NCBI GenBank assembly: GCA_003218305.1
Contig: QHMY01000048.1
Span: 1-54,419, forward strand
Source: Verrucomicrobiota bacterium
GTDB lineage: Bacteria; Verrucomicrobiota; Verrucomicrobiia; Chthoniobacterales; UBA10450
Length of the DNA: 54,419 nt
Direction of reading: 5' to 3'
The notes below the pieces were generated by a model. It was not told the DNA's origin, ran no database searches, and saw only the letters and a list, made by a program, of their open reading frames with translations. This document shows positions 1-54,419 of the stretch, in pieces. Each line of letters begins with the position of its first letter. Position 1 is the first letter of the stretch. The position numbers and the translations under genes are program-made.

Positions 1-1268
1 TACTCGAACTTCTCCACCGCTTTCATCAGCCCCATGTTTCCTTCCTGGATCAGGTCCAAAAAGGAGAGGCCACGGTTGGTGTACTTTTTCGCGATGGAAA
101 TAACGAGGCGCAGATTGGCTTCCACCATCTCGGTCTTGGCCCGGAGCGCCTTGTGGAGCCAGCTCTTCAAGGCGCGATATTGTTCGGTGTATTCCTCGAG
201 GGAAAGCCAGAGCGAACTCTCCAGGTTGCGCGATTTGATTCCGAGCGGGGTCCGGGCGCCATGGTCCCGCGGATGTTTGCTGATCTCCCCTTGGAGCAGC
301 GTCAGGACATGAAACTGCTCGTCGGCCAGGTTAACAAACTCCTCGGTCACCTTCTGTTTGAAATAAAATTTTGGGTAAAGCTTTTGCAGCGACCCGACCG
401 ATTTCTGAAAGGCCTTGTGCTTCTTGGCATCCTTCCGCGCCGGCCCGTGCAGGATGGTCGAATATTGCTGGCGAATGGATCCGCTCAGTTTCTCGACCTG
501 TTTGCAAAGGCGCGGGAGCATCTTCATGTAGCGTTCGCGACTCTCGATTTTCTTGTCGAGAATCACGCGGTCGAAACGCTCGCCGCCCTCGGTTAATTTA
601 AGGGCGAGATCAAGGTGCGCCTGAGCGATGAAACCAAAGCGGTTAATGAGCCGCTGCACCATGATCTCGGCTTCCTCGATCCGCTTGGAGATCTCCACTT
701 CCTGCTCGCGCGTCAGCAACGGCACCTGGCCCATTTGCTTGAGATACATCCGCACCGGGTCATCGAGAATATCGAGCTTCGCTTCCGGCTTCTCTTCCTC
801 TTCTTCCTCGGGGTCCTTCTTGCCGTCCTTGTAACGGTCCACCTCGGAGGCTTCAATAATGTCGATCTCCATCCGCCGAAGCCGGGTCAAAATCGCGTCG
901 AGCTCATCCGCATCGGTGACCTCGACCGGGAGGGCTTCATTCAAATCGTCAAAAGTTAGGTAGCCTTGTTCTTTCGCCAGCTTGATCAACTCACGGATGC
1001 GGGTCTGAACATCCGCGGGCGCCCCGGGCGGCATGATCTCCTCCGAACCCAGGGTATGGGCTCCGTTTAAACCCTTACGTAATCGTGGCAACACGCTCTC
1101 CTTCCGAGTAGCCGCGCTTTTAGGAGACGACGATTTCGCCTTGGTTGATGGCGCTTTCTTTGAAGGCTTTTTTCCCTTCACCACTGTAGACGCTGGAATA
1201 CGTCTGGATTTCGCTGCTTTTTTCAGCGCCGGCCGACCCCGTCCCTGTTTTTTCGAGTGCTTTGCCAA
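1..1268 (-). CDS. rpoD: RNA polymerase primary sigma factor (sigma-70), C-terminus cut by window edge
   Basis: This is the housekeeping sigma factor that directs RNA polymerase to most promoters. About 422 residues are visible. A lysine/alanine/proline-rich N-terminal extension (about residues 1-75) is followed by a region 1.1-like segment. Region 1.2 reads [20 protein letters not shown], a charged non-conserved region follows, and region 2.1-2.2 ([12 protein letters not shown], then [18 protein letters not shown]) runs into the window edge. The reading frame starts at a TTG with an in-frame TAA two codons upstream. The next good start is an ATG at 1034, which would remove the extension. I prefer the TTG because the frame is open and its composition looks coding, but the start is uncertain and no clear Shine-Dalgarno is visible. 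It lies 76 bp downstream of dnaG on the same strand, the classical dnaG-rpoD arrangement. Confidence 0.93.
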
Positions 1269-1344
1269 AGTTTATGCTGTTGAGGAATTGCTATAATTTC
1301 CAGTCGGCTTTTGGCTCGATTTCTACCGCCGCTTTAGCGACAGT

Positions 1345-3156
1345 TTAGGTGTCGAGCACGCGGACGGACGAAAACCGAGAAAGCTCGCGGAGTTGTTCCG
1401 TAAGGTCAACAATTTGTTTCTGCAAGTTGACCGCTTCGCCGGTCGTGAGGCGGGGCAACTTCATCCGGCCTTCCGCAATCTGAAGCTGGCGGCGAACAAC
1501 GGCCTGGCGCAGCCCGTTCCACCACCCCCTTGCCACCTCCAAGCCATTCGGCGGCATTTTCTGCAGCATCCAGGACGACACGAGAGCCTCCTCCCCCGTC
1601 GGAAGGCCCGTCATGAACGCGTTGATCGAAGCGGGGTCGTCCGGGCGCAGGTCAGTTCCAAGGACCCGGCCAAGGATCTCCGCATCCGGCGTCTGTCCAA
1701 GCATCTCGCGCCATTCCTGGGCCAGGAGAAATTCGCGCGCCTCCGGATGGCGCAGGGCCAACAAGCACAGCATCGCTACTTCATGGCTGGGTGTTGGCGC
1801 CATTGCTTCTCCCCGAGACTCTTCGGGCGTGCCGCGGTCGCGCGCAGGCTTGGAGAGAAGTCGCTCGAAATCCACCCGGGCCACCCCGAGCCGGGCCGTT
1901 ACCTTGTTCGCCACCTCTCCCCGCATAAGCGGGTCCTGCACCCGGGCCACTGTCTCGGCGAGTTTTCGCGCCAGCTGCATCTTGGCGCCGAGCGAATCAA
2001 GGTCGGTCGCGGCAGCTTCATGCTCGATCCAGGAATCAAAAAAATCGCGCGCCTCCGCGACGCGCTTCTCAAACTCTTCCCGACCCCGTTTCCGAATCAT
2101 CGAATCGGGGTCCTCCCCGGCCGGCATTTCCGCAACCCGGACGATAAGGTTATTTTGGAGGAGCGCATCAAGCGAGCGTTCGGCCGCCTTTTGTCCCGCC
2201 GTGTCGGCGTCGAAACAGAGAACGACTTCGTTCACGAAGCGTTTCAGGATTCGCGCCTGGTTTTCGGTGAAGGCCGTTCCCTGCGGCGCAACGACGTTGG
2301 TAATGCCAGCTTCGAAAATCGTGATGAGATCGAGCTGCCCTTCGCAGACGATCGCGCAATTCGCCTCGATCAGGCCTCGTTTCGTCTTGTGCAGTCCGAA
2401 CAGGACCCGTCCTTTTCGGAAGAGCGGCGTTTCGGGCGAATTCAGATACTTGGCGGCTTCAGTCTCCTGGTCGAGCACACGGCCGCTGAACGCGATCACT
2501 TCACCGACGTCGTTGTGAATGGGGAACATGATCCGGCCGCGAAACCGATCGTAGGCATCTCCATCCGGCTGCGTTTCGTCGCGCGGCTTGATCAACCCGC
2601 TTTGCAAAATCTGCGGGCGCCGGTAACCGCGATCGATGGCCCACTTGAGAAACGTGTCCCAACTGTCCGGCGCAAATCCGATTTGCCAATCGTGGGCGAT
2701 GCGCCGGTCGATCCCCCGCCGTTTCAGGTAATCGCGCGCCGGCGCGCCAGCTTTGCTCTTGAGCAGGTTCTCGTGAAACCACTCCGTGGCCTCGGCATGG
2801 AGCTGGAGCAGGGTGCGACGCGTCTCGTGCTGGCGATCGTCGTCGCCGCCCAGGCCCCGCTCTTCAATCACCGGCACGCCCGCACGCGCCGCCAGTTTGC
2901 GGACAGCTGCGGGAAAATCGAGATGCTCGTAATCCATCACGAACCGGAAAACGCTTCCCCCCGCTCCGCACCCAAAGCAGTGAAAGGTCTGCCGTTGCGG
3001 ACTGACCGTGAACGACGGCGTCTTTTCCTGATGAAATGGGCAGAGCGCCTTAAAGGCCGAGCCGGCGCGTTTGAGCGGGAAATAGGAGCCGATCACCTCA
3101 ACGATGTCGTTGGCCGCCGCGATCTGCTCGATATTTTGTGAAGGGATGTTTCCCAT
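1345..3156 (-). CDS. dnaG: DNA primase
   Basis: It synthesises RNA primers at the replication fork together with the replicative helicase. The protein has 603 residues, close to the usual bacterial length. The CHC2 zinc-binding domain is at the N-terminus with Cys39, His42, Cys60 and Cys63 (motifs LCPFHQEKTPSF and FHCFGCGAGG). The catalytic core follows, with the Toprim segment near residues 255-315 (VCEGQLDLI, LCFDADTAG). The C-terminal region is the helicase-interaction part. The ATG start gives the standard N-terminus. It is transcribed toward rpoD and divergently from the NfeD-like gene. Confidence 0.97.
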   Translation of the reverse strand: MGNIPSQNIEQIAAANDIVEVIGSYFPLKRAGSAFKALCPFHQEKTPSFTVSPQRQTFHCFGCGAGGSVFRFVMDYEHLDFPAAVRKLAARAGVPVIEERGLGGDDDRQHETRRTLLQLHAEATEWFHENLLKSKAGAPARDYLKRRGIDRRIAHDWQIGFAPDSWDTFLKWAIDRGYRRPQILQSGLIKPRDETQPDGDAYDRFRGRIMFPIHNDVGEVIAFSGRVLDQETEAAKYLNSPETPLFRKGRVLFGLHKTKRGLIEANCAIVCEGQLDLITIFEAGITNVVAPQGTAFTENQARILKRFVNEVVLCFDADTAGQKAAERSLDALLQNNLIVRVAEMPAGEDPDSMIRKRGREEFEKRVAEARDFFDSWIEHEAAATDLDSLGAKMQLARKLAETVARVQDPLMRGEVANKVTARLGVARVDFERLLSKPARDRGTPEESRGEAMAPTPSHEVAMLCLLALRHPEAREFLLAQEWREMLGQTPDAEILGRVLGTDLRPDDPASINAFMTGLPTGEEALVSSWMLQKMPPNGLEVARGWWNGLRQAVVRRQLQIAEGRMKLPRLTTGEAVNLQKQIVDLTEQLRELSRFSSVRVLDT

Positions 3157-3259
3157 GCGCGTTTTACTTTTCGCTCGTTTGGCAGGCGGAGCGATGTCAA
3201 ATTACGCCAAAGAAGACACGCTTTCACCCGTTGTCATCACACCAGACGCCCGGGCCATC

Positions 3260-4660
3260 ATGAGAAGCTTCCTCCGCTCCATCCTCGCAGTAGTCTGCCT
3301 GGCCGCTCTGCCCCGGCTGGCAGAAGCGCGCGAAGTGATTCACAAGGGAGATACCGTGGTCGTTCCGATGGAGGGAGAGATCTCGCCTCCTCTGCTTCTG
3401 TTTCTTCGGCGCGCCGTAAAAGCTGCCGAGAGCGCCGGAGCCGGAGCGATTATCTTTGAAATGGACACGTACGGCGGGCGACTCGATACGGCCTCGGAAA
3501 TTACCAGCGTCCTGAATCACGCGACGGTCCCGACCTATCTCTTCATCAACTCGAACGCCGGTTCCGCCGGCTCGCTGATCGCCCTCGCCACCCAGCACAT
3601 CTACATGTCGCCCGTGAGCGCTATCGGTGCCGCCGCGCCAGTTCTTTCGACCGGCGAAGATCTCCCCGCCACCGAGCGCGACAAGACGATCTCCTATTGG
3701 TCCGCCCTCATTCGCAGCTCCGCCACCCGGAACGGGCACAATCCCGATCTGGGCGAAGCCTTCATGAGCAAGGAGAAAGAAGTGAAGATCGGCGACCGCG
3801 TGATTCATGCAAAAGGCTCGCTCCTGACCCTGAGTGCTCAGGAAGCAACTGAGAAAATCAATGGCAAGCCGCTCCTGGCCGACGGAATAGCCGATTCGGT
3901 GAAGGACGTGGCGCAAAAAGCCGGATTGAAAGGCCCCCTTGTTGCAGTAGACCCGAGCGGCTTCGAACGGCTCGCGTTTTGGATCACGAAGCTTGCGCCA
4001 TTGCTTCTTCTGCTGGGGATCATTTGCGCCTATCTGGAATTCAAGATTCCAGGAGCGAGCGTGCCGGGTGTTGTCGCCGCCTTCTGTTTCGCGCTCTTTT
4101 TCCTTGGGCATTATTTGGCCGGCCTCGCGGGCTGGGAAGTCGTCGCGCTGTTCGTCCTCGGCGCCATCCTTGTCCTGATCGAAATCCTATTTTTCGCGCA
4201 TTCGACCATTGTGATCGGCGTGGTGGGGCTTTTCCTCATGCTCGGATCGCTTTTCTGGGCCATGGTCGATCGTTATCCCGGGGAAACGTTTTTTCCCACG
4301 GGCCAGATGATTGCAGTTCCGCTGCGTAACCTCTTTCTGGCGCTCGTGGCCGCGGTCATCGCCATCATCGTTCTCGCGCGCTATCTCCCCCGCACCAGTA
4401 TTTATCGCCGGTTTGCGCTCATGACGGCCAATCCGCCCGGTCCGTCCCTGGCCGGCGCTCCCCGGGAATTCGCCATGGCGCTCGCGTTGACCCCCGGGAT
4501 GGAAGGCGCCGCTCTCACCACGCTGCGGCCCAGCGGAAAGGCCCGTTTCGCTGAGCATGTCGTCGACGTTGTAACCGAAGGCGAATTCATCTCCGCCGAG
4601 ACGCCTGTCACCGTGATTCAAACGGACGGGATGCGCGTGGTGGTAAAGCGGGTTGGCTGA
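3260..4660 (+). CDS. NfeD-like membrane-bound serine protease (ClpP-class)
   Basis: This is a full-length NfeD family protein of 466 residues. A signal peptide (MRSFLRSILAVVCLAALPRL, then AEA) is followed by a periplasmic ClpP-fold protease domain. Its nucleophile region is NAGSAGSLIALA, and a candidate catalytic lysine lies in the KEKEVKIGDRVIHAKG stretch. Four or five membrane helices follow, then a C-terminal soluble OB-fold NfeD domain (GMEGAALTTLRPSGKARF). Known relatives cut membrane-associated substrates such as stomatin-like proteins and contribute to membrane quality control. No stomatin/SPFH partner is adjacent here. An upstream ATG at 3194, close to a GGAG, would add 22 residues before the signal peptide. 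I prefer 3260 because it gives a canonical signal sequence. Confidence 0.9.
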   Translation: MRSFLRSILAVVCLAALPRLAEAREVIHKGDTVVVPMEGEISPPLLLFLRRAVKAAESAGAGAIIFEMDTYGGRLDTASEITSVLNHATVPTYLFINSNAGSAGSLIALATQHIYMSPVSAIGAAAPVLSTGEDLPATERDKTISYWSALIRSSATRNGHNPDLGEAFMSKEKEVKIGDRVIHAKGSLLTLSAQEATEKINGKPLLADGIADSVKDVAQKAGLKGPLVAVDPSGFERLAFWITKLAPLLLLLGIICAYLEFKIPGASVPGVVAAFCFALFFLGHYLAGLAGWEVVALFVLGAILVLIEILFFAHSTIVIGVVGLFLMLGSLFWAMVDRYPGETFFPTGQMIAVPLRNLFLALVAAVIAIIVLARYLPRTSIYRRFALMTANPPGPSLAGAPREFAMALALTPGMEGAALTTLRPSGKARFAEHVVDVVTEGEFISAETPVTVIQTDGMRVVVKRVG

Positions 4661-4684
4661 TTCCGGCGCGGTGCCGGCCAGATT

Positions 4685-4885
4685 CTAGCCGCCGGCAACC
4701 ACCCGAACGACTTCGATTCGATCGCCTTCGGCGAGAGGAGAATCCTTCCACTCGCGCTGGCGCAAGGCGGTCGCATTGTGCTCGATCAACACTGTCTTTG
4801 GTTGAAGTCCATAATGCGCCGCAAGCTCGGCGACATTCGTCACTCCATTTACCTCGGTGGCGTTACCGTTTATCCAAATCTTCAC
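4685..4885 (-). CDS. thiS: Sulfur carrier protein ThiS
   Basis: This is a small ubiquitin-fold sulfur carrier (66 residues) for the thiazole half of thiamine. It ends in the diagnostic Gly-Gly (VVRVVAGG) that is adenylated and thiocarboxylated. The start is a GTG whose last bases overlap the TGA stop of thiH (GTGA), a classic translational-coupling arrangement. The start further upstream would extend into thiH and lacks family support. The N-terminus MKIWINGN and the region PLAEGDRIEVV match the beta-grasp fold. Confidence 0.93.
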   Translation of the reverse strand: MKIWINGNATEVNGVTNVAELAAHYGLQPKTVLIEHNATALRQREWKDSPLAEGDRIEVVRVVAGG

Positions 4886-6003
4886 GAGGTGAGGAGCGCG
4901 GCATCCCAGTCTTTCCAAACCGGTTCGAATCCCCGACGCCGAAGAGCCTCGGCCACTTCCGCGGGGGACCGTTCATCACTGATATCGAATTGACCCGTGG
5001 CCAAGATATTTTCCCCAGCCTGGTCCTCGGGGACTATGCGCCCGCGCACGGTGCGATGGAGCGAGCTCACGCCCTGGCGCGTATAGCCGCCCGGCTCCGT
5101 ATGACTGCCGGCGCTCATCATGGTGACACCAAGCGAAGCCAAAACGTCGCGCAAAGCAGCTCGTTCCCGTGTGCTCAAGACAATTCCCACCTGAGGAAAA
5201 GTGATCCGCAACGCACAAATCAATCGGGCGAGTTCGCGATCCGTTATCGAGAAAGCCGGCTGAAATTCGCCGGCGGCAGGACGTAATCTCGGCAGGCTCA
5301 CCGTAATCTGCGCCCGCCAACAGCGTTTCAGCAGGTATTCGACATGGGCGGCCAGCCCAATCGCTTCCTGCTCCCATGGGGCCAATCCAAGGAGCGCTCC
5401 AATTCCCAGGCGGCGAAAGCCGGCATCGTAGCCGCGCTCCGCGCAGTCGAGCCGCCAGTTGAAATCACGTTTTGGCCCCGAGGTATGCATCTGGGCGTAA
5501 ATTTCGCGGTCATACGTTTCCTGGTAGACCACCAAGCCCTCGGCGCCCGCCTCGACGATCGGAACATAATCGGCCGTCTCCATGGGGCCTACTTCGACGG
5601 AAATGGAAGGGAAATCTGGCGCCAGCGCCCGCACGCAATCCGCGAGATAGGATTGGCCGACAAACTTCGGGTGTTCCCCCGCCACGAGGAGGACCTGCCG
5701 GAATCCCTCGCCCGCCAGGAACTTTCCTTCCTGCATGACCTCCTCGAGGCCAAGGGTGACGCGCAGAATGGGATTATCCCGCGAAAAACCACAATAACGG
5801 CAGTTGTTGATGCATTCGTTGGAAAGATAAAGAGGCGCGAAAAGTCGCATGGTTCGCCCGAAATTCTGCAGAGTGAGGGCGCGCGACTCCTGCGCCAGAG
5901 CCTCAAATTCCGTGTCGGATTTGGGCGCAATCAAATCCGCAAAGCGCTGAAGCAGGCGGGATTTCTGCAGCGGAAGATTATTTAGGAATGGGGCAAACGA
6001 CAT
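4882..6003 (-). CDS. thiH: 2-iminoacetate synthase (radical SAM tyrosine lyase) ThiH
   Basis: ThiH cleaves tyrosine by a radical mechanism to give dehydroglycine for thiazole synthesis, releasing p-cresol. The protein has 373 residues. The radical-SAM cluster motif CINNCRYCGF gives Cys64, Cys68 and Cys71 (C-x3-C-x2-C), preceded by APLYLSNE. The C-terminal part has the expected MMSAGSHTEPGGY and GQFDISDERSP segments. I chose the ATG at 6003 over a TTG three codons upstream. It is coupled to thiS downstream, but thiG, thiF and thiC are not in the window. Confidence 0.95.
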   Translation of the reverse strand: MSFAPFLNNLPLQKSRLLQRFADLIAPKSDTEFEALAQESRALTLQNFGRTMRLFAPLYLSNECINNCRYCGFSRDNPILRVTLGLEEVMQEGKFLAGEGFRQVLLVAGEHPKFVGQSYLADCVRALAPDFPSISVEVGPMETADYVPIVEAGAEGLVVYQETYDREIYAQMHTSGPKRDFNWRLDCAERGYDAGFRRLGIGALLGLAPWEQEAIGLAAHVEYLLKRCWRAQITVSLPRLRPAAGEFQPAFSITDRELARLICALRITFPQVGIVLSTRERAALRDVLASLGVTMMSAGSHTEPGGYTRQGVSSLHRTVRGRIVPEDQAGENILATGQFDISDERSPAEVAEALRRRGFEPVWKDWDAALLTS

Positions 6004-6097
6004 TGGGGACAATTTCGTTCGCCTGTCCGGTTTCGCAATGGGCTGTCATCGAAGCGCGTCGAGAGAGGCGCATCCCTGCTCAATCAGCCAAAAAAAA

Positions 6098-6126
6098 CGC
6101 CGGGAACACATACAGTGTTCCCGGCG
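6098..6126 (-). terminator. Rho-independent terminator of the barrel-protein gene
   Basis: A perfect 12-bp GC-rich stem (CGCCGGGAACAC paired with its complement) encloses a 5-base loop. On the minus strand it is followed by eight uridines (A-run at 6090-6097). It lies 24 bp beyond the stop codon of the gene at 6151-6786 and is the cleanest intrinsic terminator in the window apart from the one after the 6S RNA candidate. Confidence 0.93.
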
Positions 6127-6150
6127 TCTTGTTGAATTATTCGGCGTTAA

Positions 6151-6786
6151 TTAGAACGCGAAGTTAAGACCGGAACGGACCATCCCGAAGTTGTTGTGCG
6201 GACCGTCGACTACATTCCAGCTGAAATCGTTCTGCCAACCGAAATGCGGGGTGAAACGAACTTCGAAACCACCGCCGACCTGGCCCATAGCCCTTCCGTC
6301 GTCCTCGTTGGTTCTCGTAACAACTGCATTCACTAAGAGGCTCTCTGAGCTGCCCCATATTCCACCGCCACCGACCCAAACATACGGGGCAAATCGCGAG
6401 CAGTTCATTGGAAACCGCAGAGTAAAGGTGCCAACGACACCGCCCGCGGAGTCATCATCATTATTAAGCCGGACGAGATTATTGTTGTCGTCCCGGTTAA
6501 CGCCAATGTAAAAACCCTGCACGCCGAGACCAAAGTACTTATGGAAAAAGTATTTGGCGTCGATTGCTCCACCCCAGCCGTTGTCCCAGCCGACGTTAAA
6601 AGCATTGTCGTCGCTGCCTCTGAACGCATAGACACCGGAAAGGCTCAGGTTGAATTCGCTATCCGCATACCACTGCGGGCATGGCGGAGGTGTGGTCGCT
6701 GTTTCTTTCGAGTATGTCTGAGTTCCAGCGAAAGCGGCCCCGCTGAGGGCCACCAGTGCGGCTACGCTAAGTATTAGCTTTTTCAT
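6151..6786 (-). CDS. Small outer-membrane beta-barrel protein, porin-like
   Basis: The protein has 211 residues with a clear signal peptide (MKKLILSVAALVALSGAAFA) and a mature part rich in alternating aromatic/glycine strands. It ends in phenylalanine (SGLNFAF), the usual outer-membrane barrel signature. The length and pattern suit an 8-stranded OmpW/OmpA-type barrel, but I cannot name a specific family. The ligand or role is unknown. A good ribosome-binding site (AGGAGA, 6 bases before ATG) sits in an 84-base leader downstream of a plausible sigma-70 promoter. With its own terminator, it is a monocistronic gene likely to be well expressed. Confidence 0.82.
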   Translation of the reverse strand: MKKLILSVAALVALSGAAFAGTQTYSKETATTPPPCPQWYADSEFNLSLSGVYAFRGSDDNAFNVGWDNGWGGAIDAKYFFHKYFGLGVQGFYIGVNRDDNNNLVRLNNDDDSAGGVVGTFTLRFPMNCSRFAPYVWVGGGGIWGSSESLLVNAVVTRTNEDDGRAMGQVGGGFEVRFTPHFGWQNDFSWNVVDGPHNNFGMVRSGLNFAF

Positions 6787-6876
6787 TTTGTTTCTCCTGT
6801 TGTGGTTAGGTTAAAGTCCAGCATGCGAGTCAACACCACGCTCCTAAAAGTCGCGAGGCATCTCTCTACAGTGGGG

Positions 6877-6905
6877 ATTGTGACATGGGGATTCTGGGTT
6901 GACAA
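6877..6905 (-). promoter_or_regulatory. Putative sigma-70 promoter of the barrel-protein gene
   Basis: On the minus strand, a -35 box TTGTCA (5 of 6 matches) is separated by exactly 17 bases from a -10 box CACAAT (4 of 6). Transcription would start near 6870, giving an untranslated leader of about 84 bases before the ATG. A second TTGACT lies closer to the gene but has no good -10. Confidence 0.4.
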
Positions 6906-6935
6906 GATATTCTTGCAGACTTTTTACGCCTCTAT

Positions 6936-8510
6936 TTAGGGCTTTAATTCTGCCCCGTTATTGGCGTCTGTGATGGTGAATTTCTCGTGGTGATACGCTG
7001 GATCGCCCCTAAACATCAGGCGACCCGCATAACGGCGCTCCAGCTCCACCAGAAACTCTTCGTCTTCCTCTTTCAAGCGCTTCAGGACGTCCGGATTCAA
7101 AATCACCCGGAAATCGTGCACACTCTCCTGGTACTTACGCATTACCGTATTAAGGGTGCGATGCAGTTCCACGCTCGTCGTCATCGAGGTTTTCACCACA
7201 CCCCGGCCCTGGCAATACGGGCAATTCTCGTAGATCGAATCGCTGAGGCTTTCCTGGGCCCGTTGCCGCGTCATTTCCATGAGGCCGAGGGCTGAGAGCG
7301 GGAGGACATGCGTCTTGGCTTTGTCCCGTCTGAGCCGTTCCTTCATCAGGGTATAAACCGCCTGCTGATCTTTCCGGTTCTTCATGTCGATGAAGTCGCC
7401 GATGATCAGGCCACCGACGTTGCGCAGGCGTAATTGCCGCGCAATTTCGTCGGCCGCTTCCAGGTTGGTTTGCAGAATTGTCTTCTCGACGTCGCGACCG
7501 CCTTTGTTCCGGCCCGTATTTACGTCGATCGCGACGAGCGCTTCGGTTTCGTCGATCACGATATAACCGCCGCATTTCAACCAGACCTGGCGATGAAATG
7601 CGTCGTCGATCTGTTTCTGCACCCCGAAATTCTCGAAGATGGGGGCTGCGCTATCGTAGAGCTTGATGCGGCTGCGCGCGCGTCTTGAAATCTGTCCCAC
7701 CATCTCATTCATTCGATCGATGGCCACCTGATCGTCGCAGATCACCTCGTCGATCTCGTCGGTCAGAAAATCACGGACGGTCCGATCCACCAAATCCGGC
7801 TCCTCAAAGACCCGACAGGGTGCCGGCTCGGTTTGGATGGCCTGCTCAACCTTCGCCCATTGCTCGATAAGGAAACTCAAATCGCGGACAAAATACCGGG
7901 CCCGCTGGCCTTCACCGACGGTGCGAATAATGACACCGATACCTTCCGGGATTTCCAAACCCCGCAGGATCTTGCGGAGTCGTTCCCGCTCTTTAGGATC
8001 CTCAATTTTCCGCGAGATGCCGCTGCGGTCGCTGTAGGGCATGAAAACCAGATAGCGCCCGGCGAAGCTCAGATTGGTCGTGACCCGCGGGCCCTTCGTT
8101 CCAATTGGGCCTTTGGTCACTTGCACGATCACGTCCGAGCCGATCGGATAAATGCTGGGAATGTCCTTGGCGGTGATCCGTTTTTTCGGCCGGCGATCCT
8201 TCGGCCGATCGATTTCCTCGATACCGCTGTCGAGCGCGGCGGGGATGGCGTCCCAAAAATGGAGGAACGCATTTTTTTCGAAGCCGATGTCGACAAACAT
8301 CGCCTTCAAACCCATCTCTATGTTTTTAACTTTGCCCTTGTAGACGCTGCCGACAATGTTGCGGGTGCTGTTTCGTTCGACGTTATATTCTTCGAGACGT
8401 CCGTTTTCGAGCAGGGCGACGCGGCGCTCCAGTTTCTCGACACTGACTATCAATTTGTTGCCGGTTTTGGGCGAACCAAGACCTAAAATGCGTTTCACCT
8501 TTTCGATCAT
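6936..8510 (-). CDS. rng: Ribonuclease G/E family endoribonuclease
   Basis: This enzyme processes rRNA and degrades mRNA in the cytoplasm. At 524 residues it is RNase G-sized, without the long RNase E scaffold tail. An S1-like RNA-binding domain near residues 35-125 (GSVYKGKVKNIEMGLKAMFV) precedes the catalytic core. The metal-binding aspartates lie in ALVAIDVNTGR and IIGDFIDM. The zinc-link is CPYCQGRG. It lies 73 bp downstream of mrdA in the mre cluster, a linkage known from many bacteria. Confidence 0.95.
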   Translation of the reverse strand: MIEKVKRILGLGSPKTGNKLIVSVEKLERRVALLENGRLEEYNVERNSTRNIVGSVYKGKVKNIEMGLKAMFVDIGFEKNAFLHFWDAIPAALDSGIEEIDRPKDRRPKKRITAKDIPSIYPIGSDVIVQVTKGPIGTKGPRVTTNLSFAGRYLVFMPYSDRSGISRKIEDPKERERLRKILRGLEIPEGIGVIIRTVGEGQRARYFVRDLSFLIEQWAKVEQAIQTEPAPCRVFEEPDLVDRTVRDFLTDEIDEVICDDQVAIDRMNEMVGQISRRARSRIKLYDSAAPIFENFGVQKQIDDAFHRQVWLKCGGYIVIDETEALVAIDVNTGRNKGGRDVEKTILQTNLEAADEIARQLRLRNVGGLIIGDFIDMKNRKDQQAVYTLMKERLRRDKAKTHVLPLSALGLMEMTRQRAQESLSDSIYENCPYCQGRGVVKTSMTTSVELHRTLNTVMRKYQESVHDFRVILNPDVLKRLKEEDEEFLVELERRYAGRLMFRGDPAYHHEKFTITDANNGAELKP

Positions 8511-8583
8511 AAGCGGGGAGAGGTTTTGAGATCATCATCCGAGGCAGGCCGTTGTGGTTTGCTCCAGGTTTCGATCAAGAGGT

Positions 8584-10842
8584 TTATCTGCGGCCCGGCG
8601 GCTTGCGCACGGGCGGAGGAGTGGGTGGCGGCGCCTTCGGACGCGCACCGAAAAGTCTTTCCCAGAAATTGGGTTTGCGAGGTGGAGGTGTTGGGGCCGG
8701 AGCGACGACGCGGACCCGCTTCTGGCCGGCGACGCGCCCATTGGCATCGGCTTCCAGTTCGAGATCCGGATTGGCGTTGGTAACCGCCATGTCGGTATTA
8801 GTGGATCCATCGAGGTTCTCTTCGTCGTCCGTGGTCAGCTTCGGATTGGTATCCTTGAAATCGACGGCTGCAATCATCTGGAATGGGTTGGCCTTGTGCG
8901 CCGGCGCGAGCCAGGCGACTTGCGCGTCGTAAGTTCCTTCGTCCATGGCCAGAGCTCGGGAGAGAATGCGCGTGGCGATCGGGGCGGCGACGGATCCCCC
9001 GTGCTCTCCGCCCTGCACCATGACGGCGATCGCGTACTTCGGCTGATCGTAGGGCGCGAAGCAGGCAAACCAAGCGATCGTGTCCTTCTTCCCTTCCGTC
9101 ATCGCCTGCGCGGTCCCGGTCTTGCCGGCAACCTGAACGCCGCTCAAACGCGCTTTCCCACCCGTGCCGCCATCCTCATTCACAACTTTCCAGAGACCGC
9201 GCCGGGCCAGTTCAATCTGTTTCGCGTCGAAATCAAAACGGAGATCGCGGTGGACCCTGGGCGCAGAGGAAACCACCGGAGCGCCCTTCGCGTTCAAGAT
9301 CGGCTTGCCCTGAGCGTCCGTGACGCTTTGGACGAGTTTCGGATAATAGGAGACGCCGCCGTTGCCGACGGTGGCATAGACCATCGCAAGCTGGAGCGGC
9401 GTGACCAGATCGTATCCCTGACCGATGGAAACGTTCGCAGTGTAGGCGGAGGACCACCGTTCGCGCGGATAATGGATGCGCATCCATTCCGGACCAGGCA
9501 GCACGCCGGGAGACTCATTCGTGATCTCGACCCCGGACGCCTGGCCCAGGCCGAGCGACTCGCCCGTTTCATCAATGGCGTCGATCCCAGCCGCGTTGCC
9601 GAATTGATAAAAGAACGAGTTACACGAAACCTTGATCGCGTCGGCGATACCGAGCGTTCCGTGACTCCCCCCCTTTTCGCTAATCCAGCAGTGAAAAAAG
9701 TGATCGCCGTAACTGACGCCGCCGCCGCAGTTGAAATGTTGCATGGCCAGGCCCTTCCGAAGCCCGGCCAGCGTCGTCACGAGCTTGAAGGTCGAGCCGG
9801 GAGGAAACGCGCTGACCGCCCGGTTGATCAACGGATTCGCCTCATCCTTGCGCAGCGCCTCCCAATCTTTGAGTTTGATGCTCGGAATAAAAGTATTTGG
9901 ATCGAATGACGGGACTGAAACCATGGCGAGAATATTTCCGTTATTCGGATCGACCACGACGGCAGCCCCGCGTCCCACCGACCGGATCGCTTCTTCGGCG
10001 ATCATTTGAATGCGCGCGTCGATCGTCAGATTGACGTTCCCTCCCGCCTGCGGCGGTTCCTCTCGAAGGACACCATCAATTTGTCCCTTCGCATTCTTGC
10101 GCATGTAACGAACGCCCGGCTTTCCCTTCAGGTATTCATCCATCGCTTTCTCGACGTTGGATTTCCCTTCCACATCCGGCTGGAAAAAAGTGAATTTCTT
10201 CGCCTCATCTTTATTGGTGTCATCCGGAGCGCCGACATAGCCGAGGAGATGCGAGGCCAGCGCGCCGAACACGTACGAGCGGACCGGTTTGATGGTAATG
10301 TCGACCCCGGGCAAACCGACATCATGTTCGGAAAACTTCGCCATGGTGGGGAAGTCGATGTCCTTGATGTAGGAATACGGGACTTCGGTGTTGGTCCGGA
10401 AATGTCGCTGCAGCTGGTCCGCGTTGTAATTTCGCGCCAAATCAAGATCGTCGAGCCGGGGCACCACGCCTGTATTCACGATTTTCACAATGTCCGGCTC
10501 CTTCAGGTCTTTCGGCATGCCGTTGATCGTGCTGCGATATTCCGTTGTGGGCGGCGCGCCCAGCCGCTCGCGATAGCCCTTCACCATTTCCGGCAAATAA
10601 AAGTCCACGGCGTAACTGGCGCGATTCGCCACCAGCGTCACTCCGTTGCGATCCCGAATCTCACCGCGCACGGAGGGAATGCGCACCGTTGCTTCCGAAC
10701 TTCCCCGAATTTGTTTGGTCCATTCCGGTCCGTGCGCGACCTGGACGTACCAGAGTTTGCCCAGGAGGCCGGCTATTCCGGCCAGGAAGAGCAGGGCGAG
10801 AAACTGCAAACGCCAGCGGGGATTAGGGCGCTGATAATTCAT
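8584..10842 (-). CDS. mrdA: Penicillin-binding protein 2 (elongation transpeptidase)
   Basis: PBP2 is the class B transpeptidase that cross-links peptidoglycan in the elongasome. The protein has 752 residues. It has a short cytoplasmic N-terminus, one membrane anchor (about residues 11-35), a dimerisation/pedestal domain, and the transpeptidase domain with nucleophile Ser350 in SxxK (PPGSTFK). The second motif is SCN (Ser406-Asn408) and the third KTGT (574-577). The last ~60 residues are a proline- and arginine-rich tail (APAPTPPPRKP, PPPTPPPVRKPPGRR), longer than in well-studied homologues. The start codon overlaps the mreD stop as ATGA. No rodA follows it. Confidence 0.95.
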   Translation of the reverse strand: MNYQRPNPRWRLQFLALLFLAGIAGLLGKLWYVQVAHGPEWTKQIRGSSEATVRIPSVRGEIRDRNGVTLVANRASYAVDFYLPEMVKGYRERLGAPPTTEYRSTINGMPKDLKEPDIVKIVNTGVVPRLDDLDLARNYNADQLQRHFRTNTEVPYSYIKDIDFPTMAKFSEHDVGLPGVDITIKPVRSYVFGALASHLLGYVGAPDDTNKDEAKKFTFFQPDVEGKSNVEKAMDEYLKGKPGVRYMRKNAKGQIDGVLREEPPQAGGNVNLTIDARIQMIAEEAIRSVGRGAAVVVDPNNGNILAMVSVPSFDPNTFIPSIKLKDWEALRKDEANPLINRAVSAFPPGSTFKLVTTLAGLRKGLAMQHFNCGGGVSYGDHFFHCWISEKGGSHGTLGIADAIKVSCNSFFYQFGNAAGIDAIDETGESLGLGQASGVEITNESPGVLPGPEWMRIHYPRERWSSAYTANVSIGQGYDLVTPLQLAMVYATVGNGGVSYYPKLVQSVTDAQGKPILNAKGAPVVSSAPRVHRDLRFDFDAKQIELARRGLWKVVNEDGGTGGKARLSGVQVAGKTGTAQAMTEGKKDTIAWFACFAPYDQPKYAIAVMVQGGEHGGSVAAPIATRILSRALAMDEGTYDAQVAWLAPAHKANPFQMIAAVDFKDTNPKLTTDDEENLDGSTNTDMAVTNANPDLELEADANGRVAGQKRVRVVAPAPTPPPRKPNFWERLFGARPKAPPPTPPPVRKPPGRR

Positions 10843-11381
10843 TCGTAGCTCTCCGCTTCCGGAAGGTACGGGTTAGCCGTCAGCCTTCCTAACGAGTGCA
10901 ACAGCCAGAAAACGAGCGGCGCCATCAGGAGAGCGAGCACGCCCGGCCCGGCGATTTGCCACCAGGCTTCCCGGTTGAAGAAGAGGGAGCCGCGCCGAAA
11001 AGCAATCATGAGATATTGAGAGAGCAGAATCGCCGACGTGCAGACTCCGCTCATAACGCAATGCACTTCCCAGCGCCCCCGAATAAACAAAGGCCTCAGG
11101 CCATGCATAATGGACGCCAGCACGGCGTACAGGAGTATTGACCATCCGACCGATATTTCAACCCGCGGCCCCAGCGCCTGCACCGTCACCGCGTCGAGAA
11201 GGAATCCCGCGAAGCCTGCCAACGCCAGCACCAGCGGGAAAGGGAGCGCCATGGCGCCGTAGAAAACGATCACCGGCACGATATAAATGCGCGCGTTGTA
11301 CATCCAGTCGAGCGGCGGAAGAAAGAATTCCACGATCTGCGCGAAGAACGTCAGCACCAGCAGAAGAACGAAAAAGATCAT
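10839..11381 (-). CDS. mreD: Rod-shape determining protein MreD
   Basis: This is an integral membrane protein of the elongasome with 180 residues and five or six predicted hydrophobic helices. Its position between mreC and mrdA, with 4-bp ATGA overlaps at both ends, is the main evidence, because MreD sequences are poorly conserved. The N-terminus MIFFVLLLVLTFFAQIVEFF is a typical first helix. Confidence 0.85.
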   Translation of the reverse strand: MIFFVLLLVLTFFAQIVEFFLPPLDWMYNARIYIVPVIVFYGAMALPFPLVLALAGFAGFLLDAVTVQALGPRVEISVGWSILLYAVLASIMHGLRPLFIRGRWEVHCVMSGVCTSAILLSQYLMIAFRRGSLFFNREAWWQIAGPGVLALLMAPLVFWLLHSLGRLTANPYLPEAESYE

Positions 11382-12181
11382 TTGTTTCCCGTGACCACGA
11401 ACACATCTTCCAGATGCGACAAATCGACTGCGGGCGCAAGCCGCGCCTGGCCATCAAGCTCCCGCGCCCGAAAGCTTTGCACGAGCCCAATCAGAAGCCC
11501 TGGCGGGAAAACGCCGCCTACGCCCGAAGTGTAGGCCTTTCTCCCCGGTTCCAGGTTGGCTTGCTTGGTCAAAAAATTCAGGTCCAGCAGCGGCGTGACC
11601 GAACTGCTCACGCGTTCGCCTGAAACGATCCCCTGTTCCTTGGTGCCTTCCACCGTCGCCGCCACCCGGCAGTTCTCATCCGAGATCAAAAGGACGATCG
11701 CGATGTCGGCCGCGACCGTGGTCGTCTTGCCGACCAATCCTTCGTCCGTCACGACCGGCATCTCCGGCTCGATCCGGTCGTTTTTTCCTCGATTGATCGT
11801 GACCGTGCGCCACCACGTGGAGGAGTCGCGGGCCACGATCTCCGCTGGCACGAGCTTGAAGACCGAACGCTCACGGTAAGCGAGAGCGCGCCGCAACCGG
11901 TTTACTTCGTGTTCCACATCGCGCAACGCCTGGTTCGTCGCCTTGAGCGACCGGTTCTCGACCTTGAGCTCGGCGTTGTCGCGTTCCACTTCCTCCAGCG
12001 TTTTCAAGCCCGTGCTGACCGAGGTGATCGACTTTTGGATCCCGGAGCCGGTCTTCAGAAAGGGCGAGACCAGCGAGTAAAATCCGGCCTGGAGACGGCG
12101 GGTGCTGTCGGCTCCGAAGCTCAGAAAATAAGCCAGGATCGCCGCGAAGATGCCCAGGGCGATAATGCTGGTGCGATTCAT
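11378..12181 (-). CDS. mreC: Rod-shape determining protein MreC
   Basis: MreC is a periplasmic scaffold that links MreB to PBP2. The protein has 267 residues. One N-terminal membrane helix is followed by a coiled-coil (about 60-105, rich in leucine, glutamate and asparagine: LEEVERDNAELKVENRSLKA) and the beta-domain with typical VVTDEGLVGKT and GVFPPGLLIG segments. It is translationally coupled to mreD. Confidence 0.94.
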   Translation of the reverse strand: MNRTSIIALGIFAAILAYFLSFGADSTRRLQAGFYSLVSPFLKTGSGIQKSITSVSTGLKTLEEVERDNAELKVENRSLKATNQALRDVEHEVNRLRRALAYRERSVFKLVPAEIVARDSSTWWRTVTINRGKNDRIEPEMPVVTDEGLVGKTTTVAADIAIVLLISDENCRVAATVEGTKEQGIVSGERVSSSVTPLLDLNFLTKQANLEPGRKAYTSGVGGVFPPGLLIGLVQSFRARELDGQARLAPAVDLSHLEDVFVVTGNK

Positions 12182-12203
12182 CGCGATTGCGGACTGAGGA
12201 TAG

Positions 12204-12263
12204 CGGATTGCGGAAAGATCGAGGAACTGCTCAAGGTCGTCTCACCGTTCTTTCCGCAATCCG
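12204..12263. repeat. Inverted repeat in the mreB-mreC spacer
   Basis: Perfect 14-bp arms (CGGATTGCGGAAAG at 12204-12217 and its complement at 12250-12263) enclose a 32-base loop. Further partial copies of the same words (GATTGCGGA near 12185, TTTCCGAAATCCG near 12264) flank it. It sits in the only wide gap (102 bp) of the mre operon. There is no U-tract, so it could attenuate or process the mRNA rather than fully terminate it. It may belong to a dispersed repeat family. Confidence 0.75.
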
Positions 12264-12283
12264 GTTTCCGAAATCCGAAATTG

Positions 12284-13321
12284 TCAGCGCCAATTGCGAT
12301 CGGATGAGGCCACCTGACGCAAAAATTTAAGTTCATTGAGGCATTTGCCCGTTCCTTCGGCGACGGCGCTCAGCGGATCTTCCGCAACATGGACAGGCAA
12401 ACCGGTCTCTTCGCTCAAAAGTTTATCGAATCCACGTAACAAAGCGCCACCTCCCGCCAGCACCAACCCCCGGTCGACCAGGTCGGCGGACAATTCCGGC
12501 GGGCAACGCTCGAGGGTTATCCGGACGGAATCGACTATGGTCGAGATCGGTTCGAGCAGGGCCTCGCGGACTTCCTGCGAGGTGATCATGAGTGTTTTGG
12601 GCAGGCCCGCCACGAGGTCGCGCCCTTTCACTTCCACGCTGGTTTCCTTCTCGCTCGGGTAGGCGGAACCGATCTTGATCTTGATCTCTTCCGCGGTGCG
12701 TTCACCGATCATCAAATTGTAGGCGCGCTTCATGTATTGCACGATGGCTTCATCGAGCTCATCGCCCGCCACGCGCACGCTGCGGCTGAAAACAATACCG
12801 GAAAGAGAGATGAGAGCCACCTCGGTCGTGCCGCCCCCGATGTCGATAATCATGTTGCCGGCCGGATCCTGCACGGGAAGACCCACGCCGATCGCCGCCG
12901 CCATCGGTTCTTCGATCAAATAAACTTCGCGCGCACCGGCGTGCGTGGCCGATTCGCGGACGGCGCGCTTTTCCACCTCGGTAATTCCCGACGGTACCGC
13001 GATCACGACCCGCGGCCTCGCGCGCACCCGGCGGCCATGCACCTTGGTGATGAAATGCCGGAGCATCGCTTCGGTCACTTCGAAATCCGCGATCACGCCA
13101 TCCTTCAGGGGACGCACCGCCACGATGTTCGAAGGGGTGCGCCCGAGCATCCGTTTTGCTTCGTCGCCCACCGCCAGCACTTTGTTCGTGCCTGCCTGCA
13201 CCGCGACGACAGATGGTTCGCGCAGGACGATGCCCTGATCCTTTACATAAACCAGGGTATTGGCCGTGCCGAGATCGATCCCGATATCGCTGGATAACCA
13301 GCCGAAAAGTCCGTTGAACAT
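12284..13321 (-). CDS. mreB: Rod-shape determining actin homologue MreB
   Basis: MreB is a cytoplasmic actin-like ATPase forming membrane-associated filaments that orient cell-wall elongation. The protein has 345 residues, the normal length. ATP-binding motifs are present: phosphate-1 [14 protein letters not shown], phosphate-2 [15 protein letters not shown], and the adenosine motif [15 protein letters not shown]. It has a hydrophobic N-terminus ([12 protein letters not shown]) suited to membrane contact. It is the first gene of the mreB-mreC-mreD-mrdA-rng series on this strand. Confidence 0.98.
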
Positions 13322-13501
13322 GAATTTAGCCTTTAAATTGGTCGCTGCACCGCACTATCCAGTCCGTCGGAAGCGCGTCCTGACTTCGATCTGCACAGCA
13401 CCATGCGTGCGAGCGCGATAACGACCGGCTGAACCGGGTAGTATCTAGAAATGGACTCTCTCCGCGTCAAGGGAAAGCTGGCGGGGCCGGCCTGCCGCCG
13501 G

Positions 13502-13668
13502 AACGTCCAACGCTCAGCGTCCGACGTCCAACGTCCAATGGCAGTGGCCTTTTCTGCGGTTCAGGTTCGGGGCGAAATGGAGTCAATCTTGCCTCAGTCA
13601 CGGGAACAACCGTCGCCTCCTTCCTCTTCAATTGAGCGTTGGACGTCGGACGTGGCACGTTGGACGTT
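13502..13668. repeat. Long imperfect inverted repeat of the GTCCAACG family
   Basis: Two 37-bp arms (13502-13538 and 13632-13668) built of the words AACGTCCAACG, CGTCCGACGTCC and TTGGACG are almost exact reverse complements, with a 93-bp spacer. The right arm ends 27 bp before the rpe start codon. The remaining bases of the 13322-13695 gap contain no convincing gene. Related copies lie at 22042-22070 and 39586-39608. Confidence 0.85.
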
Positions 13669-13695
13669 TCTTTCTTCTTCCGGCTCACGCCTCTT

Positions 13696-14361
13696 ATGAC
13701 GCACCAAAAAATCCTCATTGCTCCCTCTATCCTCGCCGCGGACTTCTCCCGTCTCGAAGACGAAGTCCAACGCGCCGAAGAGGCGGGGAGCGATTGGCTT
13801 CATCTCGACATCATGGATGGCCATTTCGTCGACAACATTTCATTCGGTCCCGCTGTCGTAGCCACCGTGCGTAAGCACACGAAACTACCGCTCGACGTCC
13901 ATCTCATGATCGAGCATGCCGATCATTATCTGCCGCGCTTCTTCGAGGCTGGCGCGAATTCCATCACAATCCATGTGGAGCCGGAGGCAAACCATGATGT
14001 GGGGCAAACCCTGGCCGCTATTCGCGGTGCGGGATGCGGTGCCGGCCTGGCATTAAATCCGGCCACGCCCTTCGAAGCGATCGAGCCGTATCTCCCGACC
14101 CTCGATCTCCTGCTCGTCATGACCGTTCATCCTGGTTTCGGCGGGCAGGCGTTTCGGCCCGAGATGATGGAAAAGGTCAAACGCGCCAAAGCGTGGCGCG
14201 ATGCTAATGGCGGCAAACTCCACCTCGAAGTCGATGGCGGGATCAACGCCCAGACCGCAAAGTTGTCGACCGAAAACGGCGCGGATGTCCTGGTAGCCGG
14301 AACCTCAATTTTCCGCACGAAAGATTACGGAGCCGCGATCCGTGAGCTGCGGGGGCGGTGA
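13696..14361 (+). CDS. rpe: Ribulose-phosphate 3-epimerase
   Basis: It interconverts ribulose-5-phosphate and xylulose-5-phosphate in the pentose phosphate pathway. The protein has 221 residues forming a TIM barrel. Expected motifs are IAPSILAADFSRLEDE, HLDIMDGHFVDNISFG (metal histidine and catalytic aspartate), PLDVHLMIEHAD, MTVHPGFGGQAF and LEVDGGIN. The ATG at 13696 gives the standard N-terminus. The frame is open further upstream only because it runs through the repeat. Confidence 0.97.
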   Translation: MTHQKILIAPSILAADFSRLEDEVQRAEEAGSDWLHLDIMDGHFVDNISFGPAVVATVRKHTKLPLDVHLMIEHADHYLPRFFEAGANSITIHVEPEANHDVGQTLAAIRGAGCGAGLALNPATPFEAIEPYLPTLDLLLVMTVHPGFGGQAFRPEMMEKVKRAKAWRDANGGKLHLEVDGGINAQTAKLSTENGADVLVAGTSIFRTKDYGAAIRELRGR

Positions 14362-14372
14362 GACGAATCCCC

Positions 14373-17300
14373 CTATTGGAGATTATAAACCTCGACCAAC
14401 CCGTTCCCGGTCCCGTTGTTCGCGCCGCGCACGATGGCCGTATAGCCGCCGGGCGGAACCGTCATCACCACAGCGGATTCGAGATCATTACTTGGGGCCA
14501 GACCCGTGGCCTCAATTTCGGCCTGCTGGCTGCCACCGGTATCGCGCGTCTTCCAGTTGTTGTTCGAAACCAGGAGCGCGCCATTGCTATCGCGCAGTTC
14601 CAGCGTCGGATCGGCCAGGGGATTCGGCACGCCAAACTGGCCCAGGAAAGGTCCGATCGCACGCACAACCACTCTCGCTGTTTGATTGCCTACAATGAAA
14701 CCACCGATCATCGCGCCATCGCCCGTCTGGACAAAACCTCTGGTGCTAATGTTGCCAACCCTCCCGATCGCGTGGCTCAGATCGTATCCCTCCACGACAG
14801 CGATGCCGGTGCTGCCGCCCGCACCGCGCAACACCGCGGTGTAACTCCCCGGCGCTAACGTCGCCACGATGGCGGATTCGTTGTCGTGAGTGGGTGCGAG
14901 GCCACTCGACTTGATGCCGAAAAATTGGTTCCCGGTAATGGCTCCACCCACTTGGGTGACTTTCCAGTTATCGTTGCTGCCGAGCAGGGTTCCGGCGGCG
15001 TCGCGCAACTCGATCGTCGGATCCGATATTGCGCCGGGCAGAATCGAAGAGAGCGATGGCCCGATCGCGCGAAAGAGCACTGTCTTGTTGCCCGGTCCCA
15101 GGAGAATAAATCCGCCAATGAGAATGTTGTCCCCGGTGCCGACCTGCAACCGCGTGGAGACGTTGAGGAGCGCATTCAAGGTCGTTCCCGGCAAAAGCGT
15201 TTCCCACACGCCCCGACCGTAGGTCGCCGCCCTCAACCTGCCGCTGGAAGGATTAATCTGGAGATCGCTTATGCTCACATTCGGCAGGTTAGTGTTGAAC
15301 GGTTCCCAATCGGGCAAGCTGTTGTCCCTCCGGAAAACTCCGGCGTTCGTTCCCACATAGACGGCACCCTGCGAGCCTCTTTCGGCCACGATAGTGTGGG
15401 CCGAGAACGTCGTCAGACTGCCCGAGTAATTTGACCAGGAGGCGCCGCCATTCTGGCTGAAGTAAACGACGTTGCCTTGCGAGTCTTCGAGGGCCACCCA
15501 AACACGGTCCGGATTCGCGGGGTCAATCGCAATACCGGTTGCGATCTTGTTGGGCAAACCGTTGCCGCTGATATTCCCGAAATTGCTCCCGCCGGTAATG
15601 CTCCGAACCATCATCCCATTGCCCAGGTCATCGCCACGCGAGGCATAGATCACCTGAGGATTCGACGGTGCCACTGCAATTGCGTGGACTACCATGTTGT
15701 CCGTGAAATTCGTCAGCGGGCTCCAGCTGCCGTTGTCGCCGAAGGTATCGCTCCGATGGATATTCCGAAGACCCGCGTAAGCGATCCGCAAATCATTGGG
15801 ATCAACGGCAAAGGCCGCGCCGGGGAACCGCGAAGGCTCGCTCGCGATATCGAGTGGGATGAAGAAATTCTGGAATCCATCCACGGTTTTGAAATTGCCA
15901 CCATTACTCCCGGCAAAAACCAGGTCGATCGATTGGGGATGAATGAGCGGCTGACCCCAGTCGCCGGCGCGCACGTGTTCCCATCGTCCGTTAAAGAGCC
16001 GGTTGAACCCGTTATCCTGTTCGCCTGCATAAACCAGCCCGCCGTTCTGGTTGGAGATGCTGAAATGGTAGATCTGCGCGATCTGCAATTTCTGGCTCAG
16101 ATCTGTCCAATGCGCCCCCATGTCATTGGTGCGATGCAAGCCACCGTCGGTGCAGGCGTAAAGTGAGCCACCGGCAAACTGAAGATCGTGCACATCCACG
16201 TGGGTAATGGTCAGGCCGGGAGTGATGCCCCCTTCCAACCCGGTAATCGGCGTCCAGCTCCCGCCGGCGTTGGTCGAGCGCAGAGGCGACACACCGCCGA
16301 TGTAAAGCTCGGACGAGTTCGTCGGTGAGACCGTAATAGACATGTCGTAGGTGGCTTGGTTGCCGAAATCGGAAAGGGCACCGCCCGTTCCGGCCGTGGC
16401 GCTGAACGAACTGCCGCCGTCCGTCGAACGGTAGACTCCGTTGAGACCATTCGTGCCCCGGGCGCTGCAGATCACATAAACAACATTCGCGTCATTCGGC
16501 GAGACGGCGATCTGGCAACGCTGCACTGCAGAGGAAGCCGGCAAGCCGGGCGGGATCGGACCCCAGGACGACCCGCTGTTGGTCGAGCGGCGAAAGGCGC
16601 CGTCCTTGCTCATCGCGTAAACGACGGCCGGATTGCCCGGACGAAGCTTCACATCATACATCGGAAAATCGCCACCAGCGCTTCCCGAAGGGTTGATGGG
16701 CTGCCAGCTCGCTCCGCCATCCGTCGTCTTGAAAATGCCGTTGTGCTCGGACGCGTAGACGATGTTCGGGTTGGTCGGATCCACGGCAAGTTTCGTGATA
16801 ATCCGAAAGTCGACCTGATTGAACGTGAGCGCGGTCGCGTTCCAACTCACGCCACCATCGGTCGATTTGTAAACGCCAATACTCGGCGTGGCAAACGCGT
16901 TCGCGTCCCCCGTCGCCATGTACGCGATGTTACCGTTGCTGGCCGCGAACTCGATATCGCTCACGCCCAGCACGGGAAGATTATCCGTGCGGGGACTCCA
17001 ATTCTGGCCGCCATCAGTGCTCAACCAGACCCCACCGCTCGCGGCTCCGACCAGGAGGCGGTTCGGATCGTTCGGCGCAATCGCAACACAGTTCACCCGG
17101 CCGAGGCTCGGCTCCAGAATGGTGTTCACACCTACATCGGTGAGTTGCGTCGGACCGATCGGAATCCAGTTGGAGATCGCGCTTGGAGTGAGTGGACCCT
17201 GGCTGGCCTGGTCCGCCGCCGTGCCCGTGCCCCAGCGCCTCTTCAAAAAGCCGGGCGGCGGCATGTCGCTCTCCCCCTTTTCGCTCGCCTCCGTAAGTGT

Positions 17301-17417
17301 TCGAGCCCCGGCTTTCCGAGGCGACAAAGAGAGATAGCTCGCGCTGCAAAGAACGACTGCGACAAGGATCGTTGCCGCAAAGGCCAGCCTTATTCCGGAA
17401 TGTAAATTTATTTTCAT
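14373..17417 (-). CDS. Secreted BNR/sortilin-like propeller protein with two C-terminal beta-sandwich modules
   Basis: The protein has 1014 residues. An N-terminal hydrophobic export segment (about residues 8-30) is followed by a long propeller region with at least eight Asp-box repeats (for example STDGGQNWSP, STDGGVSWNA, TTDGGASWQP, SQNGGASWSN), as in VPS10/BNR exo-sialidase-like folds. From about residue 760 there are two tandem ~125-residue modules with the shared words VLFRAIGPSL / VVVRAIGPFL, DPTIELRD / DPTLELRD, NDNWK / NNNWK and VVEGYDL / LVEVYNL. The protein ends exactly after the second. No catalytic residues are recognisable, so this is probably a surface or extracellular binding protein. 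The same modules occur in the partial gene at 53705-54419. The ATG at 17417 was chosen because it begins just before the hydrophobic segment. Confidence 0.85.
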   Translation of the reverse strand: MKINLHSGIRLAFAATILVAVVLCSASYLSLSPRKAGARTLTEASEKGESDMPPPGFLKRRWGTGTAADQASQGPLTPSAISNWIPIGPTQLTDVGVNTILEPSLGRVNCVAIAPNDPNRLLVGAASGGVWLSTDGGQNWSPRTDNLPVLGVSDIEFAASNGNIAYMATGDANAFATPSIGVYKSTDGGVSWNATALTFNQVDFRIITKLAVDPTNPNIVYASEHNGIFKTTDGGASWQPINPSGSAGGDFPMYDVKLRPGNPAVVYAMSKDGAFRRSTNSGSSWGPIPPGLPASSAVQRCQIAVSPNDANVVYVICSARGTNGLNGVYRSTDGGSSFSATAGTGGALSDFGNQATYDMSITVSPTNSSELYIGGVSPLRSTNAGGSWTPITGLEGGITPGLTITHVDVHDLQFAGGSLYACTDGGLHRTNDMGAHWTDLSQKLQIAQIYHFSISNQNGGLVYAGEQDNGFNRLFNGRWEHVRAGDWGQPLIHPQSIDLVFAGSNGGNFKTVDGFQNFFIPLDIASEPSRFPGAAFAVDPNDLRIAYAGLRNIHRSDTFGDNGSWSPLTNFTDNMVVHAIAVAPSNPQVIYASRGDDLGNGMMVRSITGGSNFGNISGNGLPNKIATGIAIDPANPDRVWVALEDSQGNVVYFSQNGGASWSNYSGSLTTFSAHTIVAERGSQGAVYVGTNAGVFRRDNSLPDWEPFNTNLPNVSISDLQINPSSGRLRAATYGRGVWETLLPGTTLNALLNVSTRLQVGTGDNILIGGFILLGPGNKTVLFRAIGPSLSSILPGAISDPTIELRDAAGTLLGSNDNWKVTQVGGAITGNQFFGIKSSGLAPTHDNESAIVATLAPGSYTAVLRGAGGSTGIAVVEGYDLSHAIGRVGNISTRGFVQTGDGAMIGGFIVGNQTARVVVRAIGPFLGQFGVPNPLADPTLELRDSNGALLVSNNNWKTRDTGGSQQAEIEATGLAPSNDLESAVVMTVPPGGYTAIVRGANNGTGNGLVEVYNLQ

Positions 17418-17439
17418 AGCATCGGCCAAAAACGCGCCG

Positions 17440-17468
17440 TTTATGACTTTCCCGGCCCGGCAAGTCAA
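17440..17468 (-). promoter_or_regulatory. Putative sigma-70 promoter of the BNR-propeller gene
   Basis: On the minus strand, TTGACT (5 of 6) and CATAAA (4 of 6) are spaced by 17 bases. The predicted start near 17433 leaves a leader of only about 16 bases before the ATG at 17417, with no obvious Shine-Dalgarno. Confidence 0.45.
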
Positions 17469-17646
17469 TGCGCTTTGTCCGCAGCATCGGCTTCCAGGCG
17501 GTGGTTTTTGGGGTCATCGGCGAGATGCCAACGCGAAATCGCGTATTCTCGCTGCTACCGAAACCGACCGGTCTCGTCGATTTTTGCAGGAACGCTCTGA
17601 AACTCGAGCGCTCGATCTAATCCAAAAGAGTCGCGCTTGGCCGAGC

Positions 17647-19407
<1,761 letters not shown>

Positions 19408-19511
19408 GCGCGAACCTTACTACGGTGGCCGGAAATGTCATCTCGCGGCTGCGGTGCGCCCGGGCGCGGTTGCCGCGGCGATCTCGGGACAGTCAAGATC
19501 CCCTGCTGCCG

Positions 19512-21908
19512 CTACTTCATTCCCGGCAGATCAGGCGCCGGAAGATCAAGTTGCTTTCCATCGCCCGGCTTCGGGCAGTCGGGACAATCGTCGTTCTCGA
19601 TCTCCGGGCCAAGGTGGGTCTTGTCCGAGTTTTTTTGCCGCAGGCGATAGAGATCGAGTTTGGTCAATGCAACTTCTGGTCGCATGAGAATGAGCAACTC
19701 GCGGCGCGTCTTTGCCTTTGTCGTGTTTCGAAATATAGCGCCAATAACCGGAATCCTGCTCAAGAGAGGAATGCCGTTCGTGTCGCGTCGTGCCTCGTCC
19801 TGGATTAGACCACCCAGAACGATGGTTGAGCAATTAGGCGCCGAAACAGTGGTCTTGATGTACTTCGTGGCAATGGTGGGGATATTGTTATTCTCGAGTT
19901 GGGTGAAACCCGCGACGCTGTCGAGTTTTTGGAGGATCTCGAGCGTCACCTCCTTCTCTGAGTTAATCAGCGGCACCACTTCAAGCTGCAGGGCAATTTT
20001 CTTGTATTGAATGTTCGACTGCTGGGCGATTCCATTGTTAACGCCAACGTTTGCAATGGTATTGACCGGGACCGGAATTTCCTGGCCCGAAGCAATAATG
20101 GCTTTCTTGTTGTTCGTTGTAAAAACAGTCGGTCGCGAGAGCACCTTAAAATTGCCCGTCGAATGCAGCATCTTGACGATCGCCAGGAGAGAATTTCCGG
20201 CGGCCAGATAGACATTCGTTCCGCCCACAGCCGCGTTCGCGATTCGCCTGAAATTAAGGATGTTCGCGGGGTCCAATATCCCCCCATTGAGACCGTTATT
20301 CGTCGGAAAGCCGTTATCCCCTAATTCCGATGGCGGCAGCTGGGTGCTGAGCGAATTGTTCCGGGAAGTAATAACACCGCTCACGGACTCTTTAGCCCTT
20401 CCGAAATAGTCGACCCCAAACTCGTCGTTCTTATCGAGCTGAAGTTCGCCAATCACGGTGCTCAAAGCCACCTGCGGTGCCCTCACGTCCATTTCATCGA
20501 GGATCTTCATTACCTTCACGACGACCTCCCGATTACCCAGGACAATGATCGAATTGGCGCGTTGATCGGAAATGATCTTAGCGTTGCCGATCGTGACCGC
20601 TTTCGGCGTGGTATCAACCGCCTGGGTGGATAGTTCTTCCGAGAAATTCTGGCCGCCGGAGCTCGAACCCGATGACCCGCCATTTTCGAATCCGCCCGGG
20701 TTTGAAGTCGGCCGCGACCGCGGTTGCTGCGTGTTCGCCCCCGCGGCCGGGTTCGAAGTTTCTCCGCCACCCTGTTGATTGGTGCCCGGCTCCGTCAACG
20801 CCTGCACCAAAACCGGCAGGATGTCGGACGCGGAGATGTAGCGAAGCGGACGTGTAATCGGTTTGCCGAATTCGACGTTCGCGTCGAACTCCGCGATCAG
20901 CTTGCGCACAAACGGCATGTTGATCGGACGCGTGATCACGTGAATCCGGTTCGTCCGTACATCCGCAGCAATCTTAATCTTGCCGACGACGATGGAGTCC
21001 TCGGAGAGTGCCGTGAGCGCCCCAAGCTCCGCTTCCTCTTTAGTAGGCGCCGGGACCACCCCGGGGACGACGGGACGAACACCTTTCACCCCAGCCGCGT
21101 TCGGCTGCGCGGGCGGCACGCCACCCGGAGTCGAAGGCTGAGCTCCCTTGTCGAAAACTTCCTTCAGCATCTCGACCACCTTGGTCGCATCGGCCCGCTC
21201 CAATTTGATGAACTCGCTCACCACCTCGGCTGGCGGAATGTCGACCTGGTCGATGATCCGAACGAGCGCCCGGATCGTGCTCGAGTTTTCGGTTACGATG
21301 ATGCTCGACGACTTGGGCAGGGCGAGAAACGAAGTGAAAGTCTGAGGCGGCGAAAGATACTGTCCGAGCACCTGCTGGAGCTCGAGCGGATCGGCATAAC
21401 GCAGTTTAAACACAAAACTGATGATGTGGTCGCCGGCCGGGATGTCCGCATCGTCCGAGATGATGGGGACGCCCGCGCCCCGGGGGTTTTTCCCGGTGCC
21501 GATCACCTTCACAATGTCGTTCTCCGCCGGCACGAGCGAGTAGCCGTTCATGAGCAAATTCATCTCGATGATTTTGATGGCTTCATCGCGAGGAACCGGA
21601 CGGTTCAGAAAGATGTTCACCTTGCCTTGGACGAAATTATCCATGACCAGCTTCTTGCCGGTCAGCTGGGAATAGAGGTGCAGCACATCGGCGACGTCGC
21701 TATTGGGATATTGTAACGTCACCATCTTGTCCCCCGCAGCCGGAGCGGGGGGAGCGCCCGCAGCAGGCGGTGCACCCGCAGCAGGCGGCGCGGCCGGAGG
21801 AGGCGCCGCGGCCTCTGCTGGAGCGGCCTGAGCAGCCAACAGCGCTGGGTAGAAACTGGAACTGAACGCTGCAAGAGACAGCGCTGCTATGCAGAAAAGC
21901 CGGAGCAC
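19512..21908 (-). CDS. gspD: Type II secretion system secretin (GspD family)
   Basis: This protein forms the outer-membrane gate of a type II secretion system. It has about 798 residues from the GTG at 21908. A signal peptide (VLRLFCIAALSLAAFSSSFY) is followed by an alanine/proline-rich segment (APPPAAPPAAGAPPAAG). The N0 domain is VTLQYPNSDVADVLHLYSQL, and repeated N1-N3 KH-like domains follow, with a low-complexity Ser/Gly/Asn loop inside N3. The C-terminal secretin domain ends with the VLGGLIQDE and IPVIGAIFRNT motifs. The open frame continues upstream to 22100 but only through a dispersed repeat, so I reject that start. A TTG at 21929 is the other possibility. Confidence 0.93.
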   Translation of the reverse strand: MLRLFCIAALSLAAFSSSFYPALLAAQAAPAEAAAPPPAAPPAAGAPPAAGAPPAPAAGDKMVTLQYPNSDVADVLHLYSQLTGKKLVMDNFVQGKVNIFLNRPVPRDEAIKIIEMNLLMNGYSLVPAENDIVKVIGTGKNPRGAGVPIISDDADIPAGDHIISFVFKLRYADPLELQQVLGQYLSPPQTFTSFLALPKSSSIIVTENSSTIRALVRIIDQVDIPPAEVVSEFIKLERADATKVVEMLKEVFDKGAQPSTPGGVPPAQPNAAGVKGVRPVVPGVVPAPTKEEAELGALTALSEDSIVVGKIKIAADVRTNRIHVITRPINMPFVRKLIAEFDANVEFGKPITRPLRYISASDILPVLVQALTEPGTNQQGGGETSNPAAGANTQQPRSRPTSNPGGFENGGSSGSSSGGQNFSEELSTQAVDTTPKAVTIGNAKIISDQRANSIIVLGNREVVVKVMKILDEMDVRAPQVALSTVIGELQLDKNDEFGVDYFGRAKESVSGVITSRNNSLSTQLPPSELGDNGFPTNNGLNGGILDPANILNFRRIANAAVGGTNVYLAAGNSLLAIVKMLHSTGNFKVLSRPTVFTTNNKKAIIASGQEIPVPVNTIANVGVNNGIAQQSNIQYKKIALQLEVVPLINSEKEVTLEILQKLDSVAGFTQLENNNIPTIATKYIKTTVSAPNCSTIVLGGLIQDEARRDTNGIPLLSRIPVIGAIFRNTTKAKTRRELLILMRPEVALTKLDLYRLRQKNSDKTHLGPEIENDDCPDCPKPGDGKQLDLPAPDLPGMK

Positions 21909-22041
21909 GGGTTTTATGTAATAGGTCAAGGGGGTGCGGTCAACCCCGTTCCCTCTGGGAAAGGTCGATTTTCCAGGATTTCCAGGGAAGCCTGAATGAC
22001 ATTTCGAATCGCCATCGGCAAGCGGTGTCTCTAAAAGGCAG

Positions 22042-22070
22042 AAAGTCCAACGCTCAACACCCAACGTCCA
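22042..22070. repeat. Copy of the GTCCAACG repeat between gspD and the NTF2-like gene
   Basis: A 29-bp stretch built of AAAGTCCAACGCTCAAC and CCAACGTCCA matches the words of the inverted repeat before rpe and of the copy before pheS. It lies in the divergent spacer, 9 bp before the ATG at 22080. Confidence 0.7.
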
Positions 22071-22079
22071 TTGAAGAGC

Positions 22080-22544
22080 ATGATTCGTCCGTTTCGCCAC
22101 AGAGCGATCATAGCGGTCGCAATCGCCGGCCTAATTAACCCCGTATTATTCGCGGCCGCAGAAAGCTCGCGGCTCGGTTCGAGGGACGAGGCGGAAATCC
22201 GCACGGTGCTGTCGGCCCAGGTCACGGCTTGGAACCGCGGCGATATCGATGGCTTTATGAAGGGCTACGCCCGCTCCGCCGCGACCGAGTTTGTCGCGGG
22301 CGATCAACTCACTCGAGGGTGGCAAACCGTGCGCGATCGCTACCGGAAGAAATACGACAGCCGCGAGAAAAAGGGGACGCTCACCTTCTCGGAGCTGAAG
22401 ATCACGGGTCTGGGCAACGACGCCGCAATGGTCAGCGGCCGCTGGGGCCTGGTCCGCCAAAAGGACAAACCGCACGGGCGCTTTACCCTGCTCTTCCGGC
22501 GCACGTCGGAAGGCTGGCGCATTGTGCACGATCACACGTCATAA
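22080..22544 (+). CDS. Secreted NTF2-like (SnoaL/DUF4440-type) protein of unknown function
   Basis: The protein has 154 residues with a signal peptide (AIIAVAIAGLINPVLFAAA) and one NTF2-like cone domain. Typical words are VLSAQVTAWNRGDIDGFMKGY near the start of the domain and a C-terminal FTLLFRRTSEGWRIVHDHTS. Such domains bind small ligands or catalyse isomerase-like reactions, but no active-site residues can be assigned. The ATG at 22080 was preferred over a TTG three codons upstream that lies at the repeat edge. It is divergent from gspD. Confidence 0.8.
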   Translation: MIRPFRHRAIIAVAIAGLINPVLFAAAESSRLGSRDEAEIRTVLSAQVTAWNRGDIDGFMKGYARSAATEFVAGDQLTRGWQTVRDRYRKKYDSREKKGTLTFSELKITGLGNDAAMVSGRWGLVRQKDKPHGRFTLLFRRTSEGWRIVHDHTS

Positions 22545-22576
22545 GCCCGGCTGACGCAACGCGCCAACGCAACCGT

Positions 22577-22752
22577 TGTCATCCCGAGCCGCGCAGACGG
22601 CGAGGGACCTCCCTCCCGGAGATTGTGCCACGCTGGGGACAGCGCGCGTAACTTGACGAGCACGTCTAACACCTCGCGGGAGCGGTTAAGCGCTCGTGAG
22701 GTCGGCGCTCCTCCCATGGTCGCGATCCCGGTCTGCGCGGCTCGGGATGACA
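22577..22752. repeat. Fold-back element with 21-bp perfect terminal inverted repeats (TGTCATCCCGAGC family)
   Basis: The ends TGTCATCCCGAGCCGCGCAG(A) at 22577-22597 and 22732-22752 are perfect inverted repeats bounding a 176-bp non-coding element. It fills most of the gap between the NTF2-like gene and mpl, which converge on it. A second copy lies between pheS and pheT and a variant lies at 53451-53634. No coding capacity is seen. Confidence 0.9.
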
Positions 22753-22765
22753 GGCCTTCCCACCG

Positions 22766-24160
22766 CTATCCCTGTTTCAATCTTTCGAGCAACTTTCCGT
22801 GAATCCCGTCAAAGCCGCCGTTGCTGAAAACAACGACGACATCTGGCGGCTTCAGCAGGGGGACCAACCGGTCCAGAATATGGGCCACATCCGGCTCGTA
22901 AAAAGCCGGCCGGCCTGATTCCGCGATCGCCGCCACCACCGCCGCTGGATTCAGCCGGTCCGCTTCCGGGAGCTGGTCGAGACGCGCCACTTGCGAGATG
23001 AAAACGCCGTCCGCCAGTTTCAACGCGTCGGGCAGCTCCTGCTGGAAGACCGCGCGCCGGGTCGTATTCGAACGCGGCTCGAAAATAGCCCACAACCGGC
23101 TGCCCGGATACCGCTGCCGCAGTGCCCGCAGCGTCTCGCGGATCGCGGTCGGATGATGCCCGAAATCGTCGATCACTTTCACCCCGCCCGCTTCGCCGCG
23201 CACCTCCTGCCGCCGCGCGATCCCCTGAAATTGCTTCAGCGCCGTGCGGATATCCTCCGGCGAAATGCCATAGAAGCGCGAGGCCGAAATCGCCATGGCG
23301 GCATTGCGCACATTGAACTCTCCGACCAACGGCACCTCGAATTCATCACTGCCCAGGGTGAAGCTCGATCCTTCGGAAGAATAAGCGACGTCCCGGATTT
23401 GCTGCCCGCAATTGGGCGAAAACCCAATTTCCAGGAGCTGCGCGAGGCAATGACGCCCGACCTCCACACAGTTAGGATCATCGCCGTTCAGGAGCACCAT
23501 GCCATTTTGCGGCACAATATTGAGCAGCCTGCGGAAACTGAGCTTGATCTCGTCGAGGTCGCGAAAGATATCCGCATGATCGAACTCGATGTTGTTTACG
23601 ATCAACAACTCCGGCAGGTAATGAACGAATTTTGAGCGCTTGTCGAAAAAGGCCGAATCGTATTCGTCCCCTTCGATCACGAAATATTTCGAGTCGTTGA
23701 AGCGCGCGCCCTGCCCGAGATTTTTCGGGATCCCGCCGATGACGTAGCTGGGATCGAGCTTCGCTGAAGTCATGATCCAGGCCAGGAGGGAAGTGGTGGT
23801 CGTCTTTCCGTGCGTGCCGGTGACGACGAGATTGTGCCGGCCGCGGAGAAAAAACTGTTTCAGCACTTCCGGCAGTGACGCGTAATACAGCTTCCGGTTC
23901 AGGACGGCCTCCACCTCGGGATTGCCGCGGGTCATGGCGTTTCCGATCACGATGATTTCGGCCTCGGCCGGAATATTTTCGGGACGATACCCCTGACGGA
24001 GCGCAATGCCCTTGCTCTCCAGGAACGTCGACATCGGCGGATAAATATTTTCGTCCGAACCGGTGACCGTGTAACCGCGCTCTCGCAGCGCCGCGGCCAC
24101 CGCTCCCATCGCCGTGCCGCAAATGCCGAGAAAATGAAAATGAGCCGGAGTGCCGATCAC
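22766..24160 (-). CDS. mpl: UDP-N-acetylmuramate:L-alanyl-gamma-D-glutamyl-meso-diaminopimelate ligase
   Basis: Mpl reattaches recycled murein tripeptide to UDP-MurNAc, bypassing MurC, MurD and MurE. The protein has 464 residues. The Mur ligase N-domain motif is HFHFLGICGTAMGA, and the ATP loop is VVTGTHGKTTTTSLLAW. The central domain has FVIEGDEYDSAF and IEFDHADIF, and the C-domain has DDFGHHPTA. YVIGGIPKNLGQGAR and the overall order fit Mpl better than MurC. It starts with GTG, since no ATG lies near the correct N-terminus. It stands outside any division-wall cluster. Confidence 0.93.
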   Translation of the reverse strand: MIGTPAHFHFLGICGTAMGAVAAALRERGYTVTGSDENIYPPMSTFLESKGIALRQGYRPENIPAEAEIIVIGNAMTRGNPEVEAVLNRKLYYASLPEVLKQFFLRGRHNLVVTGTHGKTTTTSLLAWIMTSAKLDPSYVIGGIPKNLGQGARFNDSKYFVIEGDEYDSAFFDKRSKFVHYLPELLIVNNIEFDHADIFRDLDEIKLSFRRLLNIVPQNGMVLLNGDDPNCVEVGRHCLAQLLEIGFSPNCGQQIRDVAYSSEGSSFTLGSDEFEVPLVGEFNVRNAAMAISASRFYGISPEDIRTALKQFQGIARRQEVRGEAGGVKVIDDFGHHPTAIRETLRALRQRYPGSRLWAIFEPRSNTTRRAVFQQELPDALKLADGVFISQVARLDQLPEADRLNPAAVVAAIAESGRPAFYEPDVAHILDRLVPLLKPPDVVVVFSNGGFDGIHGKLLERLKQG

Positions 24161-24243
24161 GCCGGTTCTTTACCCCGCGAGTTTCGTTTTGGCTACTGAA
24201 ACGCGAGCCTGCGGACGGCTGCCCATGATTCCCGGCGCTGTCG

Positions 24244-25563
24244 CTAAAGGAATTTGATTCGCGCTGCGGCGAATCTCAGCATGCGCACGAGGATCAATCC
24301 ATGTTTCCAGCGCTCGATATTGGTCGCGCCGTAAGTGCGCTCGCGGTAGTGAATCGGCACCTCCACGATGCGCAGAGCCATGCGCGCCGCGCCGAAAATT
24401 AGATCGAAATCCCCGAAAGGATCGAACTCGCCGAAATACGCTCGATGCGCCGCGAGCTTCAGATAATTTTCCCTGGTCAGGACTTTCGTGCCGCAAAGGG
24501 TGTCCTTGAAACGCTGGCCCAGGACAAAGGAAAACATCACGGCAAAGAACTTGTTCCCCAGCAGATTAAAGAATCGCATCGCCTGTTTCTCCATCGGATA
24601 GACGAGGCGGCTCCCGTTGATGAATTCGCCCTTTCGCGTCGTCAGCGCGTCGTAGAACCGCGGCAATTCTTCCGGAGGCATCGTCAGGTCCGCGTCCAGG
24701 ATCATCAGGATTTCCTTTGTCGCCATCGAGAAACCCTTGCGCACCGCGTCGCCCTTTCCCGCGCCCTCCTGCCGATCGATTTGAATGTTGTGGGTCGCCT
24801 GATATTTCTCCTTCAGCTCGCAGATGGTTTCCCATGTGTTGTCCGTGGAGTGGCCCTCGATGAAAATAATTTCGTCGTCCGGCCCCATCCTGGGAGTGCG
24901 AAGAATGGCGGCTTCGATATTTCCGGCTTCGTTTCGCGCCGGGATAATGACCGACACCGACGGAGGTTTGTCGCCCTCCGATTTGGCCAGGCCAAGGGGT
25001 CGAACCACCGCAATGTTGACCAGATTAAAAAGGCGGAAACCCGGCAGCGGCGCCAGAAACCGATTCGCCAGATAGCTGATCAGTGGGATATAGGCGGGGA
25101 CAAGCAGCTTACTCTCCTGCCGCACTAACTCGTAGTTCGCCAGGAGGAGAAGGTTCCGCATATCTTCGTTGGCCAGCCAATTTTCCTCCGGCGTTTTCAC
25201 CCGGGCGCCCAGCGCGGTGGCGAGGCGCAGCCATGGTTTCCAGAGCGTGCTGTAAAACATGATGACGACTCGCGTCGAGGGCAGCAGAGCCAGTCGGAGC
25301 GTTTCGAGAAAACCCTGGACGTCCGCTTCGTAATGCAGATTCCCGTTCAGTAGGACATAGTCGGGGCGGAACTCCGCCAGCGCCCCAAAATCAAGCCGCG
25401 CCTCACGCATTTCCCGGGAGGGACTCTGGAGAACGAGCAATTCCTGTTCGGGGAATTCCAGCGGCTCCGCTATTTTTTTAGCGCTGATTTCCGCGACGCG
25501 ATCACCCGGGCGAACGTAGAGACGGAGATAGTCCCGCAGCTTGGAATAGAGATAAGTCCGCAT
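24244..25563 (-). CDS. Family 2 glycosyltransferase with N-terminal methyltransferase-like domain
   Basis: The protein has 439 residues. Residues 1 to about 195 resemble a degenerate Rossmann methyltransferase fold (GDRVAEISAKK, RPDYVLLNGNLHYEADVQGFL, RVVIMFYSTLW) but lack a clear SAM-binding glycine loop. From about 200 there is a GT-A family 2 domain (SVSVIIPARNEAGNIEAAI) with the metal motif Asp290-Ala-Asp292 and a DPM1/polyprenyl-phosphate-type C-terminus (VPIHYRERTYGATNIERW). It probably transfers a sugar to a polyprenyl phosphate. It lies downstream of a GT-C membrane protein on the same strand, 51 bp apart, and upstream of mpl. Confidence 0.85.
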   Translation of the reverse strand: MRTYLYSKLRDYLRLYVRPGDRVAEISAKKIAEPLEFPEQELLVLQSPSREMREARLDFGALAEFRPDYVLLNGNLHYEADVQGFLETLRLALLPSTRVVIMFYSTLWKPWLRLATALGARVKTPEENWLANEDMRNLLLLANYELVRQESKLLVPAYIPLISYLANRFLAPLPGFRLFNLVNIAVVRPLGLAKSEGDKPPSVSVIIPARNEAGNIEAAILRTPRMGPDDEIIFIEGHSTDNTWETICELKEKYQATHNIQIDRQEGAGKGDAVRKGFSMATKEILMILDADLTMPPEELPRFYDALTTRKGEFINGSRLVYPMEKQAMRFFNLLGNKFFAVMFSFVLGQRFKDTLCGTKVLTRENYLKLAAHRAYFGEFDPFGDFDLIFGAARMALRIVEVPIHYRERTYGATNIERWKHGLILVRMLRFAAARIKFL

Positions 25564-25614
25564 GGAAAATGGCCTTGGCTGGCCGAATGGAACTGCGTCA
25601 GGAACACGTCATTC

Positions 25615-27090
25615 TCAGGCCGCCATTAACACGGTAATTCCACACTGGACGATAACGAGAGTCAGGACATCAAACGCGAGTTTCGGCCATTTGGCTACGA
25701 CCGTTCGGTCGAGCAGGAGAAATCCCGCCAAGAAAAAACAGAGGAGGGAAATCATATAGAGGCGTGACTGCCAAGACCCCGTCAGAGCGGACCAATAAAG
25801 GAACGGAATGAGGAGAAACATGAGCAGAAAGAAGGCCGTGCCCAGCAGCAGAGCGACATCCTCGTGCTCGAGTTTGTCTTTCCAAAGGTGTCGGACCGCT
25901 CCAAAGAGAATCCAAGGCGTGCCTATCAGGGCAAGCAAGGTCCAGATGGTTCCCAATGTCATCGACGCCACCATTATCTCAGTTTTCCCAGAGCGGCGGA
26001 CCTTATAATCCGGGATTAGAAAACGGTCGATACTTTGAGCGCCGGGCAACTCCTGAAAATGGTTATGGGTGTCAGTAAAAACGCCCATATGTTCCAAGGC
26101 CAGGAAACTGTGGCGGTGCGCCTCCCGGAAGCCAAACGTGTACGGATCTGACGCCTTTCGGATGTAAAACTCGGGCGCGCTGAAAAGTTCAATGTCCCTT
26201 TTCTTTAGGAGAAGCAGATCTCGGTAAGTGTACTCAGGCTGCGAAGGCGCCCCTCCCTTGGGAATCCAAATTGTTTTCGCAGCAGCGTCCGGCACCCGCG
26301 TGCTCTGCCAAAAATCATGAAGAACCAGAGCCGAGGGAGCGACCAGGCTCAGGGCGCAGATCGCCACGAAACGCTTCAGAGGCCATCTCCGATTCCACCA
26401 CAGAAAAAGAAAAATGATGAAAAGCGCCGGAGGAAAGGCCATGAAATTGTACTTGCTCCAAATCCCCAGCGTCAGGACCAACCCGAGGAGTGCCGCGTTT
26501 TTCAGAGTGGAAGTTTCTTCGGACAGGAACTTGTCAAAACGAAAAAGCAGCAGGACAAAAACGGGAATCGTCATCCAATCCGTTCCGATCGCCACGACGT
26601 GGATGAGTCGGGCCGGCAGGAATGTCACAAACAAAACGAAGGCCAAATGGAGGATGGGCGACCTAAAACGCCGCTCCGTGTAGAGAAAAAACCACCACAG
26701 AGCCACCGTGTTTACAACCAGCTCGATGATCGAATACGTGATGATGAACCCGTTATTCTTTCCAATGAGCCGGAAAAGCCCGTGCCCGATGAGATCGTAA
26801 ATGGGCGGATCCCCCATGGAAAAATCGAAAAATCGATTCGGATTGAGGATCCGCGCCAAATGAGTGTTGTAATCCCCTCCAATGTAGCCGCCGTTAAATA
26901 TGGCAAAGATCGAGAGGAGAAACGAAAAGCCCAGAGCCCAGGCCCAAAGAACCCTGGGCCGAGAGAGCCATTTCGATTCCTGAGCCGTTTGAAGGCGACC
27001 TTCGACCGCTTCCGCGCGACTTTGATCGCTGGTCGCTGGCTGCGTTTGGGGGACTGGGTTCGGGCCCAGCACACTGGCTAAGTCAGTCAC
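25615..27090 (-). CDS. Multi-spanning membrane protein, probable GT-C glycosyltransferase
   Basis: The protein has 491 residues. A polar N-terminal tail (about 45 residues) is followed by roughly ten hydrophobic helices. The first periplasmic loop has an acidic motif (GGYIGGDYNTHLA) in the position where GT-C enzymes carry the catalytic aspartate, and a large soluble loop lies around residues 270-340. The architecture and neighbour suggest a polyprenyl-phosphate-sugar-dependent transferase or flippase-like protein, but I recognise no named family. It starts with GTG. Confidence 0.65.
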   Translation of the reverse strand: MTDLASVLGPNPVPQTQPATSDQSRAEAVEGRLQTAQESKWLSRPRVLWAWALGFSFLLSIFAIFNGGYIGGDYNTHLARILNPNRFFDFSMGDPPIYDLIGHGLFRLIGKNNGFIITYSIIELVVNTVALWWFFLYTERRFRSPILHLAFVLFVTFLPARLIHVVAIGTDWMTIPVFVLLLFRFDKFLSEETSTLKNAALLGLVLTLGIWSKYNFMAFPPALFIIFLFLWWNRRWPLKRFVAICALSLVAPSALVLHDFWQSTRVPDAAAKTIWIPKGGAPSQPEYTYRDLLLLKKRDIELFSAPEFYIRKASDPYTFGFREAHRHSFLALEHMGVFTDTHNHFQELPGAQSIDRFLIPDYKVRRSGKTEIMVASMTLGTIWTLLALIGTPWILFGAVRHLWKDKLEHEDVALLLGTAFFLLMFLLIPFLYWSALTGSWQSRLYMISLLCFFLAGFLLLDRTVVAKWPKLAFDVLTLVIVQCGITVLMAA

Positions 27091-27258
27091 GGGAATGCTT
27101 CTACTCGGCCAACCGTGGTTTGGCTAGTGAAACGCTTTCGGCCCGGCTCGGTGCCCTTCTGCCTCAAAATTGCCTTTAAAGGAACCCGGAAAAAGGTTAG
27201 CGGTCTCGTGCTTAACGATGAAGAGCCCGAAAAACAGGAATTGTCAGGGAGACAGACG

Positions 27259-28326
27259 ATGCGGGCCGAACCCCGAGGTTCGGACTCTTCAATGAAAACT
27301 GAGCAACCGGAGCCGGCGAACAGCCTGGCCCAACCCGCCGCACCGGGATCGCTACTCATTTCGATCATCCTCCCCCTCTATAACGAAGGCGCCAATTTGC
27401 GCGCCTTCCTCTCCGATGTGAGGACCGCCCTGGATGCGACCGGCCATCCTTTCGAATTGATCCTCATCGACGATGGCTCACCCGACGACACCTGGAAGGT
27501 AATTTCGGACGAAGCGCGCCTGTTTCCCGCCATCCGGGCCGTACGACTAAGCCGGAATTTTGGCAAGGAATTGGCGGTGTGCGCGGGGTTGGAGCGCGCA
27601 CGCGGTGATGCCATGGTCCTGATGGACGGCGACGGACAGCATCCGCCGGCCCTTTTGCCGGACATGGTGCGCCTCTGGGAAACGACCGGAGCGGATATTG
27701 TCGAGGCGGTTAAGATCAAGCGCGGGGCCGAATCGTTGTCCAGCAAAGTGAGCGCGCTGCTTTTCTACCTTATCCTGAACAAACTCTCGGGCTTTGATTT
27801 GAAGGGCGCGTCGGATTTCAAGCTGATGGACCGCAAGGCGATCAACGCCTGGCTCGAAATGAGGGAGAGGAATGTTTTCTTCCGCGGCATGACCGCCTGG
27901 ATGGGCTTCACTACCGTCCGCATTCCATTTGAAGTGGCTCCCCGGTCCGCCGGCAAATCCAGTTGGTCGTATCTGAAACGCCTGAGACTCGCCGTGACGG
28001 GAGTGACTGCTTTCTCGTCGTTTCCTTTGCAACTGGTGACTTTGGCGGGTGCGGTCTTCTTTGTCTTTGCCGTTCTCTTGGGAGCGCAAACGCTCTATCT
28101 CAAACTGGCCGACCGCGCCGTCAGCGGTTTCGCAACGGTCATTCTCCTGGAATTGATCATCGGCAGTTCGCTGATGATCAGCCTGGGGATCGTGGGCGCA
28201 TACCTGGCGCGTATTTACGAAGAGGTGAAAAGCAGGCCTCGCTACGTCGTGGCGCAATCCATCGAACAGAAACATGACCGAATGCCTCCTGCTAGCATAA
28301 CCGCGTCCCCTTCGGATGCAGCTTAA
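27259..28326 (+). CDS. Polyprenyl-phosphate glycosyltransferase, family 2 (GtrB/DPM1-like)
   Basis: The protein has 355 residues. The GT-A domain begins at about residue 35 (LISIILPLYNEGANLRAFL) with LIDDGSPDDTW and the DxD-like MDGDGQHPP, then SDFKLMDRKAINAW. Two C-terminal membrane helices are followed by the conserved GAYLARIYEEVKSRPRYVV end. Such enzymes load a sugar onto undecaprenyl phosphate at the cytoplasmic face. The ATG at 27259 has a good GGGAG seven bases upstream. It is divergent from the GT-C gene at 25615-27090, so the pair may supply donor and transferase. Confidence 0.88.
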   Translation: MRAEPRGSDSSMKTEQPEPANSLAQPAAPGSLLISIILPLYNEGANLRAFLSDVRTALDATGHPFELILIDDGSPDDTWKVISDEARLFPAIRAVRLSRNFGKELAVCAGLERARGDAMVLMDGDGQHPPALLPDMVRLWETTGADIVEAVKIKRGAESLSSKVSALLFYLILNKLSGFDLKGASDFKLMDRKAINAWLEMRERNVFFRGMTAWMGFTTVRIPFEVAPRSAGKSSWSYLKRLRLAVTGVTAFSSFPLQLVTLAGAVFFVFAVLLGAQTLYLKLADRAVSGFATVILLELIIGSSLMISLGIVGAYLARIYEEVKSRPRYVVAQSIEQKHDRMPPASITASPSDAA

Positions 28327-28428
28327 AGAAAACAGAATCGTTATCTCGTTTCCGTCCGCAAAACCATTCGTCGGCGCGGGCAACTCCCTCCCGGGGAGAG
28401 ATCATTCGGCCGCACCCCGATCGGCCCG

Positions 28429-30024
28429 CTAGCGAGCCCTGTAAACCTGATAGACGCCGGCGCTCGTAACCGGTTCACACTGCTGACAGCCTTCGGCCGA
28501 GCTAATAACAAGTTTTCCTGCCGGAGCCTTCGCTCCCGGCGCCAGGTGGACAAACTCCGAGGTCGGCCGTTTCTCCACCGTGGCGTACCACAAGGCGTGG
28601 ATGTAGGCCGGACCCCACTTCCCATCTTCAAGGTAGATTGGCCGAACGGGTTGTTTAGTCGCTGCGTCGTAAGCGGTCTTGTATGGAACGTCGAACTCAA
28701 ACGAGCGGTTGGGCCCGTTACGGCGGAAAACTATCTGAAATCGATAGGCTTCGAAGGCCGTGAATGCCAACAATGCGGCTAGAAGCGCGAAACGAACGAG
28801 CCGCGGCGGAAGCTTCTCCGCCACGTTACGCCTAAAACCTGCCCAGGTGCCTTCCGCAACCTTCCCCCCCTCCAAGGGTGTTGGACCAGGCTCCGTTTCT
28901 GGTTTGTCCCGGGCCAGGAACCATTCCAGGGCCGGAATCGTCAGGAGCAGAAGGAATACCGGGTACGCCATGAGCCGCATTCCATGAAATGGCTCAACCG
29001 AGATGGCGCCCGGTATAATCGAAATCGCGAGCCCGTAAAGCACAAAACGCCACCACGGCTGATGCCGAAGCCGGGCCAGGATGACGATGAGACCGATCAA
29101 CGCCAGGATGAAAGTCGCGACAAAGAACGCACCTCCCGAACCCTGGACATGGTGCCGCGGATGATAGTCTCCGTTGATGAGCAAGCCCACCAGGCTTTGA
29201 TCTTCCAGGTAACGCTTGATGAACTGAGATGCGACGTCGCTCCAAGGAACCCCGGGCCTGATGTAGGATATTTCGTATAAACGTCTCGTCAGGACTCCGG
29301 GATGATTCCTGTTAAACACTAAGATCGGGGTTAGGGTAACTCCGTAGAAAAACCCCGTCCTGATTACGCTGATCAAACGTTGTCTTGAGGTCGCAAAGAA
29401 CAGGAGCCCGAGCGACAAGAGTGGCCCCAAAATTCGACCACTTGTGTAGCAATAGGTCACCAGGTCGAGGGTCGCAACGAGCGCGACATCCTCACGCCAG
29501 CCCCAATTTTCTTTTTTCTGAACGTGATACAGCGTCAGGAGGAATGGGGCCAGGGCCATCGGGATGAATTGCGGCTCCAAGAGCAAGCCCCTTCCTTCAA
29601 AAAACCAGGGCGTGAGAAGAGCGGTAGCCGCAACGATGGCGCCAATCGTCCATCGGCCGGAAATGCGCTTTGCCAAAAGCCCGAGGAGTAAGCACGCGCA
29701 AAAGACCCAAAAGGCGCTAAAGAGCCGCGCTAACAGAATGCTCGGCGGCAAAAAACGAAAGAGCACTGCCAGCATGTAAACCTGCGTAGGGCACCCGAGC
29801 TGGGTATTGGTGTCGGTGTAGTATTGAAAGAAGAGCGGAAAGTGCACCCCGGTCTCACCGGCTCCGGTGTGAGCAACCAGATAAGCATTGTAAGCCGGAG
29901 CAGATTCATCCAAATAGAAACCCGGTGGATTGGTCCTCAACCCGGACGAATAGAGCGCGAAGAGCAGCGCCAGGCCCGTCAACCACAACAAGATATGAAT
30001 GCGGCGACGTGAACGGTTTTCCAT
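28429..30024 (-). CDS. Membrane glycosyltransferase, GT-C / PMT-ArnT-like
   Basis: The protein has 531 residues with about eleven hydrophobic helices. The first periplasmic loop has the motif GFYLDESAPAYNAYL, whose Asp-Glu pair is characteristic of the GT39/GT83 superfamily active site. A ~130-residue soluble C-terminal domain is probably periplasmic. The acceptor is unknown. The ATG at 30024 is placed just before the first helix (HILLWLTGLALLFALYSSG). Upstream in-frame codons would overlap the divergent methyltransferase leader. Confidence 0.78.
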   Translation of the reverse strand: MENRSRRRIHILLWLTGLALLFALYSSGLRTNPPGFYLDESAPAYNAYLVAHTGAGETGVHFPLFFQYYTDTNTQLGCPTQVYMLAVLFRFLPPSILLARLFSAFWVFCACLLLGLLAKRISGRWTIGAIVAATALLTPWFFEGRGLLLEPQFIPMALAPFLLTLYHVQKKENWGWREDVALVATLDLVTYCYTSGRILGPLLSLGLLFFATSRQRLISVIRTGFFYGVTLTPILVFNRNHPGVLTRRLYEISYIRPGVPWSDVASQFIKRYLEDQSLVGLLINGDYHPRHHVQGSGGAFFVATFILALIGLIVILARLRHQPWWRFVLYGLAISIIPGAISVEPFHGMRLMAYPVFLLLLTIPALEWFLARDKPETEPGPTPLEGGKVAEGTWAGFRRNVAEKLPPRLVRFALLAALLAFTAFEAYRFQIVFRRNGPNRSFEFDVPYKTAYDAATKQPVRPIYLEDGKWGPAYIHALWYATVEKRPTSEFVHLAPGAKAPAGKLVISSAEGCQQCEPVTSAGVYQVYRAR

Positions 30025-30260
30025 TGATACTGGGATTATACAGACTTTGAGTTCTTCGAAATTTGACGGATATTCTGGTGGCGTTGCGGGATCGCAGCAA
30101 GAATTATTGGGCACACCGGTCCAGGCTCTCAACCTCAGCTCCGCACAAGCAAAATGCGCGCACCCTATCAGGAAAGGTCAGAGCCTCCGCCAATCGTAGG
30201 AACGTGTTCCATGATCAAGGTACCAACCCAACCATGGGTCTCATCCGGGTGGTCGAGAGA

Positions 30261-30956
30261 ATGAGTATGGACCGGGAATTTGATCACCTCGCGCCCGAAT
30301 ACAAGGACCTGCTCAAGGACCCGGTGCGCGATTACTTTGCGGCCGAATCAGAGTTTTTCCTCACGCGAAAGATCGACATGCTACTCGAATTCGCGACCCG
30401 TCAAGGATTGGATACTCGGCAGGCAACATGGCTGGATGTAGGATGCGGCAAGGGCGAGCTCCTGCGGGCCGCGCGGCAGCATTTTGCGAAAGCGCTCGGT
30501 TGTGACGTGTCCCTGGGGATGATGGCCGCCTGCAGCGATCTCGAAGTGGTGCATCAAGCGGATCCGCAACGCCTTCCTTTCGCGGACGGCTCGGTCGACT
30601 GGGTAACGTCCGTCTGCATCTTCCATCACATCAATCCGGAAGAGCGCGCGCCGGTTGTCGCCGAGATCCATCGTGTGCTTCGGCCCGGCGGGATTTTCGC
30701 CAATATCGAACACAATCCTTTAAACCCCGCAGTCCAATTAATCGTTAGGCGAACCCCGATCGACGTGAACGCGCGCCTGTTAACTGCCAGGACCGCGCGG
30801 CGGCTCAGCCGAGCCGCCGCGATGGAAACGGTCGCCACCCGGTATTTTCTGTACGTGCCGCAGCGACTATATGGCTGGGCCGGTTTGATCGAACGCGCGC
30901 TCGACCGCGCGCCGCTGGGCGGCCAGTATGTTGTGTTCGCAAGGAAGCCCGCATGA
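30261..30956 (+). CDS. Class I SAM-dependent methyltransferase
   Basis: The protein has 231 residues. The SAM-binding loop is TWLDVGCGKGELLRAA, motif II LPFADGSVDWVTSVCIFHHI, and motif III HRVLRPGGIFANIEHNPLNP. The family resembles glycan or quinone methyltransferases, and the substrate is unknown. An alternative start at 30267 has a GAGAG seven bases upstream and would shorten the protein by two residues. Longer frames upstream do not look coding. It is followed 152 bp later on the same strand by a family 2 glycosyltransferase. Confidence 0.87.
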   Translation: MSMDREFDHLAPEYKDLLKDPVRDYFAAESEFFLTRKIDMLLEFATRQGLDTRQATWLDVGCGKGELLRAARQHFAKALGCDVSLGMMAACSDLEVVHQADPQRLPFADGSVDWVTSVCIFHHINPEERAPVVAEIHRVLRPGGIFANIEHNPLNPAVQLIVRRTPIDVNARLLTARTARRLSRAAAMETVATRYFLYVPQRLYGWAGLIERALDRAPLGGQYVVFARKPA

Positions 30957-31108
30957 ATCGGCGGCTTCCGCGGTCCATTAAGTCGGTCTCCTCGTGGGAA
31001 AATCCATAGCGTTGACGACATGGGTAACAAAGCGGCTTTGATGAAAGACGAACGCTTGTCAATCAAGCCTTCGGCGGCCAGCCTCGCCCGGGACGACAAC
31101 GATACTCG

Positions 31109-32131
31109 ATGAAGCCAACCTTCTCATTCATTGTCCCGGTCTTTAATGAAGAGGAGACTCTCGAAGAGGCATACCGCCGTCTCTCGGCTATCCTGGCCAG
31201 CCTGGACGGCGAGGGGCAAATCATTTTAGTGGATGATGGCAGTCGCGATCGATCCCTGGAAATGATGCGCGATCTGCACCGACGTGATCCCCGGATCTGC
31301 TACATCAGTCTGGCCCGCAACTTCGGCCATCAGATTGCGGTTACGGCCGGGTTGCGCTTTGCCCAAGGCGACGCAGTGATCGTCCTTGATGCCGACCTGC
31401 AAGATCCGCCGGAGCTAATTCCGAAAATGATCGAGCAATGGCGTGCCGGGTATCACGTAGTGTATGCCCAGCGGACCGCTCGCCAGAGTGAAGGCCCCAC
31501 CAAAAAGCTCTTCGCCTACCTCTTCTATCGCGTGCTCCGGCTGTTGACCGACGTCGATATCCCCTCGGATACCGGAGATTTTTGCCTAATGGACCGCAAG
31601 GTCGTTGATGTCCTGAACGCGTTGCCCGAACGAGGCCGGTACCTGCGAGGGTTACGGGCTTGGATTGGCTTTCGCCAAACCGCTGTTCCTTTCGAGCGAG
31701 AGCCGCGCTTTGCCGGCGAAGTTAAATACACCTTTCGCAAGTCGTTCGGCCTGGCTGTGAACGGCATTGTCTCGTTCTCGCGGGTGCCGCTCCGGCTCGC
31801 CACCTATTTGGGGCTTTTGGTTGGTTGCTGCGCGCTGGGCATGGTGGTGGTGGTGATTTACTGGCGCCTCTTTCATCCAGCGCTGCCGCTCATTGGCTAC
31901 ACGATCATCACCGCGGCCATCTTCTTCCTCGCGGCGGTCCAGTTGTTTTGCCTTGGGATCCTGGGCGAATATCTCGGGCGCGTTTATGAAGAGGTAAAGG
32001 GCCGTCCTCTTTTTACTTTGAAGGAAATTGCGGGAATCGAAGGCCATGCTGCGAAGACTGCGTCTCCTCCGCCTTTCATGCGGCCCGCTTCGTCCCAGGA
32101 GATCCAACCGGCTTCAAACCCGGAGCGCTGA
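31109..32131 (+). CDS. Polyprenyl-phosphate glycosyltransferase, family 2 (ArnC/GtrB-like)
   Basis: The protein has 340 residues. The GT-A domain starts at residue 4 ([19 protein letters not shown]) with [10 protein letters not shown] and [13 protein letters not shown] (DxD), followed by the family motif [21 protein letters not shown]. Two membrane helices are near 230-300 and the C-terminal [18 protein letters not shown] is present, then a disordered proline/serine tail. It presumably makes an undecaprenyl-phosphate-linked sugar for one of the GT-C proteins. It converges with the giant GT-C/NHL gene, with only three bases between their stop codons. Confidence 0.92.
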
Positions 32132-32134
32132 GTG

Positions 32135-35100
32135 CTATTTGGTTTCCAACGGGATCTGACTGAGACGGCCGGCATACGTGTTCAACACGTAAAGCTTGCC
32201 TTTTACCAGGGCGAGGCTTGATGCCCCCTCGAGCTTGTCGGGTGGGTTGGGCCTTAAGTGCGCAATCTTCTTTCCCGTAAGATCGAAAGCCAGAACTTCG
32301 TCCGAAGCAATGCACGAGGCGTAGAGGCGTCCGGCCTGGGAATCGACCACTAGATCCTGGAACTGCCATCCCGCGGGCATGTTCCATTCTTCCACTGGCC
32401 ACGTCGCGACAAATTTTCCATTTGTATCAAAGACCTGGATTCGCCCGTTGCTCGGGTCCGCCACGTAGACCCGGTTGTTCTTTCCGTCCACCGCTACGGA
32501 AGTCGGGCCGGTCATTTCGCCGTCACCTTTTCCAGATACCCCCCAAACCAGCACCACCCTTCCATTGGGATCGAACTTAACGATTCGCGAATGCCCTTGA
32601 TCGACGACGTAGACAGAGTTATCCGCGCCGATCGCAATATCGCGCGGCGTTTGCAGTCCTCCGTCGGGAACTTTCCACTCCGCCAGGAAAGTCCCATCGG
32701 GTTTCAGTTTCTGGACCCGATTGTTTGCGGTGTCCGCCACATAAATAAAGCCGTTGCGATCGACCCCAACTCCACCCGGCTCAACGAATTCACCCTGACC
32801 CTGCCCTCTCTTTCCGATAACGTTCACGAAATTCCCGGCCGGCAAAAACTTTTGCAGCCGGTCATTATTACTGTCGGCGACAAAAATATTTCCGGCTGTG
32901 TCAACCGCCAAACCGCGCGGGAAGTTTAACTGCCCATTTTCCTTCCCGTTGCCCGTCTCAAAAACGCTCACCCCCGGAGTTGCGGCGCCTGACTCAGAGC
33001 TTGTCCCAGTCGGGACGAAGTCCGCATTTTCTGGAACCTTATAAATGGCGATCGTCCAATAATCGTTCGCCTCAAATACCTTCTGGAAGTTAGGCACATA
33101 CACTTGCTGCTCATTGTTATTCTTGAAGGCGCCGCGCACCGTGGAATCAAACGCCACGTAATCAATGTGGTTGGCTTTCAAAAGAGTGAACACCTGATGC
33201 GCATTCTTGCTTTCGAACATCAGCCGGTACGCTGCTTCTCGCTTCGGAAGATCGTACCCGGCGGACCAGGTGAAATAGGTGTAGCCAAAGAAGATCTTGC
33301 GACCAGCCAGCAGAATCGGGTGATTGACAAACTTGTCGGTCAGAAAGATCGCGTCCGGCTTCGTTTCGGTCTGGGCCCATTTGATCAGGCGGTCGCCGAC
33401 GATACCTGTCTGAATAAACGTCGCATTGTGAATGGGAAAGAAATCGATTACTCCCCCTGCGACAATGGGAGCCACCAGGATAACGGCGAGCAAGCGCGAA
33501 GGTATGGACCACCATCTTTTCCCAAGACGCCAAAGCCTCCAGAGTCCGTAACCTACAAACAAGTTCGCCACCACGAGCCAGATGTTGAGAAACTTGTGAT
33601 TCGCCAGCGCCTCTTCACTGAACTGAAAGCAGAAGGTGAGGAGGAACAGGCTGAAGATCGCGATAAACAATCTCCAGTGGAGCCAGGAACCAAAAAGGAG
33701 GCCGATCAGGATCAGGATCCATTTAATTCCGAACGTGAATCCCAGGTACTTCACGACCTGCATGACAGGGACGTTCCCGAGCGTATAACCCCAATGGATC
33801 AGAGAGGCTCCCGCCCGCGCATTGCCCGAGCGCAAAGCCAGCACCTGAGGGAGACCTATGAGGGCCGTGGTAATGGCCAGTCCCACCATGTAGCGGCGAC
33901 AAGGAAAGAGGACAAAAAAGAACGCGAGCACGGCAAACGCCGCCGTAAAGACAGGCGCATTCCAATAGGGCATGGCGCCCAGCAGGAGGCCGCAAAAGAT
34001 GAAGCCCCGGCCAGAGACAAGATTGTCATGGACCAAGTCTCCGAGGAAACCTCGCGTTGGTATGGGAGCAGCCACCGGCGGCGTGGGTTCCGCGGCTAAT
34101 TCCTCCCCGACAGGCTCCGGGTCAGGCTCCCGAGAGGATTCGTTGGCAAACTCGAGCGCCTCGGACTCCTGGATCTGGCTTTCCGGGCTGGGATCGGACT
34201 TCGGATGCACATATTCGAACGACCCGGACTCCTGCACGTCGCTTTCCGCGCTAACATCCGATTTCGAGTGCATATACTCGAGCGCCTCGGATTCCTGCAT
34301 CTCTCTTTCCGGGCTGACATCCGATTTCGAATGCATGTACTCATCGTATGCCCGCGTTCGGAAGGTACTTCCCTCTGATGCAGCATCATCGGCGACCGCC
34401 TGGGGCAATTCTTCGGGCGGCACAGGAATCTCGGACTCACCAGGACCGACCGTAGTCAGCTCCGGGTCCGTTTGGACTTGTTCGGTATCTGCCACGGTCT
34501 CCGGCACTCGTGTTTCTCCGGATGACCAATAATTCGCTGCCGGATACGGTTCCTGATAGGACGGTTCCGTTTCGGTTTCTGCAGCCACGCTCGGTTGCGT
34601 TGCGGGCAAGTCGGAGGCCATCGCCACCTCGTCGGTTGGTGGCATCGAGGGAGGCAGGAGGCCGGCAGCTTGCGCGCGATCAATTTCCTTTAGCCTCTTC
34701 TTCTCCTGATATCGATCGATCAAAAAGAACAAAACGACGAGGAAGATTCCGATGGAGCTCGCCAGGTGCCTTTGGTTAACGAAGACCACCTGCGTCCAGA
34801 TTCCCCAATCCTCCCCCCGATAGGGATAGCCTGACGTAAGATAATCCCTCAGCGTGTAGATGGCCTGGAGGGCGCCTTTGAACGATGTTTGCTTGCGAAG
34901 AAATGGGACGAGATTCAGCGTGCCATGGCAGAAGAAGGCCACGGAGGCGACGATCCCGACAGCCCGGGATTTGAAAAGCAACTGCCCTAGCGCGATGACC
35001 ATCGCGAGCATGCAAACCAGCGTGAGGATACTGATGAGGTTGACGCTCCAGGCCAGATTCAGGCCAAGAAATTCAAGATTCCCGGCCAAAAAGTAGAAAA

Positions 35101-35605
35101 GGAAATGGTAGCGGATCGGCTCTCCCGCAAAGTGGGGATACTCAGCCGGGAAATTGTGACCATGAGCGAAACTCTGGACGATGGCGGTGTTCGGCCCATA
35201 GTCGCTCCATTGGGTCATGCCGATCTGGAGAAGGCCCGCCTTGGAGTCGAAGTCGAGCGTCGCGAACATCATCCAGGTAGCCAGCGCGATATAGGCGGCC
35301 AGAAAGATCCAGGTCCAAGCGTCTGTTCCGGGAACGCGCGGCTGAATGAGTGACGAGTCTCGCTTCGGCGGGCAGTTGATCAAAAAAATCGTGGCCACCG
35401 CCAGAAAGACGCAATCGCCCCAAAGCAAAGGGTTGCTGGCACTGGCAAAGTGCCGCGCCGTCAGATAAACAAAGCCCGTGCTGAGCAGCAACCCGACCAG
35501 CGTTGCCGTCGCCCACCGATGGGATACCGAAATATAACGGAAGAAAAGCCCGCAAAGACGATCGCCCACGCAAATGGCCAGGCCCAGGAAAATGAGAGCT
35601 AGCAT
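32135..35605 (-). CDS. Giant membrane protein: GT-C-like transmembrane domain with repeat insert, fused to C-terminal NHL propeller
   Basis: The protein has 1156 residues. Helices to about residue 298 include a periplasmic loop TQWSDYGPNTAIVQSF / FAGEPIRYHFLFYFLAG reminiscent of GT-C or YYY-type membrane enzymes. Residues ~302-520 are an acidic, disordered insert containing three 21-residue tandem repeats (EYMHSKSDVS). More helices lie between about 530 and 722, then a soluble domain (740-860) and about six NHL repeats (~881-1150; words RGLAVDTAGNIFVADSNNDRLQ, VYVVDQGHSRIVKFD). Positive charges after the helix at 283-298 place the insert in the cytoplasm and the propeller outside. A good Shine-Dalgarno (GGAGG, seven bases before ATG) supports the start. 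I know no characterised protein with this layout. Confidence 0.8.
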   Translation of the reverse strand: MLALIFLGLAICVGDRLCGLFFRYISVSHRWATATLVGLLLSTGFVYLTARHFASASNPLLWGDCVFLAVATIFLINCPPKRDSSLIQPRVPGTDAWTWIFLAAYIALATWMMFATLDFDSKAGLLQIGMTQWSDYGPNTAIVQSFAHGHNFPAEYPHFAGEPIRYHFLFYFLAGNLEFLGLNLAWSVNLISILTLVCMLAMVIALGQLLFKSRAVGIVASVAFFCHGTLNLVPFLRKQTSFKGALQAIYTLRDYLTSGYPYRGEDWGIWTQVVFVNQRHLASSIGIFLVVLFFLIDRYQEKKRLKEIDRAQAAGLLPPSMPPTDEVAMASDLPATQPSVAAETETEPSYQEPYPAANYWSSGETRVPETVADTEQVQTDPELTTVGPGESEIPVPPEELPQAVADDAASEGSTFRTRAYDEYMHSKSDVSPEREMQESEALEYMHSKSDVSAESDVQESGSFEYVHPKSDPSPESQIQESEALEFANESSREPDPEPVGEELAAEPTPPVAAPIPTRGFLGDLVHDNLVSGRGFIFCGLLLGAMPYWNAPVFTAAFAVLAFFFVLFPCRRYMVGLAITTALIGLPQVLALRSGNARAGASLIHWGYTLGNVPVMQVVKYLGFTFGIKWILILIGLLFGSWLHWRLFIAIFSLFLLTFCFQFSEEALANHKFLNIWLVVANLFVGYGLWRLWRLGKRWWSIPSRLLAVILVAPIVAGGVIDFFPIHNATFIQTGIVGDRLIKWAQTETKPDAIFLTDKFVNHPILLAGRKIFFGYTYFTWSAGYDLPKREAAYRLMFESKNAHQVFTLLKANHIDYVAFDSTVRGAFKNNNEQQVYVPNFQKVFEANDYWTIAIYKVPENADFVPTGTSSESGAATPGVSVFETGNGKENGQLNFPRGLAVDTAGNIFVADSNNDRLQKFLPAGNFVNVIGKRGQGQGEFVEPGGVGVDRNGFIYVADTANNRVQKLKPDGTFLAEWKVPDGGLQTPRDIAIGADNSVYVVDQGHSRIVKFDPNGRVVLVWGVSGKGDGEMTGPTSVAVDGKNNRVYVADPSNGRIQVFDTNGKFVATWPVEEWNMPAGWQFQDLVVDSQAGRLYASCIASDEVLAFDLTGKKIAHLRPNPPDKLEGASSLALVKGKLYVLNTYAGRLSQIPLETK
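34154..34342 (-). repeat. Three tandem 63-bp coding repeats
   Basis: These encode residues 422-442, 443-463 and 464-484 of the GT-C/NHL protein, each of the form EY(M/V)H(S/P)KSD-x-S(P/A)E followed by QES. The third unit has diverged most, and a fourth degenerate start (EFANES) follows. The period is exactly 21 codons, so copy-number changes would stay in frame. Confidence 0.9.
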
Positions 35606-35852
35606 CCGTCAGCCTCCGCCTGATTGATCTTCAGCCCGCCAGGGGGCAATTTCGTTTTCTTGACCGGGTCCATTTCTCGCGCGGACAGAGTTAAACCCCG
35701 TAAACGGGCCATGGCGAGTGGAAACCGGAAAGGTGGCTTCGAATGGGACGCAGACCCCTCGCGGGCAGTAATTGAGAAATCAGCGGAACCGGCATGGGGC
35801 TGGAATCTCGCCAAAGTGGCGGACGCTGCAAGTCGGACCGGGTTGGGCGAAC

Positions 35853-36602
35853 CTATTGTCTTTCCAGGGCGACCAGGAGCCGCGTGGCGAAGACAGCCGG
35901 AATCCGGCTCAGGACGCGATCAACCATCCGCAGGGCCGGCAGCAAACTCCTCGGAAAAAGCTGCGGTCGGGTAAATCCACCGGAAGCGATGTAGGGAATC
36001 GCGGCCAACAAACGCCGTTTCACAGTCCGCCAATCACCCAGATGCGACACCCATTCCTTGGTAAAAAAGACCCGATGCGCGTTCCCCTGGGCAGCATAAT
36101 ACGCCATCTCGGCGGGTGAAAAATTTGGCGGAGCCCACCAGCGAATCTGCTTTCGAAGGCCCAGCGGTTCATGATGGAAAAAGCCGTAGACGATCCGTCC
36201 GAGCAGGCCCATGGCCGGATCGAAAATGATCAGGCGCCCGCCAGGCGCCAGGACTCGATGAAATTCCGCCAGGGCCGTGCCCGGATATTGGAGATGATGC
36301 CAGACATCAAATAGAATCAGGTTTGAGACGGAACCATCGGCAAAACTCAAGGCATAGGCGTTTTCGATTTGATCGATCCACGGATTGGGAAAGAGGTCGG
36401 TCGCAAGCGCATCCGGAACGACGCTTTTGAGGTTTCCGATTCCAGAACCTATTTCCACAATTCGCCCCGGCAGGTCGCGTCGTATCTCCTTCGCAATCTC
36501 GAGGTGGAACTCACGATAGATCTCTTGCAGGACCACCTTCCGGCGCCAATGCCGGGCATTGGCTTGAATCTCCAGATTGTGCTGCGCGATGTCCGTCACC
36601 AT
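35853..36602 (-). CDS. Class I SAM-dependent methyltransferase
   Basis: The protein has 249 residues. The SAM loop is GRIVEIGSGIGNLKSVVPDALATD, then FADGSVSNLILFDVWHHLQYPG and RVLAPGGRLIIFDPAMG, with a C-terminal region rich in aromatic residues as in Methyltransf_11 proteins of glycan clusters. The ATG at 36602 gives a normal N-terminus. An upstream in-frame extension would overlap the cyclase gene and has no domain content. The substrate is unknown. It may be co-transcribed with the cyclase upstream (67 bp gap). Confidence 0.85.
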   Translation of the reverse strand: MVTDIAQHNLEIQANARHWRRKVVLQEIYREFHLEIAKEIRRDLPGRIVEIGSGIGNLKSVVPDALATDLFPNPWIDQIENAYALSFADGSVSNLILFDVWHHLQYPGTALAEFHRVLAPGGRLIIFDPAMGLLGRIVYGFFHHEPLGLRKQIRWWAPPNFSPAEMAYYAAQGNAHRVFFTKEWVSHLGDWRTVKRRLLAAIPYIASGGFTRPQLFPRSLLPALRMVDRVLSRIPAVFATRLLVALERQ

Positions 36603-36669
36603 TAATCCATGTCCATTTTGATTTCCGGCAGGCCCCGGAACACCAAGGGCCCGGGTTCGTCGCTCGAAT

Positions 36670-38775
36670 TCATTTCTTCTTAAAAACTTCCACGGCATTC
36701 CATGTCTCATCAGGTGGCCGTGCTTCATATTCGAGCGATCGCTCGAGATACATTCGGGCGAGCGCGTCGTCCGGAACGAATTCGAGAAATTGTGAGAATA
36801 GAACCTTCGCATCCGTGAAGGCGCGTTCGCGGAATTTTCGAGATCCGGCTTCGTAGGTCTGGAGGCGCTCGAGAAATTCTTCATTTCCCGAATCGGCCTT
36901 CGCGCCAATCAAAGTGAAGATCTCGACCGGCCTGTTTTTCCCTTTCACCTGGACGAGCGCGACACTGCGGAGATGAAACTCATCGCGGATCAGCTCGGTC
37001 GCACTTGCGCCCACCAAAATGTCCACGCCATAGGTCCGGGTCAGACCTTCCAGTCGTGAGGCGAGATTCACTGCGTCGCCGATCACGGTCGGATCGGCTT
37101 TCTCCTGCGAGCCGATATTTCCTCCGAGAACATCGCCGTGGTTGATGCCAATTCCGATCGCGAACGGCGCGATCCCCTGCGCTTTCCACCTCGCGTTGAG
37201 CGTTTGCAGCTCCCGCCTCATGGTCAGCGCGGCCCGCGCACACGATTTCGCATCTTCCGTCGCGCCCCGGCTGCTTACGTTCCCCCACACCGCCATGACC
37301 GCGTCGCCAATGAACTTATCGAGGGTTCCGTTGTGCGCGAAGACCGCCGCGGTCATGCGGCTGAGGTATTCGTTGAGTTGTTTGACCAGCGCCTCGGGGT
37401 CGGCGTTTTCCGTCAGGCTGGTGAAACCGACGATATCGGAAAAAAGAATCGTGGCCGGCAGGCGAACGCCTCGCAGACTGCTGTAGAAACTGTCGGGATT
37501 CTCCAGGATTTCTTTGACGAGATTTTTCGAAACGTAACGTTCCAGCGTCCGGCGGGTGCGCATCTTTTCGATCCGTTCCAGCACGTACTCAAAACCGAGC
37601 GAGAGAAACCCACTGCCCAAAAACGCAATCAAGACCGGAACGACGACGACCAGCAACCCCACCCGGTCGTAGGCGATCCGGGCAAACGCCAAATACGCCA
37701 CGGAAACCGCCAGCAGCGCCAGGAACGAGACCAGGGGCCGCCTAACGAGTGCAATAAACGCCCAGGCCAGGACCCCGGCGAAGCCGACCAGGAGGAGATT
37801 GGCGGCCTTCGACGTGTTTTGGAGGAACTCGTGATCTATCGCCGCCGCGATCGCCTGCAAGTGCATCGCGGGCCCCGGTGTATCCAGTTCCATCGGAGTA
37901 ACAACCACGTCAGGCTGGATTTGAGCAGACCACCCCACGACGATGATTTTGTCTTTAAAAAACGCCCCATCCCCATAATTCGCGTACCAGAACTTCGGAT
38001 CGAAGACCTCATAGAGCGGACGCGGAGAGTAGGCGTTGCTTTCGCTGAAACGGAATGGATGGAGCCGTTGATCGCGCGGCACATTCGCCGCGTATCCGAG
38101 CTTCCCCAGTGCGCGGGACGAAAAGGATTCGAAGATCTCCTCGCCGGGAAAAGGCCTCTGCCCAGCCAGCTGGCGTTCCGACGTGGTAAAGCGAATCGCC
38201 CGCACCTTGCCATCGAGTGAATTGGGCCAAAAATTCACAAAACCAACACGATCATCCGCCAGCGCAGGCGGCGGAATGACCACCGCGTTTGGGAGGACAA
38301 TTTGATTCGCGTTTACCACATCGATGTTGGCGCCCACCACCACGCGATCCCGATAGCGCTCAAGCGCCTGACGCAGGATGGGATCGCCTTCGTTGGGCGG
38401 ATTGAAAAGCAGGTCGAACATGACCAACCGTGCGCCGGCGCCGAAAAGCCGGTCGAGCAGCAACGCCCAAACTTCCCGCGACCACGGAAATGCCCGTTCC
38501 GTCATCAACTGGTAGGCGCGATTTGTCGCGATCTCTTCAGGCAGAAGGGGTGGCAACTCCAGCGTACTTTGATCGATGCCAAGGAAAACAAAATCAGGAT
38601 GCGTCGCGGTCTTCCGGCCCTCGCGCTGGAGAAAATCCTCGTAGCTTTGCTCCTGCCGCCAGATCGCCGAGACAAACGGAAAACTCGGAAAAAAATGGAC
38701 CGCGATGATTATCCCCGAGCAAACGGCGCAAATCGCCGCCACGACCAGGGATCGATGACGACTAAGCCAATCCAT
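36670..38775 (-). CDS. CHASE2-domain adenylate/guanylate cyclase
   Basis: The protein has 701 residues. An N-terminal helix is followed by an extracytoplasmic CHASE2 sensor (about 40-320; VFLGIDQSTLELPP, RLVMFDLLFNPPNEGD), three helices (about 323-395), and a cytoplasmic class III cyclase domain. Metal aspartates are Asp447 (LFSDIVGFTSLTE) and Asp491 (IGDAVMAVWG). Lys487 in LDKFIGD and the DPTVIGDAVNLASRLE segment (Asn570, Arg574) point to ATP as substrate, so the product is probably cAMP. The signal sensed by CHASE2 is unknown. The enzyme looks intact. Confidence 0.93.
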   Translation of the reverse strand: MDWLSRHRSLVVAAICAVCSGIIIAVHFFPSFPFVSAIWRQEQSYEDFLQREGRKTATHPDFVFLGIDQSTLELPPLLPEEIATNRAYQLMTERAFPWSREVWALLLDRLFGAGARLVMFDLLFNPPNEGDPILRQALERYRDRVVVGANIDVVNANQIVLPNAVVIPPPALADDRVGFVNFWPNSLDGKVRAIRFTTSERQLAGQRPFPGEEIFESFSSRALGKLGYAANVPRDQRLHPFRFSESNAYSPRPLYEVFDPKFWYANYGDGAFFKDKIIVVGWSAQIQPDVVVTPMELDTPGPAMHLQAIAAAIDHEFLQNTSKAANLLLVGFAGVLAWAFIALVRRPLVSFLALLAVSVAYLAFARIAYDRVGLLVVVVPVLIAFLGSGFLSLGFEYVLERIEKMRTRRTLERYVSKNLVKEILENPDSFYSSLRGVRLPATILFSDIVGFTSLTENADPEALVKQLNEYLSRMTAAVFAHNGTLDKFIGDAVMAVWGNVSSRGATEDAKSCARAALTMRRELQTLNARWKAQGIAPFAIGIGINHGDVLGGNIGSQEKADPTVIGDAVNLASRLEGLTRTYGVDILVGASATELIRDEFHLRSVALVQVKGKNRPVEIFTLIGAKADSGNEEFLERLQTYEAGSRKFRERAFTDAKVLFSQFLEFVPDDALARMYLERSLEYEARPPDETWNAVEVFKKK

Positions 38776-39115
38776 CCCGCGATTTTAGGAGCGGCGTCCG
38801 CAGCGGCCAATGCAATAATGTGCCTCCGACTTCTTCCTACTCGTGCTCGTGCTCGTGCTCGTAATCGTGATCGTGATCGAATGGCTTCCAACGAAACCGA
38901 GCACGAGCATGATTACGAATAGGGACCGGGCAAAAACCAGTTGTGGTTTGGGTTGAGCCAGCTACTTTTCCGGCCCGCGAGCGCCCTATGGCGCCGCGAC
39001 GATCGGCTCACCTGGACCTGCCAAGCGGGACCAAATCAGCGAATGAGGTCGCGCCGATCAATAACCAAGAACAATTCGCTGAAAGAGGAATCCCGCTCCT
39101 GCGGGATAAAACAAC
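38776..39115. other. Non-coding gap with a CTCGTG/ATCGTG hexanucleotide tract and the rplT leader
   Basis: The 340-bp gap between the divergent cyclase and rplT holds a short tandem tract of CTCGTG, CGTAAT and CGTGAT units at 38839-38880. A partial inverted copy of the same words lies at 38898-38920. The second half is the rplT leader, where no infC or rpmI gene is present. No ORF with recognisable content is seen. Confidence 0.7.
39082..39115 (+). promoter_or_regulatory. rplT translation-initiation region with Shine-Dalgarno bridged by a hairpin
   Basis: A purine-rich AAAGAGGA (39082-39089) lies 26 bases before the ATG, too far for normal initiation. Between them is a perfect hairpin, TCCCGC-TCCT-GCGGGA (39091-39106). 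Folding the hairpin would bring the Shine-Dalgarno to about ten bases from the ATG. It is also a plausible site for L20 feedback, which is known in E. coli and Bacillus, but that is inference. Confidence 0.5.
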
Positions 39116-39502
39116 ATGCCAAGAGCCACTAACGCCCCGGCCAGCCGGGAGCGACGCAAACGCGTTCTAGATCAAGCCAAGGGTTACCGCGGCCGACGTT
39201 CGAAACTTTTTCGATACGCCAAAGACGCGACGATGAAGGCCAAGTATTGGGCCTATCGCGATCGCAAGACGCGCAAACGGACTTTCCGTTATCTTTGGAT
39301 CCAGCGCCTGAACGCCGCCGTCCGCGCGCAGGGCCTCACTTACAGCCGATTCGCCGAGGGCCTCAAAGCCGCGAACATCGGGCTCGATCGCAAGATCCTC
39401 TCCGATCTCGCGATTACCGATGAGACGGCATTCAAAGGCATCGTCGAGCAGGTGAAAACCGCGCTCGAGAACAAAGCTAAAGCCAGCAAGAAGGCGGCGT
39501 AG
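39116..39502 (+). CDS. rplT: 50S ribosomal protein L20
   Basis: L20 is an early-assembly 23S rRNA-binding protein. The protein has 128 residues, slightly longer than usual because of an alanine/lysine-rich end ([11 protein letters not shown]). It has the expected basic N-terminal helix ([19 protein letters not shown]) and the globular part ([20 protein letters not shown]). The usual infC-rpmI neighbours are absent, whereas pheS-pheT follow as in many bacteria. Confidence 0.98.
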
Positions 39503-39513
39503 GCCGTTTGCCT

Positions 39514-39573
39514 TGTAGGGCAAGCGAACCGCTTGCCATCGAACGGTCCGGCAGGCGATGCGCCTGCCCTCCA
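39514..39573. repeat. 60-bp double-hairpin repeat (GTAGGGCAAGCG family), intergenic copy
   Basis: Two adjacent hairpins (GGCAAGCG-AAC-CGCTTGCC and GGCAGGCG-AT-GCGCCTGCC) are bracketed by TGTAGGGCA and TGCCCTCCA. It starts 11 bp after the rplT stop codon. It aligns over its full 60 bp, without gaps, to the copy inside pheT (41354-41413), with about 41 identical positions. Confidence 0.85.
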
Positions 39574-39585
39574 ATCAAAATTCAA

Positions 39586-39608
39586 TGTTGGACGTTGGAC
39601 GTTTGACG
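39586..39608. repeat. Copy of the GTCCAACG/TTGGACG repeat before pheS
   Basis: TGTTGGACGTTGGACGTTTG and the following bases repeat the 9-mer GTTGGACGT. It ends 16 bp before the pheS start codon, the same placement relative to a start as the copies before rpe and the NTF2-like gene. Confidence 0.75.
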
Positions 39609-39624
39609 TAGAACCTTCGTTTTC

Positions 39625-40641
39625 ATGTCCCACGAGCTCGAACAATTGCGCGACGCCGCGTTGACGGAAATCGCCGCAGCGAGCGACGAGCAAACGCTGG
39701 AGGCGGCCCGCGTCCGTTATCTGGGACGCGCCGGCAGCATTTCCGCCTGGGCCGACCGAATGAAGTCGCTCAGCAAGGACGAGAAGCCTGTCGTCGGCAA
39801 ACTTCTGAACGAAGCGCGGACTTCCGTAACGGCGGCGATCACGAAGGCCTCCGAGAACCTTCGTTCCGCGAAAGAGGCGAGCGATCTGGCCAACCTCGAT
39901 ATTTCACTTCCTGGCACCGCCCGCGAACTCGGTTCGCTCCATCCCCTGACTCAAATGCTCGACCGCGGGATCGGAATCTTCCGGCGGATGGGGTTCGCTC
40001 TGGCCGAAGGACCGGATGTCGAAACGGAATGGCATTGTTTCGACGCCCTCAATACCGCTCCCGATCATCCGGCGCGAAACGAGCAGGACACGTTTTACTT
40101 GCCCGACGGCCGGGTGCTTCGTACCCACACGTCGACCGTGCAGATTCGCACGATGGAAAGCGCGCCGCCGCCGATTCGAATCATCGCCCCGGGCGCAGCC
40201 TATCGCCGCGATGAAGTCGACGCCACCCACAGCGCGCAGTTTCACCAGATCGAGGGGCTCTACGTCGATGAGAACGTGAGCGTGGCGGATCTGAAAGGGA
40301 CGCTGGAGTTTTTTCTACGCGAACTTTTCGGCAACGATTCCCAGGTCCGTTTCCGCCCGCATTATTTTCCCTTCACCGAACCGAGCTTTGAAATCGATGT
40401 GAAATCGAAGGCGCTCAGGGGGGGCGAGAAATGGCTGGAGGTTTGCGGCTGCGGGATGGTTCATCCCGCCGTTTTTGAGGAAGTAAACAAGGCGCGGAAA
40501 GACGACGCCTACGACCCGGAGAAATGGAGCGGGTTCGCCTTCGGTCTCGGCATGGACCGCCTGGCCATGATTTTGTTCGGGATTCCGGATTTGCGTTTGT
40601 TCGCTGGAAACGATCTGCGGTTCCTTAGGCAATTCGCATGA
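39625..40641 (+). CDS. pheS: Phenylalanyl-tRNA synthetase alpha subunit
   Basis: This is the catalytic subunit of the (alpha-beta)2 enzyme charging tRNA-Phe. The protein has 338 residues. An N-terminal coiled coil binds the tRNA, and the class II core has motif 2 (IIAPGAAYRRDEVDATH, QFHQIEGL) and motif 3 (GFAFGLGMDRLAMILFG). FTEPSFEIDV contributes to phenylalanine binding. It is complete. Confidence 0.98.
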   Translation: MSHELEQLRDAALTEIAAASDEQTLEAARVRYLGRAGSISAWADRMKSLSKDEKPVVGKLLNEARTSVTAAITKASENLRSAKEASDLANLDISLPGTARELGSLHPLTQMLDRGIGIFRRMGFALAEGPDVETEWHCFDALNTAPDHPARNEQDTFYLPDGRVLRTHTSTVQIRTMESAPPPIRIIAPGAAYRRDEVDATHSAQFHQIEGLYVDENVSVADLKGTLEFFLRELFGNDSQVRFRPHYFPFTEPSFEIDVKSKALRGGEKWLEVCGCGMVHPAVFEEVNKARKDDAYDPEKWSGFAFGLGMDRLAMILFGIPDLRLFAGNDLRFLRQFA

Positions 40642-40659
40642 GTGCTTTATCGATAAGCA

Positions 40660-40800
40660 TGTCATCCCGAGCCGCGCCGACGGGCTCTAACGCTTCCGCG
40701 AAGTATTGCGCGCTTACGTGAAGCAGCGCGCTGCAATCGCTTGCGTACCGCCACTTGCAGATGGGAGGTCCCTCGCCGTCTGGCGCGGCTCGGGATGACA
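40660..40800. repeat. Fold-back element with 19-bp perfect terminal inverted repeats, between pheS and pheT
   Basis: The ends TGTCATCCCGAGCCGCGCC (40660-40678) and its complement (40782-40800) bound a 141-bp element. The sub-terminal word GGCGAGGGACCTCCC is shared with the copy at 22577-22752. It fills almost all of the pheS-pheT spacer and ends 11 bp before the pheT ATG. The transcript linking the two subunits must therefore carry it. Confidence 0.9.
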
Positions 40801-40811
40801 GGATCTACGCC

Positions 40812-43169
40812 ATGAAATTTTCCGTCAACTGGTTGCGTGAATTCGTTGAGCTGCCGCCCAGCGTCGAAGCACTGGCTGATCTGCTCACCCTTGCCGGGAT
40901 CGAAATCGAGGGAATCGAAAAGCGGGGCGCGAACTTTGACAACGTAGTGGTCGCGCTGATCACCGCCTCCTCGCAACACCCAAATGCGGATCGGCTGAGT
41001 GTTTGCCAGGTCGATGACGGCAGCGGCCAACCCCGCCAGATCGTTTGCGGCGCGAAGAACTACAAGGTGGGGGATAAGGTGCCTCTGGCGCTGCCCGGCG
41101 CGGTCCTGGTGAATGACCTGCGAATCAAGCCGAGCAAACTGCGCGGCGTCGAATCACAGGGCATGCTCTGCAGCCCGAGCGAACTCGGTCTTTCCCAGGA
41201 GAGCGACGGACTGCTCATCCTTTCTCCCGACGCCAAAATCGGCCAGCCCATCGCGTCGCTCTTCCCCGCCGACACGATTCTGGACGTCGAGATCACTCCC
41301 AATCGTGGTGATCTTCTCAGCCATTTCGGTTTGGCCAGGGAGATCTCTGCTCTGGTAGGGCAACCGGTGCGGCGGCCAAACCAAGCGACGGCAGGCGGAG
41401 CGCCTGCCCTACAGCAGAGCGGGATTGAGATTTCCTCACCCCACGATTGTCCCTTTTATTCCGCACGCCGGATCGAGAACATCGCCGTTGGCCCAAGCCC
41501 CGATTGGCTGCGGGCGAAGCTGGAAGCGGTCGGTCTGCGTTCGATCAACAACGTGGTGGACATCTCTAACTTCGTGATGCTCGAGCTTGGTCAGCCCACG
41601 CACGCATTCGACGCGGACAAACTGAAAGGCGAAATCGTCGTGCGCCCCGCGCGTGAAGGTGAAAATTTTCTCGCGCTCGATGGCAAGACCTACAACCTCA
41701 ATTCCCAGGATCTGGTCATCGCCGATCAGGAGCGCGTGATCGGCCTGGCCGGAGTGATGGGTGGCGAAGAGACCGGAGTGACGGCGGCGACGAAAAATGT
41801 GCTGTTGGAAAGTGCCTTGTTTCGACCGGGCAGCGTGCGGCAAACGGCGCGGAGATTAAATTTACCGAGCGACGCGAGCTATCGCTTCGAGCGCGGAGTG
41901 GATCCAGCCATGATTCCGCCCGCATCGCAACGCGTGACCGAGTTGATTCAGGAACTCGCCGCCGGGAGTCCCTCCCTTCAAGTCGCGACTGCCGGAGAGC
42001 TTCCGCCACCGCCAAACGATGTTTTACTGCGTTACGGACGATGCGAGCGCCTCATCGGCTTGGCGATTCCGAAAGAACGAGTCGACCAGATTCTTGAAGG
42101 ATTCGGCCTGACAAAAGCGCGGACTGGCGAAGACGAAGGTTCGTGGCGCATTCCGACCTACCGTTCCGACCTTAAGCGCGAAGCCGATTTGATTGAAGAA
42201 GTCGTGCGCGTGTTTGGAATCGAGCGCGTGCCGGTGAACGATCGAAGCCGGTTCACGCCGGAGTCCCAGGCAGATCGCATTTACGATTTCGAGTCCGATC
42301 TGCGACAACGGCTCGTGGCTCGAGGACTTTCGGAGGCACGAACCTCGGCCTTGATTCCGCGCACAGCCAGTCTGTTCGGCGCGAGCGCACTCGAACTGCG
42401 CAATCCATTGAGCGAAGACCACGTTGCCCTTCGGCCCACCCTTCTGGCCGGCCTGCTGGAAGTTCTGGGGCGAAATGTGCGAGCCGGCGCGGCGAGCATC
42501 CGGCTCTTTGAGCTGGGGCGCGTCTTCTCCGCGGAGAATGCGGCGGAAACGAAGAATCTCGCCTTTGTTTTTTCCGGAAGCGCCGGGAGCGGCCCGCACT
42601 GGCGTTCCGAATCCCGTCGCCTCGATCTGTTCGATTTGAAGGGTGTGATCGACACGATTGGAATCCCCGAGCTTTCGTTGCGACGATCTGCTCGACCAAA
42701 TCTTGCCATTAGCGCGGATATTTTATCGGGGTCGAACGTGATCGGATTCATCGGCCAACCTGGCGCGGCGCAGTCTGAAGCACTCGGTGTTTCCTCTGCG
42801 GTATTGGTTGCGGAAATCGAGATTCGATTTGGGGCGATGGAAAACAATCGCGGCGTCACCTTTCGTGAAATTGAAAAATTTCCTTCGGTCACCCGCGACA
42901 TTGCGATGATCGTCCCGGAGAAAATAACTCACCGGGAAATCATGACGACGATCGAAACGGCGCGGGAACCATTGCTCGCGACGATCGAACTCTTCGATCT
43001 CTTCAGCGGAAAAGAAGCAGCGAGTTTGGGCGCAGGAAAAAAGTCGTTGGCATATACGTTGACATACCGTGACAAAACTCGCACACTGACGAACGACGAA
43101 GTTACCGTGGTTCACGCGAAGATTCGCGAGCGGTTGCAGCGTGAGTTGGGCGTGGAACTACGCGAATAG
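40812..43169 (+). CDS. pheT: Phenylalanyl-tRNA synthetase beta subunit
   Basis: This subunit carries editing and tRNA recognition. The protein has 785 residues. An EMAP-like tRNA-binding domain (about 40-150; HPNADRLSVCQVD, GVESQGMLCS), DVEITPNRGDLLSHFGLARE, the B3/B4 editing region, the B5 domain (EADLIEEVVRVFGIERVP) and the C-terminal anticodon-binding domain (FPSVTRDIAMIV) are all present. The start MKFSVNWLREFVEL is standard, and the longer open frame upstream only reads through the fold-back repeat. Residues 181-201 (LVGQPVRRPNQATAGGAPAL) are encoded by a copy of the 60-bp double-hairpin repeat in the linker after the first domain. Confidence 0.97.
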   Translation: MKFSVNWLREFVELPPSVEALADLLTLAGIEIEGIEKRGANFDNVVVALITASSQHPNADRLSVCQVDDGSGQPRQIVCGAKNYKVGDKVPLALPGAVLVNDLRIKPSKLRGVESQGMLCSPSELGLSQESDGLLILSPDAKIGQPIASLFPADTILDVEITPNRGDLLSHFGLAREISALVGQPVRRPNQATAGGAPALQQSGIEISSPHDCPFYSARRIENIAVGPSPDWLRAKLEAVGLRSINNVVDISNFVMLELGQPTHAFDADKLKGEIVVRPAREGENFLALDGKTYNLNSQDLVIADQERVIGLAGVMGGEETGVTAATKNVLLESALFRPGSVRQTARRLNLPSDASYRFERGVDPAMIPPASQRVTELIQELAAGSPSLQVATAGELPPPPNDVLLRYGRCERLIGLAIPKERVDQILEGFGLTKARTGEDEGSWRIPTYRSDLKREADLIEEVVRVFGIERVPVNDRSRFTPESQADRIYDFESDLRQRLVARGLSEARTSALIPRTASLFGASALELRNPLSEDHVALRPTLLAGLLEVLGRNVRAGAASIRLFELGRVFSAENAAETKNLAFVFSGSAGSGPHWRSESRRLDLFDLKGVIDTIGIPELSLRRSARPNLAISADILSGSNVIGFIGQPGAAQSEALGVSSAVLVAEIEIRFGAMENNRGVTFREIEKFPSVTRDIAMIVPEKITHREIMTTIETAREPLLATIELFDLFSGKEAASLGAGKKSLAYTLTYRDKTRTLTNDEVTVVHAKIRERLQRELGVELRE
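41354..41413. repeat. 60-bp double-hairpin repeat read in frame inside pheT
   Basis: The sequence starts GGTAGGGCAA, ends GGCGGAGCGCCTGCCCTACA, and aligns without gaps to the intergenic copy at 39514-39573. Its right half differs at only a few positions. It occupies codons 181-201 and, being 60 bp, keeps the frame. Confidence 0.8.
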
Positions 43170-43181
43170 TTCTTTGATAGC

Positions 43182-43256
43182 GTTGAGAGTTTTTGATTGA
43201 GGGTTGGGATGGAAACCAGCGCTTTTCGCTCAACTCTCAACCGAGAACTCTCAACC
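43182..43256. repeat. AACTCTCAACC repeats between pheT and the 6S RNA candidate
   Basis: Two direct copies of AACTCTCAACC (43232-43242, 43246-43256) and one inverted copy (GTTGAGAGTT, 43182-43191) could form a hairpin downstream of pheT and immediately upstream of the RNA gene. There is no U-tract. Confidence 0.6.
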
Positions 43257-43277
43257 ATTTACCCTGCGGTGTTCGAG

Positions 43278-43439
43278 ATTACAGGTGTGATTCCCGAACC
43301 GATATTTCATTGACTAGGAGGCTTGGCTGCATTGGGAAGATGACATGCCTTAATTGGAAGTCAGACGCTCGTGTGGCGGTCGTCCGCCCGTTACCGAAAG
43401 GGAACGGGATATCCGCCTTAACGGCACCTGTGGGGTAAT
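43278..43439 (+). ncRNA. ssrS: Candidate 6S RNA
   Basis: The region between pheT and carA has the hallmarks of 6S RNA. The 5' segment CGAACCGATATTTCATTGAC closely matches the E. coli 6S central-bubble strand (GAGCCGATATTTCAT), and further on ATGCCTTAA recalls the conserved GCCUUAA. The ends pair: ATTACAGGTG at 43278-43287 with CACCTGT and TAAT at 43425-43439, with a small bulge. The length (about 162 bases) fits the family. A strong terminator follows. 6S RNA binds the housekeeping RNA polymerase holoenzyme in stationary phase. The exact ends and the promoter are not certain. Confidence 0.75.
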
Positions 43440-43451
43440 ATTTTGAAAAAG

Positions 43452-43482
43452 CCCGGACTGCGAAAGCAGTTCGGGTTTTTTT
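43452..43482 (+). terminator. Rho-independent terminator after the 6S RNA candidate
   Basis: A 10-bp stem (CCCGGACTGC / GCAGTTCGGG, one G-U pair) with a GAAA tetraloop is followed by seven thymines. A run of five adenines precedes it, so it may also act in the other direction. Confidence 0.93.
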
Positions 43483-43483
43483 C

Positions 43484-43580
43484 GTGCTCGCGATCCTAAT
43501 CTTACTCCTGATCCTGATGGTCACGGTTATTCTCAGGGAATGATCAAGAGCAAGATCAGGATCATGAGCAGGAATCAATG
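43484..43580. repeat. ATCCTGATC / GTGCTCGCGATC simple-sequence tract before carA
   Basis: A degenerate hexanucleotide tract (GATCCTAATCTTACTCCTGAT) and its inverted counterpart (GATCAAGAGCAAGATCAGGAT) flank a short spacer. It resembles the CTCGTG/ATCGTG tract at 38839-38920 and the short GATCACGAGCAGGATTACGA at 50247-50268. Confidence 0.6.
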
Positions 43581-43624
43581 CTTTCGACTTTCGCCTGCCC
43601 GGAAAGCTGGTAACGGTCTTTCCG

Positions 43625-44770
43625 ATGCGCGCACTCCTCGCACTGGAAGACGGCCGGATATTCGAAGGCGAATCTTTTGGCGCCCAGGGCACGCGGGTTG
43701 GCGAAATCTGTTTTAACACCTCGATGACCGGCTATCAGGAGGTGCTGACCGATCCGTCGTATCGCGGGCAAATCGTGGCGATGACGTATCCGCTGATTGG
43801 AAACTACGGCACGAACGCGCTCGACCAGGAAAGCCGGGAACCGCATGTGCGCGGATTTGTTATCGAAGAATTGAGCGAAATTCCGAGCAGCTGGCGTTCG
43901 GAAGCGTCGCTCGAAGATTACCTGCGAAAGTGGGACATCCCCGGCGTGCAAGGAATCGACACGCGCGCATTGACCCGACACCTGCGTGAGCTCGGCGCGA
44001 TGAAAGCGTGCCTGACGACCGAGTCGCTGTCGGAAAAAGAAGCGGTGGCCCGAGCGGTCGACGGACAGGGTGTGATTGGGATGGATTATGTCCGCGAAGT
44101 CAGCACGCCCGCATCCTATCAGTGGGATGCGAACGACCAGCTGAGCGCCGCCTGGTCGGTGGCGAGCGGAAATGACGACGAAGTTATTCGGCAAGATCTT
44201 CCGCCGGTGCGGCATCGAGTCGTGGCGTACGACTACGGGATCAAAGAAAATATCCTACGTCGTCTCCGCCAAAACGGCTTTTCGGTCACCGTCGTGCCTG
44301 CCGCTACTACGGCCGAAGCGGTTCTGGCTCTGAATCCCGATGGAGTTTTCCTTTCCAATGGACCCGGCGACCCGGCCGCCTTGCCTTATGCTCATGAAGC
44401 GTTACGGGGATTGCTTGGGAAAAAACCGATCTTCGGGATTTGCCTCGGCCATCAGGTCCTCGGACTCGCCGTCGGCGGAAAGACTTTCAAACTGAAATTT
44501 GGGCATCGGGGCGGCAATCAACCCGTGAAGGATTTGCGCACAGGCAAGGTGGCAATCACTTCCCAAAATCACGGCTTCGCGGTGGATGCCGGATCATTGC
44601 CGAAAGAAATGGAAGTCACTCACGTCAATTTGAATGACGGCACCGTCGAGGGTATGCGTCACCGGGAGTTGCCGGTCTTCAGCGTGCAATATCACCCGGA
44701 AGCGGCTCCGGGGCCGCACGACGCCAGTTATTTCTTTTCCCAGTTTGCGGAATTGATCGAGCGCCAGTAG
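43625..44770 (+). CDS. carA: Carbamoyl-phosphate synthase small (glutaminase) subunit
   Basis: It hydrolyses glutamine and channels ammonia to CarB for arginine and pyrimidine synthesis. The protein has 381 residues. The N-terminal CPSase domain ([19 protein letters not shown]) precedes a class I amidotransferase with nucleophile Cys273 (FGICLGHQ) and catalytic His357 and Glu359 ([12 protein letters not shown]). No carB lies in the window. An attenuating pyrimidine leader is not evident. Confidence 0.97.
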
Positions 44771-44785
44771 GCGGCGGACTGATCT

Positions 44786-45508
44786 TCACCCGCGCGAGCG
44801 GAGGGCGACGACTTCGCCAAACATACGGACACTGTCACGGAAGAAGCTGACCTTGCTCCCATCGAAATGATTCCAGTGCACGGGCACTTCTCTCATCCTT
44901 AGTTTCGCGCGCCACGCCAGGTAAAGCAGTTCGACGTCGAAACCAAATCCCGCGGTTTGGGCTTTCTCAAGAATCGGACGGCAAACATCGAGACGGAACG
45001 CCTTGAATCCGCACTGGGTATCCCAAAACGGAAGGCCGGTGGCGACGCGCACGACGAGGTTGAAGACGCGGCCGCCTTGTTCCCGCCGCCAGGGTTGGTG
45101 ATGGCCAATCAAGCGCCGGTCCAGCGCGCGCGATCCAAACGCAATATCCACCTCACCGCCCGCGATCGGCTCGATCAGTCTCGGCGCATCCTCGATGGGC
45201 GTGGACAAGTCCGCATCGGAAAACAGGCCGATGGGTCTGGTGGCGGCCAGCAGACCGGCCCTCACAGCGGCGCCCTTGCCGCGGTTCGGATGGTGCTCGA
45301 TCAGGCGCGTTTGAATAGAGCCTGCAGCAGAAAAACCTTCGCGCACGATTTCCGCAGTCGCGTCGGTCGATCCATCGTTGACCACGATCACCTCGCTCTC
45401 GGGACTGACTCGGCCGAGATATTCCAGAGTCCCGCGCAGGGTCGCACCGATTCGTCCCGCCTCGTTGAAGGCCGGGATCACGACGGAAAAAGGTGATAGC
45501 ATGGTCAT
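44786..45508 (-). CDS. Dolichyl-phosphate beta-glucosyltransferase-like family 2 enzyme
   Basis: The protein has 240 residues. The GT-A domain is FSVVIPAFNEAGRIGATLRG, then VNDGSTDATAEIV, the donor/metal motif FSDADLSTPIED, and the family-specific DTQCGFKAFRLDVCRPILEK and VPVHWNHFDGSKVSFFRDS. It has no membrane helices, unlike the GtrB-type enzymes in the glycan block. It probably makes a polyprenyl-phosphate sugar. It converges with carA (15-bp gap). Two ATGs, two codons apart, are possible starts. Confidence 0.9.
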   Translation of the reverse strand: MTMLSPFSVVIPAFNEAGRIGATLRGTLEYLGRVSPESEVIVVNDGSTDATAEIVREGFSAAGSIQTRLIEHHPNRGKGAAVRAGLLAATRPIGLFSDADLSTPIEDAPRLIEPIAGGEVDIAFGSRALDRRLIGHHQPWRREQGGRVFNLVVRVATGLPFWDTQCGFKAFRLDVCRPILEKAQTAGFGFDVELLYLAWRAKLRMREVPVHWNHFDGSKVSFFRDSVRMFGEVVALRSRG

Positions 45509-45845
45509 TGGGCGAAATCAGAACGCGGCTCTCAACGAAACGCGCCCTATTGGTAGATTTCAAGGACCGCCGGGCCGGCCGCGTTGACGTGGCCCCGAAT
45601 ACATCCCGGCCGGGTTAAATGGAAGCGAAATCTTTGCGTGGCGCGCGGTCGGCCCGCCCCCCCTGAATCGCCCACCTGATCTTTCCATCTCCCGTCTCCA
45701 TATTCGTCTTGGATCGCTCCTGACCCGTCCCTGGCCCCTTCCAATCTGCTTCGGCTTCCGATCGCTCTGCGGCTGTTGGGAGCGCCAGGATAAGACGGGA
45801 TTTTCCTCTTTGCACGCGGGGGAACTGGGGCACCTTCCACCTGAC
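45509..45845. other. 337-bp gap with no recognisable gene
   Basis: This spacer separates the divergent glycosyltransferase and mla genes. Open frames exist on the minus strand, one ending AAGPAVLEIYQ, but none has a recognisable domain, a good start or coding-like composition. It presumably contains the mlaE promoter, which I cannot place. Confidence 0.5.
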
Positions 45846-46700
45846 ATGGCCGACCAGAATCGCAATCCGGACTCGAGTGGAACCATCGAGACCAACCCGG
45901 TCGTCGTCGTGCAGGAAATCGGGCAAAAGGGCCGCGGTTTCCTGCGCCAGATCGGCAGCATGTTCTGGTTTATCGTTAATACCTTCACGGAGACGATGGA
46001 CAACATGCGGCGCGGCCGGGCGCCGTTCCGGGCATCGAGCTTCTTCCGTCATACAGAACGCGCGGGCGTCGGGTCGGTCCCGCTCGTGGCCATGGTTTCG
46101 TTTTTCCTCGGCCTGACCATGGCGCTCCTGACCGGGTACCAACTGCAACGCTTCGGAACCGAACGCCTCGTCCCAGGATTGGTGGCGATCGCCTTCACCC
46201 GCGAACTCGGGCCACTCCTGACCGGAATCATGCTGGCGGCACGAATCGGCGCCGCCTTCACCGCGGAGTTGGGGACAATGAAGGTTTCGGAGGAAATCGA
46301 AGCGATTGAAGCCATGGGCATCAGTCCGCTTCGCTTCCTGGTCGCGCCCCGCATTCTCGCGATTTTCGCGCTCATGCCCTGCCTCTCGGTCGCTTCCAGT
46401 GTAGCCGCGATCGCTGCCACCGCCCTCATCTCCTACGCCTATTTCAATATTGCGTTTGTCTATTTTACCGACCTCGTGCTCAATGCGCTGCTCATTCGTG
46501 ACATCATCACCGGGATCATGAAGAGTTTCCTTTTTGGCATGCTGATCGGCTCCATCGCCTGCTACCGCGGCTTGAACGTCCGGGGCGGCGCCGCGGGCGT
46601 CGGCAACTCCACCACTTCGAGCGTCGTCACCGCCATCACGACCGTGATCGGCTTCGATACGCTCTTCAACGTTGTCTACACGGTCTTTTTTCCCACATGA
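45846..46700 (+). CDS. mlaE: ABC lipid transporter permease MlaE
   Basis: MlaE is the inner-membrane permease of the MCE/Mla phospholipid transport system that maintains outer-membrane asymmetry. The protein has 284 residues. The MlaE domain carries an amphipathic N-terminal helix and five or six membrane segments, with the conserved LGPLLTGIMLAARIGAAFTAELGTMKVSEEIEA-type core (visible near residues 120-155, with ELGTMKVSEEIEAIEAMG). The start MADQNRNP was chosen over an upstream TTG-type extension. It overlaps mlaF by ATGA. Confidence 0.95.
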   Translation: MADQNRNPDSSGTIETNPVVVVQEIGQKGRGFLRQIGSMFWFIVNTFTETMDNMRRGRAPFRASSFFRHTERAGVGSVPLVAMVSFFLGLTMALLTGYQLQRFGTERLVPGLVAIAFTRELGPLLTGIMLAARIGAAFTAELGTMKVSEEIEAIEAMGISPLRFLVAPRILAIFALMPCLSVASSVAAIAATALISYAYFNIAFVYFTDLVLNALLIRDIITGIMKSFLFGMLIGSIACYRGLNVRGGAAGVGNSTTSSVVTAITTVIGFDTLFNVVYTVFFPT

Positions 46701-47485
46701 GCGCGCCCCCTCCCGATGTCGTCGAGTTGCGCGACGTCCAGCTTCATTTCGAGGAAAAAAAGGTGCTCGGCGGCGTTTCGCTGACGGTGAAGCCGCTGGA
46801 GCGCCTCGTCATCATGGGGCAGAGCGGCAGCGGCAAGAGCACCATCCTCCGTTTGATTCTCGGCCTTTTGCAACCCACAGCCGGATCGGTTTTTTTCAAG
46901 CAATTTGAAATCTCGCGGCTTCCACGGCGCAAGCTCCAGCAGATCCGGTCGCGCATCGGAATGGTGTATCAGTACTCGGCCCTTCTCAGTTCGCGCAGCG
47001 TCCGGGACAATGTCGCTCTCCCGTTGGAGGAACTAACCCACACCTCGTCCGATGAGATTGACAGAATCGTCGAGGAAAAACTTGATCTGGTGGGCATGGC
47101 GCACGCCCGGAAACAAATGCCCTCGGAGCTGAGCGGCGGGATGAAAAAGCGGGTGAGCCTGGCGCGCGCCTTGGTTTTGGAGCCGGAGCTGATCCTTTTT
47201 GACGAACCCACGGCCGGTCTCGATCCAGTGATCGCGTCCGTCATCGACGAGTTGATCATTAGCCTGACCGAAAAATCCGAGGTTACCTCGGTTATTGTGA
47301 CCCACGAGATGGATAGCGCCTTTCGCATCGGCACACGAATGGCTATGCTCTACCAGGGCAAAATCATCGAAGAGGGAGAACCCGAGGCATTTAAACGATC
47401 GACCGACCCCGTGGTCGCCCAGTTCTTGAGCGGAAGCACCGAAGGACCCATTTTGGAAGGAAGCGAAGATGCAATTGCAACGTAA
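46697..47485 (+). CDS. mlaF: ABC lipid transporter ATP-binding protein MlaF
   Basis: The protein has 262 residues. Walker A is GQSGSGKST (41-49), the Q-loop is GMVYQYSALLSSRSV, the signature is LSGGMKKRVSLARAL, Walker B is LILFDEPTAGLDP, and the H-loop is VIVTHEMDSAFRIG. The sequence style (MKKR after the signature) is typical of MCE-type importers. It is translationally coupled to mlaE (ATGA) and overlaps mlaD by 17 bp. Confidence 0.96.
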   Translation: MSAPPPDVVELRDVQLHFEEKKVLGGVSLTVKPLERLVIMGQSGSGKSTILRLILGLLQPTAGSVFFKQFEISRLPRRKLQQIRSRIGMVYQYSALLSSRSVRDNVALPLEELTHTSSDEIDRIVEEKLDLVGMAHARKQMPSELSGGMKKRVSLARALVLEPELILFDEPTAGLDPVIASVIDELIISLTEKSEVTSVIVTHEMDSAFRIGTRMAMLYQGKIIEEGEPEAFKRSTDPVVAQFLSGSTEGPILEGSEDAIAT

Positions 47486-48515
47486 CGAAATCCTGACGGG
47501 CCTCCTGGTCCTGGCGACCGTTGCCGTTCTGACTGGGATCCTTATCCTGCTCGGGGCGCCCGGACTCTTCCGCCCGCTGGTCACGTACCGGATCTATATG
47601 GACAACGCGGCCGGGATCAAACTCGGCGCGCCGGTTCTGCTTGCGGGGCGGAAGATCGGCCAGGTCGACAAGTTATTCTCCCCGGTTTCAAAGGAGGACG
47701 CGCAACATGCAGAGGCAGCCGCGGCCGCGCTCCGCCCGGCGGACCCGAATGCCGGCCCCATTTCCACGCCAAAGCCCAATGCGACGCCGACACCAGCCGA
47801 GGTTAAAACAAGATACGAAGCGCGAATCGATGTCCGGGTCGACAAGAACGCGGTCGTCTACAGGGATTCCAGGGCGCGGATGATTACCCTTGGTCTGCTG
47901 GGCGAAACGGCCATCGACTTCACCCAGGGCGATGAGAGCTCCGGTCTGGCCAAAGACGGCGAAATGTTCGCGGGTGAACGGACGCCTGATTTTGGCGAAT
48001 CGATCTCCAAGATGCTCGATGTCGTAAAGCCTGTGGCGATCGAAGCCACCGCCACGTTGAAGGAACTGCAAACCACCGCGCAAAATCTTAGCCGCATTAC
48101 CGACGAGTATTCGCAGCTGAACATGGCCCTGGCGCAAATGCGCACCTTTGCCGAAAACCTGACCAACATGACCGCTCGGGACAGTTCCATCTCGCTCGCA
48201 CTTAAGAACATCGAGAAAATCAGCACCGATCTCTCAAGCAACGACAATATCCAGATAACCCTGCAGAATTTTCGCGAATCGTCCGACAAATTGAAGTCGA
48301 TTCTGGGTGAGCTGAGTGGGCTCGGTCCCGACCTGAAAGAAAGCGGACGAAACGTGAAGGAACTGACCGCCACCGTGAAGTCGCAACCCTGGCGGCTGGT
48401 CTGGCCGAGCACAGTAAAGCCCGCGGAGAATCCGCCTGAGACCGCGACTGCGCCAAAGAAGCCGCCAAAATCACAACACCACACTTCCCCCACTCCCGCG
48501 GCGCGGATGCGCTAA
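47469..48515 (+). CDS. mlaD: MCE-domain lipid-binding protein MlaD
   Basis: This is a periplasmic, membrane-anchored substrate-binding subunit. The protein has 348 residues. An N-terminal helix (about 8-30) is followed by the MCE beta-barrel, which begins at about residue 38 (VTYRIYMDNAAGIKLGAPVL), is interrupted by an alanine/proline-rich insert (about 72-114), and resumes (YEARIDVRVDKNAVVY). A long helical/coiled region (about 180-300) and a disordered Pro/Lys tail follow. It is longer than E. coli MlaD and closer to multi-domain MCE proteins. It is the last gene of the mlaEFD operon. Confidence 0.93.
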   Translation: MQLQRNEILTGLLVLATVAVLTGILILLGAPGLFRPLVTYRIYMDNAAGIKLGAPVLLAGRKIGQVDKLFSPVSKEDAQHAEAAAAALRPADPNAGPISTPKPNATPTPAEVKTRYEARIDVRVDKNAVVYRDSRARMITLGLLGETAIDFTQGDESSGLAKDGEMFAGERTPDFGESISKMLDVVKPVAIEATATLKELQTTAQNLSRITDEYSQLNMALAQMRTFAENLTNMTARDSSISLALKNIEKISTDLSSNDNIQITLQNFRESSDKLKSILGELSGLGPDLKESGRNVKELTATVKSQPWRLVWPSTVKPAENPPETATAPKKPPKSQHHTSPTPAARMR

Positions 48516-48520
48516 GGATA

Positions 48521-48582
48521 TAGAGGCGCTCGCCGCGGCGAGCGCGTAGCCAACCCACAGGCGCTTGGCACAAGCGCCTCTA
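48521..48582. repeat. 62-bp double-hairpin repeat (TAGAGGCGCT family) between mlaD and topoisomerase IB
   Basis: The ends TAGAGGCGCT (48521-48530) and AGCGCCTCTA (48573-48582) are inverted. Inside are two hairpins (CGCTCGCCGCGGCGAGCG; GGCGCTT-GGCAC-AAGCGCC). It fills the gap between convergent genes and its right arm supplies the stop codon (TAG) of the topoisomerase gene. It may serve as a bidirectional terminator. Confidence 0.8.
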
Positions 48583-49698
48583 CATTTTCGGCAATTTCGC
48601 CAGGCGTTCCTGGAGGAACGACATCACGGCAGCCTCTTCCGCCCGCAAATCGTCCAGATTTTCCGCGAGAGCTTCCTCAGTCTTCTGTTTCAGCCCCTCG
48701 ACCATGTCGCCGTCGAGGTAAGCCTCCAGCACGATAGGATGCACATAGGATTTCCGGCACACCGTCGGAGTATTGCCAAGGATCTTCGCTACGGCGGCGA
48801 TGGCATCTTTGATATTCTTTTTCGCGTGGGTTTCGCTCTCGGCCGGTCCCTGCACATTGAGCGCCATCGCCGTTAGCACCGTGCCGGCCCAGGTGCGAAA
48901 GTCTTTGGCCGTAAACTCTTCTCCGGTGGTCTCCTGCAAATAATCGTTTACGTCCTGAGAAGTTACATTTCGCACTTCGCCCGCTTCGTCTTTGTACTGA
49001 AAAATTTCCTGCCCAGGCAACTCCTGCAGCTTGCGCATGATGTTCGCCAGTCGCCGATCGTTGAGGCCGATTTCATGTTTCACCCCACTCTTCCCGCGAA
49101 AACTAAAGCGCAGCTTGGTCCCTTTTACGTCCACGTGACGGTTTCTCATCGTGGTCAGGCCGAACGATTTGTTCTCGCGCGCATATTCTTCGTTGCCGAT
49201 TCGGATGAAGGTGCGCCCCAGCAGATGCACAACCGTGCCCAACACCTTTTCTCTCGAAAGCCCGCTCGACTCCATGTCGTTCCTAACCCGGCGGCGAATT
49301 TTCGAGAGGGCTTTGCCAAAAACCAGCATCCGATCGTATTTGTTCTCGTCCCGCGCCTCGCGCCACCTTTCATGGTAACGATATTGTTTCCGGCCGCGGG
49401 CATCGCGGGCCGTGGCCTGGATGTGTCCGTTCGGCGACGGACAAATCCAAACATCTTTGTAGGCGGGTGGAATCGCGAGCCGCCGGATGCGCAAGAGACG
49501 GGATTCGTCGGTAATCGCCCGGCCGTCTGCGTCGAAATATTCGAAATCGTCCCCTTTCGGCTTTCGGGTGTAACCGGGTTGGTCGTCGCTCACGTAGCGC
49601 AGGCCCGCGTCCTCGGCCACGGCAACGAGATCGGTCGCGATCTCAGGCGTCGTTTTTCGCTTTTTTACTTTTCTAAGTTTTGATGGCGACGCGGGCAC
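48580..49698 (-). CDS. DNA topoisomerase IB (eukaryote/poxvirus-like)
   Basis: It relaxes supercoils by single-strand breakage with a 3'-phosphotyrosine intermediate. The protein has about 372 residues from a GTG at 49698. The N-terminal domain is LRYVSDDQPGYTRKPKGDDF and LRIRRLAIPPAYKDVWICPS. The catalytic domain has LLGRTFIRIGNEEYARENKSFGL, DFRTWAGT (catalytic arginine near 268) and the nucleophilic tyrosine in CRKSYVHP (about Tyr318). The frame remains open to 49791 but that part translates the palindrome at 49738-49792. The true start is therefore uncertain. Confidence 0.93.
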   Translation of the reverse strand: MPASPSKLRKVKKRKTTPEIATDLVAVAEDAGLRYVSDDQPGYTRKPKGDDFEYFDADGRAITDESRLLRIRRLAIPPAYKDVWICPSPNGHIQATARDARGRKQYRYHERWREARDENKYDRMLVFGKALSKIRRRVRNDMESSGLSREKVLGTVVHLLGRTFIRIGNEEYARENKSFGLTTMRNRHVDVKGTKLRFSFRGKSGVKHEIGLNDRRLANIMRKLQELPGQEIFQYKDEAGEVRNVTSQDVNDYLQETTGEEFTAKDFRTWAGTVLTAMALNVQGPAESETHAKKNIKDAIAAVAKILGNTPTVCRKSYVHPIVLEAYLDGDMVEGLKQKTEEALAENLDDLRAEEAAVMSFLQERLAKLPKM

Positions 49699-49737
49699 GT
49701 AAGCAATACGTGCGCGGTGTGACGGGAGGCTGCAATT

Positions 49738-49792
49738 AATGTGGGAGGGGCCTTTGTGCCCAGCGTCGGGGCACAAAGGCCCCTCCCACATT
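49738..49792. repeat. 24-bp stem palindrome (GTGGGAGGGGCCTTTGTGCC family)
   Basis: Arms 49738-49760 and 49770-49792 are perfect 23-bp inverted copies, extended by one more pair, with a 7-base loop. It lies two bases beyond the DUF1844 stop codon and upstream of the topoisomerase gene on the same strand. There is no U-tract. It may insulate the two genes, stabilise the 3' end of the upstream message, or be a mobile repeat. Confidence 0.93.
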
Positions 49793-49794
49793 AT

Positions 49795-50232
49795 CTACGC
49801 GCCGTAGCTCTTGGTGAATTTCTTGCGCGACTCCGATTCCGCCTCAGGAGTCGCGGGCGGAGTGCTGGGCACGGAAGGAGCATCGGTTGCAGCCTGCTCA
49901 CTCGCAGCCGGCGATGCTTCCGTAGGCGACGCAGCCGGGCTCTCGCCCCGTGATTGCTGCGACACCTCTACGAACGCCATTTGCAGATTCGAAAGTGTGT
50001 TTCGCAGGACCGCGGTTTCCTCGTTGGTCAGGTTACCGCGGGTCTTCTCCTGAATCATGGCCAACTGATCGATGAACATTTTCGCCAGCTCCAGATTGAC
50101 TTCTCCCTGCCCGGTTTGCGGGTTTGGAATCTGGCCGAGAAAAAGCGCGGCGTTTTGTGCCTGCATCATGACAAATTCAATGAAGCGCTGGGAAAGCTCC
50201 CCCGACTGGGTGTTGGTTTGGACTTCGGCCAT
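49795..50232 (-). CDS. DUF1844 domain protein
   Basis: The protein has 145 residues. The DUF1844 domain (about 12-90) has the typical words FIEFVMMQAQNAALFLGQIP and LELAKMFIDQLAMIQEKTRGNL with TLSNLQMAFVEV. A disordered alanine/serine/proline tail ends in KKFTKSYGA. The function of the family is unknown. It is common in deltaproteobacteria, planctomycetes and verrucomicrobia. No signal peptide is seen. Confidence 0.88.
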   Translation of the reverse strand: MAEVQTNTQSGELSQRFIEFVMMQAQNAALFLGQIPNPQTGQGEVNLELAKMFIDQLAMIQEKTRGNLTNEETAVLRNTLSNLQMAFVEVSQQSRGESPAASPTEASPAASEQAATDAPSVPSTPPATPEAESESRKKFTKSYGA

Positions 50233-50317
50233 AGATTATAACTAGACGATCACGAGCAGGATTACGAATCGTTTCAAACTTTCCTACCCACATTGGCTCG
50301 GGCTCGTGAGCCAGGCC

Positions 50318-52894
50318 TCATTTATTCGGCGGCCGAACGATGGCAAGGACGTACGGCTGTTCCTGAAAATATTTGGCGGCGGCACGTTTTACATCCTCCA
50401 ACGTCACGGCCTCTACTTCGCGCTCGAGTGTTTTGTAATGGGCGAAACCGAGGCCGTAGAGCTCGTCGAGCGCAGCCATGTATCCGAAAGAATCGTTGCT
50501 CTGGTTGGCGATCTGCTGTTGCCCAAGCATTTTCTTTTTTGCGCGCGCCAGCTCCTCACTGGTCAACCCTTCTGCGGCGAGTTTGCTGATCTCATCGAGC
50601 AGCGCCGTTTTCACCGTCTCGATTTTCTCCGGATCCGTCCCTAGATAGAAAAGGAAGAGGCCGGGCACGAGCCCCTGCATTTGGCTGGCGCCAACGTAAT
50701 AGGCCAGGCCCATTTGCTCACGAATCCGCACAAAGAACCGCGAACCCAAATCGCTGCTCGCCTCGTCAATCAATTCGAGGGCGCATCGATCCGGACTGAA
50801 GATGTCCACCCCACGATACCCGACCATGATAACGCCCTGCGCCTTATCCTTCGGATTTTCGACAACGGTGTTCTTCAGCAAAGGTGGCGGGTTCGGAGGA
50901 TCGGTCAGCGCGAGCTGACCCTGTTTCATCCCGGCCAGCGCTTCCTCGAAGATCTGTCTTACTTCCGCTGCCTTGACGTTTCCGAAAACGGAAATGACCC
51001 CGTTTCTGGCCACCAAATAACGATCTCTAAATTCAAGCAGATCTTTCCGGGTCAGTCTCGAAACCGATTCCACCGAACCCTTGCCCCGGAGCGCATACGG
51101 ATGCTTCTGAAAAAGCGCCTCCCGCAATAGATTGCGAGCTACGGTCGTCAATTGCTCTTCGTCTTCCTTGATCCCGGCCAGCTGGATTTCTTTCTCGCGC
51201 GCGACCGCTTTCTCCGGCATCGTCGCATTCAGCAGGACGTCCGCGAGGATCTCGGCACCGAGCTTCAAATCGGGCTGAGTGACATCGAGTGAGACACTGA
51301 AACTGTTGTTGCCGGCGTCGCTGCCAATGCTGCCACCCACGGCCTCGATCGTGTCGGCGATTTGCTCGGAGGTACGGGTCTCGGTTCCTTTCAAAAGGAC
51401 CTTGGCCATCAGACGGGTGATGCCATTTGTCTTCGACATCTCAGCCAGAAGCCCGCCGCGGAAGACGGCGGCCATTGAAATGAGCGGCAGCCGTGGGTCT
51501 TCTCGAACGAGGAGGCGCATCCCGTTCGACAGCTCGATTTTTTGAATCTCGCCCGCAACCATCGGGGGCAACGCTGCAACCCTGGCCAGTGGAGCGCCTT
51601 TGGGATTGAGCGAGGTGATCGTCAAATTATCGCGCGTGAGATATCTGCCCGCGACCCGGCGGATGTCTTCGGGAACAATTTCCTGGGAAGCGGCGAGATA
51701 ATCGCGGGTAAAATTCAAGTTCCGAGTCAGCAACCAGTTGGAACCAAGATCGGAGGCCTGGCCCCGCATGGTGGTGAGCGATCCCAGGTGATGGCTCAGG
51801 GAAATCTTCTTGGCCTTGGCCAATTCCTCGGCGGTGACACCCCCTTCCTTGATCTCTTCAACGATCTTCAGGATAAGCTCCTGAGTCGCCTCGCGCTTGG
51901 CCGGTTCGACGGTCGCGTCGATTCCAAGCAAACCGGGATCCCCCGGCGTGTAAGAGAAGGCTGAAATACCGAAAGCAAGTCCCGCTTCCTCTCGCACGCG
52001 CCGAAAAAGGCGCGAGCTGCGTCCGTCACCGAGAATGGCCGAAAGAAGATCAAGAGCCGGAACATCGGGATGCGTAATCTCCGGGATATGCCAGGCGAGC
52101 GAAAGGCGGGTCAACTCCGTCTCGAATTCCTCGTGAACGACACGCGGCCCAAGTTGCGGCGGCTCAGGTGGAATGAAAGAGGGCTGGATCGATCTCGCGG
52201 GATAATCCTTGAAGAAAGTGGCAAGTTCTTGCGTGACAACGTCCGCGTCGACATCTCCCACAATGATGAAAGTGAGATTGTTCGGCACATAACGCGCCTT
52301 GTAGTATCGCATCACGTCTTCCCGGGTCAGTTGGTTGAAGATGTCCAACTGCCCGATCACCGGCAACCGATAGGGATGGCGCTGAAACGTGGTCGCGAAA
52401 AGCAGCTGGCCCGCCATCCGGTCGGGATCATCCATTCCCATCGCAAATTCTCGCCGGATCACTTCCTGTTCCCTGGCGTATTCCTCCAGCGGCAGGGTGG
52501 AGTTCATCATCGTGTCGGCCAAAATATCGAGAGCCACGCTGGTGCCGGCTTTCGGGACATCAATCCAGTAAACCGTCCGATCGAACGACGTGTAGGCGTT
52601 AATGTAACCACCCACATCCTGAATTTCCCTCGCAATGGCGTTCGATGCGCGCCTCTTCGTTCCCTTGAAGAGCATGTGCTCGAGGATGTGCGACAACCCG
52701 GCGCCGAGATGCTCGCTCTCGTCGATGCTGCCCGTGGCGCACCAGGCCTGGACACTGACCACCGGCGCGCTGTGATCCTCCTGGACGATGACTGTAAGTC
52801 CGTCAGGCAGCACGCGTTTTTGAGCGGTGCTGGGCGGGAAAGTAATGCCGGTGCTGCCCTCCGGCGGAGCGGCTTTGAGATGGGCGGTCAACAT
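50318..52894 (-). CDS. M16 family zinc peptidase, two-domain
   Basis: The protein has 858 residues: two tandem M16 halves in one chain, as in pitrilysin/processing-peptidase-like proteins. The N-terminal half carries the inverted zinc motif HILEH (His69, Glu72, His73) and the downstream glutamate in EQEVIRREF (Glu149). The C-terminal half (starting near 455 with IQKIELSNGMRLLVRED) lacks HxxEH and is expected to be structural. No signal peptide is evident. It is in line with the Minf_1886-type gene 37 bp upstream. Confidence 0.94.
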   Translation of the reverse strand: MLTAHLKAAPPEGSTGITFPPSTAQKRVLPDGLTVIVQEDHSAPVVSVQAWCATGSIDESEHLGAGLSHILEHMLFKGTKRRASNAIAREIQDVGGYINAYTSFDRTVYWIDVPKAGTSVALDILADTMMNSTLPLEEYAREQEVIRREFAMGMDDPDRMAGQLLFATTFQRHPYRLPVIGQLDIFNQLTREDVMRYYKARYVPNNLTFIIVGDVDADVVTQELATFFKDYPARSIQPSFIPPEPPQLGPRVVHEEFETELTRLSLAWHIPEITHPDVPALDLLSAILGDGRSSRLFRRVREEAGLAFGISAFSYTPGDPGLLGIDATVEPAKREATQELILKIVEEIKEGGVTAEELAKAKKISLSHHLGSLTTMRGQASDLGSNWLLTRNLNFTRDYLAASQEIVPEDIRRVAGRYLTRDNLTITSLNPKGAPLARVAALPPMVAGEIQKIELSNGMRLLVREDPRLPLISMAAVFRGGLLAEMSKTNGITRLMAKVLLKGTETRTSEQIADTIEAVGGSIGSDAGNNSFSVSLDVTQPDLKLGAEILADVLLNATMPEKAVAREKEIQLAGIKEDEEQLTTVARNLLREALFQKHPYALRGKGSVESVSRLTRKDLLEFRDRYLVARNGVISVFGNVKAAEVRQIFEEALAGMKQGQLALTDPPNPPPLLKNTVVENPKDKAQGVIMVGYRGVDIFSPDRCALELIDEASSDLGSRFFVRIREQMGLAYYVGASQMQGLVPGLFLFYLGTDPEKIETVKTALLDEISKLAAEGLTSEELARAKKKMLGQQQIANQSNDSFGYMAALDELYGLGFAHYKTLEREVEAVTLEDVKRAAAKYFQEQPYVLAIVRPPNK

Positions 52895-52931
52895 ACAGGC
52901 GAACGAGGCGCGATGAGTGACGCCGCTCGAT

Positions 52932-53366
52932 TCAGGAAAGTTTAGGCGCGGGAAGCTTGATGGGCACTCCTGGATACGGGGGTTTAATAGGCTCGAACGG
53001 TTTCACAAAAGCTTCGTCGAAATCAAAGACGTTCTTGAAATCGTCGATCGAATCTTCCTCGGTTTTTCCGAAAATCCCGGCGCCGATCAAGTTGAAGACC
53101 ATGTTCCCTACATCCTCGCAGGATCGGATTCCCCAGTAGGACAAGACCGTCACGACCATCGGTCCGAATTCTTTCAACGCATATTGGCGGACGCCTTCCA
53201 GGAGCTCGGGCCCGGCAACATGCCGGACGGAAGCCCCCTTCGATTTCTTCTGCTGCTTGGTCGTGTAATCGAGCGCGTCGCGCAGGAATACGTACGCATC
53301 ACGCTGATAGCGGGGATCGCTGGCGACAATGGAATCAAGAGCTTCGGCGAATCCTATTTTTTGCAT
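52932..53366 (-). CDS. Minf_1886-type conserved protein of unknown function
   Basis: The protein has 144 residues. It begins FAEALDSIVASDPRYQRDAYVFLRDALDYT and continues HVAGPELLEGVRQYALKEFGPMV and WGIRSCEDVGNMVFNLI, a pattern I associate with the Minf_1886 family named from Methylacidiphilum. The C-terminus is proline-rich (PIKPPYPGVPIKLP). No catalytic residues or membrane segments are seen. It is probably transcribed together with the M16 peptidase. Confidence 0.8.
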   Translation of the reverse strand: MQKIGFAEALDSIVASDPRYQRDAYVFLRDALDYTTKQQKKSKGASVRHVAGPELLEGVRQYALKEFGPMVVTVLSYWGIRSCEDVGNMVFNLIGAGIFGKTEEDSIDDFKNVFDFDEAFVKPFEPIKPPYPGVPIKLPAPKLS

Positions 53367-53450
53367 ATGGGCAGGCTCACTTGCGCGCGCCGCCTATGAT
53401 ACGCACCAACACCCAAGCGAGCAACTCCCCGGACGGACGACGAGGGAAAG

Positions 53451-53634
53451 TCTGTCATCCCGAGCGAAGTCGAGGGACCCCGCGGAACGTCGATCGGCCT
53501 GCCATGCTATTCCTCGACTCCCGGACGGGCGGAACGAAACTCTGTCATCCCGAGCGAAGTCGAGGGACCTCGTTGAGCGTCGATCGACCTTCCACGGGGT
53601 TCCTCGACTCCGCTGCGCTTCGCTCGGAATGACA
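53451..53634. repeat. Two direct ~90-bp units of the TGTCATCCCGAGCGAAG repeat family
   Basis: Units at 53451-53540 and 53541-53634 share TCTGTCATCCCGAGCGAAGT, CGAGGGACC, CGTCGATCG and TTCCTCGACTCC. The second ends in an inverted CGCTCGGAATGACA. They are related to the fold-back elements at 22577 and 40660 through the TGTCATCCCGAGC end. The rest of the 338-bp gap (53367-53704) is non-coding. Confidence 0.9.
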
Positions 53635-53704
53635 CGTGAGGGAACGGGATCATCGCAGGGCGATGATCCTACCCCAGCATCGAAACGATCTCAGTCTTGC
53701 TGCG

Positions 53705-54419
53705 TTAGGGTGTGCCGAGGTTGTAAACTTCGACCAGGCCGATCCCCGTGCTGCTGTTCCGTCCCGCCAGCAGCGCCGTGTAAAGTCCCGGCGGCAGATG
53801 GGCCATGATCGCCGCATCGAGCGGATTCGGTGGTGCCAGGCCAGCCGACGTTAATCCCGTCGCCGTGGCCGGATCGTCCTGCCAGTCGTTGTCCGAACCA
53901 ATCAGCGCTCCATTGGAATCGCGCAGCTCCAGCGTAGGATCCGCCAGCGGATTGCCTACACCCACGGCTCCCAGCCCGCGCACGATCACCTCAGTCTGGC
54001 CACTGCTGCCTCCCAGAATGAAGCCCGCAATCACGATGTCGGTCCCCGTGCTCACGAATGCTCTCGTGCTGATGTTGGCCAGCTTCGCCGGCACCGCCGG
54101 ACTCAGATCATACACTTCCACCAAGGCAACTCCCGACGTGTTATTCTTCCCGCTCACGATTGCGGTGTAAGCCCCCGGCAGCAGGGTCGTGTCGATCGCT
54201 GCTTCCAAGTTGTTGCTCGGCGGGATGCCCGTCGCCAAAATCGCTGCTTCCTGCACGGGATCGTCTCTCCAGTTGTCGTTGGTCACGGTGACAAAGCCAG
54301 CCGGGCCGTGCAGTTGCATCACCGGATCTGCCAGCACATTGGGAATTCCAGATTGCGCCAGCGACGGTCCGATCGCCCGCAGCAAAATGTGCTTGGGCGC
54401 GCTTCCTGTGATGATGAAC
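53705..54419 (-). CDS. Secreted protein with paired C-terminal beta-sandwich modules, N-terminus beyond window
   Basis: About 238 residues are visible. The frame is open to the window edge (FIITGSAPKHILLRAIGPSL) and the real start lies outside. Two modules of about 125 residues share words with the C-terminus of the BNR-propeller protein: LLRAIGPSLAQ / VIVRGLGAVG, DPVMQL / DPTLELRD, NDNW / DNDW, PGAYTAIV / PGLYTALL, LVEVYDL / LVEVYNL. The stop codon follows immediately after the second module. Because only the tail is visible, the main activity of the protein cannot be stated. Confidence 0.85.
   Translation of the reverse strand, partial: FIITGSAPKHILLRAIGPSLAQSGIPNVLADPVMQLHGPAGFVTVTNDNWRDDPVQEAAILATGIPPSNNLEAAIDTTLLPGAYTAIVSGKNNTSGVALVEVYDLSPAVPAKLANISTRAFVSTGTDIVIAGFILGGSSGQTEVIVRGLGAVGVGNPLADPTLELRDSNGALIGSDNDWQDDPATATGLTSAGLAPPNPLDAAIMAHLPPGLYTALLAGRNSSTGIGLVEVYNLGTP

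Follow-up and report, generated by a model that had tools for sequence, protein, structure and literature searches.

The gene studied here lies in a window (the whole stretch of DNA analysed, 54,419 nucleotides from a member of the Verrucomicrobiota) where it is surrounded by GT2 glycosyltransferases, methyltransferases and another multi-TM protein (Table 1). Read from the N-terminus, its product consists of three transmembrane (TM) helices, an 11-TM core interrupted by an insert, an alpha/beta domain and an NHL propeller, with 14 hydrophobic helices predicted altogether. The gene is real and well conserved, since 17 full-length NHL-bearing family members, the window protein included, align end to end, and the dN/dS against the orthologue in the related Verrucomicrobial genome G002 is low (membrane part 0.09, C-terminal domain 0.12, NHL 0.12, insert 0.29). 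The three leading helices are missing in the Patescibacterial homologues, which are about 545 residues long. AlphaFold modelled the window protein with a pLDDT of 67.6 and the insert disordered, and the orthologue L043, which has an insert of 28 residues (46-sequence alignment), with a pLDDT of 90.4. The open reading frame, Pfam and these models confirm the layout given in a preliminary description of the locus, namely a 1156-residue chain with a split membrane domain, an insert and a C-terminal NHL propeller.

Table 1. Features of the gene and of its neighbours in the window
Feature	Residues	Positions	Strand	Basis or remark
Whole gene	1156 aa	32135..35605	(-)	Exact open reading frame, ATG start; orthologues known
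Three N-terminal TM helices before the GT-C-like core	1-78	35372..35605	(-)	Alignment and model
Membrane core, first half (core TM1-TM4)	96-304	34694..35320	(-)	Profile comparison, alignment, topology
Periplasmic loop 1, bearing the invariant D135 and IRYHFLF (164-170)	118-183	35057..35254	(-)	34-sequence alignment; outside by topology
Invariant QRH, end of second periplasmic loop	278-280	34766..34774	(-)	Alignment
Acidic disordered insert, predicted cytoplasmic, of variable length	305-528	34022..34693	(-)	Composition, model, topology
Tandem repeat in the insert		34150..34342	(-)	63 bp (21 aa), 3.1 copies, 77% match
Membrane core, second half (core TM5-TM11)	529-723	33437..34021	(-)	Profile comparison, alignment, topology
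Invariant N669 and K671, periplasmic loop between last TM helices	669-671	33593..33601	(-)	Alignment
Extracytoplasmic alpha/beta domain	724-860	33026..33436	(-)	Models; related to YYY / Dpy19-like C-terminal domain
Six-bladed NHL propeller, predicted periplasmic	880-1156	32138..32968	(-)	Pfam, phmmer, models, topology
Adjacent convergent GT2		31109..32131	(+)	Polyprenyl-phosphate glycosyltransferase type (PgfS/ArnC-like)
Second polyprenyl-phosphate GT2		27115..28326	(+)	Best solved match GtrB structure 5ekp, 6.5e-60
Membrane protein without propeller	567 aa	28429..30132	(-)	No significant Pfam match; conserved neighbour

The six-repeat C-terminal NHL propeller proposed at the outset is real. 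Its Pfam match (6.9e-31) reached 105.2 bits against a cut-off of 20, phmmer against NHL structures gave E values down to 8.3e-59, VIA-align superposed it on the NHL domain of TRIM3 (Z 38.9, 265 residues, 1.7 A), and the models of both the window protein and L043 have six blades, so that repeats over the cut-off and fold agree. The ligands of NHL propellers are of many kinds, and the preliminary description offered acceptor binding or wall sensing as possible roles here. Between phyla, conservation is highest in blades 3 and 4 (W977, YGPR at 985-988, and V1001, D1002 and G1004), and the window copy deviates at 985-986, where it reads LQTPR in place of FYGPR.

The orientation of the chain was scored with the insert set inside and the C-terminus outside, from the K+R density of the loop residues flanking the TM helices in 17 orthologues, which was 0.184 on the cytoplasmic sides versus 0.085 on the periplasmic sides. 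Because of this charge bias, the conserved residues and the homologues, the insert is predicted to be cytoplasmic and the propeller periplasmic; this is the placement claimed earlier, and the bias gave no sign of a propeller in the cytoplasm. In an alignment of 34 sequences from Verrucomicrobiota, Acidobacteria, Patescibacteria, Omnitrophota and Clostridia, D135, IRYHFLF (164-170), QRH (278-280), N669, K671 and G768 are invariant (34/34), and these residues are predicted to lie outside or where that side meets the membrane. In published models, GT-C enzymes bear an acidic motif directly behind TM1, and an R/K is conserved in the loop within their last four TM helices; the known enzymes use polyprenyl-phosphate sugars at the periplasmic side (PMC6801728). 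The invariant residues of the present family stand, in the predicted topology, where GT-C enzymes have theirs: the 11-TM core, preceded by three extra helices, lies within the range of 7 to 13 with its N-terminus in and its C-terminus out, D135 (a single D, not DxD) falls in a large extracytoplasmic loop after core TM1, and K671 provides the basic residue among the last four helices.

The insert of 224 residues carries a net charge of -38, and in the model of the window protein most of it has a pLDDT below 50. The preliminary description was right that an acidic, disordered repeat insert of about 220 residues is present, but it proved to be nothing special, a variable and faster-evolving linker. 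Among family members its length varies from 28 to 228 residues, and the long repeat insert is species-specific, orthologues having 28 to 173 residues there; with this range and a dN/dS of about 0.3, the repeat insert was rejected as a conserved functional domain, and the tandem-repeat loop is incidental. The Clostridial homologues L105, L113 and L122 have a long acidic insert of their own in a different loop, also predicted to be cytoplasmic, which joins the last two TM helices.

The membrane part has no significant match of its own in Pfam or NCBIfam, and the window protein reaches no curated GT-C, DUF2298 or Dpy19 cut-off; in the window genome, no match was obtained for DUF2298 (PF10060), nor for TIGR03662 in the NCBIfam scan. 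By hhalign, the membrane family matched the Patescibacterial homologues (100%, E 1.2e-95) and the YYY/TIGR03662 proteins (96%, E 4.8e-9), and the Patescibacterial family itself matched YYY (96% over 458 columns). The Verrucomicrobial profile also matched Dpy19-like proteins (88.5%, E 2.7e-6), as did YYY the Dpy19 profile (92.4%), whereas the Patescibacterial profile scored only 7.5% against Dpy19-like proteins, level with the 7.9% of its reversed copy used as a control. The Dpy19 link therefore rests on the Verrucomicrobial profile, on the match between YYY and Dpy19 and on weak Pfam matches, the latter absent for the window protein, at 3.1e-5 in Acidobacterial orthologues (22.8 bits in L092; cut-off 27.2 bits) and at best 1.6e-5 among 34 family members. 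Taken together, these comparisons show that the membrane part is distantly related to the DUF2298/YYY and Dpy19-type GT-C proteins, in support of the GT-C/YYY-like domain first proposed, and no transporter family without a catalytic loop was matched. A search of PDB sequences with the membrane-family profile (hmmsearch) found no match and hence no solved structure. When the models were compared by Foldseek and VIA-align, the PDB matches listed were all propellers and those in the viral library mostly so; the PDB fold matches, being taken up by the propeller, say nothing on the membrane fold (model pLDDT 90.4).

Strong homologues were found in about 24 of the 147 relatives and, separately, at 55 loci of named genomes; the family spans Verrucomicrobiota, Acidobacteria, Patescibacteria and Clostridia, with homologues in Omnitrophota. 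A search for the same fusion elsewhere in the Verrucomicrobiota, which the preliminary description had suggested, showed that it recurs in Chthoniobacterales MAGs, and also in three Acidobacterial MAGs (L091, L092 and L096). The propeller is absent from the Patescibacterial, Clostridial and Omnitrophota homologues and from two Verrucomicrobial ones, so it is not everywhere required for the function of the core. In the tree, the Acidobacterial L091 and L092 nest among Verrucomicrobial sequences and the propeller-less L045 and L049 group with L096 and L094, a placement that makes loss or repeated gain of the propeller possible. Another member of the wider family, one with no propeller, is encoded in the window genome (G000:C28), and its family profile matches the Patescibacterial one at 99%. 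In a relative of the same genus, a YYY-like protein (L026:802-3342; TIGR03662 2.5e-9) ends in a DUF4214 domain, not in a propeller.

Among the Verrucomicrobial loci whose 3' flank is long enough (judged by eye), all 13 have a polyprenyl-phosphate GT2 at most 6 kb away, as do two of three Acidobacterial loci and two of five Clostridial ones; the Patescibacterial homologues and the Acidobacterial L096 have none within that distance. Other Verrucomicrobiota, and Acidobacteria, have orthologues of the more distant of the two GT2s in Table 1 flanking the gene. The 567-residue membrane protein is probably another GT-C-type protein, judging from a motif, LDE, read by eye after its TM1. Upstream of the gene (36670-38775) is a fusion of CHASE2 with an adenylate/guanylate cyclase, kept near the gene in relatives of the same genus. 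Large Sortilin/Vps10-like BNR-repeat proteins were also observed, in the window (14373-17468) and in L034 (4182-6938); in G002 one of them is near the propeller cluster.

The propeller is common to other membrane proteins encoded beside the gene in its relatives. With the class of the window gene called c1, three further classes, c2a (911-942 aa), c2b (778-803 aa) and c3 (713-715 aa, truncated c1), each have a homologous C-terminal NHL, and c2b was found in two phyla, in the Verrucomicrobial G002 and the Acidobacterial L092. The c2a and c2b genes at L037:5411-8239, L034:12906-15317 and L092:9099-11435 lie next to a c1 gene and encode membrane parts without a Pfam match. Between the membrane parts of c1, c2a and c2b no sequence similarity was detected (hhalign below 2%), and they were rejected as recognisable homologues; the alignments were shallow, which leaves room for remote homology. 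A tree of the NHL domains mixes the classes and pairs the c1 and c2b propellers of G002 as sisters, which are 90% identical with a dS of 0.17 versus about 1.5 between the c1 orthologues of G000 and G002, from which it follows that the propeller module was copied recently. The c1 and c2 propellers of G081 are older (dS 1.18). We thus have recent copying or conversion in one genome, and the shape of the tree suggests copying or conversion in others. In the c3 paralogues at L037:8267-10408, L039:1815-3962 and L038:1733-3745, which are possible pseudoenzymes, the conserved YHFLF and NHK have gone, along with a portion of the membrane core, and the propeller is kept; the c3 copy of G067 is interrupted by a stop. 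No second propeller-tailed membrane protein was seen in the window genome, an assembly 88.7% complete in which the other NHL proteins read are non-membrane-enzyme proteins.

We envisage that the window gene encodes a periplasmic GT-C-like glycosyltransferase dependent on a lipid-phosphate sugar, whose propeller would dock the acceptor or a shared partner, a reading to which we give a probability of roughly 0.55. On the cytoplasmic side, a nearby GT2 would attach a sugar to polyprenyl phosphate, and the charged lipid would be flipped across the inner membrane; the core may then transfer the sugar to the acceptor by means of the periplasmic D135, R165/H167, R279/H280 and K671, with the alpha/beta domain as a putative lid over the active site. 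Beyond the lid, the propeller may hold the acceptor or a partner protein common to the neighbouring propeller-bearing membrane enzymes, and the acidic repeat insert would be a flexible, non-essential cytoplasmic linker. The presence of the same propeller on unrelated-looking neighbouring membrane proteins, in one case copied recently, suggests a shared docking part for the building of surface sugars. A wider version, in which periplasmic glycosyltransferases with different cores in two phyla use one interchangeable NHL socket for the same acceptor or scaffold, spread by repeated copying and gene conversion, and so join a single assembly line for a surface glycan, is tentative and on balance doubtful.

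The same enzyme could instead use its propeller as a scaffold that gathers membrane glycosyltransferases, through contacts between propellers or through a third protein, with no contact to glycan. Several unrelated-looking adjacent membrane proteins with the same propeller, homogenised in at least one genome, fit this, as do the intact propellers of the truncated c3 paralogues and the blade 3 and 4 positions common to membrane types and phyla. We nevertheless regard it as unlikely, given a window genome in which one tailed protein was seen and which, accordingly, does not call for a complex of several such enzymes. Those blade positions, retained between Verrucomicrobiota and Acidobacteria, together with purifying selection on the NHL part, also speak against a propeller with no shared role, that is, a recombination-prone segment spreading between neighbouring genes and tolerated there; the intermixed and, in G002, nearly identical copies and the homologues without a propeller would suit such a segment, which we consider very improbable. 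It is also quite improbable that the membrane part is a transporter or flippase of lipid-linked sugars, or else an inactive sensor, the propeller being its periplasmic sensing domain. That the family is biochemically uncharacterised, with a GT-C fold that is putative, and that its membrane part matches no curated enzyme family agree with such a role, yet the links to YYY and Dpy19-like proteins, though distant, were controlled, and the invariant acidic and basic residues lie only on the predicted periplasmic side, as in GT-C enzymes.

The propellers of TRIM2/3/71 and PknD have the same fold (Z 28-39), and that of PknD, an extracellular sensor, likewise lies outside a membrane-anchored enzyme; they are joined to ubiquitin ligases or a kinase, whereas the present one is joined to a glycosyltransferase-like membrane core. 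In layout, the closest resemblance is to the GT136 enzyme ORF12 and the Emb arabinosyltransferases, in which a GT-C core bears an extra C-terminal, beta-rich periplasmic CBM for the acceptor glycan and which work with a lipid-phosphate-sugar synthase (PMC11127046), although the extra domain is a CBM there and an NHL propeller here. A GT-C protein with an appended periplasmic binding domain is therefore already known; an NHL propeller in that place, or any fusion of NHL with GT-C, was not found described in the literature searched, open-licence papers in which absence proves little. The common propeller is the most interesting part of the finding. Its sharing and recent copying offer a handle on how soil Verrucomicrobia may assemble the enzymes of a surface-glycan pathway, and the comparisons above assign an unannotated membrane family of four bacterial groups, Patescibacteria among them, to a likely biochemical class.

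With the Dpy19 GT-C proteins (tryptophan C-mannosyltransferase and bacterial Dpy19-like proteins, PF10034) the family shares a similar C-terminal extracytoplasmic alpha/beta domain, to which the similarity is mainly confined, while remaining under the Pfam cut-off; in CeDPY19 the C-terminal domain forms a lid over the active site, and the chain ends in a luminal dome (PMC10154233). The likeness to DUF2298/Chlor_Arch_YYY (PF10060, TIGR03662) is a distant similarity that includes the extracytoplasmic C-terminal part, but the window protein matches neither model, has RYHFLF for the YYY motif that names that family, and bears a propeller. A true DUF2298/YYY gene (L097:9529-11583) adjoins the Patescibacterial homologue of L097, which has an amine-oxidase-like gene (L097:4710-5927) on its other side, and the neighbours at L098 and L103 resemble those of L097.
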